DNA of 64,000 nt from assembly GCF_001465835.2 (NCBI RefSeq), contig NZ_CP013661.2, positions 806,001-870,000 of the forward strand, written 5' to 3'. Shown here piece after piece: positions 1 to 64,000 of the stretch. The translations under genes and the position numbers were made by a program. Within the stretch, counting starts at the first letter, position 1. Each line of letters starts with the position of its first letter. The notes under the pieces are model-generated. The model did not search any database. It was given only the letters and a program-made list of their open reading frames with translations, and was not told the origin of the DNA. This DNA comes from Planococcus kocurii. GTDB taxonomy: Bacteria; Bacillota; Bacilli; Bacillales_A; Planococcaceae.

Positions 1-778
1 GCATCAACAAGGTTTTTCCTGTGGATTCGTCGTAACGACGTGTTTCTTGCTCGATAATCCCACCGGACAATAACACTTGCTCTTGACGAACTTGCTCATG
101 CTCAATCCCTTTACGAACAAAGTTGAACGAGTTTAAGTTTTTCAATTCGGTTTTTGTGCCAAATTGTTCTTGACCAAACGGACGAAGCGAAATGTTCGCG
201 TCGCAACGCAATGATCCTTCTTCCATGCGTACATCAGAAACGCCTGTGTACTGAATAATGGCTTTGATTTTTTCAAGATACGCATACGCTTCATCAGCTG
301 TACGAATATCTGGCTCAGAAACAATTTCGATTAATGGTGTGCCTTGACGGTTAAAGTCAACCAATGAATGGCCTTTGCCCGTGTGCGTTAGTTTCCCTGC
401 ATCTTCTTCCATATGAAGACGGGTAATGCCAATCCGTTTTTTCTCGCCTTTTACTTCAATTTCAATCCAGCCATGCTCACCAATCGGCTGATCAAATTGT
501 GAAATTTGATAAGCTTTCGGGTTATCTGGATAAAAATAGTTTTTGCGATCAAATTTCGTGTGGCGCGTAATTTCGCAGTTTAATGCAAGTGCCGCTCTCA
601 TTGCCCAGTCCACTGCTGTTTTATTCACTACTGGTAAAACACCTGGATAGCCAAGGTCAATGACGTTTGTATTGGTATTCGGTTCCGCACCAAAATGAGC
701 CGGTGCTGGAGAAAACATTTTCGATTCTGTTTTTAATTCAACGTGGACTTCAAGTCCAATGATTGTTTCAAAATTCAT
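1..778 (-). CDS. gatB: Aspartyl/glutamyl-tRNA amidotransferase subunit B, 5' part (cut by window edge)
   Basis: GatB is the subunit of the GatCAB complex that phosphorylates the mischarged Glu-tRNA(Gln) (or Asp-tRNA(Asn)) and receives ammonia from GatA. The frame runs open from the ATG at 778 to the window edge, giving about 259 of the usual ~475 residues. The N-terminal cradle domain is recognisable: it begins [15 protein letters not shown] and later contains the segment SLRCDANIS. The C-terminal helical and YqeY-like tail domains lie outside the window. Its ATG overlaps the gatA TGA by 4 bp (775-778), typical of translational coupling. The call rests on translating the minus strand by eye. 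Confidence 0.95.
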
Positions 779-2244
779 TGTGCTGCTCCCTCCCATGTTT
801 GAGGAGTTTTTTTATGGAAATCTGTTGCTTGTTCATATACATCTGCAACACGATAAACGGTTTCTTCATCAAAATGTTTCCCGATAATTTGCAAACCTAG
901 TGGTAGACCATTTTCAAACCCACAAGGAATAGAGATAGCTGGAACACCTGCTAAGTTAACTGGAATTGTTAAAATATCGTTTGCATACATTGTTAATGGA
1001 TCGTCAATGATTTCACCAATTTTAAATGCTGGTGTTGGCGTTGTTGGACCAACGATGACATCGTATTTTTCAAATGCATCATCAAAGTCTTTTTTGATCA
1101 ATGTCCGAACTTTTTGTGCTTTTTTGTAGTAAGCATCGTAATAACCTGAGCTTAGTGCATACGTTCCAAGCATGATGCGGCGTTTTACTTCATCACCAAA
1201 TCCTTCAGAGCGCGTATTCATGTAAAACTCAAGAAGACTTCCTGCTTTTTCTGTGCGGTAGCCATAACGAATGCCATCGAAACGTGACAGGTTAGATGAA
1301 GCTTCAGAAGAAGCCAAAATATAATACGTAGCTAATGCGTATTTCGAATGAGGCAGTGAAATTTCTTCACAAATCGCACCCTGTTCTTCAAGCACTTTCA
1401 AAGCATCAAGAACAGCTTGTTTTGCTGCTTCGCCAACACCTTCAGCAAAATATTCTTTTGGAACACCGATGCGAAGACCTGTAATGTCACCCGTCAATGC
1501 CGCAGTGAAATCCGGAACTTCAACATTAGCAGAAGTTGAATCTTTGTCGTCATATCCCGAAATCGCATTTAACAGGAGTGCGTTGTCTTTTACAGTTCGT
1601 GTAATTGGACCGATTTGATCTAACGATGAAGCATAAGCAATCAACCCAAAACGCGAAATTCGTCCGTAAGTAGGCTTCATACCAACTACACCACAAAAAG
1701 CAGCAGGTTGACGAATTGAGCCACCCGTATCTGATCCTAGCGAAAACGGAACTTGTCCTGACGCAACTGCAGCAGCAGACCCGCCTGAAGAACCACCCGG
1801 AACAGTTTCAAGATTCCATGGGTTTTTTGTTTTTTTGTAATACGAGTTTTCGTTAGACGAACCCATTGCAAATTCATCCATATTTAGTTTTCCGACGGTC
1901 ACCATTCCAGCAGCTTTTAATTTGTCTACGACTGTTGCATCATAGATTGGATTAAATCCTTCTAAAATACGGCTAGAAGCAGTTGTTTCAAGACCTTCTG
2001 TGACAATATTGTCTTTTACTCCGATAGGCAAACCAAATAAAGGTCCACGTTCAGCAAAAGGCACACTATCCATTTCTTTTGCAAGTTGTGTTGCGCGTTC
2101 TTTGTTTAACGCAAGAAATGCATCTACTTTGGGTTCAAGAGCTTCGATGCGTTCAAATGCTTTTTCGGTCATTTCAGCAATCGTTATTTCTTTTGTATGT
2201 ATCATTTCTTGCAATTGTGCAGCTGTTTTTTCTACCAATGACAT
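775..2244 (-). CDS. gatA: Glutamyl-tRNA(Gln) amidotransferase subunit A
   Basis: This is the amidase-signature glutaminase subunit of GatCAB. It releases ammonia from glutamine and passes it to GatB to make Gln-tRNA(Gln). The 489 residues match the family length. The Ser-cisSer-Lys triad is visible: Lys77 in [10 protein letters not shown], Ser152 in the [12 protein letters not shown] loop and Ser176 in [10 protein letters not shown]. It starts at an ATG 19 bp after the gatC stop with a GGAGGCAC-type ribosome site, and its TGA overlaps the gatB ATG. Most Bacillales lack a dedicated glutaminyl-tRNA synthetase, so this operon is expected to be essential. Confidence 0.97.
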
Positions 2245-2263
2245 CTTTAGTGCCTCCTTCCGA

Positions 2264-2554
2264 CTACTCTAAAATTGTTGGGACTTTAACTTGTCCGCCT
2301 TCATGTTCTTTCACGTTTTTCATAACCAAATCACGATCTAATCCTGGGATGGATTTATCTTCTCGTAAAACGTTGACCATTTGCAATACATGCGTCGTTG
2401 GTTCAACATTTTCCGTATCCAATTCACTTAACAATTCCATTGCGTTGGTAATTGCTTCTAATTGATCTGCAAAATGTTCCGCTTCTTCATCAGTAATTGC
2501 AAGTCTCGCCAAATGAGCGACTTCAATTACTTCTTCTTTAGTCATTTTCGCCAT
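2264..2554 (-). CDS. gatC: Glutamyl-tRNA(Gln) amidotransferase subunit C
   Basis: This small subunit (96 residues, normal length) wraps around and stabilises GatA in the GatCAB complex. The N-terminus [20 protein letters not shown] and the later [19 protein letters not shown] stretch are typical of GatC. It is the first gene of gatCAB. A good GGAGGTG ribosome site lies just upstream (about 2562-2568), and the camS terminator (2606-2646) separates it from the previous operon. Its promoter must therefore lie in the short 2555-2610 gap. A TATGAT -10-like hexamer is present there, but I see no convincing -35. Confidence 0.95.
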
Positions 2555-2605
2555 TTTTCTACACCTCCGGATTCAGTAAACATACGCTATATCATACCAT
2601 TTTTC

Positions 2606-2646
2606 TAAAAAAATAAATAGGGACAGCCGCATGGCTATCCCTGTTT
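2606..2646 (-). terminator. Rho-independent terminator of the pcrB-pcrA-ligA-camS operon
   Basis: A ten-base-pair stem with one G-U pair (2619-2628 with 2633-2642, GCAT loop) lies just after the camS stop. On the minus strand it is followed by an A/T-rich tail rich in T. Confidence 0.85.
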
Positions 2647-2655
2647 TAACATAAA

Positions 2656-3786
2656 TTATTCGTAAATGTGAACAAACGGTTTAGTTTCTCCCGCTTTTTT
2701 CAAAACCAATGCTTCTGGACCGTTAGTCGAAGTAACACTAACTTCAACTAATACATTTTCAGGGAAATGTTCTGCCACTAAACCAGTCACGTATTGTGTA
2801 AAACCAATCACTTCAGCTGCTCCAAAAAATTGGATAGGGATTTCAATTTTCAATTCTTTTAGTTCATTGTTCTGATAAAACCCTGTCCCGATTACACTTG
2901 TAAAATTGGAAAAGTAGATTTCCACGTCTTGTTTGAAATTGCGAAAAGCCGTATCGATGTCTCGGTAACGTTCATCTGAACCTGAAGTTGGAAACAGCAC
3001 GTACGCTTCGTTTACGGCATTCCAGTTGGCAACAGTTTGTTTGCCACCCGGTGCAGCACCAGAAGCAAAATACGTACCTGGTACCATTGCATTTCCTGCG
3101 TTTTGTTTAAAAAGTCCTACTACGATCGGTACATCCGCTAGTCCTTCTTTTTCACGTAGGCGTTTAACAATTTCGTCGGCCATGCGCTTGCCTTCTTTTT
3201 CGATTTGTGCTTGAGGAATTTCCTGTTCATAGGACATTCCGCCTTCAGAGCTATAATACATCGTATTCAAGGCCAGACCTATTGAGATACCACCAAGCCG
3301 AATTTTCCCCTCATCCGTCTTCACTAAATAGTTCTGTTCGGTGATGTGTGCCAGTATTTCTGCAGGTGCACGTTCGCCTGCTTTTTTCTGCTCTTCAGTT
3401 CGTTTGTCCGCTGCATTTAAACCTGCTGGATTGTCTGTACTGGTGCGTTGTAGCCAGGAAGTGGCATCTTCATCCGTGATTTTCTGCCCTTCCTGGAAAT
3501 AATAATCGTCAGGCGAAAATTGTTTTTGCGACAAGCGCAACAACCCATTTTCTGTCTCCACAATATCGTAACGAGAATTTAGGCGATTAACGATTTTTCC
3601 TCTTGTGGCACTTTCTTTATATGGCAGAAGCGTACGATAATATTGATCATCCAACTGCATGCTTGGAATAATCGCCGTCTCTACTTCTTCTTTTTCATTT
3701 ACTACTTCTGCTTCCTCATCGGTCTCGGAAGGAACACATCCCGTTAGCAGCAGCAAGCTGATTGGAATCCACCACATACGCTTCAT
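2656..3786 (-). CDS. camS: CamS family lipoprotein (sex pheromone cAM373 precursor-like)
   Basis: A 376-residue lipoprotein of the CamS/YerH family. The N-terminus is a lipoprotein signal peptide with lipobox LLTGC (Cys17), so the mature protein should be anchored on the outer face of the membrane. An acidic linker (residues 19-36) precedes the CamS domain. In Enterococcus and Staphylococcus the signal peptide of the homologue is processed into a peptide pheromone. No such role is known in Bacillus relatives and none can be claimed here. It lies 12 bp after ligA, and the ligA-camS linkage is conserved in Bacillales, so it is probably co-transcribed with the helicase and ligase genes. The cellular function is unknown. 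Confidence 0.9.
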   Translation of the reverse strand: MKRMWWIPISLLLLTGCVPSETDEEAEVVNEKEEVETAIIPSMQLDDQYYRTLLPYKESATRGKIVNRLNSRYDIVETENGLLRLSQKQFSPDDYYFQEGQKITDEDATSWLQRTSTDNPAGLNAADKRTEEQKKAGERAPAEILAHITEQNYLVKTDEGKIRLGGISIGLALNTMYYSSEGGMSYEQEIPQAQIEKEGKRMADEIVKRLREKEGLADVPIVVGLFKQNAGNAMVPGTYFASGAAPGGKQTVANWNAVNEAYVLFPTSGSDERYRDIDTAFRNFKQDVEIYFSNFTSVIGTGFYQNNELKELKIEIPIQFFGAAEVIGFTQYVTGLVAEHFPENVLVEVSVTSTNGPEALVLKKAGETKPFVHIYE

Positions 3787-3798
3787 GTTAAAATCTCC

Positions 3799-5805
<2,007 letters not shown>

Positions 5806-5820
5806 CTAGTTTCCTCCCGA

Positions 5821-8034
5821 TTATACTTTTTCAATCGGCGCAAATTTCGCCAATAAACGTTTAATGCCGACAGGACTTGGAAAGGCAATATCAAGTTCGG
5901 TTTGTTCGCCTTCGCCTTTAACGCTAACGACCGTTCCGGTACCCCATTTTTTATGCGTTGCTTTATCGCCCGTTTTCCAACCCAACTTTTCACTGCCTGA
6001 CTGATTATAGCTAGGACGCGTTACAGCGGGTCGTTTCGGTACTTGTCGATAACTGGTTGCAGCACCAGCACGATGGTGCGCTCGTGTTTGTTCAATCAGC
6101 TCTTCTGAAATCTCCGAAATAAACCGTGAAGGCATATTGAAATTACTTTTCCCAAACAATGTGCGTGAAGACGCATGCGTCAAATACAATCGCTGTTCCG
6201 CACGCGTAATTCCTACGTAAGCAAGACGACGTTCTTCTTCTAATTCTTCGTCGTCGTTATTCGATCGTGAATGCGGAAAGACGTTTTCTTCCAGTCCAAT
6301 GATGAATACGACAGGAAACTCCAATCCTTTTGCTGCGTGCATCGTCATTAAAATAATCGGGCCATCTGCATCTTCTTCGTCATCTAATGAATCGATATCC
6401 GAAATCAATGCTAAATCGGTTAAGAAAGCGACTAATGATTTGTCGTCACTTTGCTTTTCAAAAGCTTTCGTGACTGATAAAAACTCTTCCAAGTTTTCTA
6501 AACGGCTTTCGCCTTCTATGGTTTTATCGTTTTGCAACATTTGGCGGTAGCCCGATTTCTTCAGTATTTCTTCTACCAGTTCCGTTACGGATAAATACTC
6601 TTGCATTTGCGTAAAACTATCGATCATCGCGCGGAATTCCAAAGCTGTCTGTGCCGTCTTCGGTGTTAACCCCATAAAGTCAGCTTCTTGCAATGCATCC
6701 ATAATCGTACGATCTTGTTCAATCGCAAAACGTGCCATTTTCTCGAATGAAGTTGCACCAATTCCACGCTTTGGTTCGTTGATGACACGAGCTAAAGACA
6801 AATCATCGTCGTTGTTGGCGATCAAGCGCAAATACGCCAGTAAATCTTTAATTTCTTTACGATCGTAGAACTTTGTTCCGCCAACGATGGTATAAGACAT
6901 ATTCGATTTAACGAACATCTCCTCCATAATTCGTGACTGCGCATTCGTACGGTACAAAATCGCAAAATCAGAAGTTTTGTATTGTTCTTCCTCCATTAAC
7001 CGCTGGATCGTTTGAACAACAAATTGTGCTTCCTGTCGCTCATCTCCTGCTTTATGCAAAGTGATTGCTGGACCTTCGTCGTTATCAGTCCGCAATTCTT
7101 TCGGATAGCGGCTGGTGTTTTTTTGAATCACGTCATTAGCTGCCTGCAAAATACGCTTTGTCGAGCGATAATTTTGCTCAAGCATAATGACTTTCGCATT
7201 TGGATAATCTTTCTCAAACGACAAAATGTTCGTGATATCCGCTCCACGCCAGCGATAAATCGACTGATCTGAATCGCCAACCACACAAATATTTTTAAAT
7301 TTGCTCGCTAATTTTTGAACCAGCTGATACTGGGCGTTGTTCGTGTCTTGGTATTCATCTACATGGATATAATGGAATTTATTTTGATAGTATTCCAATA
7401 CTTCAGGAACGGTATTAAACAAATTCAACGTCGTCATAATCAAATCATCAAAATCCAGTGACTGATTTTTCTTCAAGCGTTTTTCATATGCTGTATAAAC
7501 ATCCGATACTGTTTTTTCGTACGGATTAAATTGATTCATGTCCGCTGCAAACTGCGATGCATCAATGCATTCGTTTTTTGAAGATGAAATCGCATTTAAC
7601 ATTGTTCGCGGTTCGTATTTTTTCGGATCTAAATTTTGTTGTTTTAAGACATTTTTAATAACCGTCAATTGGTCTGTCGTATCTAAAATCGAAAAACTTT
7701 TCGACATTCCTAACTTATCGATATCGCGTCTCAATATACGTACACACATTGAGTGGAACGTAGAAGCCCACATGCGTTGTCCGGTTCCATGCCCTAATAA
7801 GCCATCAATCCGGTTACGCATTTCACGCGCTGCTTTATTGGTAAACGTAATGGCTAAAATATTAGATGGATACACTTGCTTTTCCAGCACCAAATAAGCA
7901 ATACGGTGCGTCAATACACGTGTTTTACCTGATCCCGCACCTGCCATGATTAGTAGAGGACCTTCTGTCGTTTTGACTGCTTCTGCTTGTTCCGGATTCA
8001 TTCCGTTTAGTAAACTTTTTGTTATCAATTCCAT
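5821..8034 (-). CDS. pcrA: ATP-dependent DNA helicase PcrA (UvrD/Rep superfamily I)
   Basis: An SF1A 3'-5' DNA helicase involved in repair, rolling-circle replication and clearing transcription conflicts. I place the start at the ATG at 8034 (737 residues, starting [16 protein letters not shown]). The open frame extends 69 codons further upstream, but that part overlaps pcrB and is not PcrA-like. Walker A AGAGSGKT is at 31-38, the DEYQDTN box at 226-232, and motif III ([14 protein letters not shown]) follows at about 251. The C-terminal Tudor-like segment (residues about 680-737, [14 protein letters not shown]) is the region that binds RNA polymerase in Bacillus PcrA. It lies 28 bp after pcrB. 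Confidence 0.97.
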
Positions 8035-8062
8035 TTCGCACCACCTCGAACATTTGTTCTTA

Positions 8063-8770
8063 CTAGTATAACGATTCATCAGCCGTTTCCGCAACTGCCT
8101 CGACGGTTTCCATCGCTTTTTCGATATTTTCATATATGATGTTGCCGACAACAATGGTATCCGCAATTGCAGATGCTTTTTTTGCCATATTTGCTGAATC
8201 AATGCCCCCGCCATAAAACAAGCGGGTTTCACATAGAACACTTTTCACTTTTTCTGCTAACTCCATGTCACCAAACATACCGCTGTATTCCAAGTAAAAA
8301 ATAGGCAAACGGAAAAAATGTTCAGCCATGCGCGCATATGCTAAAACATCTTCTGTCGTTAAATCTGTTTTTGCTCCAGTTAGTTTTGCTGCTTTACAGT
8401 CAGCGTTTAGAATACAATAGCCTTCTGGAATCAGTTCATCCCACTCTAAAATTTCGCCATATTCACGAATTGCGCTATGATGAAGTCCTTTAATCCACAG
8501 TGGATTGTCGCTGTTTAAAACCGTTGGGATAAAATAATAATCAAAGCCAGGCGCCACAGCGGCAATTGCTGAAACTTCGAGCACGAGTGGCACATCGTAG
8601 CGCTGTACACGTTCTGTTAAGCAAAGGACATTATCGAGTGTGACATGATCACTGCCACCAATCAAGATGGCATCCGTCCCGGATCTGCAAATTCGTTCCA
8701 AATGTTCATCTGTGATCTCTTTTGCCGGATCTAATTTAAAGACATGTTGCCATGTTTTGAAATCCACCAT
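8063..8770 (-). CDS. pcrB: Heptaprenylglyceryl phosphate synthase
   Basis: PcrB is a TIM-barrel prenyltransferase that joins heptaprenyl diphosphate to sn-glycerol-1-phosphate in Bacillales, making an archaeal-type ether lipid of uncertain purpose. The 235 residues fit the family. Recognisable segments are [20 protein letters not shown] near the N-terminus, the [20 protein letters not shown] segment (about 80-100), and the phosphate-binding YGGGIDS and VVGNIIYEN loops near the C-terminus. It heads the pcrB-pcrA-ligA-camS operon. A GGTGAT ribosome site precedes the ATG, and the yerC terminator lies just upstream. Confidence 0.95.
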
Positions 8771-8812
8771 TTATCACCTAACTTTATCTCAGTTATCATC
8801 TATTTAGTATAA

Positions 8813-8850
8813 CAAAAAAACCGAACAGAGTCGGCTCTCTGTTCAGTCTT
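8813..8850 (-). terminator. Rho-independent terminator after yerC
   Basis: A GAACAGAG/TCTGTTC-type stem is followed on the minus strand by GG and seven T. It overlaps the end of yerC and lies between yerC and pcrB. A TATACT hexamer immediately downstream could serve pcrB, but no good -35 was found. Confidence 0.85.
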
Positions 8851-9163
8851 TTGGAAGTTCAAATGGTTTTTCATCTGGATACAGACGTTCCAACATTCCG
8901 TCATAAGCGTCATTGCCGTAGTTCAAGCAACGGCGCACACGAGAAATTGTTGCAGTACTCGCGCCTGTTTCGTTCTTTATTTTTTCATATGTTTTTTTCA
9001 TGCGCAGCATATGTGCTACTTCCAAACGCTGGGACATCGATTGGATTTCACTAATTGTGCACAAATCATCAAAAAAGCGATAAGCCTCTTCTTTATCTTT
9101 TAAAGCCAAAACAGCTTCAATCAACTGATCTGTCTGATGGCCTCTTATTTTGTCGACTTGCAT
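8843..9163 (-). CDS. yerC: YerC/YecD family TrpR-related DNA-binding protein
   Basis: A 106-residue protein of the TrpR-like YerC family. It consists mainly of helices, with a helix-turn-helix of the form MRMKKTYEKIKNETGASTATISRVRRCL (in two pieces, residues about 53-80). The family has the TrpR/YerC fold, but its target in Bacillus is not established to my knowledge. The position between yerB and pcrB matches B. subtilis. It is 32 bp after yerB and is closed by its own terminator. A regulatory role is an inference from the fold alone. Confidence 0.9.
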   Translation of the reverse strand: MQVDKIRGHQTDQLIEAVLALKDKEEAYRFFDDLCTISEIQSMSQRLEVAHMLRMKKTYEKIKNETGASTATISRVRRCLNYGNDAYDGMLERLYPDEKPFELPKD

Positions 9164-9195
9164 GCAGCTTCATCATCCTTTCCTTGCTCTGATCA

Positions 9196-10215
9196 TCAAT
9201 GCGTATAGCTGACAGTTTGCTCTATTCCTGGGGCAGTCGGAACGATATGAATCCACGTTTTTCCTGGCACTAGTTTTACCGGCTCTCCATTTGCAGTTGG
9301 CACGAGCATTCCATCAAGTGAACTCCACTCTATTTCACGAACGCCTCCTGCTTGGAAAAGTAAAGCCGCTCCACCATTCGTCAAATCAATGGATTGGCGC
9401 CCTTTCGAATCGATCGTTTGGTGAGGCGCTTCAAACACTAAAATATTTGAAACTTCGACAATTTCTGATGTTTCTTTATCGGTCGTCAGTTCGCCACCGG
9501 AAGACCGGCTATACAAATGCGTTTGTCTATCATAGACATAGTCACTAAAAAACAGCTCATTTGTTCCATACTCCACACTTACCGAAAGAGCCTGTTCCTC
9601 TAGTTTAGCATTTTCGAACGAGTCATAGAAATAATAAGGCGATTTCCCACTGTATTCCGTAGAAGCTTGCGTAATCTTCATGGCTCTTGAAACATTTTCC
9701 ATTGAGATATAGGAGTTGTGAGGCGCCACTCGGTCGGATGATCGCTGAAATAAAGTTCCGTCATGTTGGATACCATTGACATGATCAACCACTCCAGATT
9801 CTAGCAGTACTTTGGCATCTGGACTATAGCCGTGAGCTACAAAAAAGCCATCGTATGCCGCGGCCAGTTGGACAAAATATTCCCGTGCACTACGAATCGG
9901 CCCCAGTGTTTCTGGAAAATCACTTTGATAAAGCGCAACAAACCGCGTAATATCATATTCGGCAATCATTTCAAAGACCATGTCTGCATTTGTCAGCCCT
10001 GTCTGCGGGCGGGCATCTGGATGATTATTAATGACCGCCATGACAGTTCGGCGATTTGTTGGTGGCACTGCCCGTTCTCCCGTGAACGGAGCAGTCGTTA
10101 AAACCTGGTCCCCCACTGGCTCTTCAGTGGGATCCTTTTTCATAATCAGCCAAAAGCCTGTAGTAAATGCTGCTAGTACTCCGAGGACTAGCAACGTAAA
10201 AACCCAATTTTTCAT
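9196..10215 (-). CDS. yerB: DUF3048 domain protein YerB
   Basis: A 339-residue secreted or membrane-anchored protein with the two-part DUF3048 domain. The N-terminal part carries NRRTVMAVINNHPDARPQTG and the segment LGPIRSAREYFVQLAAAYDG, and the C-terminal half is rich in beta strands. The N-terminus is one hydrophobic helix (residues about 5-24) followed by lysines and an acidic linker. I see no Cys for a lipobox, although B. subtilis YerB is annotated as a lipoprotein, so this copy is probably anchored by an uncleaved helix. It lies 5 bp after yerA, a conserved linkage. Function unknown. Confidence 0.9.
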   Translation of the reverse strand: MKNWVFTLLVLGVLAAFTTGFWLIMKKDPTEEPVGDQVLTTAPFTGERAVPPTNRRTVMAVINNHPDARPQTGLTNADMVFEMIAEYDITRFVALYQSDFPETLGPIRSAREYFVQLAAAYDGFFVAHGYSPDAKVLLESGVVDHVNGIQHDGTLFQRSSDRVAPHNSYISMENVSRAMKITQASTEYSGKSPYYFYDSFENAKLEEQALSVSVEYGTNELFFSDYVYDRQTHLYSRSSGGELTTDKETSEIVEVSNILVFEAPHQTIDSKGRQSIDLTNGGAALLFQAGGVREIEWSSLDGMLVPTANGEPVKLVPGKTWIHIVPTAPGIEQTVSYTH

Positions 10216-10220
10216 ATCGC

Positions 10221-11951
10221 TTACCTCATAAATGATGGAAACAAGATTTTTTTATTCATGACATCGTAAATGCCCTTTTGCGTAATCCGTACATACGGTA
10301 AATGAGTTGCCTGCAAAAACAATAACGTATAAACCGCATCACCATGCTTATAACCACGTTCGTTTAATGACTTTTTTAATGCTTTCTCTTGATCAATCAA
10401 CTCTTCCATTGACAGATCTGACATCACACCGCCATAAGGCAGCGGCAGAGATTCGATAATTTCGCCGTTTTCGGTCAGAATAATACCACCTTTTATGCGC
10501 TTTAATTCGTTAAATGCAAGCCACATATCTTCGCGATTTTTTCCGATCAGAATAATATCACCTGTATTGGTATACGAAGAAGCAAAGCCGTCCAAGCCCG
10601 GTGCAAAACCTTTAATCAACGTATTCACACGCCATTGTCCTTTTTTATCGATAAGCATCAAAAAGCTTTCATCATGCGATTTTGATAAGTTGGCGTCATG
10701 TGTATCAACACTGACCGTATAAGGTTTCGTAATGACATCATTAATCATTTCAATTCCAAAAGGCATCGAAAATTGGAAATCACCTTCAGTTAGTTCATAG
10801 TCAAGATCAAGGTCAGGCAAAATCGACCAATCGATATTCGGCAAAGATTGAACTTTTTTTCCATCTTTTTTCAGCCATACGCCTTTTGAGATGACCCCAG
10901 ATGGCACCGGATTATCCATGCTATCGAGAATATTCAAATTGGCGTAACGCCCCGTTGCGATTAAACCATGCAAGCTTGTTACATTGTAATAGCGTGCCAC
11001 GTTATAAGACGCCATCATATACGCATCAATCGGTGGCACACCGGCCTCAAGTGCAATTTTAATGCACAAATCCATAACCCCGTCTACATGAAAGGCTGGA
11101 GTTGAGCCATCAGTCGTCATCATTAACTTGTCAAAAACGTTTAACTCTCGCTCGACAATTCCTTTTAAAAGATTTGGCAGATCAGGTCGAATCGAAGAAT
11201 GCCGAAGTGTAACGCCATAGCCATGAAGCAAACGCATTTCGACTTCATCTACCGTCATCGCCTCATGATCTCCATCAGCTCCAAGCAGTCTCATCCGCGC
11301 CAGAGTCTTTTCCGAAGCACCTGGGAAATGACCTTCGATTTTTTTCAAGCCCATTTTGGCTTTTTGAATCCAATACAACATCTGATCATCGCCTGCCATT
11401 AGTTTTGGCCAACCCGTCAGTTCCCCACCAAGTAATACATCTTGACGATCTAACCATTCGCCCACTGATGTGGAAGTAAATAACTGATCTTCATTATTCA
11501 ATTCTGTCTGCGAATCAAAACGTGTCCACCAATAAAAGCTAAATGGCAATTTCGCTAATTGATCTAGCAATGAAAACGCCTTCTTGTTTTCTAGCGCTAA
11601 AAAGAAGGTTAAGTTGTCCGAAAGGAACATTGTCGTTCCTCCTTGAGCCGCATAATCTGCAAAGCTTTGTGGATTATACAATTGTGAAGGATGAACGTGA
11701 GGTTCTATGTATCCTGGAACGATAAGTTTATCCGTCATATCGACCACTTCAGTAGCATCGTCAATTTTCGGCATTTCTTTCCCAGCATAAACAATGCGAT
11801 CTCCAGAAATCCATATAGTACCTGTTACCCATTTCTTAAAAATCCCATGAAGGTACGTTGCATTTATCAAAACGAGATCCGGCGCGATTTCTTTTGTAAC
11901 AATCTTCAACTGATTTCGAATCTCTGTGTTCTTCCATAACGGATTTACCAT
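10221..11951 (-). CDS. yerA: Adenine-deaminase-like amidohydrolase YerA
   Basis: A 576-residue amidohydrolase of the adenine deaminase family, located as in B. subtilis right after the purine operon. I choose the ATG at 11951, which has an AGGTG site; the open frame runs 30 codons further without support. Metal ligands His85 and His87 (PGYIEPHVHPSQ) are present, and a late Asp motif (MTTDGSTP) corresponds to CTDDRHP of true adenine deaminases. The canonical DPHE motif of adenine deaminase is not seen; the equivalent place reads SDNLTFF. Substrate is therefore uncertain. It could deaminate a purine, or act on another cyclic amide or amidine. Confidence 0.85.
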   Translation of the reverse strand: MVNPLWKNTEIRNQLKIVTKEIAPDLVLINATYLHGIFKKWVTGTIWISGDRIVYAGKEMPKIDDATEVVDMTDKLIVPGYIEPHVHPSQLYNPQSFADYAAQGGTTMFLSDNLTFFLALENKKAFSLLDQLAKLPFSFYWWTRFDSQTELNNEDQLFTSTSVGEWLDRQDVLLGGELTGWPKLMAGDDQMLYWIQKAKMGLKKIEGHFPGASEKTLARMRLLGADGDHEAMTVDEVEMRLLHGYGVTLRHSSIRPDLPNLLKGIVERELNVFDKLMMTTDGSTPAFHVDGVMDLCIKIALEAGVPPIDAYMMASYNVARYYNVTSLHGLIATGRYANLNILDSMDNPVPSGVISKGVWLKKDGKKVQSLPNIDWSILPDLDLDYELTEGDFQFSMPFGIEMINDVITKPYTVSVDTHDANLSKSHDESFLMLIDKKGQWRVNTLIKGFAPGLDGFASSYTNTGDIILIGKNREDMWLAFNELKRIKGGIILTENGEIIESLPLPYGGVMSDLSMEELIDQEKALKKSLNERGYKHGDAVYTLLFLQATHLPYVRITQKGIYDVMNKKILFPSFMR

Positions 11952-12062
11952 TTGCCGGCACCTACTTTCTACTAGTTCAATACTTAATATCGTAGCATAA
12001 TTATACAATGAAATACAGTTATTCCCTGTAAAAACAAGCATGTTTTAAGTTACTCAGGACAC

Positions 12063-12093
12063 AAAAAATCCACGCATAGCGCGTGGATTTTTT
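12063..12093 (-). terminator. Rho-independent terminator after the GNAT gene
   Basis: A near-perfect hairpin (AAAAAATCCACGC with its complement, loop of a few bases) lies at the 3' end of the acetyltransferase gene. It has a T run on both strands. Confidence 0.88.
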
Positions 12094-12098
12094 ATCAG

Positions 12099-12692
12099 CT
12101 ACTGATTATTGATTGGATCGCTAAAAGGTTTCAAAACGTCTTTTTTCTCTTCTTCTTGGAAAGTCAAAACATCCGTAACAGAATCATATGATTCTCCGTA
12201 AAATTGTTCATCTTTATACGTATGGATGTCTTCGTACATTTTTTGCATGCCTTCAAAAATCTGTTCTTCTGTTTCACCGCTTGGCGTCCAGTAAAGAATT
12301 TCCATGGAATTTTCTTCACCTGTTGCTAATGAACGACGGCAATAGCCAATAGATGACGCATGTTCAAATCCTTCGCGCGCATAAAATCGCAGACGTTTCT
12401 CCGTGTCAGTATCTTCGTAATTGACCGGCTCAACTTCAAGAATGATGGGTTTTTTCTTGTCTTTCAACATCTGCAAAGTCTTTCTGCCAAGACCCATTCC
12501 GCGGGATTCTTTTGACACAAACAAGTAATCTACAAATGTGAAATGCGGAAATTCTGCATACATTAAGACATGATAAGGACCCTCATCTTTGTAGTAGACG
12601 CTCCCTTTTTCTTTTAATAATGCATCCATATGCTCTTTCGACTTCATTTCTTCAACTGGAAAATACTGATTTAACTTTTCATACCAATTCAT
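12099..12692 (-). CDS. GNAT family N-acetyltransferase
   Basis: A 197-residue acetyltransferase of the GNAT fold. The start is the ATG at 12692, which has a clear AAGGGAG ribosome site; the open frame extends upstream into the leader without support. The acetyl-CoA loop is visible as VSKESRGMGLGRKTL (residues about 61-75). It is followed by EVEPVNYEDTDTEKRLRFYAREGFE, the typical beta5-alpha4 part with a tyrosine. A C-terminal extension of about 50 acidic residues (TFQEEEKKD) is unusual for a minimal GNAT. B. subtilis has a comparable yecA/yezC-type insertion near purD, but I do not recognise the orthologue. Substrate unknown. Confidence 0.85.
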   Translation of the reverse strand: MNWYEKLNQYFPVEEMKSKEHMDALLKEKGSVYYKDEGPYHVLMYAEFPHFTFVDYLFVSKESRGMGLGRKTLQMLKDKKKPIILEVEPVNYEDTDTEKRLRFYAREGFEHASSIGYCRRSLATGEENSMEILYWTPSGETEEQIFEGMQKMYEDIHTYKDEQFYGESYDSVTDVLTFQEEEKKDVLKPFSDPINNQ

Positions 12693-12882
12693 AGTTTGTC
12701 TCCCTTCAATTTTTAAATGCCCTGCTAATTTTGTTTCTGGGGTCTTCATAGGTTTGTCATTCTGGAGTTTATATAGAGGTAAAAGTGGGCTGTTGAAAAT
12801 CCTCAACTTTAGAATCATTGCCTATAGGGCAGACAATAAAACAAAAATGACACATCTTCTTGTCGAATTTGTGTCATCAGTA
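12693..12882 (-). promoter_or_regulatory. Long leader (about 185 nt) of the GNAT gene with hairpins
   Basis: The predicted transcript start (about 12876) lies about 185 nt before the GNAT ATG. The leader begins at once with an 8-bp hairpin (12847-12854 with 12870-12877) followed on the minus strand by a T run, which looks like an intrinsic terminator. A second small hairpin (GTTGA/TCAAC) lies at about 12792-12806. I do not recognise any known riboswitch class. The first hairpin may simply terminate read-through from purD. Confidence 0.5.
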
Positions 12883-12911
12883 AGTATAGCATATATGTAT
12901 ATAAACTTCAA
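12883..12911 (-). promoter_or_regulatory. Sigma-A promoter upstream of the GNAT gene
   Basis: On the minus strand TTGAAG (12906-12911) and TATACT (12883-12888) are separated by exactly 17 bp. It points towards the acetyltransferase. Confidence 0.75.
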
Positions 12912-12953
12912 TTTAGCGGCTTTTTCTCTTGAATGTTAGATGATCCAATTAGA

Positions 12954-12990
12954 CATTAATAGCCAGTAAAATTGCTACTGGCCATTAATG
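12954..12990 (-). terminator. Inverted repeat after purD (possible end of the pur operon)
   Basis: A 15-bp stem with one G-U pair (12954-12968 with 12976-12990) starts 10 bp after the purD stop. There is no T run after it on the minus strand, so it may be a processing or RNA-stabilising hairpin. The T-rich hairpin at 12842-12877 could then be the real terminator. Confidence 0.6.
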
Positions 12991-13000
12991 GGAGATAAAA

Positions 13001-14251
13001 TTATTTTGCACGCCATCCAATGTCTGTCCGGTAGAAAAAGCCGTTCCACTCTACACTGTTCAACTGTTCATAAACTTTTCTCTGAGCGTCTTGAATAGAA
13101 GAACCATTTGCTGAAACGAGCAGCACACGTCCTCCGTTTCCAACGTACTTGCCATATGACAGCTTAGTTCCCGCGTGAGTTACTTCCACTCCAGTGAGTT
13201 TCGTCAAGTCTGGTAAGCATGCGCCTTTTTCAACAGTCTCTGGATAATTATCAGCTGCAACAACAACACCAAGTACGGCTTGTTCGTCCCACTCTAGTTC
13301 AGCCGATTGACCTTTTAAAATGGCATCCATGAATAGCCCAAAATCTGACTTCATGCGTGGTAAAACAACTTGCGTTTCCGGATCGCCAAAACGCGCATTA
13401 AATTCAATCACTTTTGGACCTTTTTTCGTTAAAATAACACCTGTATAAAGGATGCCATTAAACGGTGTTTCTTCAGACGCCATCGCTTTAACTGCAGGTT
13501 CTACAATTTCAGCATAGGTTTGATCCACAATTGCTTGTGAAATTTGTGGAACAGGTGAATAGGCGCCCATTCCCCCTGTGTTTGGTCCACGATCTCCATC
13601 GTAAGCTCGTTTATGATCTTGCGAAATGACCATTGGATAAATTTGACCGCTATGAACGAAAGACATAAACGAAAATTCTTCACCGTCTAAAAACTCTTCA
13701 ATAACCACTTTTGAGCCAGAGTCTCCGAACTTTTGACCTTCTAACATGTCATTAATGGCAGAAACAGCTTCCTCTTCCGTCATTGCCACAACGACACCTT
13801 TCCCAGCCGCAAGTCCATCTGCTTTAATGACAATCGGAGCACCGTGTTGACGAACAAATTCAATAGCTGATGCAGTTTCTGTAAAAGTCTCATAGCCAGC
13901 AGTTGGAATTTCGTATTTTTTCATTAATTCTTTTGCAAAAGCTTTGCTGCCTTCAATTTGCGCAGCCACTTTAGACGGACCAAAAATGCGCAATCCTTTG
14001 GCTTCAAAAAAGTCGACGATTCCTTCTGATAAAGGCTGTTCAGGTCCGACAAAACTAAAATCGACTTGCTGCTCTTTTGCAAATTCTGCAAGACCCGCAA
14101 AATCCATTTCATCAATAGCAAGGACTTCAGCATCTTCCCGCATTCCATCATTGCCTGGAGCTGCATAAACTTTAGTGACCGAAGCAGATTTCGAGAACTG
14201 ACGGACGATGGCGTGTTCTCGCCCACCTCTTCCAATGACCAATACCTTCAT
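13001..14251 (-). CDS. purD: Phosphoribosylamine-glycine ligase (GAR synthetase)
   Basis: Catalyses step 2 of de novo purine synthesis: 5-phosphoribosylamine + glycine + ATP to GAR. The start is the ATG at 14251 (416 residues) with a GGGGTGA site; the 36 upstream codons of the open frame overlap purH and are not PurD-like. Visible motifs are GRGGREHA at 7-14, the ATP-grasp lysine region GAPIVIKADGLAAGKGVVVA, the DHKRAYDGDRGPNTGGMGAYSP signature, and EFNARFGDPETQ near residue 290. It is the last gene of the pur operon, as in B. subtilis. Confidence 0.97.
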   Translation of the reverse strand: MKVLVIGRGGREHAIVRQFSKSASVTKVYAAPGNDGMREDAEVLAIDEMDFAGLAEFAKEQQVDFSFVGPEQPLSEGIVDFFEAKGLRIFGPSKVAAQIEGSKAFAKELMKKYEIPTAGYETFTETASAIEFVRQHGAPIVIKADGLAAGKGVVVAMTEEEAVSAINDMLEGQKFGDSGSKVVIEEFLDGEEFSFMSFVHSGQIYPMVISQDHKRAYDGDRGPNTGGMGAYSPVPQISQAIVDQTYAEIVEPAVKAMASEETPFNGILYTGVILTKKGPKVIEFNARFGDPETQVVLPRMKSDFGLFMDAILKGQSAELEWDEQAVLGVVVAADNYPETVEKGACLPDLTKLTGVEVTHAGTKLSYGKYVGNGGRVLLVSANGSSIQDAQRKVYEQLNSVEWNGFFYRTDIGWRAK

Positions 14252-14267
14252 ACTTGTTTCACCCCGA

Positions 14268-15803
14268 TTAATGTTTGAAATGACGGACGCCAGTAAACAC
14301 CATAGCAATTCCGTACTCGTTCGCTTTATCGATCGAATCTTGATCTTTTTTCGAACCACCTGGTTGAATAATCGCTTTTATGCCTGCTTTTGCAGCTGCT
14401 TCTACCGTATCATTCATCGGGAAAAACGCATCTGATGCCATAACCGCGCCTTCTGCAGCACTGCCTGCTTGGTCTAACGCAATTTTAGCAGAACCAACAC
14501 GGTTCATTTGACCTGCACCAATTCCTAATGTCATTTCCGAATTACACACAACAATCGCATTAGATTTTACGTGTTTTACAACATTCCAGCCCAGTTTCAA
14601 CGCTTCAAGCTCTGCTGCTGTCGGTTGACGATCTGTAGCAACTTGAATATCCGCATCGTCATAGCCAAAAACATCTGGTTGTTGAATTAATAATCCACCT
14701 TCTACTGTTACCGTGTTCCATTTGTCGCTAATTTTACTATCGAATGGAATCGTTAATAGACGGATATTTTTCTTTTGGGTCAGTAATTCAATTGCTTCAT
14801 CAGAAAATGATGGTGCAATAATAATCTCTAAGAAAATCGTCGCTAATTGTTTGGCTGTATCCGCATCTACTTCACGATTTAAAGCAACAATTCCACCAAA
14901 AATTGACGTTGAATCGGCTTCATAAGCTTTACCAAAGGCATCTGCGATTGTTTCACCTGTACCAACACCACAGGGATTCATGTGTTTGACGGCAACTGCT
15001 GCTGGCATTTTGAATTCTTTAATCATTTGAAGAGCAGCATTGGCATCTTGAATATTGTTGTACGATAATTCCTTGCCATGTACTTGATGTGCGTTGGCAA
15101 TTGAAAAATTTGAGCCAAGCGGACTACGGTAAAAAGCAGCTTTTTGATGAGGATTTTCACCGTAACGAAGCGTTTGAGACAATTCGTACGTAAGCGTCAA
15201 TTGATCCGGATATTCTTCACCTGTCAAGTCAGTCAAATAATTAGAGATATATGAATCGTAAGCCGCTGTATGGCGGAAAACTTTCGCTGCTAAACGACGT
15301 CTCGTTTCAGGAGTTGTAGATTGTTTGTTTTGTAATTCCGTCAATACTCCAGCATAATCAGCTGCATCCACGATAACCGTTACGTATGCGTGATTTTTTG
15401 CAGCAGAACGCAACATGGTTGGACCGCCAATATCGATGTTTTCAATCGCATCATCAACTGTCACGTCTGGTTTTACGATGGTTTCACGGAACGGGTATAA
15501 ATTAACACAGACAATATCAATCGGCGAAATGCCGTTTTCAGCCATTTGACTTTGATGTTCTGCATCATCATGTTTGGCTAATAGTCCACCGTGTACAAGC
15601 GGATGCAAGGTTTTTACACGTCCACCTAAAATTTCTGGAAATTTCGTAACTTCGTCTACGGCTGTAATCGCAACGCCGTTTTCTTCAAGAAATTTTTTAG
15701 TGCCGCCTGTCGATAACAGTTCATAGCCCATTTTTTCCAATTCCTGTGCAAATTCCAAAATCCCTGATTTATCCGATACGCTGAGTAATGCTCTTTTTTT
15801 CAC
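14268..15803 (-). CDS. purH: Bifunctional AICAR formyltransferase / IMP cyclohydrolase
   Basis: Performs the last two steps of IMP synthesis. The 511 residues contain an N-terminal MGS-like cyclohydrolase domain ([15 protein letters not shown], then [13 protein letters not shown]) and a C-terminal formyltransferase domain with the catalytic Lys-His in [14 protein letters not shown] and the PGGSKKDQD loop near the end. The start codon is GTG, with AGGAGG 7 bp upstream, which decides the start. It lies 16 bp before purD and 32 bp after purN. Confidence 0.98.
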
Positions 15804-15835
15804 AAATAGTCCTCCTATAGATTAAGACCGACAGT

Positions 15836-16408
15836 TTACCGGTCGAATAATTGCTGCAATGTTGCAGGATATAATTCATGTTCAATCTGATGGATCTGTT
15901 GCTCGACTTCTTCACGTCCACGACCTAATACCGGAAACGATTGTTGTGCAATAATGTTGCCTGTATCCATTCCAGCGTCTACATAATGCACTGTGACGCC
16001 TGCGTTTTCTGCCCCTGCTGCAAGTGTTTGCCCGATTGCATCTTTTCCTGGAAACGCGGGCAAAACAGAAGGATGGATATTCACAATGCGGTTTTCATAT
16101 GCTTCAAGTAAAACCGGGCCAATCAAGCGCATATAGCCTGCAAGGATAATCCATTCTACTCCAAGTGCTTGCAGTTTTTCTTTTAACATTTCTTCGTAAT
16201 GTTGCTTGGAGTCATACTTAGAAGGAATAAAAGAAAAAGATGCCACCCCTGCTTTTTTCGCACGTTCTACTACGAACGCTTGTGGCTTGTCGGTTACAAC
16301 AAGCATTAATTCAGCCTCTAAGTTACCGTCCGTAATCGCATCGACAATGGCTTGAAAATTAGAGCCATTGCCAGATGCAAAAACAGCAATCTTTGTTTTA
16401 GTTTTCAT
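15836..16408 (-). CDS. purN: Phosphoribosylglycinamide formyltransferase (folate-dependent)
   Basis: Transfers formyl from 10-formyl-THF to GAR, step 3. I take the ATG at 16408 (190 residues, [20 protein letters not shown]). The longer open frame would run 27 codons into purM. Catalytic elements are visible: Asn in the [14 protein letters not shown] segment, with the adjacent His, and Asp in [13 protein letters not shown]. The start overlaps the end of purM by 11 bp, suggesting translational coupling. Confidence 0.97.
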
Positions 16409-17459
16409 CCAATGTGCCGTCCTGTTGTCCTTGGAATTGCACGCCTTCAGTACTTGAAACCCGACCAATTTGGTAAGCTTGTTCACCATTCGCTTTAGCG
16501 ATTTCCAACACTTTTTCAGCGTTTTCAGGTGCTACAGCTACAACAAAACCAATTCCCATATTGAAAACTGAGTACAAGTCGCGGTCTGCCAACTCGCCTT
16601 TTTCTTTCAGCAACTTGAAAATATCAAGTACTGGCCAGCTGCCAAGTGAAATTTCTGCGCCTAAGCCTTCTGGCATCATCCGTGGAATGTTCTCGATAAA
16701 TCCGCCACCTGTCACATGTGCCATGCCGTGAATTTCAATCTCCTTGCCAATCGCAGCTACAGCTTTCGCGTAAATTTTCGTAGGTGTTAACAATGCATCA
16801 CCAATTGGTCCAAGCGTCTCATAACCTTCAACTTGTTGATCTAGCGTAAATTGATTTTGCTCAAATACAATTTGACGTACAAGCGAATAACCGTTTGAAT
16901 GAATGCCGCTAGATGCAAGACCGATTAATACATCGTCAGCTGCAATTTTTTCGCCTGTAACGATTTTGGATTTCTCCGCAGCTCCGACCGCAAACCCAGC
17001 AATATCGTATTCATCTTCTTCATAAAGTCCTGGCATTTCTGCTGTTTCTCCGCCAATTAATGCGGCACCCGATTGCACACAGCCATCCGCTACGCCTTTA
17101 ACGATTTGTTCAATTTTCTCAGGAATTGCTTTACCGACAGCGATATAGTCTAAGAAAAATAAAGGTTCCGCACCTTGTGCAACGATGTCATTGACACACA
17201 TCGCAACACAATCAATGCCGATTGTATCGTGACGGTCTGCCATGAACGCAAGCTTTAGTTTTGTGCCCACGCCATCCGTTCCGGAAACAAGAACCGGTTC
17301 CTTCAAATTTAGCTCAGACAAATCGAACATACCGCCAAATCCACCAAACGCACCGAGCATTCCTTTACGCGCTGTCCGTTCTACATGCGATTTCATGCGG
17401 TTTACTGCTTCATAGCCAGCTTCGATATTGACGCCTGCTTTTTCATATGCTTTTGACAC
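16398..17459 (-). CDS. purM: Phosphoribosylformylglycinamidine cyclo-ligase (AIR synthetase)
   Basis: Closes the imidazole ring, FGAM + ATP to AIR (step 5). The 353 residues are of the PurM/SelD ATPase superfamily. The glycine-rich segment [13 protein letters not shown] (about 36-48), [14 protein letters not shown] (59-72), [22 protein letters not shown] and GGETAEMPG are all typical. The start codon is GTG with a GGGGG ribosome site about 7 bp upstream. Spacing to purF is 12 bp, and its end overlaps purN. Confidence 0.98.
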
Positions 17460-17471
17460 ACCGGTTCCCCC

Positions 17472-18893
17472 TTATTTCACTTTTTCTTTTTCGTGCGGCA
17501 ATACGGTATCTGGATAAATATTGGTTGGGTATTCTCCTGTAAAGCAAGCTAGGCAATGCCCACATTTTGATCCAGGATCTGTGCGTCCAATATTTTGAAC
17601 CATGCCATCAACCGATAAGAATGTTAACGAATCTGCACCAATAATTTCTCGCATTTCTTCTATTGTATTGTTAGCCGCGATTAATTCGCCTGCTGTGCTA
17701 ATGTCAATGCCATAAAAGCATGGATTTTTGATTGGCGGTGAACTAATCACCACATGAACTTCTGTCGCACCTGCTTCTTTTAGTAAGTTGACAATGCGTC
17801 GTGACGTTGTACCACGAACAATTGAATCATCCACCATAATCACACGTTTGCCTTTCACAACTTGACGCACTGGCGAAAGTTTCATCTTCACGCCTTGTTC
17901 ACGCAAATCTTGTGAAGGTTGGATAAAGGTACGTCCGACATAACGGTTTTTGATCATGCCAAGTTCATACGGAATCCCGCTTTGTTCAGAATAGCCAATG
18001 GCAGCTGAAATACTCGAATCCGGAACACCTGTTACCACGTCCGCTTCAATTTGTACTTCTTTTGCTAATTGAACGCCTAAACGTTTTCTTGCTGCGTGAA
18101 CGTTAATGCCATCGATATCCGAGTCAGGACGAGAAAAGTAAACATATTCCATCGTACAAATCGAACGCTCTTCTGGATAAGCAAAACGTTCTGCACGCAT
18201 GCCGTCTTTCGTAATGATCAAAAATTCACCTGGTTCAACCGAACGAACAAATTCTGCTCCTACAATATCAAACGCACACGTTTCAGAAGCCGTTACCCAC
18301 GCATCCCCCAATTTACCAAGAGACAACGGACGTAAGCCATTTGGATCCAACGCAATATACATCGCTTCTTCAGTCAAAATTACACAAGCAAAAGCGCCTT
18401 TTAATAAAGACAACGCATTTTTCGCTTTCTCTTCAAACGTCGCATAGCCGCTTCGTTTAATTAAATGTGCCAACACTTCTGTATCTGAAGTTGTTTGGAA
18501 AATACTGCCCTGACGTTCTAGGTGTCCTTTTAACTGCGTGGCATTGACTAAATTACCGTTATGTGAAATCGCCAAACTACCAGTAGTTGAGTTAAAGAGC
18601 AGAGGCTGGACATTTTCAATGCCGCTGCCTCCTGCTGTTGCATAGCGAACATGGCCAATTGCGGCATGTCCTGCTATTTTCTCTATTTTTTCAGGCGTAA
18701 ACACTTCACTGACCATGCCTTCACCTTTTAATGGGAGAAGAGCTTCTCCATCAGTTGAAACAATTCCAGCACCTTCTTGACCGCGGTGTTGTAAAGCGTG
18801 CAATCCGTAATACGTCAATTGCGTCGCATTCGGATGTCCCCATATTCCAAAGACACCACATTCTTCATTTAAGCTTCTGATTTCAGCAAGCAT
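17472..18893 (-). CDS. purF: Amidophosphoribosyltransferase (PRPP amidotransferase)
   Basis: The committed, feedback-regulated first step: PRPP + Gln to phosphoribosylamine. The start is the ATG at 18893 (473 residues), which has AAAGGAG 7 bp upstream; the ATG 6 codons earlier has none. Residues 1-11 ([11 protein letters not shown]) form the propeptide that is cleaved to expose Cys12, the N-terminal nucleophile. The PRPP loop reads [14 protein letters not shown]. The [10 protein letters not shown] segment and an upstream Cys are as in the Fe-S form of B. subtilis PurF. It overlaps the 3' end of purL by 25 bp. Confidence 0.98.
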
Positions 18894-21094
18894 GGGATAG
18901 CTCCTTTCCAAGCTGAGCGAAGCGTTGCGACGGATTCGTTAATCCAAGTCGTACCGTCTTCACCGTTGATTACAAATTTGTCTCCCGTGACTTGGCCGAC
19001 TTTCTTAGCATCTGATACGACTTTCTCGAACTGTTCTGCGTTTTCTGGGCTAACTGTTACCACAAAGCGTGATTGCGATTCACTGAACAAAGCAGTTGTT
19101 GCAGATCCAGACAACGTGACTTCCATGCCTAATTCGTTACCAAAGGTTTTTTCAGCTAATGCAACAGCCACGCCACCTTCAGCAACGTCATGTGCAGATG
19201 CAACGAGTCCTTGTTGAATCGCCGATAAAATTTCTTGTTGGCGCTGTGCTTCGACTGTTAAATCGATCGCTGGTGCTTTACCGAAAATACGTCCCTCGAC
19301 CATCTTCTGTAATTCACTTCCGCCAAATTCTGTAAAGCTTTCACCAATCAAGTAAACAAAGTCGTCTTGTGTTTTAACGTCTTGCGTTGTTACATGTGCA
19401 AGGTCTTCAACAAGCCCGACCATACCGATTGTTGGTGTTGGATAAATAGCCGTACCGTTTGTTTCATTGTATAACGAGACGTTTCCGCCGATAACTGGAG
19501 AATCTAAGATGGTACATGCTTCAGACATACCGTCTGCTGCTTTTTCTAACTGCCAGAAGATTTCTGGTTTTTCTGGATTCCCAAAGTTTAAGCAATCTGT
19601 AATCGCAAGTGGTTTCGCACCTGATACGACAACATTACGTGCTGCTTCTGCTACCGCAATTTTACCGCCCACTTCTGGATCCAAGTAAATATAGCGAGAG
19701 TTACAGTCAGTCGTCATGGCTAAACCTTTGTTCGTACCACGGACACGGACAACTGCAGCATCCGACCCTGGGCTTACCACAGTGCTTGTGCGCACTTGGT
19801 GGTCGTATTGATCATAAACCCACTCTTTAGAAGCAATCGTCGGTTGTTTTAATAAAGCGGTTAAGGTTTCATTGAAATCCGTTACTTTTGGCTCTACGTT
19901 GTCCATTTGTTGGAACTCTGTAAAGTACGCAGGTACAGCTGAAGGCTTATGGTAAACCGGCGCATCTTCTGCAAGTGCGTCAACAGGAACTTCTGCAACA
20001 ATTTCACCTTTATGTTTTAAACGTAATGTCGAATCATCTGTTACCGTACCGACTGTCACGGCATCTAAGCCGTATTTCTCGAACAACTCAACGATTTCAG
20101 GCTCACGACCAGCTTTAACCACGATTAACATCCGTTCTTGTGATTCAGAAAGCATCATTTCGTATGCTGTCATCCCTGTTTCACGTTGTGGAATGTGATC
20201 CAGGTCCATTTCGATTCCTGAACCTGCTTTAGAAGCCATTTCCGCTGAAGAAGAAGTCAGTCCAGCAGCACCCATATCTTGAATCCCGATTAACGCATCT
20301 GACTTGATTAGTTCTAAACAAGCTTCAAGCAACAGTTTCTCCATAAACGGGTCACCCACTTGTACTGCAGGACGGTTTTTATCAGAGCCATCCGTTAATT
20401 CTTCAGAAGCAAAAGTGGCTCCGTGAATGCCGTCGCGTCCTGTTTTAGCGCCAACGTACATGACCGGGTTACCTGTACCTTTGGCAATTCCTTTTTGAAT
20501 ATCTTCATGATTAATCAATCCGACACACATCGCGTTCACTAATGGATTGCCATCGTAACATTCATCAAATTGAATTTCTCCGCCCACTGTTGGAATTCCG
20601 ATACAGTTTCCGTATCCGGCAATTCCCGCAACAACTTCTTCAAACAAGTATTTCACGCGGGGTGTTGTTAATTCACCAAAGCGTAATGAGTTCAGCAACG
20701 CAATTGGACGTGCGCCCATTGAAAAGACATCACGAATAATGCCGCCAACTCCAGTAGCCGCTCCTTGATAAGGTTCAATAGCTGACGGGTGGTTATGCGA
20801 TTCCATTTTGAAAACGACCGCTTGTCCGTCACCGATGTCGACAATCCCAGCACCTTCACCAGGTCCTTGAAGAACACGTTCACCTTTAGTCGGGAATTTC
20901 GCAAGAACGGGTTTCGAGTTTTTATACGAACAATGCTCAGACCACATAACTGAAAACAAACCTGTTTCCGTATAGTTTGGCAATCTTCCTAAAATCTTTT
21001 CAACCATTTCAAATTCCGCGTCCGATAAGCCCATTTGTTGATATACTTTTTGTTCTTTTATTTGAGCAGCATTTGGTTCAAGCATGACTGACAT
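18869..21094 (-). CDS. purL: Phosphoribosylformylglycinamidine synthase, large subunit
   Basis: The small-type PurL (741 residues) makes FGAM from FGAR, ATP and ammonia, together with PurQ and PurS. I place the start at the ATG at 21094, which is preceded by GGAGGG at 7 bp. Recognisable segments are [17 protein letters not shown] near residue 55, [28 protein letters not shown] (two pieces, about 80-108), [16 protein letters not shown], and [18 protein letters not shown]. It overlaps purQ by 17 bp upstream and purF by 25 bp downstream. Confidence 0.98.
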
Positions 21095-21761
21095 GTGATT
21101 CCCTCCACTGTTTAACGATTGATCTAAATAAAGCCAAGCCATCTTTGCCGCCGATTAACTCTGATACTGCACGTTCAGGATGCGGCATCATGCCTAGCAC
21201 GTTTCCGCGTTCGTTAATGATTCCTGCAATGTTGTTTCGACTGCCGTTAAAATCATCTGCATACGTAAAGACGATCTGATTGTTTTCTTTAAGGTGATTG
21301 TATGTCGCATCATCGCAATAATAATTGCCTTCTCCGTGAGCGATTGGAATTTGGATTTCTTCACCTTGTTCGTATTCATTTGTGAACAAGGTATTGTTGT
21401 TTTCTACTTTCAATCCAACAGTACGGCACATGAACTTCAAGTTTTTGTTACGTAAAAGAACGCCTGGCAAAAGACCCGCTTCCGTTAAGATTTGGAAACC
21501 ATTACAGATTCCAAGAACCGGCTTGCCTGCTTCAGCCGCTTTTCTTACTTCATCCATGACTCCAGAGAATTGAGCGATCGCGCCGCAACGCAAGTAATCG
21601 CCGTATGAAAATCCGCCTGGTAGTAAAATCCCGTCATAGCTGCTCAAATCTTTTGAGTCATGCCATACGTACTCTGCTTCTTCACCTAATTCATCTTTGA
21701 CCGCATGGTACATGTCCAAATCACAATTCGAACCTGGGAAAACAATTACTGCGAATTTCAT
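21078..21761 (-). CDS. purQ: Phosphoribosylformylglycinamidine synthase, glutaminase subunit
   Basis: The class I glutamine amidotransferase subunit (227 residues) supplies ammonia to PurL. The nucleophile Cys lies in [11 protein letters not shown] (about residue 86), the His and Glu of the triad in [10 protein letters not shown] near residue 194, and [16 protein letters not shown] is typical. The ATG overlaps the purS stop by 4 bp, and the gene's end overlaps purL by 17 bp, so purS, purQ and purL are tightly coupled. Confidence 0.98.
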
Positions 21762-22012
21762 TGCGAGACAACCTCCTCAATTTCATAACGGTAATCTTCA
21801 ATTACAGTGTTTGCTAAAAGTCGATGACATAATTCATTTACTAAAGAATCTACATTGCGTTCGCTGTCTTCAATAACCAATTCTAGGTATTTGCCAATTC
21901 GTACATCTGCCACTTCATCATAGCCCATTTTATGAAGAGAGCCCATAACTGCAGAACCTTGCGGGTCCAATACACTTTCACGTAATGTTACGTATACTTT
22001 TACTTTTTTCAT
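21758..22012 (-). CDS. purS: Phosphoribosylformylglycinamidine synthase, PurS subunit
   Basis: An 84-residue structural subunit needed to assemble the PurL-PurQ complex in bacteria with the short PurL. It has a typical start ([19 protein letters not shown]) and the [16 protein letters not shown] segment. The ATG overlaps the purC stop by 4 bp, and its TGA overlaps the purQ ATG. Confidence 0.97.
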
Positions 22013-22725
22013 GAGTGTTGTCCTCCTAGACGAGTTAAAATGAGTTCGTACGCTTCTGTCAAATTCCCAAGATTGCGGCGGAATACGTCTTTATCAAGCT
22101 TTTGTTTTGTTTTCATATCCCAAAGCCGGCAAGTGTCCGGCGAAATTTCATCTGCCAATAAAATTTGACCATTTTTGTCACGGCCAAATTCAATTTTAAA
22201 ATCAACAAGATCTACGCCAATTTCTTTAAAAAAGCCGATTAACACTTCATTAATTTCGCGTGCCTTTTGCTTGAGCACTGCCACTTCCTCTGCAGTTGCC
22301 AGCTTTAGCATATCAACATGATCATCTGTAATTAGTGGATCGCCCAATTCATCATCTTTCAAATAGAACTCCACAACCGGACGGCTAATGGCCACGCCTT
22401 CTTCAATGCCAAGACGTTTGGCCATGCTGCCCGCTGTGATGTTCCGGACCACTACTTCCAATGGAATGATGCTTACACTTTGCACCAATTGTTCGTGATC
22501 AGACAATTGCTTAACGAAATGAGACGCAATGCCTGCTTCCTGCAATTTTGTGAAAATCAGTGACGTGATTTTATTGTTCAAAATGCCTTTCCCGGTAATT
22601 TCTTCTTTTTTCTCACCGTTGAAAGCCGTTGCTGAATCTTTATATTCCACCCACAAAATTCCCTGTTCATCCGTTGCATACAGGCGTTTTGCTTTTCCTT
22701 CGTACAATAGCTGACCTTTTTCCAT
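22009..22725 (-). CDS. purC: Phosphoribosylaminoimidazole-succinocarboxamide synthase (SAICAR synthetase)
   Basis: Joins CAIR and aspartate using ATP. The 238 residues match the monofunctional bacterial form. Visible are LLYEGKAKRLYATDE at the N-terminus, the PLEVVVRNITAGSMAKRLG signature (about 90-108), VDFKIEFGRDK and LADEISPDTCRLWD. Spacing is 16 bp from purB, and its end overlaps the purS start. Confidence 0.98.
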   Translation of the reverse strand: MEKGQLLYEGKAKRLYATDEQGILWVEYKDSATAFNGEKKEEITGKGILNNKITSLIFTKLQEAGIASHFVKQLSDHEQLVQSVSIIPLEVVVRNITAGSMAKRLGIEEGVAISRPVVEFYLKDDELGDPLITDDHVDMLKLATAEEVAVLKQKAREINEVLIGFFKEIGVDLVDFKIEFGRDKNGQILLADEISPDTCRLWDMKTKQKLDKDVFRRNLGNLTEAYELILTRLGGQHS

Positions 22726-22741
22726 TTTCAGAAGCCCCCGT

Positions 22742-24037
22742 TTAGTTTAATCCAAGTCGGTTGAAAATCATGTCTACTTGTTGCAAGTGGTGATTGTAAT
22801 CAAAGCAATCATCCAATTCTTCTTTAGATAGCTTAGCTGTAATCGTGTCATTTGCTTCCACAATTTTGCGGAAATGCGTTTGGTTTTCCCAAGCTTCCAT
22901 CGCACATGGCTGAACGGTATCGTAAGCTGCCTCGCGAGCCATCCCTTTATCGATCAATGCCAACAACACACGCTGTGAATAAATCAAACCTAACGTTGAA
23001 TCCATATTGCGTTTCATGTTCTCTGGGAACACTGTTAAGTTTTTCACGATATTACCGAAACGATTTAACATGTAGTTAAGCGCAATCGTTGCATCTGGTA
23101 AAATCACACGTTCTGCTGATGAATGCGAAATGTCGCGTTCGTGCCATAAAGATACGTTTTCGTAAGCTGTTAGCATGTAGCCACGGATTAAACGTGCAAG
23201 GCCCGTCATGTTTTCAGAACCGATTGGGTTACGTTTATGTGGCATTGCAGAAGAACCTTTTTGGCCTTTTGCAAAAAACTCTTCTACTTCGCGTGTTTCC
23301 GATTTTTGCAATCCGCGAATTTCTGTCGCAAATTTCTCAACAGATGAACCAATCAATGCGAGTACACTTAAATACTGTGCGTGACGATCGCGTTGCAATG
23401 TTTGTGTGGAAATAGGTGATGCTGCAAGACCTAACTCTTTGCAGACATATGCTTCAACAAATGGATCAATATTAGCGTACGTTCCAACTGCACCAGACAT
23501 TTTGCCTGTTTCAATTGAAGCTGCTGCCGCTTCGAAACGTTCTAAGTTACGTTTCATTTCTTCGTGCCATAATGCAAGTTTCAAACCGAAAGTTGTTGGT
23601 TCTGCATGCACACCATGTGTACGGCCCATCATGACCGTCATTTTATGTTCTTTTGCTTTATTCGCAAGAATTTCGATAAAGTTTGTTAAGTCTTTACGGA
23701 TAATGACGTTTGCTTGTTTTAACAAGTAAGACAATGCGGTATCAACAACGTCTGTTGAAGTTAAGCCGTAATGAACCCATTTGCGTTCTTCGCCAAGCGT
23801 TTCGGATACTGCTCTTGTAAAAGCAACTACATCATGACGTGTTTCTTCTTCAATTTCCAAAATGCGATCTACTGAAAAAGAAGCGTCTTTACGAATTTTG
23901 GCTACGTCTTCTTTCGGAATATCTCCGATTTCTGCCCAAGCTTCACATGCTAAAATTTCAACTTCTAGCCATGCATTGTATTTGTTTTCTTCTGTCCAAA
24001 TTGCGCCCATTTCGGGTCTTGTGTAACGTGCGATCAT
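22742..24037 (-). CDS. purB: Adenylosuccinate lyase
   Basis: Cleaves SAICAR to AICAR and adenylosuccinate to AMP, so it serves both IMP and AMP synthesis. The 431 residues contain [15 protein letters not shown] with the general acid His141, and the superfamily signature [13 protein letters not shown] at 261-273 with the catalytic serine. It lies 16 bp after purK and 16 bp before purC. Confidence 0.98.
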
Positions 24038-24053
24038 AAATTAGTTCCTCCAA

Positions 24054-25178
24054 TTATTCTGGCCAAATGCCAGATCTATCTATTTCACCTAAAGTTGCCT
24101 CTAAGTCTTCCGTTAATATCGTAACATGTCCCATCTTCCGTTTCTGCTTTGCTTCGTCTTTTCCGTACAAATGAATCGACCAATTTGGAAATTGTGCTAT
24201 TTTTGAAGCAAGTGGCGCGACATGCTCACCTAACACGTTGACCATTACTGCTTGAGACCAAAGGATTGGCTGTCTTAGTGGCCAGCCGCAAATGGCACGG
24301 ATATGTTGATGGAACTGCGATATGTTTGTCGCTTCGATTGAATAATGACCTGAATTATGAGGACGTGGCGCCAATTCATTGACGATAATGCCACCGTCTT
24401 CTAACACGAACATTTCAACGGCTAATGTGCCTACCATATTGAGATGAGTCGCAATTTTTTCAGCTGCTTTTTTCGCCTCATCCATTGTCTTTTTATCGAT
24501 TCTTGCTGGAACAATCGTCTCATGTAAAATATGGTCTTTATGAATATTTTCACCAATCGGCAAAATAGCTGTTTCACCGTGTACGTTGCGTTGAATAATA
24601 ACGGAAATTTCTTTTGTGAATTCTACAAAAGCTTCAGCAACACATTCGCCATTTGTGAATAATCTTTTGGCTAAAGAAAGTTCTTCTATAGAAGAAACAG
24701 TTTGTTGCCCCTTGCCGTCATACCCACCTCGTGCTGTTTTCACAACGAATGGAAATGACAATTGACTACTTTTTTCTTTTAACTCTTCAAACGTAGAAGC
24801 TGTAACATAATCTGCCACGACAACACCAGCTTCAGAAATCGCTTGTTTTTCAACAATTCGATTTTGTGTCACACGAATCAATTCAGATCCTTGCGGCACA
24901 TAAGCGATTTCTGCTAATTTTGATAGCCCGTCTACATCTATATTTTCAAACTCATAAGTAATGACGTCACTCACTTCAGCTAACTCTTCTAACGCATGCT
25001 GATCATTAAACGGTGCAACGATTTGTATATCCGCAACTTGACCTGTTGGTGAATCCATAGCTGGATCGAGAACAGCAATTTTAAATCCTGCTTCTTTTGC
25101 AGCAAGCGCCATCATGCGTCCTAATTGACCGCCGCCGATAATGCCAATCGTTTGTCCAGGTAATATGGTTTTTGTCAT
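24054..25178 (-). CDS. purK: N5-carboxyaminoimidazole ribonucleotide synthase
   Basis: ATP-grasp enzyme (374 residues) that makes N5-CAIR from AIR, bicarbonate and ATP. The N-terminal nucleotide-binding motif [16 protein letters not shown], the ATP-grasp segment [17 protein letters not shown] and the [17 protein letters not shown] signature are all visible. Its ATG overlaps the purE stop by 4 bp. The C-terminus ([11 protein letters not shown]) is of normal length. Confidence 0.97.
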
Positions 25179-25663
25179 ACCAAATCCCCCGAACTTTCTA
25201 GAACTGCTGCTGTGATGCGATCTCTTCTTTCATGCAATGCTTGTGCTGCCTGCTCATCTACCGTCCCCAGTATTTGCGCTGCTAGTAACCCAGCATTTAC
25301 AGCTCCAGCTTTGCCGATAGCGACAGTCGCCACTGGAACTCCGCCAGGCATCTGAACGATTGATAATAAGGAATCTAAGCCGTTTAACGCTTTTGATTGA
25401 ACAGGTACACCGATAACCGGTAAAGTTGTTTTGGCTGCTACCATACCTGGCAAATGAGCAGCACCGCCTGCCCCTGCAATAATCACGTGCAATCCACGTT
25501 CACGTGCTTGTTCTGCATAGCTGAACATTAAATCCGGTGTCCGGTGCGCTGAAACCACTTTCTTTTCGTAGCTTAATCCCAGTTCATCTAATACATCACA
25601 CGCATGCTTCATTGTTTCCCAATCACTCGTACTTCCCATAATGACGCCAATTCGCGGATTCAT
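25175..25663 (-). CDS. purE: N5-carboxyaminoimidazole ribonucleotide mutase
   Basis: Class I PurE (162 residues), converting N5-CAIR to [14 protein letters not shown] at about 9-18, VVSAHRTPD with the catalytic His, and the [13 protein letters not shown] loop are typical. The start is the ATG at 25663 with AAAGGAGAG 8 bp upstream; the longer open frame reaches back into the riboswitch terminator and is rejected. It is the first gene of the operon, directly downstream of the guanine riboswitch and its terminator. Confidence 0.97.
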
Positions 25664-25681
25664 CGATTGCACTCTCCTTTT

Positions 25682-25745
25682 AAAAAATAAAAAGTCCTTA
25701 AGTAAACTGCTCACATTACGTGAAAAGCAGTTTACTTAAGGACTG
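25682..25745 (-). terminator. Riboswitch-controlled terminator before purE
   Basis: An 18-bp nearly perfect stem (25693-25710 with 25727-25744) is followed on the minus strand by a T-rich tail. It is the expression platform of the guanine riboswitch upstream: ligand binding should favour this hairpin and stop transcription before purE. Confidence 0.9.
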
Positions 25746-25814
25746 TAAATGATACGAATTTTAAATGATGGCATAAAGAAGCACATCCTTCGCTTTACGA
25801 CCAATAAGTTGCTT

Positions 25815-25885
25815 TCCCGCATAGTCCGGACATTTACGGTGTCCTGGTAGAGACGCAGAAGCCAATTCTTCTGCATATATGGGGT
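25815..25885 (-). promoter_or_regulatory. Purine riboswitch aptamer, guanine type (pur operon)
   Basis: The minus strand carries the three-way-junction consensus of the xpt-type aptamer: an ATATATG start, two loops joined by kissing contacts, the core GTCTCTACC, then ACCGTAAATGTCC and GACTATG. The base that pairs with the ligand is C (in GACTATG), which predicts guanine or hypoxanthine rather than adenine. P1 pairs CCC near 25884 with GGG near 25816. Confidence 0.93.
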
Positions 25886-25895
25886 ATCCTCACTT

Positions 25896-25924
25896 ATCAT
25901 AACAAGACGACGAAACTACGTCAA
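25896..25924 (-). promoter_or_regulatory. Sigma-A promoter of the pur operon
   Basis: On the minus strand TTGACG (25919-25924) and TATGAT (25896-25901) are separated by 17 bp. It lies directly upstream of the riboswitch. Confidence 0.85.
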
Positions 25925-25933
25925 TGATAAAGT

Positions 25934-25967
25934 CGAACAATAAGTTATACAATTATTTAATCGTTCG
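25934..25967 (-). promoter_or_regulatory. Paired PurR boxes upstream of purE
   Basis: Two inverted PurBox cores, CGAACAAT (25934-25941 on the plus strand) and ATCGTTCG (25960-25967), are separated by 18 bp and lie just upstream of the -35. This matches the arrangement known for B. subtilis PurR, which represses when PRPP is low. The same arrangement is found before pbuG. Confidence 0.8.
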
Positions 25968-25990
25968 TCTTTATAAGGTCTGACTTATCT

Positions 25991-26176
25991 TTATTCTAGT
26001 TTATCTCCTTTAAACTTGACGATTTGCCTAATAGGTACTGGTTGGCCATTTACTTCCTGAAACAGAGGCTCCTCTTTTCGTCCAACTGCTGCGTAGCCTT
26101 CCGCTTTCATCCGATCCAGACATTCCGAAATAGATTCATGTTCTTCAACTTCAAACCACACTGTATTCTTACTCAT
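25991..26176 (-). CDS. yebG: Small NETI-motif protein YebG
   Basis: A 61-residue protein of the YebG family with the N-terminal [20 protein letters not shown] and the C-terminal [11 protein letters not shown]. Homologues are annotated only as NETI motif-containing proteins, and no function is established. Its ATG overlaps the yebE stop by 4 bp, and the yebE-yebG pair upstream of purE is conserved in Bacillus. The gene ends just before the PurR boxes. Confidence 0.88.
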
Positions 26177-26715
26177 TTAAACAAGTTGCCCCTTTTCACT
26201 GACTTTACCCAAAATCCGCCATGAATTGTTTTAGGTTCATACGCAATAATAAAAGCTTTTGGATCAAGCTCTTGAATCGCTTTGTATAGCTTTAGTTCCA
26301 TTTTTCGCGGAGTTAAAATTTGCATCGATTGCCGATCCCCGTCACGCCCATTGGTATTCCAATCCGTGACACCGTAGCCTTTTTCGCGAAGTTGCTTAGG
26401 CAAATACTCTCCGGCTTCACTCGTAATAACGTTTACCGTAATATAACCAAGAGCCATTTTTTCCTCGATTTTAGAACCGATAACAACCCCTGATCCGTAA
26501 CCTAATGCATAAGCAACCAGGTTTTGAATTTGATCAAGATTATCAAGAACCAATCCAAGTCCTACTATGTATATAACAACCTCTACCATACTAACGGCTG
26601 CTGCTAAATAGCGATAGCCTTTTAACGTCATAATCATTCGCAATGTGAAAAAAGTTACATACACAATATTGATTGAAAAAATTATTAGCACCATAATCCA
26701 TGGGTTTATATCCAA
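26173..26715 (-). CDS. yebE: UPF0316 / DUF2179 membrane protein YebE
   Basis: A 180-residue protein with three predicted membrane segments in the first ~90 residues, followed by a cytosolic DUF2179 domain (about 95-170, containing [15 protein letters not shown] and [15 protein letters not shown]). DUF2179 is a small ferredoxin-like domain found in YitT-type proteins; no substrate is established. The start is TTG with an AGGGGTG ribosome site about 6 bp upstream, which decides it. It is coupled to yebG by a 4-bp overlap. Confidence 0.9.
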
Positions 26716-28201
26716 TCTTTACACCCCTCTGATTTTCATTAACAATTAATTTTCATACTATGTTAAAAATCTTAAGAATGCAAGAGAGAAAAGCCTTGTG
26801 TATTAAGTGTTTGTCTAATGCTTCATATTTTTCTACTCCAAACGCTAGCACGTCAAATTGTCTATAGCGAGTAACTATCAATTGGCTCTTTGTAGAGATA
26901 GTAGAATTTTTATAAAATTGGTTAGGTAACGTGGCGATAGTCGGTACTAATAGTGTGTCTTCGAACTAACTACTAACTTTATTCTAAAAAATCCTTGAAA
27001 GTCAATTTCTAAAGCAACTCTAAAGAGTTTGATTTCCAGATTTAGTTGCTCGACGTCGTTTAAATAAACTAACAGGTAAACAATCACTTTGATTTCGATT
27101 TGCCGACGTTAGACCTAACTCTTTATATGCGATACCCAAGCAGCAATTATTTGGTAAGCTTTACTACCTGTACAACACAAAATAACAATGCACAGAAACA
27201 TGACAAGTTACTATAGATAGATACACTAGCATATATTGTTTCCAAATTCACTTCAAAAATTTCTCATAGAAGAACAGATCTCCGAACTTATCAGGTACTA
27301 AGATACTGCACAAAAACTTCCTACGGACAAATAAGATGAAGTACTTGGTGACGCAGTTTCGGAAATGGTGGAACTTCCGCAGGAATAGTACTCAACGCTT
27401 TCCAAAAAGAAAAAAGCATTAAATAATCAACTAATGAACCAGGATTTTTCTATGATTATAAACAAATACAATCGGCCAGCACAACGTGTGTTCAAAATTC
27501 TTAACTCGCTCCTTTTAGTGCATTTCACTTCCCTTATCGCAGGGGAAAATTGTCTTTCATAGGTGCTTTATCACAGTGAAAGGCTCGGCATTAAGCTCCA
27601 TGTAAGCTACGTGCCGTATCGCTTGGTAGAAACACCGGTCTGGTACACGATGGACCGATTAGCGAAAATTTATCTACTCTCGGCTTATCCCGTTTCAAGA
27701 TCCCATCTACTTCAACAGCAAACAAAATTTCGTTATCCAGACGAAAGAGAATGTCGTCTTATCGACCGCCTGCTGGAAAAAAATACACTGTCACACGTGA
27801 CTTTACTTACCGGCTAAGCACGTCACAATCGCGCTCACTGAATCGGCATCGTATCTTCTTTTTCACTGGCCTTGAAGAACATGAAATCCGGGTTGTCACC
27901 AGTCTGTGACGTTTCGGTCAAAGCAATCGCTACCATGTGTAAAACGCGCTGGGGCCATCTAATCCTTTTCTCCTAAATCAAACAACACTTCTATGTACTA
28001 AAGCTTCTCAGTCAAACGTATAAGACACAAGCATCTAGCTGTTTGAGATACCGATTATGTGTCTTTGTGAAGTTCTATTCGTAAATTGTCAATTCAAGTC
28101 GAACATGGCAAGAAATTCATGAATACCTCAAAGAACCTATTGTAATTCAATATTTTCCGGGGAACCTGGTGGAATACCAGTAGAAAGTCCAATGTCTCTT
28201 T
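26716..28201. other. Gene-poor, decayed stretch
   Basis: About 1.5 kb lies between yebE and the IS30 remnant. All frames are broken frequently. The only open frame above 80 codons (27563-27817, plus strand, 84 residues) resembles no family I know, has no ribosome site, and ends abruptly. I treat the stretch as remnants of inactivated DNA. No tRNA, riboswitch or clear promoter was found in it. Confidence 0.6.
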
Positions 28202-29000
28202 TTAGGTCATGCGGCTGAAGTCAGTTCCTTTTGGATACGTGCGCCGAATACGACCGTTACTGTTCTCATTCGTGACACGCTGACCAGGAACACTCGGATT
28301 TGAGAAGTAAAACGGGATCTCCAACGCTTTCTCCACTTCGATCCAGCCGTGAAATTCCGTGCCTCGGTCGGCGGCAATGGATTTCACCACTTTTTTTGGC
28401 AGGTTTTTCAACATATGGATGATGGCCTGTGCGGTTTCACTTACCATTTTCGCAGCTAACTTATAGCTCCTCTCAAAACGGGTGGTACGTTCCGTCAATG
28501 TGAGAATCTGGCTCTTGTGCGACATGCCGATGACGGTGCCGATTTCCCAATGTCCCACTTGGCTTCGAGGCGCCAAACGTGCATGGATTTTTTTCAGACA
28601 AGGCAGCTTGCCTCGTGTTTCACCTCGTTATTCTTTAACTTTTTTGCGGATCAGTATCTTTTGGGACAGGTTGAACAAGCCGAGAGTCCCTTACCGGTAA
28701 TGCTCGAAACACGGATGGGAAAAGATTTTTGATGCATTTTCCAGTACCGTCCGACGAGGCATTCTGGTGACCAGTCGAGCTTTAGTTTGGATAGGATATA
28801 ATCGTCTTCTTGATTGACCGATCGTCTAGTTCAGGTCTGGCCTCGTAATCAGCCTGTGCCAACAGAGCGTCGCAAAGCTTACAGCGTTTCACTTCATAGT
28901 GGATGGTGCTTTTGCTTCGTTCTAGCTGTTTCGCTATATAGGACAGTGATTTTTCTTTCAGGCAATAACACTCGATTCGCACACCTTCCCGTAATATCAT
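28202..29000 (-). pseudogene. Decayed IS30-family transposase
   Basis: Two open pieces on the minus strand belong to one broken gene. The N-terminal piece (about 28782-29000) has the IS30 helix-turn-helix, ECYCLKEKSLSYIAKQLERSK then STIHYEVKR. The C-terminal piece (28202-28576) has QVGHWEIGTVIG, TLTERTTRFE, AADRGTEFHG and NENSNGRIRRTYPKGTDFS, which match the DDE catalytic core of IS30 transposases. The first D of the core (GHWEGDTV in active copies) is replaced: this copy reads GHWEIGTV. The part between contains at least two in-frame stops (one after SHPCFEHYR, one after RKKVKE). I saw no terminal inverted repeats. The element cannot encode an intact transposase. Confidence 0.85.
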
Positions 29001-29308
29001 GTGGACATCGCTCTGGGGATACTCCTTTAGTTGATTCGCGTTAACTACGGTGTACCCACTTGAGTTATTTTTATTTTCTAAGTGTTTGACTGGCTACGAC
29101 AATCTACAATTTTCTTTTAAAAAACTGTCCAAATACTAGCTTTATCGCTTATCGGCTTCCGACGCATGCTGTTGACCGACAACTTTATATGTGATTTGAC
29201 TGCAAATCCTTATGGCATTTTTGCACGAGCACGTTGTATTCAATAGAACACCCCTCATGTATTGCTTAATCAAAGTGCATGAAGATTTAATTCATTATTT
29301 TCTTTACA
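29001..29308. other. Spacer between the IS30 remnant and the rRNA terminator
   Basis: No supported gene or RNA is seen. The sequence is A/T rich and broken in all frames. Confidence 0.5.
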
Positions 29309-29347
29309 CAAAAAAAGCCGTTACCGGAATCGGTAACGACTTTTTTT
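29309..29347 (-). terminator. Terminator of the rRNA operon
   Basis: GTCGTTACCG pairs with CGGTAACGGC across a short loop (stem about 29319-29340), followed on the minus strand by a run of T. It lies 5 bp after the 5S gene. Confidence 0.93.
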
Positions 29348-29352
29348 CATGT

Positions 29353-29468
29353 GCCCAGCGACGTCTTACTCTCACAGGGGGAAACCCCCAACTACCATCA
29401 GCGCAAAAGAGCTTAACTGCCGTGTTCGGGATGGGAACGGGTGTGGCCTCTTTGCCATCATCACTGGA
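29353..29468 (-). rRNA. rrf: 5S ribosomal RNA
   Basis: The sequence reads on the minus strand as a Bacillus-type 5S: CACACCCGTTCCCAT, GAACACGG, AGTTAAGCTCTTT and GGGGGTTTCCCCCTGTGAGA are present, and the ends pair (CCAG with CTGG). The length of about 116 nt is normal. The end positions are estimated to within a few bases. Confidence 0.95.
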
Positions 29469-29546
29469 CTATTTGGTTGAGTGTTTGTTCACTCAAAACT
29501 GGATAAACGACAGGTGAAACAAGCAAGTTTTTCGCATACAGTGTGT

Positions 29547-34227
<4,681 letters not shown>

Positions 34228-34477
34228 GAGTAGTGTTGATTGCTCAATACTGCTGGCGTATCGCCGTCCGAAGACGCACGATTCGCTTTGATCTGCGTAA
34301 TGCTGATCAGTAAGTTGTCGTCACGAACACCGAGAAGGAAAACAACTTTGCTCTGATTGCCATAAGGCAAACTTCGCAAAAGCCGTTCTCGCACCGAAGT
34401 GCTCGTGACGTCTTTCGTTGACGTTTTGCTGTTCAGTTTTCAAGGTTCAGTTTGCCGCGCTCATTGGCGACTCAATT
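34228..34477 (-). other. rRNA operon leader
   Basis: About 250 nt lie between the promoter and the 16S gene. It contains a CCTTGAAAACTGAACAGCAA element resembling the antitermination/processing element also found in the 16S-23S spacer. The segment is not coding. Confidence 0.6.
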
Positions 34478-34507
34478 AATATAACACGGTTCCATATATA
34501 GAGTCAA
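34478..34507 (-). promoter_or_regulatory. rRNA operon promoter (P2-like)
   Basis: On the minus strand TTGACT (34502-34507) and TATATT (34478-34483) are spaced by 18 bp. A further TATAAT (34537-34542) about 60 bp upstream may belong to a second promoter, but I find no good -35 for it. Confidence 0.78.
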
Positions 34508-34599
34508 CACTTTCATGAAGTTTTTTTCACAACTTTATTATAACAGAAAACTCTTAATAATTAGATTACGAAATTGTTACAAATTTGAAAGGAGATCCT

Positions 34600-35228
34600 C
34601 TCTTTACATTGAAGACTACTCCTTATATTTAAGGTATTCCCACTGTTGGTCGTCAATTGAAATTTTTCTGTAAATAAGTCCTGACAAGACTGCTCCATTC
34701 CCGTTTCATAAGTTCTAATTCTTTTTAGCGTACCCCAAAAAAAGAGAAGGTTTTCGAGTTCCTTCTATAATAGTATATTGAATACAACTTTTAATTTCGC
34801 TAATACAAAAAGCATTGCACTCAAGAGGTCTTGAACAATGACTTTTGAGTGCAACCTTTTTAACTGTAACAGAGTAAGTTGATGCCTATTGCGATGGACA
34901 TTTTTTGTTGGCCCTGCCTAAGCCGATTGCACCGCCTTCACGATACACTGTTCTTGCAGGAGTCACCGTCTTTATTGTCGTCATCCCCCTGTGAATCTAA
35001 AAAATTCCACTTCTGCAAAGGACAAAGCCGCTCTTAAAGATGATACGAGGACGCAAAATTAACCGATAAAGTGTGTTCGTGCCTATCAAGGACAAGCGAT
35101 CACTCCATAGAATTCACCTCTAGAACCTTCAAAAAGTACATCTCGAGTTTGAGATTGTGGGATTGGTCCACACTCTTCTATAAGCAGCTGGCATCCCTTA
35201 GCTACTTTCTGCATTCTCGGCGGCGATT
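34600..35228. other. Non-coding or decayed stretch between the rRNA operon and pbuG
   Basis: No intact gene was found. Two short minus-strand reading frames are visible: one of 42 codons (35086-35214, MQKVAKGCQLLIEECGP...) and one of 32 codons (34886-34984, MTTIKTVTPARTVYREGG...). Neither has a properly spaced ribosome site or a family I recognise. They could be fragments of lost genes. Confidence 0.5.
34813..34860. terminator. Bidirectional terminator-like hairpin
   Basis: TTGCACTCAA (34815-34824) pairs with TTGAGTGCAA (34845-34854). T-rich stretches follow on both strands. No live gene obviously ends here, so it may be left over from a lost gene. Confidence 0.7.
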
Positions 35229-35276
35229 CAAAAAAACAGACGGAGAAAAAGAGTTTCTTTTTCTCCGTCTGTTTTA
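35229..35276 (-). terminator. Terminator downstream of pbuG
   Basis: A long stem, AACAGACGGAGAAAAAGA with its complement (about 35235-35274), is followed on the minus strand by a T run. Confidence 0.9.
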
Positions 35277-35308
35277 TGTTCGAGACTTATGGGATAGCCG
35301 CTTTATAA

Positions 35309-36646
35309 TTACACCAAGAAAATGAAGTAAAGAACGAAAATCACAAACAACCCATACATGATTGGATGAACCTGCTTGCCTTTACCTGCTACGACCATTG
35401 TAATTGGATAGAAGATAAATCCAATCGCGATGCCTGTTGCAATACTATAACCAAGTGGCATAGCTATCATCGTTAAGAATGCCGGAACAGCGATTTCAAA
35501 TTTCGTCCAATCTATTTTTCCTAAAGCTGAAACCATTAACACCCCAACAATGATCAAAGCTGGAGCTGTCACAGCACTAGTGATGACTTCGAGTACCGGA
35601 TAGAAGAGAATCGAAATGAGGAACAGCAGTCCCGTGACTACGGCTGAAAATCCAGAGCGTGCTCCAGCTGCAACTCCTGCAGTCGACTCGATATAGGAAG
35701 TCGTTGTTGACGTTCCGAAGATTGCTCCACTGACTGTCGCAATTGAATCTGCCAATAATGCTTTGCTTGCTCTCGGGAGTTTGTTGTCTTTCATCAAACC
35801 TGCCTGATTAGCAACAGCTACTAGTGTTCCGGCTGTATCAAAAAAGTCGACGAATAAAAATGTTAATACGATAACAAGGAATTGAATATTCAACAATGAA
35901 CCAAAATCGTTAACGATTGGATCAATCGCAACACCGAAAGTCGGTGCCATGCTCGGAACATTCAGATCAATAATCGCGCTTGGCAAATTAACTACACCAA
36001 AAATCATACCGACAACTGCTGCAATTAAAATCCCAAAAAAGATTCCGCCTTGAACACCACGGACCATGAAGATGACAGTAATAATTAAACCAAAAATAGC
36101 CAGTAGTGCTGAGCTATCTGATAGATCACCTAATCCGACTAAGGTAGCTGGATTATCGACGATAATATTAGCGTTTTGCAATCCGATAAAAGTTATATAA
36201 AGTCCGATTCCTGCTCCAACCGCATATTTTAATTCAGCAGGTATTGAGTTGATGATGAGTTCACGAAGACCCGTTAACGTAAGAAGAATAAAAATAAGAC
36301 CTGAAAACAAAACTCCTGTTAAGGCCGTTTGCCATGGAATTCCGTAAGTCAGGATAACTGTGTAAGCAAAAAATGCATTTAACCCCATTCCTGGAGCAAG
36401 TGCGATTGGATATCTCGCCAGTATTCCCATCATTAAACATCCGACAGCTGCAGCTAGAGCGGTTGCCATAAATACAGCTCCGTAATTCATGCGTAGTGCA
36501 TCATCAAAATCCGGAACCGATTCCAGCGTTAAAGTTAACGGATTGACGACTAAGATATAAGCCATCGCTAAAAATGTTGTTAAGCCGCCGATAATTTCCC
36601 GACGGTAATTTGTTCCCAGTTCTTCAAACTGAAAATACTTTTTCAT
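35309..36646 (-). CDS. pbuG: Hypoxanthine/guanine permease (NCS2, AzgA-like)
   Basis: A 445-residue purine base transporter. The N-terminus FEELGTNYRREIIGGLTTFLAMAYILVVNP and the segment ALAPGMGLNAFFAYTV (in two parts) are typical of the PbuG/PbuO group. FVDFFDTAGTLVAVANQAGL and TTTSYIESTAGVAAGARSGF are the conserved substrate-site regions. About 12-14 membrane segments are predicted. Its place after guaA and its control by PurR boxes plus a guanine riboswitch support pbuG over the adenine-type paralogues. It imports hypoxanthine and guanine by proton symport. Confidence 0.93.
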   Translation of the reverse strand: MKKYFQFEELGTNYRREIIGGLTTFLAMAYILVVNPLTLTLESVPDFDDALRMNYGAVFMATALAAAVGCLMMGILARYPIALAPGMGLNAFFAYTVILTYGIPWQTALTGVLFSGLIFILLTLTGLRELIINSIPAELKYAVGAGIGLYITFIGLQNANIIVDNPATLVGLGDLSDSSALLAIFGLIITVIFMVRGVQGGIFFGILIAAVVGMIFGVVNLPSAIIDLNVPSMAPTFGVAIDPIVNDFGSLLNIQFLVIVLTFLFVDFFDTAGTLVAVANQAGLMKDNKLPRASKALLADSIATVSGAIFGTSTTTSYIESTAGVAAGARSGFSAVVTGLLFLISILFYPVLEVITSAVTAPALIIVGVLMVSALGKIDWTKFEIAVPAFLTMIAMPLGYSIATGIAIGFIFYPITMVVAGKGKQVHPIMYGLFVIFVLYFIFLV

Positions 36647-36687
36647 ATTGATTCCTCCGAATGCCTGTGCATAATTTCTACAAAAGA

Positions 36688-36720
36688 AAAACGCATACAG
36701 CAGTTTGCCGTATGCGTTCG
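36688..36720 (-). terminator. Riboswitch terminator before pbuG
   Basis: AACGCATACGGCA pairs with TGCTGTATGCGTT, followed on the minus strand by a T run. It is the expression platform for the aptamer upstream. Confidence 0.9.
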
Positions 36721-36774
36721 ATTTACCCCTTCAACAGAAATGAAGGGCATCCTACTCAACTAGGAGCGGATTAA

Positions 36775-36844
36775 AATCGTAGTCGAGTCATTTACGGTGA
36801 CTCGGTAGAAACTTTCGGGCCATATTCCCGACATTATACGACAA
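36775..36844 (-). promoter_or_regulatory. Purine riboswitch aptamer, guanine type (pbuG)
   Basis: The minus strand shows the P1 start GTCGTATAAT, loop 2 and loop 3 segments, TTTCTACC, ACCGTAAATGACT and CGACTACGAT. The ligand-pairing base is C, predicting guanine or hypoxanthine. Confidence 0.92.
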
Positions 36845-36864
36845 GCTTATTTGATTTCTATCGT

Positions 36865-36893
36865 AATATATCATGTATAAAATCATTAAACAA
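36865..36893 (-). promoter_or_regulatory. Promoter of pbuG
   Basis: On the minus strand TTGTTT (36888-36893) and TATATT (36865-36870) are separated by 17 bp. Confidence 0.72.
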
Positions 36894-36902
36894 TACCAAA
36901 CA

Positions 36903-36936
36903 CGAACATTTATAAAGAATAAATGAAAAAAGTTCG
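36903..36936 (-). promoter_or_regulatory. Paired PurR boxes upstream of pbuG
   Basis: CGAACATT (36903-36910) and AAAGTTCG (36929-36936) are inverted and separated by 18 bp, the same spacing as before purE. They lie upstream of the pbuG -35. Confidence 0.78.
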
Positions 36937-36937
36937 T

Positions 36938-36975
36938 AAAAAAAGGTGTCAGCTAGTTTAGCTGACACCTCAAAA
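36938..36975 (-). terminator. Terminator after guaA
   Basis: AGGTGTCAGCTA pairs with TAGCTGACACCT (about 36943-36970). A T run follows on the minus strand. Confidence 0.93.
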
Positions 36976-36977
36976 AA

Positions 36978-38531
36978 TTATTCCCACTCAATTGTTGCAG
37001 GTGGCTTGCTCGTAATGTCATACAATACACGGTTAATGTGATCGACTTCATTGACTAAACGGACACTGATTTTCTCTAAAACATCCCAAGGAATGCGAGC
37101 CCAGTCAGATGTCATGCCGTCAATTGACGTTACTGCACGGATACCGATTGCGTAATCATATGTGCGGGCATCGCCCATTACACCTACACTGCGAAGGTCC
37201 GGCAGAACAGTGAAGTATTGCCAAATATCACGATCAAGACCCGCTTTTTTGATTTCATCACGCAAGATCCAGTCAGACTCGCGAACGATCTCCAACTTTT
37301 CTTCTGTAACTGCTCCCATAATACGTATTCCTAATCCTGGGCCTGGGAATGGCTGGCGCCAAACGATTTCGTCTGGCATACCAAGTTCAGCTCCAAGTAC
37401 GCGCACTTCGTCTTTGAACAATGTGTTCAATGGCTCAATCAATTTAAACTGCATGTCATCTGGCAATCCGCCAACATTGTGGTGAGATTTAATGGTTTGT
37501 GCCGTTGTTGTGCCACTTTCAATAATGTCCGTGTAAAGCGTTCCTTGTGCAAGGAAATCCATACCTTCTAATTTTGAAGCTTCGTCATCGAATACATAGA
37601 TAAATTCGTTGCCGATAATTTTACGTTTCTTCTCTGGATCTGTAACACCTTCAAGTTTGCTCATGAAACGATCGCGCGCGTCGATTTTGATCACGTTCAT
37701 ATTGAAACCATCAGCAAAAGTCTTCATGACACTTTCCGCTTCTCCTTTACGAAGAAGGCCATGGTCGACGAACATACAAGTCAACTGGTCGCCAATTGCT
37801 CTATGAATCAGTACAGCGACTACCGACGAATCTACTCCACCGCTAAGTGCACAAAGTACTTTTTTGTCGCCGACTTCTTCACGAATTTTTTCGATTTCCA
37901 ACTCAATGTAGTTTTCCATCGACCAGTCATCCTTCATGCCACAAACATCATAGACGAATTTGCGAAGCAAATCGTTGCCATGCATTGTATGGCGGACTTC
38001 TGGGTGGAATTGAACGCCGTAGAATCCGCGACTTTCGTCAGCCATCGAGGCAATTGGGCAACTAGCACTTGTTCCAATAACATCAAAACCTGGAGGTGCA
38101 GCCGTAACTAAGTCACCATGGCTCATCCAAACAATTTGTTCTTCAGGAAGACCATTGAAAATTTTACTTTCCTTAGTCAGCTTTAATTCTGCTTTGCCGT
38201 ACTCTCGGTTTTGCGCTTTTTCTACATTGCCCTTAAGGTGCAACGCCATTAATTGCATACCGTAGCAAATTCCTAAAATCGGTAAGCCCATTTCAAAAAT
38301 AGCATCATCGATTGAAAATGCATTGTCGTCATAAACGGAGTTTGGTCCACCTGAGAAAATAATCCCTGTAGCATTCATGTCTTTGATTTCTTCAGCAGTA
38401 ACTGTATGTGGATGAAGCTCGCTGTATACACCGATTTCGCGGATGCGACGAGTAATCAACTGATTGTATTGACTTCCAAAATCCAAAACGACGATTTTTT
38501 TCTGTTCTTTCAACATTGGACTAACTGGCAA
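36978..38531 (-). CDS. guaA: GMP synthase (glutamine-hydrolysing)
   Basis: Converts XMP to GMP with ATP and glutamine. It has an N-terminal class I glutaminase domain ([10 protein letters not shown], catalytic Cys in [11 protein letters not shown], His in YGVQFHPEV), an ATP-pyrophosphatase domain with LSGGVDSSV, and a C-terminal dimerisation domain ending in KPPATIEWE. Start: an in-frame GTG at 38540, a TTG at 38531 and an ATG at 38516 are all possible. AGAGGTG lies 6 bp before the TTG and overlaps the GTG, so I prefer the TTG (517 residues). Controlled by its own riboswitch. Confidence 0.96.
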
Positions 38532-38568
38532 AACCTTCACCTCTTCTATTTAATTTAGGTTTCAAAAT

Positions 38569-38605
38569 AACAAAAGAACGCGAAAATTGGACCTCGCGTT
38601 CTTCT
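38569..38605 (-). terminator. Riboswitch terminator before guaA
   Basis: AAGAACGCGA pairs with TCGCGTTCTT across a short loop, followed on the minus strand by a T-rich tail. Confidence 0.87.
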
Positions 38606-38656
38606 GCTCTACATCAAAAAGGCGAATGCACATGTCAAAAAGCATGCGTCATCCAC

Positions 38657-38728
38657 CTTCATAGTCAAGTCATTTCCGGGGACTTGGTAGAGACATCCGA
38701 TCCATATTACCGGACATATATGAGGGCA
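38657..38728 (-). promoter_or_regulatory. Purine riboswitch aptamer, guanine type (guaA)
   Basis: On the minus strand CTCATATATG, GTCTCTACC, GGAAATGACTT and GACTATGAAG reproduce the purine aptamer. The ligand-pairing base is C. No PurR box pair is seen upstream, where yebA ends at 38776, so guaA appears to be controlled by the riboswitch only. A weak TTAACT/TATAAA promoter-like pair lies at about 38735-38765. Confidence 0.92.
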
Positions 38729-38775
38729 CCTGTAATTTATAATTTAATCAATTGTACAAGTTAAAGCTTGTAAAA

Positions 38776-40956
38776 TCAACCGCTTGTCCGATTGATTAAG
38801 TTTTCCCAACTTTCCCTCAACTCATGCCAGTCAATGGATTCACTATCATTGCCGTAAATCATCCGCTCATAGGCATCGGTTAATTCCGTCATTTCTTTCG
38901 TGCCGAAAAACGCATCGATATATGCTGCATAAGATTTTAATGTTTGTCCGGGTCTCTTATTAATGCCATACAATTCCAATTGCTTTAATAACCGCAGATA
39001 AGCCTTTTCAAAACGTTCGGGTCTATCTCCGCTCATTCGGTAATAAGCAACTAATAACTTTGGCATCCATTTATGACGGATTTTGAAAAGAATCGCTGCA
39101 AGTAGAACCGTCCCCACAATCATCCAGACAAGTTTCCACCGATTCATAGAAATAAAATCAGTCAATCGATCCCAAAAAGAAGGCCCAGAAACTACAGTGG
39201 TCTCTTCGGCTTCTGCGGTATCGGGTTTTTCAGCTAACGGTTGTTCTTGCTGACCAGGCTGTTCGGGGTCTGTTGCATCCAGCTCCAAGTCGAAGTCGAT
39301 AGATGAAGATCCTGTAAACCCAATTGTTGGTTCGAACAACATCCAACCAACTCCTGGCATATAAGCTTCAACCCATGAATGTGCATTATTGTTTGTTACT
39401 TGATAAACGTTGGTGTCTCCTCCCGAGTTGATGAGTTCTCCTTCGTTAAATCCTTTGACCCAACGAGCTGGAATATCAAGAGAACGGAGCATTACCACCA
39501 TCGAGGTTGAAAAATTATCGCAATATCCTCTTTTTGTTTCAAATAAAAATTGATCTACATAGTCTTGGTTCGCTTCAGGAACCGGAATGTCTGTTTGACT
39601 GTATTCAAATCCAGCAGTACTGAAATATCGTTCTATGGCACGTGCTTGATCATAAACTGATTCAGTACCGCCTGTAATTTCAACAGCTAAATCTCGGACA
39701 CGTTCCGGCAACTCGTCCGGCAATTGCAAAAACCGGTCGAACTCGATAGGCAATTCAGCTAAGTCGACTTGGCTTGTCTCCCTCAATGCCGTCAAACTAA
39801 AATTCGGTTCGTTAAAGGATACTTCGTATGCCTTAGGTTCGAATTCTTCACCGTTTCGGTAAGTCTCAAAACGTTGATCTGCTGTACTGTATTGATAGTC
39901 CGGTGACTCTTCCATTGAAAAAGATTTTGTTCCATAGGGATATAGTACAAACGGAAACTCTTGCTCCATCGCCAATTGAGCTGATTCGAGCTCTTCTGCG
40001 GGAACAAAATCAGTATCAACCGTATCGCTGTTTCCATAAACAACAGATTCCCCTACATTTCCTGTCAATTCCCATCCCTTTGTTGTATATGTGTCTTTCG
40101 ATTCGACTTTCCAATATTGACCTTCTGACACTTCGGCACGAAAAACAGCGGTATCGTCTCCGACAAAAGATCCGCCTAGTCGTGAATCATCTACTCCGTA
40201 GCCAATTCTACCAATGGTTCCTCCACTACCAGCCCCGCCTTGGCCAGAAAAGGTGGTGAGAAATGGCACAGGATCCGGCCAAACTGGATCTGCTTTGGGC
40301 AAATATAACGCCAGTGCTGTCGAAGCCGCCACCAGCAACACGAGGGGTACAGCAAACAAAGCCATTTTATCCGTACGTTCTAAAATACGATGCCCTTCCA
40401 TCCAGCGTACCAAATACAATAGACCCGCAAGAAGAAGTCCAATGACCATAATTCGAACAATCGCCGTTTCTCCTGAATACGGACTAAAGGTATCCAGCAC
40501 GGCGATAAAAATAACTGTTAATAGATAGAACAAGAAAATACTTAACCTAAAACTAACCCAGTAATGGATTAAGTAAATAGCCATCCACAACAAAACAAAA
40601 AACAAGACCGTTCGGAAAACATCTGTCGTTTGCTCCCAGTTCTGACTCGTTAAAGCTGAGAAATTCAAACCGACATCAGTTTGAAGAAACGCAATAGCAT
40701 CAGCTGTAAAAAACACGTGACCGGTATAGACATAGACAATGAACCATAAAATATAAAGAAGTTTTATCGGTCCGGAAAACCACCATGGAACCCGCAGAAA
40801 AGCCATCAACAACCCGACAGCAATAAAAATCAAAAACAGCGCTTTATGTCCTGTTTCGGTTAATACAATAACTGGCGTCAGCCACTCGGCTAGCATCAAA
40901 AAAACCAGTACATATAAAATAGCCATAAAGACTTTATTGTTTCTTATGGAAGTCAT
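38776..40956 (-). CDS. yebA: Transglutaminase-like membrane protein (TgpA/YebA family)
   Basis: A 726-residue membrane protein. Five to six membrane helices lie in residues 1-215. An extracytoplasmic region with a transglutaminase core follows: Cys479 in KRGYCDNFSTSM, His526 in NNAHSWVEAY and Glu542 in the FEPT position. A single membrane segment (about 610-630) precedes a cytosolic C-terminal DUF4129-like part. The catalytic Cys and His are present, so it could be an active protease or crosslinking enzyme; its substrate is unknown. The gene overlaps yeaD by 4 bp, and this yeaC-yeaD-yebA operon upstream of guaA is conserved in Bacillus. Confidence 0.92.
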   Translation of the reverse strand: MTSIRNNKVFMAILYVLVFLMLAEWLTPVIVLTETGHKALFLIFIAVGLLMAFLRVPWWFSGPIKLLYILWFIVYVYTGHVFFTADAIAFLQTDVGLNFSALTSQNWEQTTDVFRTVLFFVLLWMAIYLIHYWVSFRLSIFLFYLLTVIFIAVLDTFSPYSGETAIVRIMVIGLLLAGLLYLVRWMEGHRILERTDKMALFAVPLVLLVAASTALALYLPKADPVWPDPVPFLTTFSGQGGAGSGGTIGRIGYGVDDSRLGGSFVGDDTAVFRAEVSEGQYWKVESKDTYTTKGWELTGNVGESVVYGNSDTVDTDFVPAEELESAQLAMEQEFPFVLYPYGTKSFSMEESPDYQYSTADQRFETYRNGEEFEPKAYEVSFNEPNFSLTALRETSQVDLAELPIEFDRFLQLPDELPERVRDLAVEITGGTESVYDQARAIERYFSTAGFEYSQTDIPVPEANQDYVDQFLFETKRGYCDNFSTSMVVMLRSLDIPARWVKGFNEGELINSGGDTNVYQVTNNNAHSWVEAYMPGVGWMLFEPTIGFTGSSSIDFDLELDATDPEQPGQQEQPLAEKPDTAEAEETTVVSGPSFWDRLTDFISMNRWKLVWMIVGTVLLAAILFKIRHKWMPKLLVAYYRMSGDRPERFEKAYLRLLKQLELYGINKRPGQTLKSYAAYIDAFFGTKEMTELTDAYERMIYGNDSESIDWHELRESWENLINRTSG

Positions 40957-42167
40957 TGGCGGCTCACCTCCGTAAACACTGTTGCAAAGTTTTCAGGACT
41001 TACACGTTTAACAACAAATCCCTTTGAGCGAGCATATTGATGTACCTTTTCTTCCTCTGCCAGCAAATTCTCGCCTTTAGTTGCGACAACTAAACACATG
41101 CAATTGCTCAAATTTTTAGCGTTCTTCCGAATAGACTGAACCATATCCATCGAGAGTTGACTCGTGACATATAGTAAGCTCGATGTATTCATCTGCTGCA
41201 ACTCACGACCGATCGCTTGGTCAACTGGTTTATCCAAATCATCTTGCACTTTCGCCAAATGATACATAATTCGCTGCAAGTGCTCTTCGGTTTGAACTAA
41301 AGGGAAATAATTACGGTTGCGACCCACTGATAGATAAGCTACGCTCGAATTTGCGCGTACGATCGATTGCAAAATAGAAGCAACTAATTCTACTTGAAGT
41401 TCAAATTTCTCGGAATTTCTTCGATCGTCTAGCAAAAAAAGTTCTTGCGACTGGCGATCCTCAAATTCTTTCGTCCGCAATGTTTGCGTTCGCGCATAGG
41501 ATTTCCAATGAATCCATGATACACGGTCTCCGGGTTGATAATCACGAAGTCCACTAGTCATGGTCGTGTCTTTTACTAATGTGAAAGGGGCAGCCATCGT
41601 TCCCTGATCGTAACGTGACTCCATCGGCCGATAAACGATATCCACTGTATTCGGATATACTAAAATTGTTTGCTGAACTGGCAATAATACAGTCTTTTTT
41701 ACCCACCCAAAAAAATCAGCAACTTCTAGGTGAATACCTTCTAGTACATGTTCCCCTCTTGGCATTTGATCAATAACATATGTCCAAGAAGAGATCTTCC
41801 GAAATCCTGGAACTACCATCTTTTGATGTTGCCCTGCCATTTGCTTGTTGAGAGAAGGAGAGTGGGTTTGTTCACTGGCAACAGTATAAAGTAGCGGAAA
41901 AGGAGTTTTCCGGTAAATAGTGGCGGTAGCAGAAAAACTTCCGCCTTTTCTGACCTGAGTCGTGTGAATTTCTCTCGAAGCGACAATGTGTTGTATGGGA
42001 TATAATGCCAGTAACACCGAATAAATAGTAAACGGCAGAGACATATAAAAAATAAACCAGCTGACAAAGCCTCCTTGAAACATAGCAAAGGAGAAAGTTA
42101 AAAAAAGAATCAGCACTACTGAAGTCAAACGTCCCCATAAACCAATATTTTTTTTCATTCGGCTCAT
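40953..42167 (-). CDS. yeaD: DUF58 domain protein (YeaD)
   Basis: A 404-residue protein with two N-terminal membrane segments (about 12-55) and a DUF58 domain, whose hallmark GLRDYQPGDRVSWIHWKSYA and TLRTKEFED (residues about 200-235) is clear. The family is related to von Willebrand A domains and regularly partners with MoxR ATPases. The start overlaps yeaC and the stop overlaps yebA, each by an ATGA, so the three proteins are probably made together as one complex at the membrane. Molecular role not established. Confidence 0.93.
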   Translation of the reverse strand: MSRMKKNIGLWGRLTSVVLILFLTFSFAMFQGGFVSWFIFYMSLPFTIYSVLLALYPIQHIVASREIHTTQVRKGGSFSATATIYRKTPFPLLYTVASEQTHSPSLNKQMAGQHQKMVVPGFRKISSWTYVIDQMPRGEHVLEGIHLEVADFFGWVKKTVLLPVQQTILVYPNTVDIVYRPMESRYDQGTMAAPFTLVKDTTMTSGLRDYQPGDRVSWIHWKSYARTQTLRTKEFEDRQSQELFLLDDRRNSEKFELQVELVASILQSIVRANSSVAYLSVGRNRNYFPLVQTEEHLQRIMYHLAKVQDDLDKPVDQAIGRELQQMNTSSLLYVTSQLSMDMVQSIRKNAKNLSNCMCLVVATKGENLLAEEEKVHQYARSKGFVVKRVSPENFATVFTEVSRQ

Positions 42168-43114
42168 TGACCGACAAGCCTTTGAACAGGTACATGGGTT
42201 TTTGCCAATATTCGTTCTGTGATTTCTTCTGCAGTAATACCATCATAACGAGCCTCGGAACGCAACATAATTCGGTGACCGAAAACGAATTTCGCCAAAT
42301 ACTGGACGTCGTCTGGCGTTACATAATCTCGTCCTTTCAATAATGCGTAAGCCTGTGAGGCTTTCATCAATGCAATCGACCCTCGCGGACTCACGCCTAA
42401 ATAGACATAAGCGTCTTGACGAGTTTGTCTAGACAAATCGACAATATAGCTGCGTATTGTTTCATCCACTTTGATCAATTTCGCTTGCTCTTGAAGCTCC
42501 AAAAGTTCGCTCAGTGAAATGACCGAAGTTAATTCTTCGATTGGCGCCGCAGCGCGTGCTCGATTTAATACTTCCATTTCTTCTTTCGGTGTAGGATAGC
42601 CCATTTTAATTTTCAATAAAAACCGATCAAGCTGTGCTTCAGGTAACGGATAAGTGCCTTCATATTCGATGGGGTTTTGCGTAGCCATCACAAAGAATGG
42701 TTTAGGAATTTGCATTGTTACTCCGTCAATCGTGACGGAAGCTTCTTCCATCGCTTCAAGAAGAGAGGACTGTGTTTTCGGAGAAGTTCGGTTTATTTCA
42801 TCAGCTAATATGATATTGCCCATAATTGGCCCTGCTCGAAAATGAAATTCCATGTCTTTCGGATTATAAATCGACACACCAATCACGTCCGATGGCAATA
42901 AGTCAGGCGTAAATTGGATTCGTTTAAAATCGGCGCCTACTGATTTTGCTAATGCTCGGACAAGCATCGTTTTACCGACACCCGGTACGTCTTCTAGTAA
43001 AACATGACCATGAGACAGCATGGCCACGATACTCAATTCAGCAATATCGCGTTTGCCGATAATAACTTTTTCGATATTGTCTATTACTCTTTCCAATAGT
43101 TGTTTGGCATCCAT
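42164..43114 (-). CDS. yeaC: MoxR-family AAA+ ATPase (YeaC)
   Basis: A 316-residue AAA+ ATPase of the MoxR group, often a chaperone for metal insertion or complex assembly. Walker A VPGVGKTM at 43-50, Walker B/DEIN box ILADEINRTSPKTQSSLLEAMEE (in two parts), sensor 1 VMATQNPIEYEGTYPLPEAQLDRF and a C-terminal lid are visible. It is the first gene of the yeaC-yeaD-yebA operon, and its ATG has a TTGGAGGAAC ribosome site. Confidence 0.95.
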   Translation of the reverse strand: MDAKQLLERVIDNIEKVIIGKRDIAELSIVAMLSHGHVLLEDVPGVGKTMLVRALAKSVGADFKRIQFTPDLLPSDVIGVSIYNPKDMEFHFRAGPIMGNIILADEINRTSPKTQSSLLEAMEEASVTIDGVTMQIPKPFFVMATQNPIEYEGTYPLPEAQLDRFLLKIKMGYPTPKEEMEVLNRARAAAPIEELTSVISLSELLELQEQAKLIKVDETIRSYIVDLSRQTRQDAYVYLGVSPRGSIALMKASQAYALLKGRDYVTPDDVQYLAKFVFGHRIMLRSEARYDGITAEEITERILAKTHVPVQRLVGQ

Positions 43115-43171
43115 CTATAGGTTCCTCCAATATAAATCAAAAATGTTTTGAATTATCGCAATCTTATCGTA

Positions 43172-43200
43172 ATCATAACGAAAAACAAGTGATAACTCAA
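43172..43200 (-). promoter_or_regulatory. Promoter of yeaC-yeaD-yebA
   Basis: On the minus strand TTGAGT (43195-43200) and TATGAT (43172-43177) are separated by 17 bp, about 60 bp before the yeaC ATG. Confidence 0.72.
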
Positions 43201-43228
43201 CTGCATAAGATCTTTTCCCACGATTTCC

Positions 43229-43272
43229 CTAAAATAAAAAGCAGGAATCCCTTAAGGTTTCCTGCTTTTTAT
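43229..43272 (-). terminator. Terminator after nadE
   Basis: AAAAAGCAGGAA pairs with TTCCTGCTTTTT across CCCTTAAGG-type loop sequence. A T-rich tail follows on both strands. Confidence 0.9.
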
Positions 43273-43275
43273 TAT

Positions 43276-44103
43276 TTATTTCCAGAAATCATCGAAAATA
43301 GTAATCGGCAAATGACGTTTATGCTGCGTTCTCAAGTAATGGCCTTCTAACTTTTCCTGCGCATCTAGCGGAATTTTCTTACCTTCCAAATAATCATCAA
43401 TCAATTCATAAGTCACTCCCAAAGCCACTTCGTCAGGGAGCGCTGGTTTATCGTCTTCTAAATCTGCGGTCGGAATTTTCATGTACAGGTGTTCAGGACA
43501 ACCAAGTTCTTGCAACATTGCTCGCCCTTGTCGTTTGTTTAAGCCAAATAATGGCGTTAAATCAGCAGCACCGTCGCCAAATTTTGTGTAAAACCCAGTT
43601 ATTGCTTCTGCTGCATGATCTGTTCCGAGCACGGCTGCACTGTGCATCGCTGCCGCTGAGTATTGGGCTTTCATTCGTTCCCGGGCTTTTTCGTTGCCTT
43701 TGGCAAAATCAGTCAACATAATGCCGGCGTTTTCTAAAGCACGTTCACTGGCATCAACTGCTTCTTTTATATTGATGGTATACAATTTAGTCGGTTGAAT
43801 AAACTCCAAAGCGTCTTGTGCTTCGTGTTCGTCAACCTGCACACCGTACGGCAAACGTATGGCATAAAAACCGTATTTAACGTCAGTTGATTCTTCATTT
43901 AACTGATTGACTGCTAGTTGTGCTAGCTTACCGAGCAGGGTAGAATCCTGTCCGCCAGAAATACCTAAGATATATCCTTTCAAGAATGGATGATGCTTTA
44001 AATACTCTTTTAAAAATACTACAATCTGTTCAATCTTTTGTTGCGGTTGAATCAGAGGCTCTACTTTTAACTCATCAATAATTCGCTGTTGCAAAGTAGA
44101 CAT
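43276..44103 (-). CDS. nadE: Ammonia-dependent NAD+ synthetase
   Basis: The last step of NAD synthesis: deamido-NAD + ATP + NH3 to NAD. The 275 residues match the ammonia-dependent form without the N-terminal glutaminase domain. PP-loop GISGGQDS at 47-54, [35 protein letters not shown] and [17 protein letters not shown] are typical. The ATG overlaps the pncB TAA by one base (TAATG), so the pair works as a nicotinate salvage operon. Confidence 0.97.
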
Positions 44104-45584
44104 TAAGCTCCTCCTTCCTCTTCGATAAAGTCATGAACTGCTTCCCGTACTTCTTGAATATTTTTCATTTTATTGTTCCAGCATTTCTGACTTAAGTCGA
44201 CTGGGTACTCTTCAGGATTTAACGACCGTTTGTATTCATCCCACAATAAATCCATATTTTTAATTCCGTAGCTTTGCATTTCCTGCACACTTGGATTGTC
44301 ATAAATGATTTCACCATTTTCAACAACTTTTTGATGGATATTGATTGCATCGAAATTCGTCACAAACTTTGATACGAAGGTATGAACCGGATGGAACATT
44401 TTTAAACGTTCTTGAGAAGCCGGATCTTCGTCGTGCATAGCAATATAATCGCCTTCAGATTTACCATTTTCTCTATCAATAATTCGGTAAACATTTTTCA
44501 GACCCGGCGTCGTAACTTTCTCAGCGTTTCCGGAAATTTTAATGGTATCTTCCATTTCACCGCTGTCGTTTTCAATAGCTACTAATTTATAAACAGCTCC
44601 TAATGCTGGCTGATCGTATGCCGTGATTAGCTTTGTCCCAATACCCCATGTATCTACTCGAGCACCCTGTGCCTTTAAATTCAATATCGTGTATTCATCG
44701 AGATCATTTGAAACTACAACTTCTGTATCCGTGAAGCCTGCAGCATCTAGCATTTTCCGCGCTTCTTTCGATAAGAAAGCGATATCTCCACTATCTAAGC
44801 GTATTCCTTGGAAGTTGATTTTATCGCCTAATTCTTGCGCTACCTTTATGGCAATAGGCAGTCCAGATTTCAAGGTATCGTATGTATCAACTAAAAACAC
44901 ACAGTTTTTGTGACGTTTAGCATATGCATGAAATGCAGCATATTCATCCTTGTATGCTTGCACCATTGAATGAGCGTGCGTACCTGCTACTGGAATACCA
45001 AATTTTTTCCCAGCTCGTGCGTTGCTAGTCGCTTCAAGTCCACCGATATACGCAGCTCTAGAACCCCAAATTGCAGCGTCCATTTCTTGGGCACGTCTTG
45101 TTCCAAATTCCATGACCCGTTCTTTTTTTACGATTTGTTTAATGCGACTGGCTTTCGTGGCAATTAAGGTTTGGTAATTAACGATATTCAATAGTGCAGT
45201 TTCAATTAATTGCGCTTCTACGAGAGGAGCCTCGACACGGATCAACGCTTCATTTTGAAAGACTAGTTCGCCTTCTACTACCGAGTAAACATCTCCGGTA
45301 AATCGGACGGTACGTAAATATTCGATAAAATCTTCCTTGTAGCCGAGTTCTTCTTGAAGATAATTCAAATCACTTTCTGTAAATTTAAAGTTTTTCAAGT
45401 AATCCAAAACACGTTCCAATCCAGCGAACAGTGCATAACCGTTGCCAAAAGGCAGTTTGCGGAAAAATAATTCAAATACCGCTTTTCGTTCATGCATCCC
45501 ATCTGCCCAATAAGTCTCCGACATATTGATTTGATATAAATCTGTATGTAGCGCCAAACTGTCATCCGCATAATGCTTATCCAT
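44103..45584 (-). CDS. pncB: Nicotinate phosphoribosyltransferase
   Basis: Salvages nicotinate with PRPP and ATP to nicotinate mononucleotide. 493 residues; N-terminal [20 protein letters not shown] and the phosphoribosyl-binding regions [21 protein letters not shown] (in two parts), [29 protein letters not shown] and [16 protein letters not shown] are characteristic. It is upstream of nadE with one-base overlap. A TATAAT hexamer about 40 bp before the start may be its -10, though the -35 is poor. Confidence 0.97.
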
Positions 45585-45835
45585 AAGATTCTCCTTCTTC
45601 CACCATCAGTAATGCTTCCAATTATACACCAATAATCCAAAGACAAAAATAAAAGTCATTCATATGTAGAGAACTAATGCTTCTTTTCTTCTAACCCCTT
45701 CAAATCAACACTTTTTTTGCAAAAATCTGTAATCTCACGTTTCAATCTTCTAGTTAATCTATCGACTACAAATGTACATGCTTTTTCTACACAATTGACA
45801 AAAAGTATATGACTACCCACAATTAATCATATGCC
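45585..45835. other. Intergenic region between pncB and the small RNA promoter
   Basis: A/T-rich region containing the pncB upstream sequence. A second TTGACA (about 45795-45800) occurs on the plus strand but without a convincing -10. No coding potential is visible. Confidence 0.5.
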
Positions 45836-45864
45836 TTGACACTTTTCACCAAACATGAGATACT
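45836..45864 (+). promoter_or_regulatory. Sigma-A promoter of the candidate small RNA
   Basis: TTGACA (45836-45841) and GATACT (45859-45864) are separated by 17 bp on the plus strand. No gene on the plus strand follows, only the structured segment at 45871-46160. Confidence 0.82.
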
Positions 45865-45870
45865 TACTTG

Positions 45871-46160
45871 GTTAACACAAAGGTAACTGGTAAATTTTGA
45901 TAATCTGGCATTCTACGATAATGTTTTTGAGAATACTTATTCACACTGGAGCGATTTAAGGATCGCAAGGACGTAAAAGAAGGTAGGGTTTACGTTGCTT
46001 AGGTTAGAAAGCACCCAGTGGAACAATGACCGCGGTACTGAAAGTAATACTTTCAATGGAAATGATTCCCCAGTAACATGGGTTGAAAAATTGAGTCAAA
46101 ACAAATTATGGTTACCTTAAACAAACAAAGGGATGTCCTCTACTTGAGGGCATCCCTTTT
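45871..46160 (+). ncRNA. Candidate structured small RNA, about 290 nt, class not recognised
   Basis: A promoter (45836-45864) and a strong terminator (46127-46160) bracket about 290 nt with no open frame of note. Helices seen by eye are a closing stem, AAGGTAAC (45880-45887) with GTTACCTT (46111-46118), and a multibranch closed by CACTGG (45944-45949) and CCAGTG (46015-46020). Inside that multibranch are hairpins GCGAT/ATCGC (45951-45966), ACGTAAA/TTTACGT (45971-45995) and GCTT/AAGC (45997-46012). A TGAAAGT/ACTTTCA hairpin (46039-46055) follows. The layout is unlike tmRNA, RNase P RNA, SRP RNA, 6S RNA, T-box or the common riboswitches I know. It is transcribed convergently with the aldehyde dehydrogenase gene and divergently from pncB. 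Confidence 0.68.
46127..46160. terminator. Bidirectional terminator (small RNA and aldehyde dehydrogenase operon)
   Basis: AGGGATGTCCTC pairs with GAGGGCATCCCT across a 5-base loop (with one mismatch or wobble). T runs follow on the plus strand, and a T-rich tail on the minus strand. Confidence 0.92.
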
Positions 46161-46175
46161 CCAATTCTTTAGCTG

Positions 46176-47618
46176 TTAATATTTGAGCGCTACATTTTTT
46201 AAAATGGTGTAATTGCGCAAAGCTTCAAGTCCTTTTTCACGTCCAAATCCACTTTTTTTATATCCTCCAAACGGCATCTGTACTCCACCACCCGCTCCGT
46301 AATTATTAATGAATACTTGTCCCGCACGAATTTTACTGGCTACTCGATGTGCTCTAGCCCCATCTTTTGTCCAAACTCCTGTTACAAGTCCGTAATCTGT
46401 GCCATTGGCTAAGTCAATTGCCTGTTGTTCCGTTTCAAATGAAAAAGCCGTAACCACGGGTCCAAAAATTTCTTCTTGAGCAACATAGCTGTCTGGTGAC
46501 AGTCCATCAATCACAGTTGGTTGAAAAAAGTAACCATCTTCGAGTCCAACCGTCTTCTGTCGTTCACCTCCTGTTAAAAATGTGGCACCTTCTTTTTTAG
46601 CTACACCCATAAATTCAAAGATACGCGTAAATTGTTTTTCATTTAAAATTGGGCCAAGATCCAAATCATCTAGTCCTTTGCCAATTTGAATTGTTTTCAT
46701 TTTTTCTACTACCTTTTCTAAAAACTCTTGCTTGATGGTTTGTTGAACCAAAAGACGAGATCCCGCTGAGCAGGTTTGTCCGGCATTTTGAATAATCGAC
46801 CGAACAACCCAATCCACCGCTTCTTCTTGATCGCAATCATCAAAAACAATATTTGGCGATTTTCCGCCAAGTTCTAGCGTAACTGGCTTAACATTTTTCG
46901 CTGCTCCCATCATGACAGCAGAACCTGTTTGAACAGAGCCGGTAAAAGTAATATGATCCACATCTGGATGTTCAGAAATTGCGGACCCCGCTTCAAAGCC
47001 ATAGCCTGTCACCAGATTAAACACACCTTTGGGCAGGTCCGTTTGATCAAAAATTTCAGCTAATTTGATCGCAGTTAACGGCGTGTCTTCTGCTGGTTTT
47101 GCAACGACCGTATTGCCTGTTGCAATCGCTGCGGCTGTTGAACGAGAAATGATTTGTAACGGATAATTCCACGGAATGATATGTGCCGTTACGCCAATCG
47201 GCTCACGCAGTGTGTAATCCAAAATTCCCGGTTGAACGGGTATGGTTTCGCCGAAAATTTTATCCGCCATTCCAGCGTAATACTCAAAATAGAGAGCAGA
47301 AGCCTCCACATCTTTACGTGCCTGTGTCAGTGGTTTTCCCGTATCAAGTGTTTCTAACAAGGCGATTTCTTCTATGTCTGCGCGTAAAGCACAGGCTACT
47401 TTATGTAAAATTCGTCCTCTTTCAATTGGTGGAAACAACTGCCATTCTTCGGACTCAAACCTTGTGCGAGCCGCTTGAACCGCGGCATCCACATCTTCTT
47501 TTTTGCCTCTTGGTACTTCCGCTAGTATTTCGCCAGTTGCCGGATTTTTTGTTTCAAATCGCTCTCCGGTTAGACTGTCTAGCCATTTCCCATTTACATA
47601 CATTTGCTGTTTTTTCAT
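46176..47618 (-). CDS. Aldehyde dehydrogenase (NAD(P)+), betaine-aldehyde-like family
   Basis: A 480-residue ALDH superfamily enzyme that oxidises an aldehyde to an acid. Catalytic Cys283 (NAGQTCSAGSR), Glu249 (TLELGGKSPN) and Asn151 (IIPWNYPLQ), plus the FTGS nucleotide-binding turn (about 225-228), are present. It belongs to the group with betaine aldehyde dehydrogenases, but the operon has no choline or glycine betaine genes. It is the last gene of the TRAP-dehydrogenase operon, 20 bp after the SDR gene, so its aldehyde is probably an intermediate of the imported hydroxy acid. Confidence 0.9.
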   Translation of the reverse strand: MKKQQMYVNGKWLDSLTGERFETKNPATGEILAEVPRGKKEDVDAAVQAARTRFESEEWQLFPPIERGRILHKVACALRADIEEIALLETLDTGKPLTQARKDVEASALYFEYYAGMADKIFGETIPVQPGILDYTLREPIGVTAHIIPWNYPLQIISRSTAAAIATGNTVVAKPAEDTPLTAIKLAEIFDQTDLPKGVFNLVTGYGFEAGSAISEHPDVDHITFTGSVQTGSAVMMGAAKNVKPVTLELGGKSPNIVFDDCDQEEAVDWVVRSIIQNAGQTCSAGSRLLVQQTIKQEFLEKVVEKMKTIQIGKGLDDLDLGPILNEKQFTRIFEFMGVAKKEGATFLTGGERQKTVGLEDGYFFQPTVIDGLSPDSYVAQEEIFGPVVTAFSFETEQQAIDLANGTDYGLVTGVWTKDGARAHRVASKIRAGQVFINNYGAGGGVQMPFGGYKKSGFGREKGLEALRNYTILKNVALKY

Positions 47619-47638
47619 TTTCCTGTTCCCCTTCTCGG

Positions 47639-48394
47639 TTAGATTCCACGTCCTCCGTCTACGTTTACTACGCTGCCCGTCATCATTTTTGCTAAATCAG
47701 AACTGAGGTATAGCACACAGTTCGCAATTGCTTCAGGTGTAATCAATTCACCTAATGGTACGCTTTTGCGGAATATACGTTCTTTTGTCTCTCCTTCATC
47801 ACTGCCGGATGCTGTAAATTCACCAAGCATCTTCGTATCGGCTGGACCTGGATTGATGGCATTTACTCTTATGTTGTAAGGAGCTAGTTCAATGGCCAAC
47901 GCTTTTGTCAACGAAATCGTTGCACCTTTGGAAGCTACATAAGCATTCAAACCCGGACGCGGCCGGTCTACGGAAACAGAAGCAATGTTAATAATCGATC
48001 CACTTTTTTGCTGTTTCATATATGGAACGGCCGCGCGTGAAGTTAAAAAAACCGCCGTTGAATTAATTGCCATAATGCGTTCCCAATCTTTTAAAGACAC
48101 TTTTTCAATATCTGTCGCTGCCTGTGCAATTCCGGCAACGTTTGCCAAGACATCAATCTGCCCAAATGTTTCAGCCGTTTTTTTCACCGCATCTTCCACA
48201 CTTTGTTCGTCTGTTAAGTCTCCTTGAATAACTAGTAACTGCTCCGGATATTGAGTCTTTAATTCATTAAGACCGTCTAAGTCGAGATCAATTGCCGCTA
48301 CTTTTGTGCCATGTGTTAAAAATTGTTCGACAACTACTTTACCCATTCCACCGCCGGCACCCGTAATGATTGCTACTTTAGTTTCTAGATTCAT
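47639..48394 (-). CDS. Short-chain dehydrogenase/reductase (FabG-like SDR)
   Basis: A 251-residue classical SDR. The nucleotide-binding TGAGGGMG is at 11-18, NVAG at about 85-88, and the catalytic Ser139, Tyr152 and Lys156 (YVASK) are intact. Asp36 after the second strand (AAIDLDLD) suggests NAD(H) rather than NADP(H). It begins immediately after the dehydrogenase stop (48395), so it is translationally linked. Likely role is oxidation of a secondary alcohol in the same pathway; the substrate is unknown. Confidence 0.9.
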   Translation of the reverse strand: MNLETKVAIITGAGGGMGKVVVEQFLTHGTKVAAIDLDLDGLNELKTQYPEQLLVIQGDLTDEQSVEDAVKKTAETFGQIDVLANVAGIAQAATDIEKVSLKDWERIMAINSTAVFLTSRAAVPYMKQQKSGSIINIASVSVDRPRPGLNAYVASKGATISLTKALAIELAPYNIRVNAINPGPADTKMLGEFTASGSDEGETKERIFRKSVPLGELITPEAIANCVLYLSSDLAKMMTGSVVNVDGGRGI

Positions 48395-49480
48395 CTATCT
48401 TTCCCCCTCTTTGGTCAGCAAATGATAGACTTTTTCTGCAATTGCTGATCCGACTTGTTGCGTTGTAGCAGTACCACCTAAATCCGGTGTCAGCACTTTG
48501 CCTTCTTGAATTACTTGTTCGATGGCGCTTACAATTGCAGCCGATAAATCTGCACGTCCTAAATGATCCAACATTAATGCAGCTGACCAAATTTGCGCAA
48601 TCGGATTGGCAATTCTTTTGCCCGCAATATCTGGTGCCGAACCATGTATTGCTTCGAACATAGAAGGGAAATTACGTTCTGGATTGATATTGCCTGACGG
48701 GGATACACCTAGCCCTCCGACTAAGGCGGCTCCGAGGTCTGTCAAAATATCCCCAAATAAATTAGATGCGACAACCACTTCAAACGATTCTGGTCGCATG
48801 ACGAAATACGCAGCCAAGGCATCAATAAAATTACTTTCAAGTTCAATATCCTCGTAATCTTTCGCGACCACTTCCACGACTTCGTCCCATAGCTTCATTG
48901 AATGGATGATAGCATTGGATTTTGTCGCACTCGTCACTTTCGATTTGTTGTTTTTTCGAGCATATTCAAATGCGTATTTTGCAATTCGCTCGACGCCTTG
49001 TTTGGTGATCACGGTGTTTTGAATGGCCATCTCTTGCGACTGTTGCTGGTATAAGCGACCGCCGATATTCGAGTATTCACCTTCTGCATTTTCACGGAAT
49101 ACCATGAAATCAATTGGCAAATCATTTTTCAAAGGAGATTCAATACCGGCCAATCGTTTAATTGGTCGCATGTTGACGTACTGTTGAAATTTTTTGCGAA
49201 TCGGCATGATTAGTTCCCATATAGTAATTTCATCTGGCACCCGTTTGTCTCCAACAGCACCGAACAAAATAGCATCAAAGTTCTTTAACTGATCTAGTCC
49301 ATCCGCAGGCATCATGTACCCATGTTCCAAGTAATATTCACTGCCCCACTCGAATTGCTGAAAATCAATGTTAAAAGTAGGGTCTTGTCGCTTAAGAGAT
49401 TCTAATACTTTGATAGCTTCTTTTGTAACATCTGGTCCAATTCCGTCTCCAGGAAGGACCGCTATCTTATAAGTTGTCAT
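48395..49480 (-). CDS. Tartrate/D-malate-type dehydrogenase (isocitrate/isopropylmalate dehydrogenase family)
   Basis: A 361-residue beta-decarboxylating dehydrogenase. GDGIGPDVTKEAI at 10-22, the GAVGDKRVPDEITIWELIMPIR segment (two parts, about 75-96), and the metal/NAD region ASNLFGDILTDLGAALVGGLG with GSAPDIAGKRIANP are present. The VPDEITIWELIMPIRKKF segment is what separates tartrate/D-malate dehydrogenases (TtuC, DmlA, YcsA) from LeuB. It sits between the TRAP permease and the SDR; the gene begins after GGAGGAG. It probably oxidises D-malate, tartrate or a related 2-hydroxyacid; which one cannot be told from sequence. Confidence 0.87.
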   Translation of the reverse strand: MTTYKIAVLPGDGIGPDVTKEAIKVLESLKRQDPTFNIDFQQFEWGSEYYLEHGYMMPADGLDQLKNFDAILFGAVGDKRVPDEITIWELIMPIRKKFQQYVNMRPIKRLAGIESPLKNDLPIDFMVFRENAEGEYSNIGGRLYQQQSQEMAIQNTVITKQGVERIAKYAFEYARKNNKSKVTSATKSNAIIHSMKLWDEVVEVVAKDYEDIELESNFIDALAAYFVMRPESFEVVVASNLFGDILTDLGAALVGGLGVSPSGNINPERNFPSMFEAIHGSAPDIAGKRIANPIAQIWSAALMLDHLGRADLSAAIVSAIEQVIQEGKVLTPDLGGTATTQQVGSAIAEKVYHLLTKEGER

Positions 49481-49498
49481 ATATTCTCCTCCAATTGC

Positions 49499-50767
49499 TT
49501 ACTCTCCAAGAAGGAATAAACTGATTCCTGGAATAAATGAAATAATAAGTACATCGACAATCATCACCAGGATGAATGGAATAATCGCTTTCAGCAAACT
49601 TTCAAACTTTGTTCCAGCGATATTTGCAGCTACAAATAAATTGAGTCCAACTGGCGGTGTAATAAATCCGATTCCTAAGTTAACAATCATAATAATTCCG
49701 AAATGCACCAAATCGATTCCAAGTGCACTAGCAATAGGTACGAGAATTGGCGTCAAAATAATGATTGCCGCTGAAGTTTCCAAGAAAACTCCGCAAATCA
49801 ATAGTAAAAGATTGATGATCAATAATGCGATAATCCAATTATCCGTCACGCTAAGCATTAACTCAGTCAACTCAGCCGGAATCCGTTGTCGCGTTAAGTA
49901 ATAGCCAAATACTGAAGCGCCCGCAATGATGAACATAATCACTGCTGTTACTACAACAGAAGAAGAAAAAATACTTGCCAAGTCTGGCAGCTTAATTTCT
50001 CTATACACAAAAATCCCTACAAACAAGCCGTAAACAACTGCCACAACAGCAGCTTCTGTTGGCGTAAAAATTCCTCCATAAATTCCGCCCAATATAATAA
50101 CAGGCATCATCAATGCGAGAAATGCATCTAAAAATGCTTTGAAAAAGTCTTTAAAACCGAACTTTTCGCCGCCCCCGTATCCTTCTTTTAAAGAAATCAA
50201 ATACACCAGTAAAATCAATGACACCATTACAAACAAGCCTGGCACAATTCCTGCGATGAATAATTCACTAACAGAAACACCTGCCGCCACTCCGTAAAGA
50301 ACGAGTGGCACACTCGGCGGAATCATAATTCCAATTGTCCCTCCAGCCGCTTGAATAGCCGTCGCAAAGCTTTTGTCATAGCCTTTATTGACCATCGCAG
50401 GAATCATCAACGCTCCTACTGCCGCTGTTGTTGCAGCTGCTGAACCTGAAATAGCTGCAAAAAACGCACAGGCAACAATCGAGACGATTCCGAGTCCTCC
50501 TCGAACACGACCAAAAATAACATTGGCTAGGTGAATCAGCCTGCGAGAAATCCCGCCACTTTCCATTAATTTACCAGCAAGAATAAAAAAGGGAATTGCC
50601 ATAAGTGGGAAGGAGTCCACCGAATTGAACATTCGTTGGATAATCACGATCAATGAAACGTTTCCATCAATAAAGAAAACGAGTGTTGAAGCCAGTCCAA
50701 GTCCCACAGCAATTGGAACATTTATTAAAAATAAAACGATTAATAAACCAAATAACACCAACGCCAT
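49499..50767 (-). CDS. dctM: TRAP transporter large permease (DctM family)
   Basis: A 422-residue 12-helix membrane protein, the transport subunit of a tripartite ATP-independent periplasmic-type importer. The family hallmarks GSAAATTAAVGALMIPAMV and GGTIGIMIPPSVPLVLYG are present near residues 90-160, and VNLGIGFITPPVGLNLFVA near 360. It lies 2 bp after the small permease gene. Uptake of carboxylates is driven by sodium or proton gradients in this family. Confidence 0.95.
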   Translation of the reverse strand: MALVLFGLLIVLFLINVPIAVGLGLASTLVFFIDGNVSLIVIIQRMFNSVDSFPLMAIPFFILAGKLMESGGISRRLIHLANVIFGRVRGGLGIVSIVACAFFAAISGSAAATTAAVGALMIPAMVNKGYDKSFATAIQAAGGTIGIMIPPSVPLVLYGVAAGVSVSELFIAGIVPGLFVMVSLILLVYLISLKEGYGGGEKFGFKDFFKAFLDAFLALMMPVIILGGIYGGIFTPTEAAVVAVVYGLFVGIFVYREIKLPDLASIFSSSVVVTAVIMFIIAGASVFGYYLTRQRIPAELTELMLSVTDNWIIALLIINLLLLICGVFLETSAAIIILTPILVPIASALGIDLVHFGIIMIVNLGIGFITPPVGLNLFVAANIAGTKFESLLKAIIPFILVMIVDVLIISFIPGISLFLLGE

Positions 50768-50769
50768 CT

Positions 50770-51240
50770 TCAGACACCCCCGCTTTTAAAGTCTTTTGAA
50801 AACTGCGAGGTCATGTTGATAATCAAAATTACACCACTTACTGGAATGATCATGTAGATCATCCCCATCGGAATCCGTAAAACTGGCGAGGTTTGAGACA
50901 TGCCTTGCATCGCTAAATCATAGCCTTCAACTACCATTAACAAGAAAAATAGCAAACTTGCAAACGTGGCGATAGTGTAGAATGCCTTGCGTACAGGAAC
51001 TGCAAATAATTTCACAAAAAACTCCATTCCGATATGCGCCTTTGATGACATAGCATACGATGCCCCTAAAAACGTTAGCCAAATCAAACTATAGCGCGCT
51101 AACTCCTCAGTCCAAGCAAGAGGCGAGTTGAGGATAAAACGGAAAATTACTTGAAGAAAAACGACGGTGACCAATAATGCCATAATCAGATTCAATACAT
51201 GCTTAATGCCAACGTTCATATAACCGATCCATTTATTCAT
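50770..51240 (-). CDS. dctQ: TRAP transporter small permease (DctQ family)
   Basis: A four-helix small membrane subunit of the TRAP transporter. The first ATG (51246) lies only one base after GGAGG, so I take the second (51240, 156 residues), 7 bases after it. Segments such as FILNSPLAWTEELARYSLIW and LTFLGASYAMSSKAHIGMEF are typical of DctQ. It lies between the binding protein and DctM; the 5' side contains an intercistronic hairpin (51257-51288). Confidence 0.93.
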   Translation of the reverse strand: MNKWIGYMNVGIKHVLNLIMALLVTVVFLQVIFRFILNSPLAWTEELARYSLIWLTFLGASYAMSSKAHIGMEFFVKLFAVPVRKAFYTIATFASLLFFLLMVVEGYDLAMQGMSQTSPVLRIPMGMIYMIIPVSGVILIINMTSQFSKDFKSGGV

Positions 51241-51256
51241 TGTCATGCCTCCGATA

Positions 51257-51288
51257 TAAAAAAGAGAGAAAGGATTCTCTCTTTTTTG
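51257..51288 (-). terminator. Intercistronic hairpin between dctP and dctQ
   Basis: AAAAAAGAGAGAA pairs with TTCTCTCTTTTTT across a 4-6 base loop, with a T run on the minus strand. It lies directly after the binding-protein gene and could reduce expression of the permeases relative to the binding protein, as is common in transporter operons. Confidence 0.82.
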
Positions 51289-51302
51289 AGTTAATTATTT
51301 TT

Positions 51303-52316
51303 TTACTGAGCATCCAGAATTTCATTTAATAGATCTTGATACTCAATTGTTTCGTAAACTGGCTTTACAGCTTCCTGGAATGGCGCTGTATCAATATCTT
51401 CTATTATTTCCATGCCATTGTCTTTCAATGTTTGAATCGATTCTTTTTCCATTTCTACGATCAATTCACGCTCTCTTGCGCCTGCTTTTTGTCCTTCTTC
51501 CACAACAATGTCACGCAAATCTTCTGGCAATTCATCGTATGTTTGCTGACTCATCATGTAGATGGCTACAGAATAAACGTGACCTGTTAAACTCATGTAT
51601 TTCTGGTTCGCATCATACAAACTAAATTGGTCAGCAACAATTGCTGGGTTTTCCTGAGCATCTACTACACCTTGTTGCAATGCTGTAATTGCTTCTGTCC
51701 AAGCCATTGGAGTCGGTTGTGCACCAAGTGCTTCAAAAGCAGCTAAATGAATTTCATTTTCCTGCGTTCTGATTTTCAACCCTTTCAAGTCTTCTGGTGT
51801 TTCGATTGGACGTTTTGCATTGGTAATGTGACGGTAACCATTTTCTCCCCAAGACAAACCTATTATACCATTTTCTTCCATTTTAGCGAATAATTCATCT
51901 CCTATATCACCTTCTAGAATTTCTACTGCCGATTCCCGGTCTTTAAATAAGAATGGTACATCTAAAACACCTAACTCCGGCACAAAGTTCGTAACAGGAG
52001 CAGTTGAAGATACCACCAAATCGACAGTTCCAAGGCCCATACCTTCTGTCAATTCTCGCTCAGCTCCAATTTCACTGTTTGCGAAAACTTCAATCGTTAC
52101 TTGACCGTCTGTCCGTTCTTCAACAGCATCAGCCATTTCCAAAAGTCCAAGATGGTACGGATGATCATCCGGCAACGAATGTCCTGCCTGCAAAACAAAT
52201 TTTTCTTCTGAGTCTTTTCCTCCTGATGAGGAATCACTATCAGAATCACCACATGCCGTTAAAGCCAATGTACTTGCCAACATTATTGAAACAAATCCAA
52301 ATTTCTTCTTTGCCAT
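51303..52316 (-). CDS. dctP: TRAP transporter solute-binding lipoprotein (DctP family)
   Basis: A 337-residue binding lipoprotein. The signal peptide ends in the lipobox LTAC (Cys22), followed by a Ser/Asp-rich linker, and then the DctP domain: LQAGHSLPDDHPYHLGLLEM, EVFANSEIGAERELTEGMGL, and the RTQENEIHLAAFEALGAQPT motif (residues about 176-195) with the conserved arginine that binds the substrate carboxylate. The start has an AAGGGGG site 8 bp upstream. It is the first gene of the operon dctP-dctQ-dctM-dehydrogenase-SDR-ALDH. Confidence 0.95.
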   Translation of the reverse strand: MAKKKFGFVSIMLASTLALTACGDSDSDSSSGGKDSEEKFVLQAGHSLPDDHPYHLGLLEMADAVEERTDGQVTIEVFANSEIGAERELTEGMGLGTVDLVVSSTAPVTNFVPELGVLDVPFLFKDRESAVEILEGDIGDELFAKMEENGIIGLSWGENGYRHITNAKRPIETPEDLKGLKIRTQENEIHLAAFEALGAQPTPMAWTEAITALQQGVVDAQENPAIVADQFSLYDANQKYMSLTGHVYSVAIYMMSQQTYDELPEDLRDIVVEEGQKAGARERELIVEMEKESIQTLKDNGMEIIEDIDTAPFQEAVKPVYETIEYQDLLNEILDAQ

Positions 52317-52335
52317 CTTTGTTTCCCCCTTTTTT

Positions 52336-52390
52336 ATCTTGCTCTAGCGCTTTAATAGATTCTACTTTTACAATAAAAGAAATTGTCTAC
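52336..52390 (-). promoter_or_regulatory. Possible control region of the TRAP operon
   Basis: On the minus strand ACAAT and ATTGT form an inverted repeat with a 7-base gap (about 52368-52384). An AAAGCGCT core (about 52342-52349) resembles part of a catabolite-response element, but the flanks do not fit. I could not assign a confident promoter. Confidence 0.35.
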
Positions 52391-52427
52391 AAAAAAACAA
52401 AATATTCCGTTTTTTATATTTTATAAA

Positions 52428-52462
52428 AATTCAGCGGGATGCAGTATCCCGCTGAATTCTGT
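52428..52462 (-). terminator. Terminator after ilvD
   Basis: AATTCAGCGGGAT pairs with ATCCCGCTGAATT (52431-52443 with 52447-52459). A T-rich tail follows on the minus strand. It separates ilvD from the TRAP operon. Confidence 0.88.
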
Positions 52463-52531
52463 TTATACTTGTTCAAGCAAGCGAAAATGCGTAGTGGATG
52501 CAGAACGCACTAATGCAGTGACCTACCTTAC
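52463..52531. other. Short spacer between ilvD and its terminator
   Basis: No feature seen. Confidence 0.4.
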
Positions 52532-54214
52532 TTATCGATTCAAATAATCGGTTACTGCTCCTTGAGAAGAGCAAGATACATTATGCGCATATTTGCCAAG
52601 TACGCCTTTTTTATGAAGTGGCGGTGCTACCCAGTGTTTGCGACGTTCTTCTAGTTCTGTTTCGGATACTTCCATCGAAATTTCCTGCAAGTCAGAATCG
52701 ATCGTAACAATGTCTCCTTCTTCTAGCAAGGCGATTGGTCCGCCAACTTGTGCTTCTGGTGCAATATGTCCAACTACGAGGCCGTGGGTTCCGCCTGAGA
52801 AACGTCCATCAGTTAATAACGCTACAGATGCATCCATACCTTTCCCAACAAGAATTGCCGAAATTGACAACATTTCTGGCATGCCTGGTCCACCTTTTGG
52901 TCCCACGTAACGAATAACTAGCACATCGCCTTCGTTTATTTCATTTGCCATTACAGCTTCTGTTGCTTCTTTTTCTGTATTGTAAACGCGAGCTGGGCCC
53001 GTATGACGTTTTACTTTCACGCCCGAAACTTTTGCTACGGCCCCACTTGGAGAAAGGTTTCCTTTCAAGACGATTAAAGGCCCATCTTTACGTTTTGGCT
53101 GTTCAAAAGGCATGATGACTTTTTGACCTTCCTTAAGAGCTGGTGCTTCCTGCAGATTTTCTGCTACCGTTTTACCCGTAGCCGTCATGCAATCTCCGTG
53201 AATATAACCTCCCTCAAGCAACATTTTCATCACAGCTTGAACGCCACCGACCTCGTGCAAATCCTGCATGACGTATTTGCCGCTCGGCTTCAAATCAGCC
53301 AAATGGGGTACCCTTTGTTGTAGGCGATTAAAGTCGTCAATTGTTAAGTCTACTTCGGCTGCATGAGCAATCGCCAATAAATGAAGAACCGCATTTGTCG
53401 ATCCGCCAAGTGCCATGACAACGGTAATCGCATTTTCAAAGGCTTTTTTTGTCATAATATCTTTCGGATATATATCCAGTTCTAAAAGATTATGTACTGC
53501 TGCTCCAGCCTTTTCGCAATCAGCTAATTTCGCTGCTGATACTGCCGGATTAGAAGAACTTCCTGGTAAACTCATTCCCATTGCTTCAGCAGCAGATGCC
53601 ATCGTGTTCGCTGTATACATGCCGCCACACGATCCAGCTCCTGGGCAAGCCCCACATTCAATACTGCGAAGTGTATTGTCGGTGATGTCGCCGTTATTAT
53701 GCTGACCTACACCTTCAAAAACCGAAACAATATCAATATCTTGTCCGTTATGGCGTCCTGGAGCAATGGTTCCTCCATAAACAAAAACAGCTGGAACTTC
53801 AGAGTTCGCAATCGCAATCAAACAGCCGGGAATATTTTTATCACAGCCCCCAATTGCGACTAACCCATCCAAGCTTTCTGCTCCTACGACTGTTTCAATT
53901 GAATCGGCAATCACATCTCGGCTGGAAAGAGAATACTTCATGCCTTCTGTACCCATTGAAATTCCATCAGAAACAGTAATTGTATTAAAAATAAACGGGA
54001 CGCCTCCAGCATCTCTAGCGCCTTTTTTCGCGCTAATCGCTAAGTCGTCAATATGTATGTTACACGGTGTCACTTCGCTCCACGTACTAGCGACGCCAAT
54101 CATTGGCTTTTTAAAATCTTCGTCTGTTACACCTACTGAACGAAGCATCGCTCGGTTAGGTGCTTTCATGGCTCCATCAAAAACCTTACTGTTGATGCGC
54201 AAATCCTTTTTCAT
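52532..54214 (-). CDS. ilvD: Dihydroxy-acid dehydratase
   Basis: Dehydrates 2,3-dihydroxy acids in valine/isoleucine synthesis. The 560 residues are of the IlvD/Edd family. Cys51 (TPCN), Cys124 (GGCDKN) and Cys196 ([13 protein letters not shown]) form the set of cysteines associated with a [2Fe-2S] DHAD rather than a [4Fe-4S] type. The sequence resembles the shorter cyanobacterial/archaeal-type DHAD more than B. subtilis IlvD. No other ilv gene is adjacent, so it stands alone. Although next to a hydroxy-acid operon, its residues do not resemble sugar-acid dehydratases enough to change the call; a second role there is possible. Confidence 0.9.
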
Positions 54215-54241
54215 AATTATCCAATCCTTTCTTTTCTATTT

Positions 54242-54269
54242 ATTATAGAACACATTTATCAGAATTCAA
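54242..54269 (-). promoter_or_regulatory. Promoter of ilvD
   Basis: On the minus strand TTGAAT (54264-54269) and TATAAT (54242-54247) are separated by 16 bp, about 28 bp before the ilvD ATG. Confidence 0.75.
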
Positions 54270-54519
54270 TGAATAAAAAAATAATAGTTAGATATTTTTT
54301 TATTTGTCTAACAAGTCACAAATGTATCCGTTTTCATGTTATTATAACGTACTCACTCTTGATGTATGCAATATATAGCTTTATAATTACCATGTCTACA
54401 ATAACTTTTTAGACATTGAGCTGCAGAATTTCTTTACATGCCTCTTCATACACTTGTCATTTTATCTTTTCTAAGACTTTGAACACCGGTCGGAATTCTG
54501 AGTAACAGGAGATGGTCTT

Positions 54520-55020
54520 TTGTTGATTCGCGAAGCCAAAAAAAATGAGTTTCTTTTACTAAAAAAACAACGACTTGCTTCCTATAAAATTTACAAAGAA
54601 AAACTATCATCAAAACAATGGGCTATGCTAGAAACTCATTTGTCTTCTGACATTAACCACCAGCCAGGCGTTGAAGTGTTTGTTGCAGAAATGGATGGGC
54701 AAATTGTTGGGAGTGTAGCCTTATTTCCTGCTGACTCCAAATCCTACGCAGGAACTTCCCAAGCAATTGAATGTCCTGAGATTAGAATGTTGGCTGTCAA
54801 TCCCGATTTCCGTTCCCATGGAATCGGCAAGTTGTTGGTCGAACATTGCATTGATATTTCTAAAATTCGCAAACAAAAATTCATTGGTCTATATACTGGC
54901 TGTTTCATGAAGCACGCCATTAAACTTTATGAAAAAATGGGATTTGAGCGAATTTCTTCACTTGATTTTTCACCTTTAGATGACGGAGTTTTCGTTAAAG
55001 CTTTCCGTTTTTATTTATAA
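54520..55020 (+). CDS. GNAT family N-acetyltransferase
   Basis: A 166-residue GNAT acetyltransferase on the plus strand. The acetyl-CoA loop is visible in EIRMLAVNPDFRSHGIGKLLVEHC (in two parts, residues about 87-110), followed by IGLYTGCFMKHAIKLYEKMGFERI. The start is one of two tandem TTG codons (54520 or 54523) with AGGAG about 9 bp upstream; an ATG at 54512 is out of frame and short. It is flanked by ilvD (divergent) and a GH13 gene (convergent). Substrate unknown. Confidence 0.85.
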   Translation: MLIREAKKNEFLLLKKQRLASYKIYKEKLSSKQWAMLETHLSSDINHQPGVEVFVAEMDGQIVGSVALFPADSKSYAGTSQAIECPEIRMLAVNPDFRSHGIGKLLVEHCIDISKIRKQKFIGLYTGCFMKHAIKLYEKMGFERISSLDFSPLDDGVFVKAFRFYL

Positions 55021-55030
55021 ACAAACAAAA

Positions 55031-55075
55031 CAAGCCACAAAGCCAGCTTGAAACGATGGCTTTGTGGCTTAGTAA
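55031..55075 (-). terminator. Terminator between the GNAT and GH13 genes
   Basis: AAGCCACAAAGCCA pairs with TGGCTTTGTGGCTT (about 55031-55070). A T-rich tail follows on the minus strand, so it mainly serves the GH13 gene. Confidence 0.8.
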
Positions 55076-55077
55076 CG

Positions 55078-56706
55078 TCAGTAAATTTCTTTTTTCAAAA
55101 AGTAAACACAGGCTTCGTATGGCTGTAATACGCCTTTTTCACGCTTGTCATAGTTACTTAGAAGAAGTTCCGCATCGTAAGGGGTATTCCACGTACAGAC
55201 ATGTTCACTTAGATTTGAAGCAATGAGCATTTTTGTGTATTGATCTTCACGGATGTAGGCGTATACATCTGGACATCCAGAATCCGCTAAATCGGTCGTC
55301 CCATAAATCAGAACCTTCCAGTTTTGGCGTAAATGAATCATTTTTTTATAGTAGGCCCAAATAGATTTCGGGTCATCTTTTTGAGCCTCTACATTCAACC
55401 ATTTGTAATTTGGATTTACTGAAAGCCACGGTGTAACTGTAGAAAATCCAGCAAACTTCTGATTGCTCCATTGCATCGGTGTCCGAGCATGATCTCGGCT
55501 AATTTTTTTAATAATTTCCATTACTGCTTCGTGAGACAGTCCTTCTTGTCGCTTATACCGATAGATGTTTTTTGTTTCGATGTCTTCGTACATGTCAATA
55601 TCATCAAAGGGGGCATTGGTCATCCCAATTTCCTGACCTTGGTAGATAAAAGGCGTGCCCTGCATGAAAAAGTACATACAAGCTAGTGCTGTAGCGCTTT
55701 CGAACCAATAATCTTGGTCATTCCCCCAAATAGAAACTGTTCTTGGGCGATCATGATTTTCCACATAAAGAGAATTCCATGCAATGCCATATGTTGCTTT
55801 TTGCCAACGGTCTAAAACCTCTCGTAAGCCCTCTACGTTTAATCCGCTATTCAAACCACCACTGGCCGCTTTTATCGCTTCTAGTTGGAAAATCATATTG
55901 AACTTCCCTTCCTGCTCACCGATCCATAGCCCCATATTTTGTGATGTGACGCTATTCGCTTCGCCTATCGTGACAATATCATTATTCGAAAAAACGCGAT
56001 CTCGCAGCTCTGCCAATATGTCCTGTAATCCTTCTACGTCAGTAAATCTTTCCCAAGCAGGAACATAAGGAGAAGATTGAGAAGGAGGCATGTCCCGATA
56101 ATCTTTTTTCAGATGATTACTGGCATCTACGCGGAAGCCATCCACTCCTTTAGCTAGCCACCAATGGCTCATCTCGTATATGGCATTACGCATAGCTTTA
56201 TTTTCCCAGTTTAAATCTACTTGGTTTTTAGTGTAAATATGCAAATAGTATTGCGCTGTCTTGGGATCAAATGTCCAGGCCGGCCCTCCGAAAATACTTT
56301 CCCAATTAGTTTGCTGATCACGCCATACGTACCAATCACGCTTTGGATTATCTTTAGAGGAACGGGATTCTATAAACCACGGGTGCTGATCACTCGTGTG
56401 GTTCACTACTAAATCAAGAATAAGTCTCATTCCTCTTTTATGCACTTCCTCTAGCAAGCGATCAAAATCTGCCATCGTCCCCATCTCTTCCATAATCGCT
56501 TGGTAATCACTAACGTCATACCCGTTATCAATATTTGGAGATTGGTAAATCGGGCAGATCCAGATGATGGTAATGCCCAGTTCATCCAAATAATCTAGTT
56601 TTGCTGTTATGCCATTTAAATCGCCCATGCCATCGCCATTCGAATCGTTGAAGCTCCTTGGATATATTTGATAGACGACTGCTTCTTTCCACCATACTTC
56701 CTTCAA
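55078..56706 (-). CDS. Alpha-glucosidase, GH13 (oligo-1,6-glucosidase-like)
   Basis: A cytosolic GH13 enzyme of the subfamily with MalL and oligo-1,6-glucosidases. The ATG at 56712 directly abuts GAGGGAG, so I prefer the in-frame TTG at 56706, giving the family-typical start MKEVWWKEAVVYQIYPRSF (542 residues). Conserved regions are I DLVVNHTSDQHPWF, II GFRVDASNHL (nucleophile Asp194), III TIGEANSV (Glu249) and IV VENHDRPR. The residue after the nucleophile is Ala, where isomaltase-type enzymes usually have Val, which would be compatible with activity on alpha-1,4 links; this is inference. It is alone, without a transporter or regulator nearby. Confidence 0.88.
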   Translation of the reverse strand: MKEVWWKEAVVYQIYPRSFNDSNGDGMGDLNGITAKLDYLDELGITIIWICPIYQSPNIDNGYDVSDYQAIMEEMGTMADFDRLLEEVHKRGMRLILDLVVNHTSDQHPWFIESRSSKDNPKRDWYVWRDQQTNWESIFGGPAWTFDPKTAQYYLHIYTKNQVDLNWENKAMRNAIYEMSHWWLAKGVDGFRVDASNHLKKDYRDMPPSQSSPYVPAWERFTDVEGLQDILAELRDRVFSNNDIVTIGEANSVTSQNMGLWIGEQEGKFNMIFQLEAIKAASGGLNSGLNVEGLREVLDRWQKATYGIAWNSLYVENHDRPRTVSIWGNDQDYWFESATALACMYFFMQGTPFIYQGQEIGMTNAPFDDIDMYEDIETKNIYRYKRQEGLSHEAVMEIIKKISRDHARTPMQWSNQKFAGFSTVTPWLSVNPNYKWLNVEAQKDDPKSIWAYYKKMIHLRQNWKVLIYGTTDLADSGCPDVYAYIREDQYTKMLIASNLSEHVCTWNTPYDAELLLSNYDKREKGVLQPYEACVYFLKKEIY

Positions 56707-56712
56707 CGTCAT

Positions 56713-56888
56713 CTCCCTCTTCCCGATACTAGAATGTGCTGTTGTTAAACCGACTTTCTAAATCTAGTTGAGCATACTTACAGGCTGCCATTGAAATTAT
56801 GGAATGATTTATTAATGGTTTATATTCAATATTCTGATGAAAATCCCTGCAATTAAAATTTGGTTTTGGCTCATAGCCTTCTTATATA
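56713..56888. other. Spacer upstream of the GH13 gene
   Basis: No supported gene or RNA. It contains the upstream region of the GH13 gene, and no clear promoter was found. Confidence 0.4.
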
Positions 56889-56926
56889 CAAAAAGCCACC
56901 AACAATAGATGTCGGTGGCTTTTTTC
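56889..56926 (-). terminator. Terminator after the penicillin-binding protein gene
   Basis: AAAAAGCCACC pairs with GGTGGCTTTTT (56890-56900 with 56913-56923), with T-rich tails on both strands. Confidence 0.9.
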
Positions 56927-56928
56927 TT

Positions 56929-58950
56929 TTATTCAGCTTTATAGTTTTCAAATACCTTGGTTGCAAATCCAGCAACATAATCACTGCCACCGTTTTCTTC
57001 AATTGATTCAATCATCATCGCTAAAATAAAATCCGGGCTTTCGGAATCATAAGCAACAAAAAAGCCATTTTCTTGTCCTTCTTCTCCAATCGCACCTTTC
57101 AACTCAGCTGTACCGGTTTTGCCAGCAATCTTGACCGTTTTACTGTTTGCCGATTGTGCATAGCCATCTACGACGACATTACGCATCCCAGTGCGGAGAA
57201 CTTTTGCATTTTCTGCGCTAAGCAATCCTTCTTTCCAAACTTGGCTTTTTTCTTCATCTATAAACAATAACGGTTTGTACATCGTACCGTCCGTTAAGAA
57301 AGGCTCATACATAGAAGCCAGATGAAGGATATTCGTTAGCATTTGACCTTGACCAAATGATGTATCAGCCAACTGTCCTTGTGACCCGATTGTACCTTCA
57401 TTTGAAATTTGAGACGATTGCAATTCTAAAGCAAAGGGAATTTCTTCTCCGAAACCAAAGCGCTGCAAACCAGAAACAAATGCTTGATTGCCCATTTCAA
57501 GTGCTTGTCGTGCAAAGTAAATATTGTCGGAATAGACTAACGCTGTATTCAAATTAACTGGATTCGGTGCTTCTGGATGAAGACGAGTAACTCGGTAATC
57601 TCCCCAGGAACCGTCTTTTTGCCAGGTTTCTCCATCAATCTGTAACCCAACTGAAGGATCTAGTGTTCCTGCTTCCATTCCGATTGCTGCCGTTACAGGC
57701 TTGATTGTTGACCCCGGTGCATAGGCTGCACCAAAACGATTGAATAACGGATTTAACGGATCTTCGCTTAGTTCTTTAAATCGATCCTCGCTAATCCCTA
57801 GCATGTATTCGTTTGGATTGTACGCTGGTGAACTGACCAATACTAAAGTTTCTCCTGTTTTTGGATTGACCGCAGCACTTGTGCCAGCTTCGCCTTCCAT
57901 CGCTTCATAAGTCGATTTTTGCAATTCGGCATCAATCGTTAGCACAACGGTTTCTCCATCTTTTGCGGGAGTTTCAGCGATCGTTAACTCTTCTCCTGTA
58001 TCGCCTTGTTTTTTAATGAGGATTTTTAGGCCATTTTTGCCACGAAGACGTTCTTCAAGCGTTTGCTCAAGTCCTCTTCTACCAATCAAGTCCGTGGACG
58101 TATACCCTTGGTCTTTAAGTTCTTCTAATTTTTCGGCAGTCATTGGTCCGATATAACCGCTTAAATGACCAAGAGCTTCTCCATATGGATATTCGCGCAT
58201 AGCTGTTTCTTGATAAGTTGCTCCTGGAACAGCTTTTACTTTCTCCAGTAATTGCGTGTTGTCTTTAGCTACTTTTGATATGGGCACGAACTGATTTTCT
58301 TGAACCCAACTTTGGTTTAATTTTTCGTCTATAGATGCTACTGACACTCCCAAAACTGTGGCTAGTTCTTCTTTAGCAGATGCATCTTTGAAGTTTTCAG
58401 GAACCACACCCACGTTATAGCCTGTTCCATTAATGGCAATTGGTTGTTCATTGCGATCCAAAATTTCACCGCGCTTTGCACGTGTTGCCGAGACACGAAC
58501 TTCGTCTCCTGTTGCCAATTGCTCAAAGATAAAAGAAGGATCCCATTCAATAAACCAATCTTCTTTGTCTTCTGCTGTTTCATACAACAAAGTCATATTT
58601 TTTTCAAACTCGATTGGTCCAGCCATCGTATCCATCTTCACCTGTACCGGAAAATCTGCAGGTTTTTCAGTATCCCAGTTTTCATCTTTCGAGGGCTTGG
58701 TATAAGTCACTTCAATATTTTCAATTGCCAAGTCTGCATACAGTTTTTGCTGTCGTTCGACAAAATCTTCTGAAGCATAAGCTTCTTTCGTGCCTTGGTT
58801 TAAATACGTACTGTACATTTCTGAGAACTCTTCCTTGTTCCAATGCCCTATGTATTCCTTCAGCCTTTCTTCAGGTGACGCTTTTGGTTGACAACCTGCA
58901 AGAAAAACCAAGAAAGCCAGTGCTAGGATGACTGCTAATTTCTTAGTCAC
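56929..58950 (-). CDS. pbpC: Penicillin-binding protein 3-type lipoprotein transpeptidase (PbpC/MecA-like)
   Basis: A class B high-molecular-weight PBP. The start is the GTG at 58950 (673 residues): GGGGG lies 7-8 bp upstream and the N-terminus is then a lipoprotein signal with lipobox LAGC (Cys20), as in B. subtilis PbpC. An NTF2-like MecA_N domain (residues about 25-140) and a PBP dimer domain follow. The transpeptidase domain has STIK (Ser414), SDN (474-476) and KTGTAE. Homologues include PBP2a-like enzymes with low beta-lactam affinity, but that cannot be inferred from this sequence. It crosslinks peptidoglycan on the outside of the membrane. Confidence 0.93.
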   Translation of the reverse strand: MTKKLAVILALAFLVFLAGCQPKASPEERLKEYIGHWNKEEFSEMYSTYLNQGTKEAYASEDFVERQQKLYADLAIENIEVTYTKPSKDENWDTEKPADFPVQVKMDTMAGPIEFEKNMTLLYETAEDKEDWFIEWDPSFIFEQLATGDEVRVSATRAKRGEILDRNEQPIAINGTGYNVGVVPENFKDASAKEELATVLGVSVASIDEKLNQSWVQENQFVPISKVAKDNTQLLEKVKAVPGATYQETAMREYPYGEALGHLSGYIGPMTAEKLEELKDQGYTSTDLIGRRGLEQTLEERLRGKNGLKILIKKQGDTGEELTIAETPAKDGETVVLTIDAELQKSTYEAMEGEAGTSAAVNPKTGETLVLVSSPAYNPNEYMLGISEDRFKELSEDPLNPLFNRFGAAYAPGSTIKPVTAAIGMEAGTLDPSVGLQIDGETWQKDGSWGDYRVTRLHPEAPNPVNLNTALVYSDNIYFARQALEMGNQAFVSGLQRFGFGEEIPFALELQSSQISNEGTIGSQGQLADTSFGQGQMLTNILHLASMYEPFLTDGTMYKPLLFIDEEKSQVWKEGLLSAENAKVLRTGMRNVVVDGYAQSANSKTVKIAGKTGTAELKGAIGEEGQENGFFVAYDSESPDFILAMMIESIEENGGSDYVAGFATKVFENYKAE

Positions 58951-59186
58951 ATGATAACCCCCAATTGTTTTCTTCATTTTACCAATAATAAACAATAAGT
59001 TAAAAGAATAAAAGCTCTAGAGTAAAAATGACTCGAAGAATCGCTTTTTTTTGCTAACTTTTAGCGTTCAATTTATCTTGTGATCAGCGTAATGGATTTC
59101 TGTTTTTTTTGCTTATTGCATTAGCTGGCTGCGCAATTGCCGCTTTAAATATGGTAAACTGATAAACAAATGATAGGAGGATGAAT

Positions 59187-60464
59187 ATGGTTGAACTTAC
59201 ATTTTCAGAGTCAATTGGAGCAGGTTTAACACTTGAAAAAAGAGCGCATTTAAAACAGATTCACGAAAACCTTTACAACAAAAAAGGGAAAGGCTCTGAC
59301 TTTCTTGGGTGGCTAGACTGGCCAAGCAAACTCGATGAAGAGTTTTTGAAGAAAGTTGAAAAAACAGCAGTGGAAATTCAGGATAAGGCAGATGTATTAG
59401 TAGTGATTGGTATTGGCGGATCTTATTTAGGCGCTAAAGCTGTGTTGTCCGCACTCGCTCCTTATTTCAGTAAAGAATCAGGACTCGAAGTGATTTTTGC
59501 AGGTCACCAAGTTAGCGGTGAGTATTTAAAGCAATTGCTTGCTCATCTTGATGGCAAACGCGTAATGGTCAATGTGATTTCCAAATCGGGGAAAACAACA
59601 GAGCCTGCTATCGCTTTTCGCTTCCTAAAAGACTATATGGAAAAGCGCTATGGCCAAGAAGCAGCAGAGCGAATTATTGTAACGACTGATGCTGAAAAAG
59701 GTGCTTTATTAACACTTGCTGAAGAAAATGGTTATGAACGTTTTGTCGTTCCTGCTGACGTAGGCGGACGCTATTCTGTTTTCACTGCTGTTGGACTTGT
59801 GCCGATTGCCGCTGCGGGTTATTCCATACGCGAGTTGATGGCTGGAGCTGCAAATGCAGAAGAACTTTACAACAATACGAACTTTGATGACAATGCAGCA
59901 GCACAATATGCAGCAGTTCGTCACCAGCTTTATGTAGAAGGCTATACGACAGAAGTAATGGCAACATTCGAACCGAAACTATCGTTCGTCCAGGAATGGT
60001 GGAAGCAATTGTTTGGCGAAAGTGAAGGCAAAGAAGGCAAAGGTATTTTCCCGGCATCTGTTTCCTTTACAACCGACTTGCATTCGATGGGACAGTATAT
60101 CCAAGATGGCAAACGCAATTTGTTTGAAACTTTCTTACTCGTTCAAGAAGCAAACGAAGACTTGTCGATTGTTGAAGCTGAAAATGACGACGATGAATTG
60201 AATTATATGGCGGGACTTTCTTTACAGGAGTTTAATCACGTCGCGTACAAAGGAACATCAAGTGCTCACTTAGACGGTGGTGTACCGCAGCTTAGTTTAA
60301 CGATTCCTAAAATCGATGAATACCATCTAGGTCATTTATTGTATTTCTATATGCTTTCATGTGCCTATAGTGCTTATATGCTCGATATTAACCCATTTGA
60401 CCAGCCGGGCGTAGAAGACTACAAGAATAATATCTTTAAGTTATTAAATAAACCAGGATTTTAA
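59187..60464 (+). CDS. pgi: Glucose-6-phosphate isomerase
   Basis: Interconverts glucose-6-P and fructose-6-P. The start is the ATG at 59187, with AGGAGG 6 bp upstream; the ATG at 59181 touches the AGGAGG and is rejected. 425 residues show VVIGIGGSYLGAKAVL, VISKSGKTTEPAIAF, DVGGRYSVFTAVGLVPIA and NPFDQPGVEDYK. The last is the region with the C-terminal active-site Lys/His elements. The protein ends about 20 residues earlier than B. subtilis Pgi, after LLNKPGF, which lies outside the catalytic core. It is monocistronic on the plus strand. Confidence 0.97.
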   Translation: MVELTFSESIGAGLTLEKRAHLKQIHENLYNKKGKGSDFLGWLDWPSKLDEEFLKKVEKTAVEIQDKADVLVVIGIGGSYLGAKAVLSALAPYFSKESGLEVIFAGHQVSGEYLKQLLAHLDGKRVMVNVISKSGKTTEPAIAFRFLKDYMEKRYGQEAAERIIVTTDAEKGALLTLAEENGYERFVVPADVGGRYSVFTAVGLVPIAAAGYSIRELMAGAANAEELYNNTNFDDNAAAQYAAVRHQLYVEGYTTEVMATFEPKLSFVQEWWKQLFGESEGKEGKGIFPASVSFTTDLHSMGQYIQDGKRNLFETFLLVQEANEDLSIVEAENDDDELNYMAGLSLQEFNHVAYKGTSSAHLDGGVPQLSLTIPKIDEYHLGHLLYFYMLSCAYSAYMLDINPFDQPGVEDYKNNIFKLLNKPGF

Positions 60465-60472
60465 AATTATAG

Positions 60473-60507
60473 CAAAAAGCTGACTTGTAACGAGTCAGCT
60501 TTTTTTG
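60473..60507 (+). terminator. Terminator after pgi
   Basis: AAAAAGCTGACT pairs with AGTCAGCTTTTT, followed by a T run. Confidence 0.93.
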
Positions 60508-60532
60508 ATTGTATTTTTCTCCTTTTAAATGA

Positions 60533-60585
60533 GTTAACCACAAAAATAAATAAGTTGACTTAAATAAATCATCTCTTTATACTCA
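60533..60585 (+). promoter_or_regulatory. bioY promoter with possible BirA operator
   Basis: TTGACT (60557-60562) and TATACT (60580-60585) are separated by 17 bp. Just upstream GTTAACC (about 60533-60539) and the degenerate GTTGAC (60556-60561) form a poor inverted pair resembling the GTTAAC arms of BirA (biotin repressor) operators; the right arm overlaps the -35. The promoter is good; the operator is only a suggestion. Confidence 0.6.
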
Positions 60586-60615
60586 ATTTATATGAAAAAA
60601 GTAGGAGGAAATATA

Positions 60616-61197
60616 ATGACCACAACGACGACTAGATCGGCTAATCACTCCCGCACTCTGCAATTGGTACATATCGCGTTATTTTCTGCCTTAATGGCCA
60701 TTGGCGCAAATATTGCTTCGTTTCTGATTATCGGCGGTGTACCGATTACGCTTCAAACTTTCTTTGCAATTTTAGCAGGCATTCTTCTTGGTAGTCGCAT
60801 GGGTGCCGTTTCTATGATTGTTTATGCATTTATCGGTCTTGCAGGCGTCCCTGTTTTCGCAAAATTTTCTGGTGGCATGGACACGTTGATCAGTCCAACT
60901 TTTGGATTTATTGTGTCTTATGTTTTTACAGCTTATTTAGCCGGACTCATTGCTGAAAAATGGTCTACTAAAAAAGGATTTGTTATTGCGGCACTCGTCG
61001 GCATGACGGTCAATTATTTGTTTGGTACCAACTGGATGTATGCAGCCTACAAATTATGGTTTGCAGCGCCTGAAGGCTTTACGTATAAAATGGCTTGGGC
61101 TTGGATGGCTGTACCGCTTCCAAAAGATTTAATCCTCGCTGTACTTGCCGGTTTGTTCGGTTACCGTTTAAAACCTATTATTCAAAAATACCTTTAA
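60616..61197 (+). CDS. bioY: Biotin transporter BioY (ECF S component)
   Basis: A 193-residue integral membrane protein that binds biotin and works alone or with the shared ECF ATPase module. The start is the ATG at 60616 with AGGAGG 7 bp upstream; the earlier in-frame ATG at 60592 lacks one. Six membrane segments are predicted; IGANIASFLIIGGVPITLQTF, FIGLAGVPVFAKFSGGMDTL, LISPTFGFIVSYVFTAYLAG and the YLFGTNWMY segment are characteristic. No biotin biosynthesis genes are in the window. Confidence 0.96.
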   Translation: MTTTTTRSANHSRTLQLVHIALFSALMAIGANIASFLIIGGVPITLQTFFAILAGILLGSRMGAVSMIVYAFIGLAGVPVFAKFSGGMDTLISPTFGFIVSYVFTAYLAGLIAEKWSTKKGFVIAALVGMTVNYLFGTNWMYAAYKLWFAAPEGFTYKMAWAWMAVPLPKDLILAVLAGLFGYRLKPIIQKYL

Positions 61198-61235
61198 AAA
61201 AACCCGAATGCCTCGGTGGCATTCGGGTTTTGGTT
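61196..61235. terminator. Bidirectional terminator between bioY and the HEAT gene
   Basis: AAACCCGAATGCC pairs with GGCATTCGGGTTT, with T-rich tails on both strands. Confidence 0.92.
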
Positions 61236-61238
61236 TTA

Positions 61239-61712
61239 TTATCTGCGGCGTGGTTGTTTGAATGGAGCTGCTTTCCATTGCTCTTCTAACCATTTTTCGA
61301 AATCTTCGCCTTTGTCGCCTTTATACGTATCGTAAATATCGCTACGCATTTTTTGCAACTTTTCTTTAAATTCTTCATAGCTATGCCCTACTGGCAAACT
61401 TTTTTTGATTCGCACAAGTACTTTCGAAGTATCTTTGATCAAATCAAATTTCTTACGCTCTGGCATATGAACGTTTTCACCAAAGTTTTTAAGTTGTTCA
61501 TAAGCAGCTTCTTGTACTTGATAAACAGAATCGTGATTCATGCGATGTGTCAAAAGATCGATTGTTGGCTCGCTCTTCCAGTTACCAAGCTCTTCAACCG
61601 CAGCCAAGCGCTCTTTCCAGTTAGCCTGCCGGTTCGCCGCTTTTTTCAATTCGTCGTAATTCGGTGGTAAATTCGTCGGTTTGTTATCAGAGTTGCTGTT
61701 CGTTTGTGTCAA
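61239..61712 (-). CDS. Small HEAT-repeat-like protein
   Basis: A 157-residue protein with a short Asn/Pro-rich N-terminus and helical repeats: ANWKERLAAVEELGNWKSEP and TIDLLTHRMNHDSVYQVQEA form one HEAT-type pair. The C-terminus is charged and ends in QPRRR. HEAT repeats usually bind partner proteins; the partner is unknown. The start is TTG with AAAGGAG about 9 bp upstream. The nearest ATG is out of frame. Similar small HEAT proteins occur in many Bacillales. Confidence 0.82.
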   Translation of the reverse strand: MTQTNSNSDNKPTNLPPNYDELKKAANRQANWKERLAAVEELGNWKSEPTIDLLTHRMNHDSVYQVQEAAYEQLKNFGENVHMPERKKFDLIKDTSKVLVRIKKSLPVGHSYEEFKEKLQKMRSDIYDTYKGDKGEDFEKWLEEQWKAAPFKQPRRR

Positions 61713-61841
61713 AATTTCATTCTCCTTTGTTTATGTCCCTTTGCGGGAAATAACGTAATGCTCTCCGTTGGCGGAACAAGTTCCTACCAGTATAACATCA
61801 TCTAGAGCAAAAGGAAAAAAGTCGATTATTCATACTACAGT

Positions 61842-63080
61842 TTAAGTAAGCTCTTTAATAGCGCCAATTAAACGATCTACTTCTTCTTCTGTACTATATG
61901 GAGCAAGACCTGCACGCACCCAGCCACCACTGTCATTGACGCCTAGAACCTCACCAAGTGTCGATGCGTAGAAATGACCTGCGGCAACAAAAATACTATG
62001 GTCTTCAGCTAGCTTTTTGCAAATTTCTCCTGGTTCAACACCCGCAACTTGGAAAGCGACTGTCGGCGTTTTGGGTACATTTGCTGCGGCTTGTGTAACT
62101 ATCACACCTTCAATAGCTGATAAGCCTTCTCGCAGTCGATTTGCCAAACTGTTTTCGTAACTTTCAATATGCTCCACACCACTCAAAATACGCTCTCTTC
62201 GCGTTTCGCCTTCTCCAAAACCTGCAAAAAACTCAATAGCTGGGCGAATTCCGGCAATGCCTTCATGATTTTGCGTACCGGTTTCTAGCTTATCTGGGTA
62301 ATAACTTGGAGAAGTGGTCAATTTGTACGGCTCCAAATCTTTGAAAATTTCCTCTTTGATTGCGGCGATGCCGATATGCGGTCCAAAGAACTTGTAAGCT
62401 GAGCATAATAAAATATCAATTTCCATGTCGTCTCTGTCCATCGGTACATGTGGTGCAGCATGAACAGCATCAGCTATTAATAGGGCTTCAACCTTTTTTG
62501 CTCGTTCCGCAAACGGTTTAAGATCGACGATTGTGCCAATCGCGTTAGATGCCATCCCAATAGCGACAATTTTTGTCTTTTCATTGATGAGTTCGTCTAA
62601 TTCTGTCAAATCGAGTGTTTTTGTTTCAGTATCAACTTTGACCCAGCGAATCGTTAATCCTCGGTCTTCTGCCATCATGATCCACGGATCGACATTGGCA
62701 CGATGATCCATTTCAGTGACCACGATTTCGTCACCTGCTTTGAATTTTTTACCGAGTGCGTTGGCGATGGCAATCGTTAATGTTGTCATGTTCGCTCCAA
62801 ACGCTACTTCCTTGGCTTGGACATTTAGAAAGTCTGCGACCGCAAGTCTTGCTTCTGAAATCACTTCTTCTGTTTCCCAACTAGATGGAAAAGCACCGTG
62901 GAGATTACCGCCGCCTCTTTCCATATAACGAGCGATTGCTTGAATCGCTGAACTGACAACTTGCGATCCGCCTGGACCATCAAAATAAGCAACCATTTTC
63001 CCGTTATAAGTTCTCGTTAAAGCCGGAAATTGTTCACGTACTTTAGCAATTGGATAATTCGTTATTGTGGCTATTTTCAT
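61842..63080 (-). CDS. Cysteine-desulfurase-like PLP enzyme (class V aminotransferase)
   Basis: A 412-residue fold-type I PLP enzyme of the NifS/Csd family. PLP Lys230 lies in CSAYKFFGPHIG, Asp204 and His207 in IADAVHAAPH, and GGNLHGAFPSSWETEEV is near the N-terminus. It resembles the subgroup often annotated as cysteine desulfurase family protein or aminotransferase V; a Cys active loop typical of IscS is not evident, so selenocysteine lyase or another role is possible. The start is the ATG at 63080 with AAAGGAG about 10 bp upstream; the upstream 19 codons lack support. Confidence 0.87.
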   Translation of the reverse strand: MKIATITNYPIAKVREQFPALTRTYNGKMVAYFDGPGGSQVVSSAIQAIARYMERGGGNLHGAFPSSWETEEVISEARLAVADFLNVQAKEVAFGANMTTLTIAIANALGKKFKAGDEIVVTEMDHRANVDPWIMMAEDRGLTIRWVKVDTETKTLDLTELDELINEKTKIVAIGMASNAIGTIVDLKPFAERAKKVEALLIADAVHAAPHVPMDRDDMEIDILLCSAYKFFGPHIGIAAIKEEIFKDLEPYKLTTSPSYYPDKLETGTQNHEGIAGIRPAIEFFAGFGEGETRRERILSGVEHIESYENSLANRLREGLSAIEGVIVTQAAANVPKTPTVAFQVAGVEPGEICKKLAEDHSIFVAAGHFYASTLGEVLGVNDSGGWVRAGLAPYSTEEEVDRLIGAIKELT

Positions 63081-63163
63081 TGCTTGCAGCTCCTTTTTGA
63101 GTAAGGTACTGTTACCGTATTCAATTTTCGAACGCAATTCCCTTTATTTTTTAATGTTTTTGA

Positions 63164-63247
63164 AAATACTGTCCGATTGGGCTGAAATACTGTCCGATTG
63201 GGAGCAAATACTGTCCAGTTCACGCTAAATACTTGCCAAACCCGATT
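63164..63247. repeat. Tandem repeat, about four units of 21 bp
   Basis: Four consecutive 21-bp units begin at 63164, 63185, 63206 and 63227, each starting AAATACT. Units 1 and 2 share AAATACTGTCCGATTGGG; unit 3 keeps AAATACTGTCC; unit 4 is degenerate. The repeats lie between the PLP enzyme and the methyltransferase gene. No spacer is present between units, so this is not CRISPR. Confidence 0.85.
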
Positions 63248-63254
63248 TCAACCA

Positions 63255-63280
63255 AAAAACGCCGCTTATCGCGACGTTTA
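63255..63280 (-). terminator. Terminator overlapping the end of the methyltransferase gene
   Basis: AACGTCGC pairs with GCGGCGTT on the minus strand (with wobble) and a T run follows. Confidence 0.78.
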
Positions 63281-64000
63281 AACAGCTTTTTGACACACGA
63301 CGATTTCCCGCAAGAACAACCCTTTTTTAGCAATACAGCGGTCAGTGATGGCAAATCCCGCTTCTTTGATCATATGATCCATTGTCTCGATCGTGACGAC
63401 CACTAACTTTTCAGTAATCGGATATGCAGCTTTTAAAATCCCTAATTGGTCTGCGGGCGTTGCGTGTGTGTATAGGTTATACGGCATATCAATGATGGCC
63501 ACGTCGTAAATAGCTTCGACTTCCGCAATCGGGCCTAATGCTACTTCACCAGTCAATCCAAAATGAGCGATATTTTCTCTAGATCCATCGACAACTAGCG
63601 GATTCATATCACGCCCAACAATGTCGATTCCCATTGATAGTGCTTCCACTAAAACTGTACCAATACCACAACATGGATCAATGGCTTTGATACCTTTTGG
63701 TTGTGGTACGGCAATATTAGCAACTGCGCGAGCAACGCGTGTACTTAATGCCGTTGAATATTCGCGCGGTTTTTTCATATGCTTAAACCAAACAGGCTCG
63801 CTTTGAAGATAGCGCCCGAAATACCAGCGACCTTCAAAAGGAATCAACCCAAATGTTACATCTGGATGATGAACGTCCGCTTCACCGGTAATAGCGGAAC
63901 CAATTTCTCGCTCAACGTTTCGTTTACCTGAATAATCAACTTGGTCCTGCTCAGTCAAGCCGTTGATTTTCAAAAAAATGACTTTGAATGTTAACTGGTC
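63278..64000 (-). CDS. TRM11-like RNA methyltransferase, 3' part (cut by window edge)
   Basis: An open frame from the right window edge to the stop at 63278, about 240 residues. It continues upstream of the first TTG/ATG with in-frame coding (DQLTFKVIFLKINGL), so the N-terminal part of the protein, probably a THUMP-like domain, lies outside the window. The SAM-binding core shows AIDPCCGIGTVLVEALSMG and IVGRDMNPLVV; the DMPYNL motif matches the DPPY-type catalytic motif of N-methyltransferases with an altered first proline. The family modifies tRNA in archaea and eukaryotes; in Bacillales the substrate is not established. Confidence 0.85.
   Translation of the reverse strand, partial: DQLTFKVIFLKINGLTEQDQVDYSGKRNVEREIGSAITGEADVHHPDVTFGLIPFEGRWYFGRYLQSEPVWFKHMKKPREYSTALSTRVARAVANIAVPQPKGIKAIDPCCGIGTVLVEALSMGIDIVGRDMNPLVVDGSRENIAHFGLTGEVALGPIAEVEAIYDVAIIDMPYNLYTHATPADQLGILKAAYPITEKLVVVTIETMDHMIKEAGFAITDRCIAKKGLFLREIVVCQKAV

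Follow-up and report, generated by a model that had tools for sequence, protein, structure and literature searches.

What kind of RNA, if any, is made from the gene-free stretch between nicotinate phosphoribosyltransferase (NAPRTase) and NAD synthase on one side and aldehyde dehydrogenase on the other in Planococcus kocurii, from which strand, and how does it act? All of these neighbours lie on the minus strand of the 64,000-nt stretch of DNA analysed here (the window). A first-pass annotation had read this stretch as an orphan structured RNA of about 290 nt with its own promoter and terminator on the plus strand. The features to which the text refers are as follows.

45836–45864, plus strand: promoter of the sigma-A type, TTGACA-17-GATACT, with transcription predicted to begin near 45871
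45871–46160, plus strand: whole RNA unit, about 290 nt, with ends predicted from the promoter and the terminator
45880–45887, plus strand: 5' arm of the closing stem P0, AAGGTAAC; recurs in relatives with compensation
45906–45913, plus strand: conserved block TGGCATTC, unpaired in the model
45922–45928, plus strand: 5' arm of P1b, TGTTTTT, pairing with 46007–46013
45935–45943, plus strand: 5' arm of P1 (ACTTA, then CA at 45942–45943), from covariation
45944–45949, plus strand: CACTGG, partner of 46015–46020; crosses P1, possible pseudoknot
45951–45966, plus strand: hairpin P2 (45951–45955 with 45962–45966), two-sided changes at 5 of 5 pairs
45971–45995, plus strand: hairpin P3 (45971–45977 with 45989–45995), from covariation tests
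45978–45988, plus strand: loop L3, AGAAGGTAGGG, conserved in homologues
45996–46004, plus strand: 3' arm of P1, from covariation
46007–46013, plus strand: 3' arm of P1b, GAAAGCA, from the 40-pair model of close relatives
46015–46020, plus strand: CCAGTG, partner of CACTGG
46029–46035, plus strand: conserved block ACCGCGG, from conservation in homologues
46039–46055, plus strand: hairpin TGAAAG...CTTTCA, from reading the sequence
46111–46118, plus strand: 3' arm of P0, GTTACCTT; recurs in relatives with compensation
46127–46160, plus strand: intrinsic terminator, with a 14-bp stem (46127–46159) present in the fold

The promoter is present as the first-pass annotation described it; it scored 10 of 12 matches in a promoter scan, carries a TG ahead of the second hexamer, and often has a counterpart in homologues. 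The bare scan operates at chance level, with 5 sites found versus 4.3 in shuffles. The terminator was absent from the pattern-scan listing, probably because few T residues follow its stem, and the convergent aldehyde dehydrogenase gene probably uses it too. As had also been claimed, no gene lies inside the unit, since the window's list of open reading frames (ORFs) holds none of at least 50 aa overlapping it on either strand, and it is not a 5' leader here, given that the next downstream gene is convergent and the terminator closes the unit. The RNA 45871–46165 folds with an energy of −80.5 kcal/mol (z −3.89), a value reached by none of 200 shuffles; the reverse strand folds well too (z −4.76). 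Folding energy was therefore rejected as a strand test, because both strands fold significantly and energy alone cannot choose between them. The plus strand at 45871–46160 holds a free-standing unit of promoter, long-range closing stem, folded core, and terminator.

We then turned to Rfam. The search against Rfam that the first-pass annotation had proposed returned no plus-strand family match at threshold in the region, and tmRNA, RNase P, SRP, 6S, T-box, and the other Rfam classes did not reach their gathering scores there, in line with what the first-pass annotation had stated of the first five. It did return RF01410 (BsrC) at 45921–46008 on the minus strand, with 67.8 bits against a gathering score of 38, the only match above threshold in the region. 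The RNA is accordingly not the orphan of unknown class it was taken for: the BsrC region of Rfam is homologous to this locus, though modelled on the opposite strand. The name bsrC goes back to 2009, judging by a reference-list entry (Saito 2009), and the accessible parts of two papers report two copies in B. subtilis, at ydaG-ydaH and cspC-ydeB (PMC3574147, PMC8208703). The RNA described here and RF01410 (B. subtilis bsrC, ydaG-ydaH) thus belong to the same locus family but differ in strand, in length (about 290 nt versus 87 nt), and in fold, with a three-way junction, a closing stem, and a possible pseudoknot here and one hairpin in the Rfam model.

To decide which strand carries the conserved structure, we counted wobble pairs, since what is G.U on the strand that folds becomes A.C on its complement. 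Among the 44 distinct cores aligned first, there were 46 G.U and 0 A.C cells in P2 and P3 together, and 26 and 6 in P1. In a larger set of 109 distinct sequences, the P3 wobbles favoured the plus strand by 55:1. A first count of P2 wobbles, in which the register was chosen freely by Watson–Crick pairs, gave 26:39, against the plus strand; with the register fixed by flanking motifs, the count was 53:1 for it (100 distinct sequences, locus L195 being unmatched). Of 119 distinct loci, 51 have a promoter-like site (score at least 10 of 12) ahead of the core on the plus strand, versus 5 for the minus-strand mirror and 5 and 2 in two further controls that counted opposite regions. Terminator-like hairpins (−10 kcal/mol or better) followed the core in 64 of the same loci on the plus strand and in 10 on the minus strand. 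This set leaves out L002–L030, L160, and L195, and within it 68 loci lack a promoter of score 10 and 55 lack a terminator at threshold. RF01410 matched the core in all six loci that were scanned for it, and in relatives with the ydaG-type gene arrangement, the YdaG-like gene and the core point the same way, with RF01410 on the opposite strand. On the RF01410 strand, then, the wobble pairs do not favour a conserved structure, and the sequence-predicted promoters and terminators do not point to a transcription unit.

It is near certain that the locus encodes a structured non-coding RNA and that this RNA is made from the plus strand. Rfam BsrC is the antisense of its core; Rfam appears to have modelled the wrong strand of the DNA, and this may have helped to keep the role of the RNA obscure. 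That the Rfam entry is right as modelled, the working RNA being a minus-strand transcript of about 87 nt and the plus-strand signal secondary, would fit the above-threshold RF01410 match and the good fold of the minus strand, but we consider it very improbable in view of the 108:2 asymmetry of G.U pairs, the plus-strand promoters and terminators, and the absence of minus-strand sites among the 5 promoter-like sites of the promoter scan. What published data there are point to the same strand. A transcript called BsrC in Paenibacillus riograndensis is given, in the accessible text, as 322 nt on the minus strand at 688,067–687,745 (PMC5670726; GEO GSE98766). In a genus that is probably Paenibacillus, to judge from its best named matches, which span the core alone, the core lies on the minus strand in 20 of the 24 single-contig genomes that have it, and in 15 of the 16 in which it falls at 0.47–0.64 Mb, an orientation that agrees with that transcript in a circumstantial way. 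The accessible part of PMC3574147 describes a similar history for CsfG, which Rfam holds as ylbH: it was likewise placed on one strand first and its RNA was detected from the reverse, and it too was found with Hfq. Its conserved stretches are described there as CU-rich, which sets it apart from the RNA studied here with its purine-rich L3.

The conserved core, 76 nt long, is a three-way junction of P1, P2, and P3, arranged in the order P1, UUCACACUGG, P2, AAGGA, and P3 with the exposed purine loop AGGUAGGG. Both junction strands, UUCACACUGG and AAGGA, are strongly conserved, and AGGTAGGG of L3 is invariant in 43 sequences; a few relatives carry AGGCAGGG instead. Across 23 sequences of the core, 95.2% of cells pair, with a covariation score of 0.291 versus 0.193 in shuffles. 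Across 82 distinct sequences, whose alignment was fitted to the model and is so biased towards it, 94.3% pair, with 230 compensated cells versus 70 in shuffles. A sequence-only alignment of 43 loci of the long type gave 93.8% paired cells and 78 compensated ones versus 20.6. In 21 close relatives, a 40-pair model that includes P0, P1b, and the pseudoknot had 96.5% of cells paired and 26 compensated versus 7.5, while further pair types did no better than shuffles (155/500). Homologues conserved without compensatory changes, which the first-pass annotation had named as the outcome that would speak against structure, were thus looked for, and the excess of compensated cells over shuffles favours structure.

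In the Planococcus lineage, this core is embedded in an RNA of about 290 nt closed by P0. The closing stem proposed from the window sequence exists, recurs in relatives, and varies with compensation, as in the variants AAGGTAAC/GTTACCTT and TTAGCTAGTTTA/TAAATTAGCTAA at like places. When the long-range helix was scored with each locus's own arms and with swapped ones, scores of at least 28 occurred in 28 of 136 own and 16 of 408 swapped combinations, with a small shift of the mean (24.9 versus 22.7). The difference was clearer in the long type alone (at least 24 in 15 of 41 versus 8.4% of swaps), and conservation of the stem sequence in some genera makes the swapped control a conservative one. 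The same kind of comparison separated P1b weakly (12.9 versus 12.3).

The pairing of 45944–45949 with 46015–46020, which had been read as closing a multibranch with three hairpins, is present, but as it is invariant in 21 of 21 close relatives, it shows no covariation; in 43 wider relatives, 87.1% of CACUGG/CCAGUG cells pair. Run on 21 long-type sequences, RNAalifold, which is unable to draw crossing pairs (pseudoknots), preferred UUCACACUGG/CCAGUGGAA and a multibranch whose third hairpin has 3 bp; P0, P1, and P1b were all missing from its prediction. Since P1 covaries across genera, P1 and CACUGG/CCAGUG are, we infer, best reconciled as a pseudoknot, which would perhaps tie the 290-nt RNA together. 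There is good support for two of the three hairpins, P2 and P3; the model speaks against the third (GCTT...AAGC), since it pairs the arms of that hairpin elsewhere, in P1 and P1b. A pseudoknot between L3 and the tail was rejected as a general feature, as mean scores were barely above those of shuffles (6.2 versus 5.8). Of the 136 loci, 10 scored at least 8; 9 of these fall outside the long type and 7 belong to a carD-csp (ydeB-cspC) subgroup. In this subgroup (L031, L119, L129, L174, and L191), a segment like CTCTATCTTT lies downstream of the core and is complementary to L3 over 10 nt including G.U, a possible lineage-specific pseudoknot.

The core is widespread. A nucleotide search matched 60 of 100 genomes, the window's own included. 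RF01410 itself matched 72 of 151 genomes from the class and, in a control set of 14 genomes, Bacillus subtilis alone. A pattern scan of named genomes yielded at least 120 loci, from Paenibacillus, Bacillus, Planococcus, Sporosarcina, Priestia, Gracilibacillus, Kurthia, Alkalibacterium, and others. R1, a covariance model of the core, matched 118 of the 120 named pattern loci listed (98/100 and 20/20). The two exceptions, in metagenome-assembled genomes named as an archaeon and a Gemmatimonadetes bacterium, were taken as probable chance hits because the covariance model does not match them. R1 found the core in 209 of 398 genomes of the class, covering 76 of 145 genera and mostly with one copy per matching genome, and in 10 of 299 genomes of a phylum sample, all ten in the window's class. 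The genus that is probably Paenibacillus has it in 74 of 75 genomes. A search for a phage origin with a 101-base query gave no match among 50,697 records. Three plasmid records of 0.7–2.7 Mb, from Paenibacillus, Niallia, and Aneurinibacillus (NZ_CP054613.1, NZ_CP102590.1, and NZ_CP116888.1), carry one copy each, with no annotated feature beneath it in the PLSDB table.

Two kinds of locus emerged. At least one of the blocks TGGC[AG]TTC (upstream, mostly at −34 to −40) and ACCGCGG (downstream, mostly at +36 to +44) flanks the core in 85 of 166 loci, and neither does in 81; the 76-nt core is therefore the common module and the longer form one elaboration of it. The long form, with its covarying closing stem and possible pseudoknot, occurs in Planococcaceae and several other genera.

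The genes around the core are mixed and lie on both strands. For 125 distinct loci, the closest ORF was assigned on the upstream side (119) and on the downstream side (110), and the commonest Pfam families included CarD (12 upstream, 2 downstream), the cold-shock domain (3 and 6), NAPRTase (5), pyridoxamine-oxidase-like (5), aldehyde dehydrogenase (4), and Amj (4). CvfB, an S1-domain protein of RNA-binding type, is the downstream neighbour in 8 of the 110 (L143:4472–5395 and seven others). A ydaG-ydaH neighbourhood as in B. subtilis is not found in the window. Elsewhere, a YdaG-like gene lies upstream of the core in B. altitudinis, B. sonorensis, and Bacillus sp. WMMC1349, and an Amj (YdaH)-like gene downstream in the latter two. 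In a motif search, 23 of 132 distinct loci (25 of 137 with duplicates counted) had a cold-shock gene within 1.2 kb of the core. In 21 of these the two are co-directional, with the cold-shock gene upstream of the core in 6 and downstream in 15. A set of 104 distinct named loci of 8 kb held 12 csp genes in 243 kb near the core versus 7 in 582 kb of their outer parts, a fourfold excess (p 0.0024, uncorrected for shared ancestry). The link is bound to lineage and absent in the window. A riboswitch or leader would keep a fixed position ahead of one type of co-directional gene; the core does not, apart from some csp, carD, CvfB, and GGACT lineages, and because neighbours differ between lineages, the RNA is mostly not a leader.

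Several further RNA elements were seen in these regions. A Bacillus halotolerans locus of the cspC type (L115) holds two matches to the cspA thermoregulator RF01766, at 869–1236 and 1826–2192 (83.6 and 80.6 bits versus 78), and a 13-kb part of the window contains three purine riboswitch aptamers (RF00167), all on the minus strand, at 25802–25902, 36760–36861, and 38642–38743. In Anoxybacillus (L107:3600–3800) and in a similar locus (L048:1380–1660), a compact core directly follows an intrinsic terminator and is closely followed by a GGACT gene, which encodes a gamma-glutamyl cyclotransferase, AIG2-like.

How the RNA acts was weighed against these data. The best explanation overall, which we hold with modest confidence, is a conserved, mostly free-standing non-coding RNA of Bacillales made from the plus strand that would act in trans as a putative protein-binding RNA. 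The conserved junction and loop would be a candidate binding site for a protein of the RNA-chaperone type, with Hfq or a cold-shock-domain protein as the first candidate partners, and the RNA may titrate or position its partner; this more specific step, working by binding RNA chaperones, is put forward tentatively. Trans-acting protein binding fits best because of the promoter–terminator unit, the conserved unpaired junction and loop, the lack of a shared L3 target, and the Hfq co-immunoprecipitation, where the bsrC region ranks first, with a ratio of 53.6, in the examined part of the B. subtilis table, by a method in which, as the accessible text has it, strand information is lost (PMC3574147). 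The cold-shock gene neighbourhood points weakly to the same role. The compact cores of L107 and L048 speak against so simple a picture, as they look cis-acting, unlike the promoter–terminator unit of the window.

The same unit, the exposed conserved loop, and the Hfq co-immunoprecipitation of the B. subtilis locus (PMC3574147) would also suit a base-pairing small RNA, in which L3 or another conserved block binds C/U-rich mRNA sites and alters their translation or decay. We regard this as somewhat doubtful, as much of the core is conserved structure and perfect 10-nt complements of L3, the only ones counted, are rare: 12 occur in 7 genomes of the window's genus, 4 of which are the RNA gene itself, and the other 8 are not orthologous, no target being common to the 7 genomes. 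The lack of a shared perfect target disfavours simple antisense pairing through L3. The 12 exact complements, CCCTACCTTC, are fewer than the 65 of the reversed pattern, which may reflect avoidance or simply codon usage. An unlikely reading is that of a cis-acting leader or switch, at times also free-standing, which would sense temperature or a ligand and control a csp or GGACT gene. Indeed, in 15 of 132 distinct loci, including Metabacillus and a Brevibacillus, the core precedes csp in the same direction, and it lies upstream of GGACT genes in the two loci examined; yet csp lies upstream instead in 6 loci, neighbours vary, and in the window the downstream gene is convergent and a terminator closes the unit. 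Two other candidates were rejected. Complementarity to rRNA (TGGCATTC to 23S and ACCGCGG to 16S) exists, but is near chance by estimate for the seven motifs tried, and none of 23 long-type loci has an ORF of at least 18 aa with a Shine–Dalgarno (SD)-like motif, a frame of 19–26 aa across the core recurring without SD in 8 of them.

OLE, 6S, and similar large RNAs are conserved, structured, and made from their own transcription units, as is the trans-acting RNA proposed here. None of these families matches the region at the Rfam threshold, and the RNA is smaller than OLE, for which abstracts give about 600 nt. In the accessible literature, which also took in PMC2784878, PMC4634765, PMC8632094, PMC11109978, and PMC4448311, with most subscription papers including Saito 2009 outside its scope, we found no description of the plus-strand structure. 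We believe that the strand, the longer fold, the covariation of the core, and its spread are new. A bolder view, possible at best, is that this is a major class of Bacillales RNA, a pseudoknotted protein–RNA particle built on the 76-nt core and part of an RNA-chaperone network of cold-shock proteins and Hfq, which was overlooked through an antisense entry. Collectively, Rfam seems to store a widespread Bacillales RNA as its complement, and anyone annotating genomes or designing probes from the entry would be led to the wrong strand. Now that the strand, the likely ends, and the core structure are at hand, the function of the RNA is directly testable in B. subtilis.
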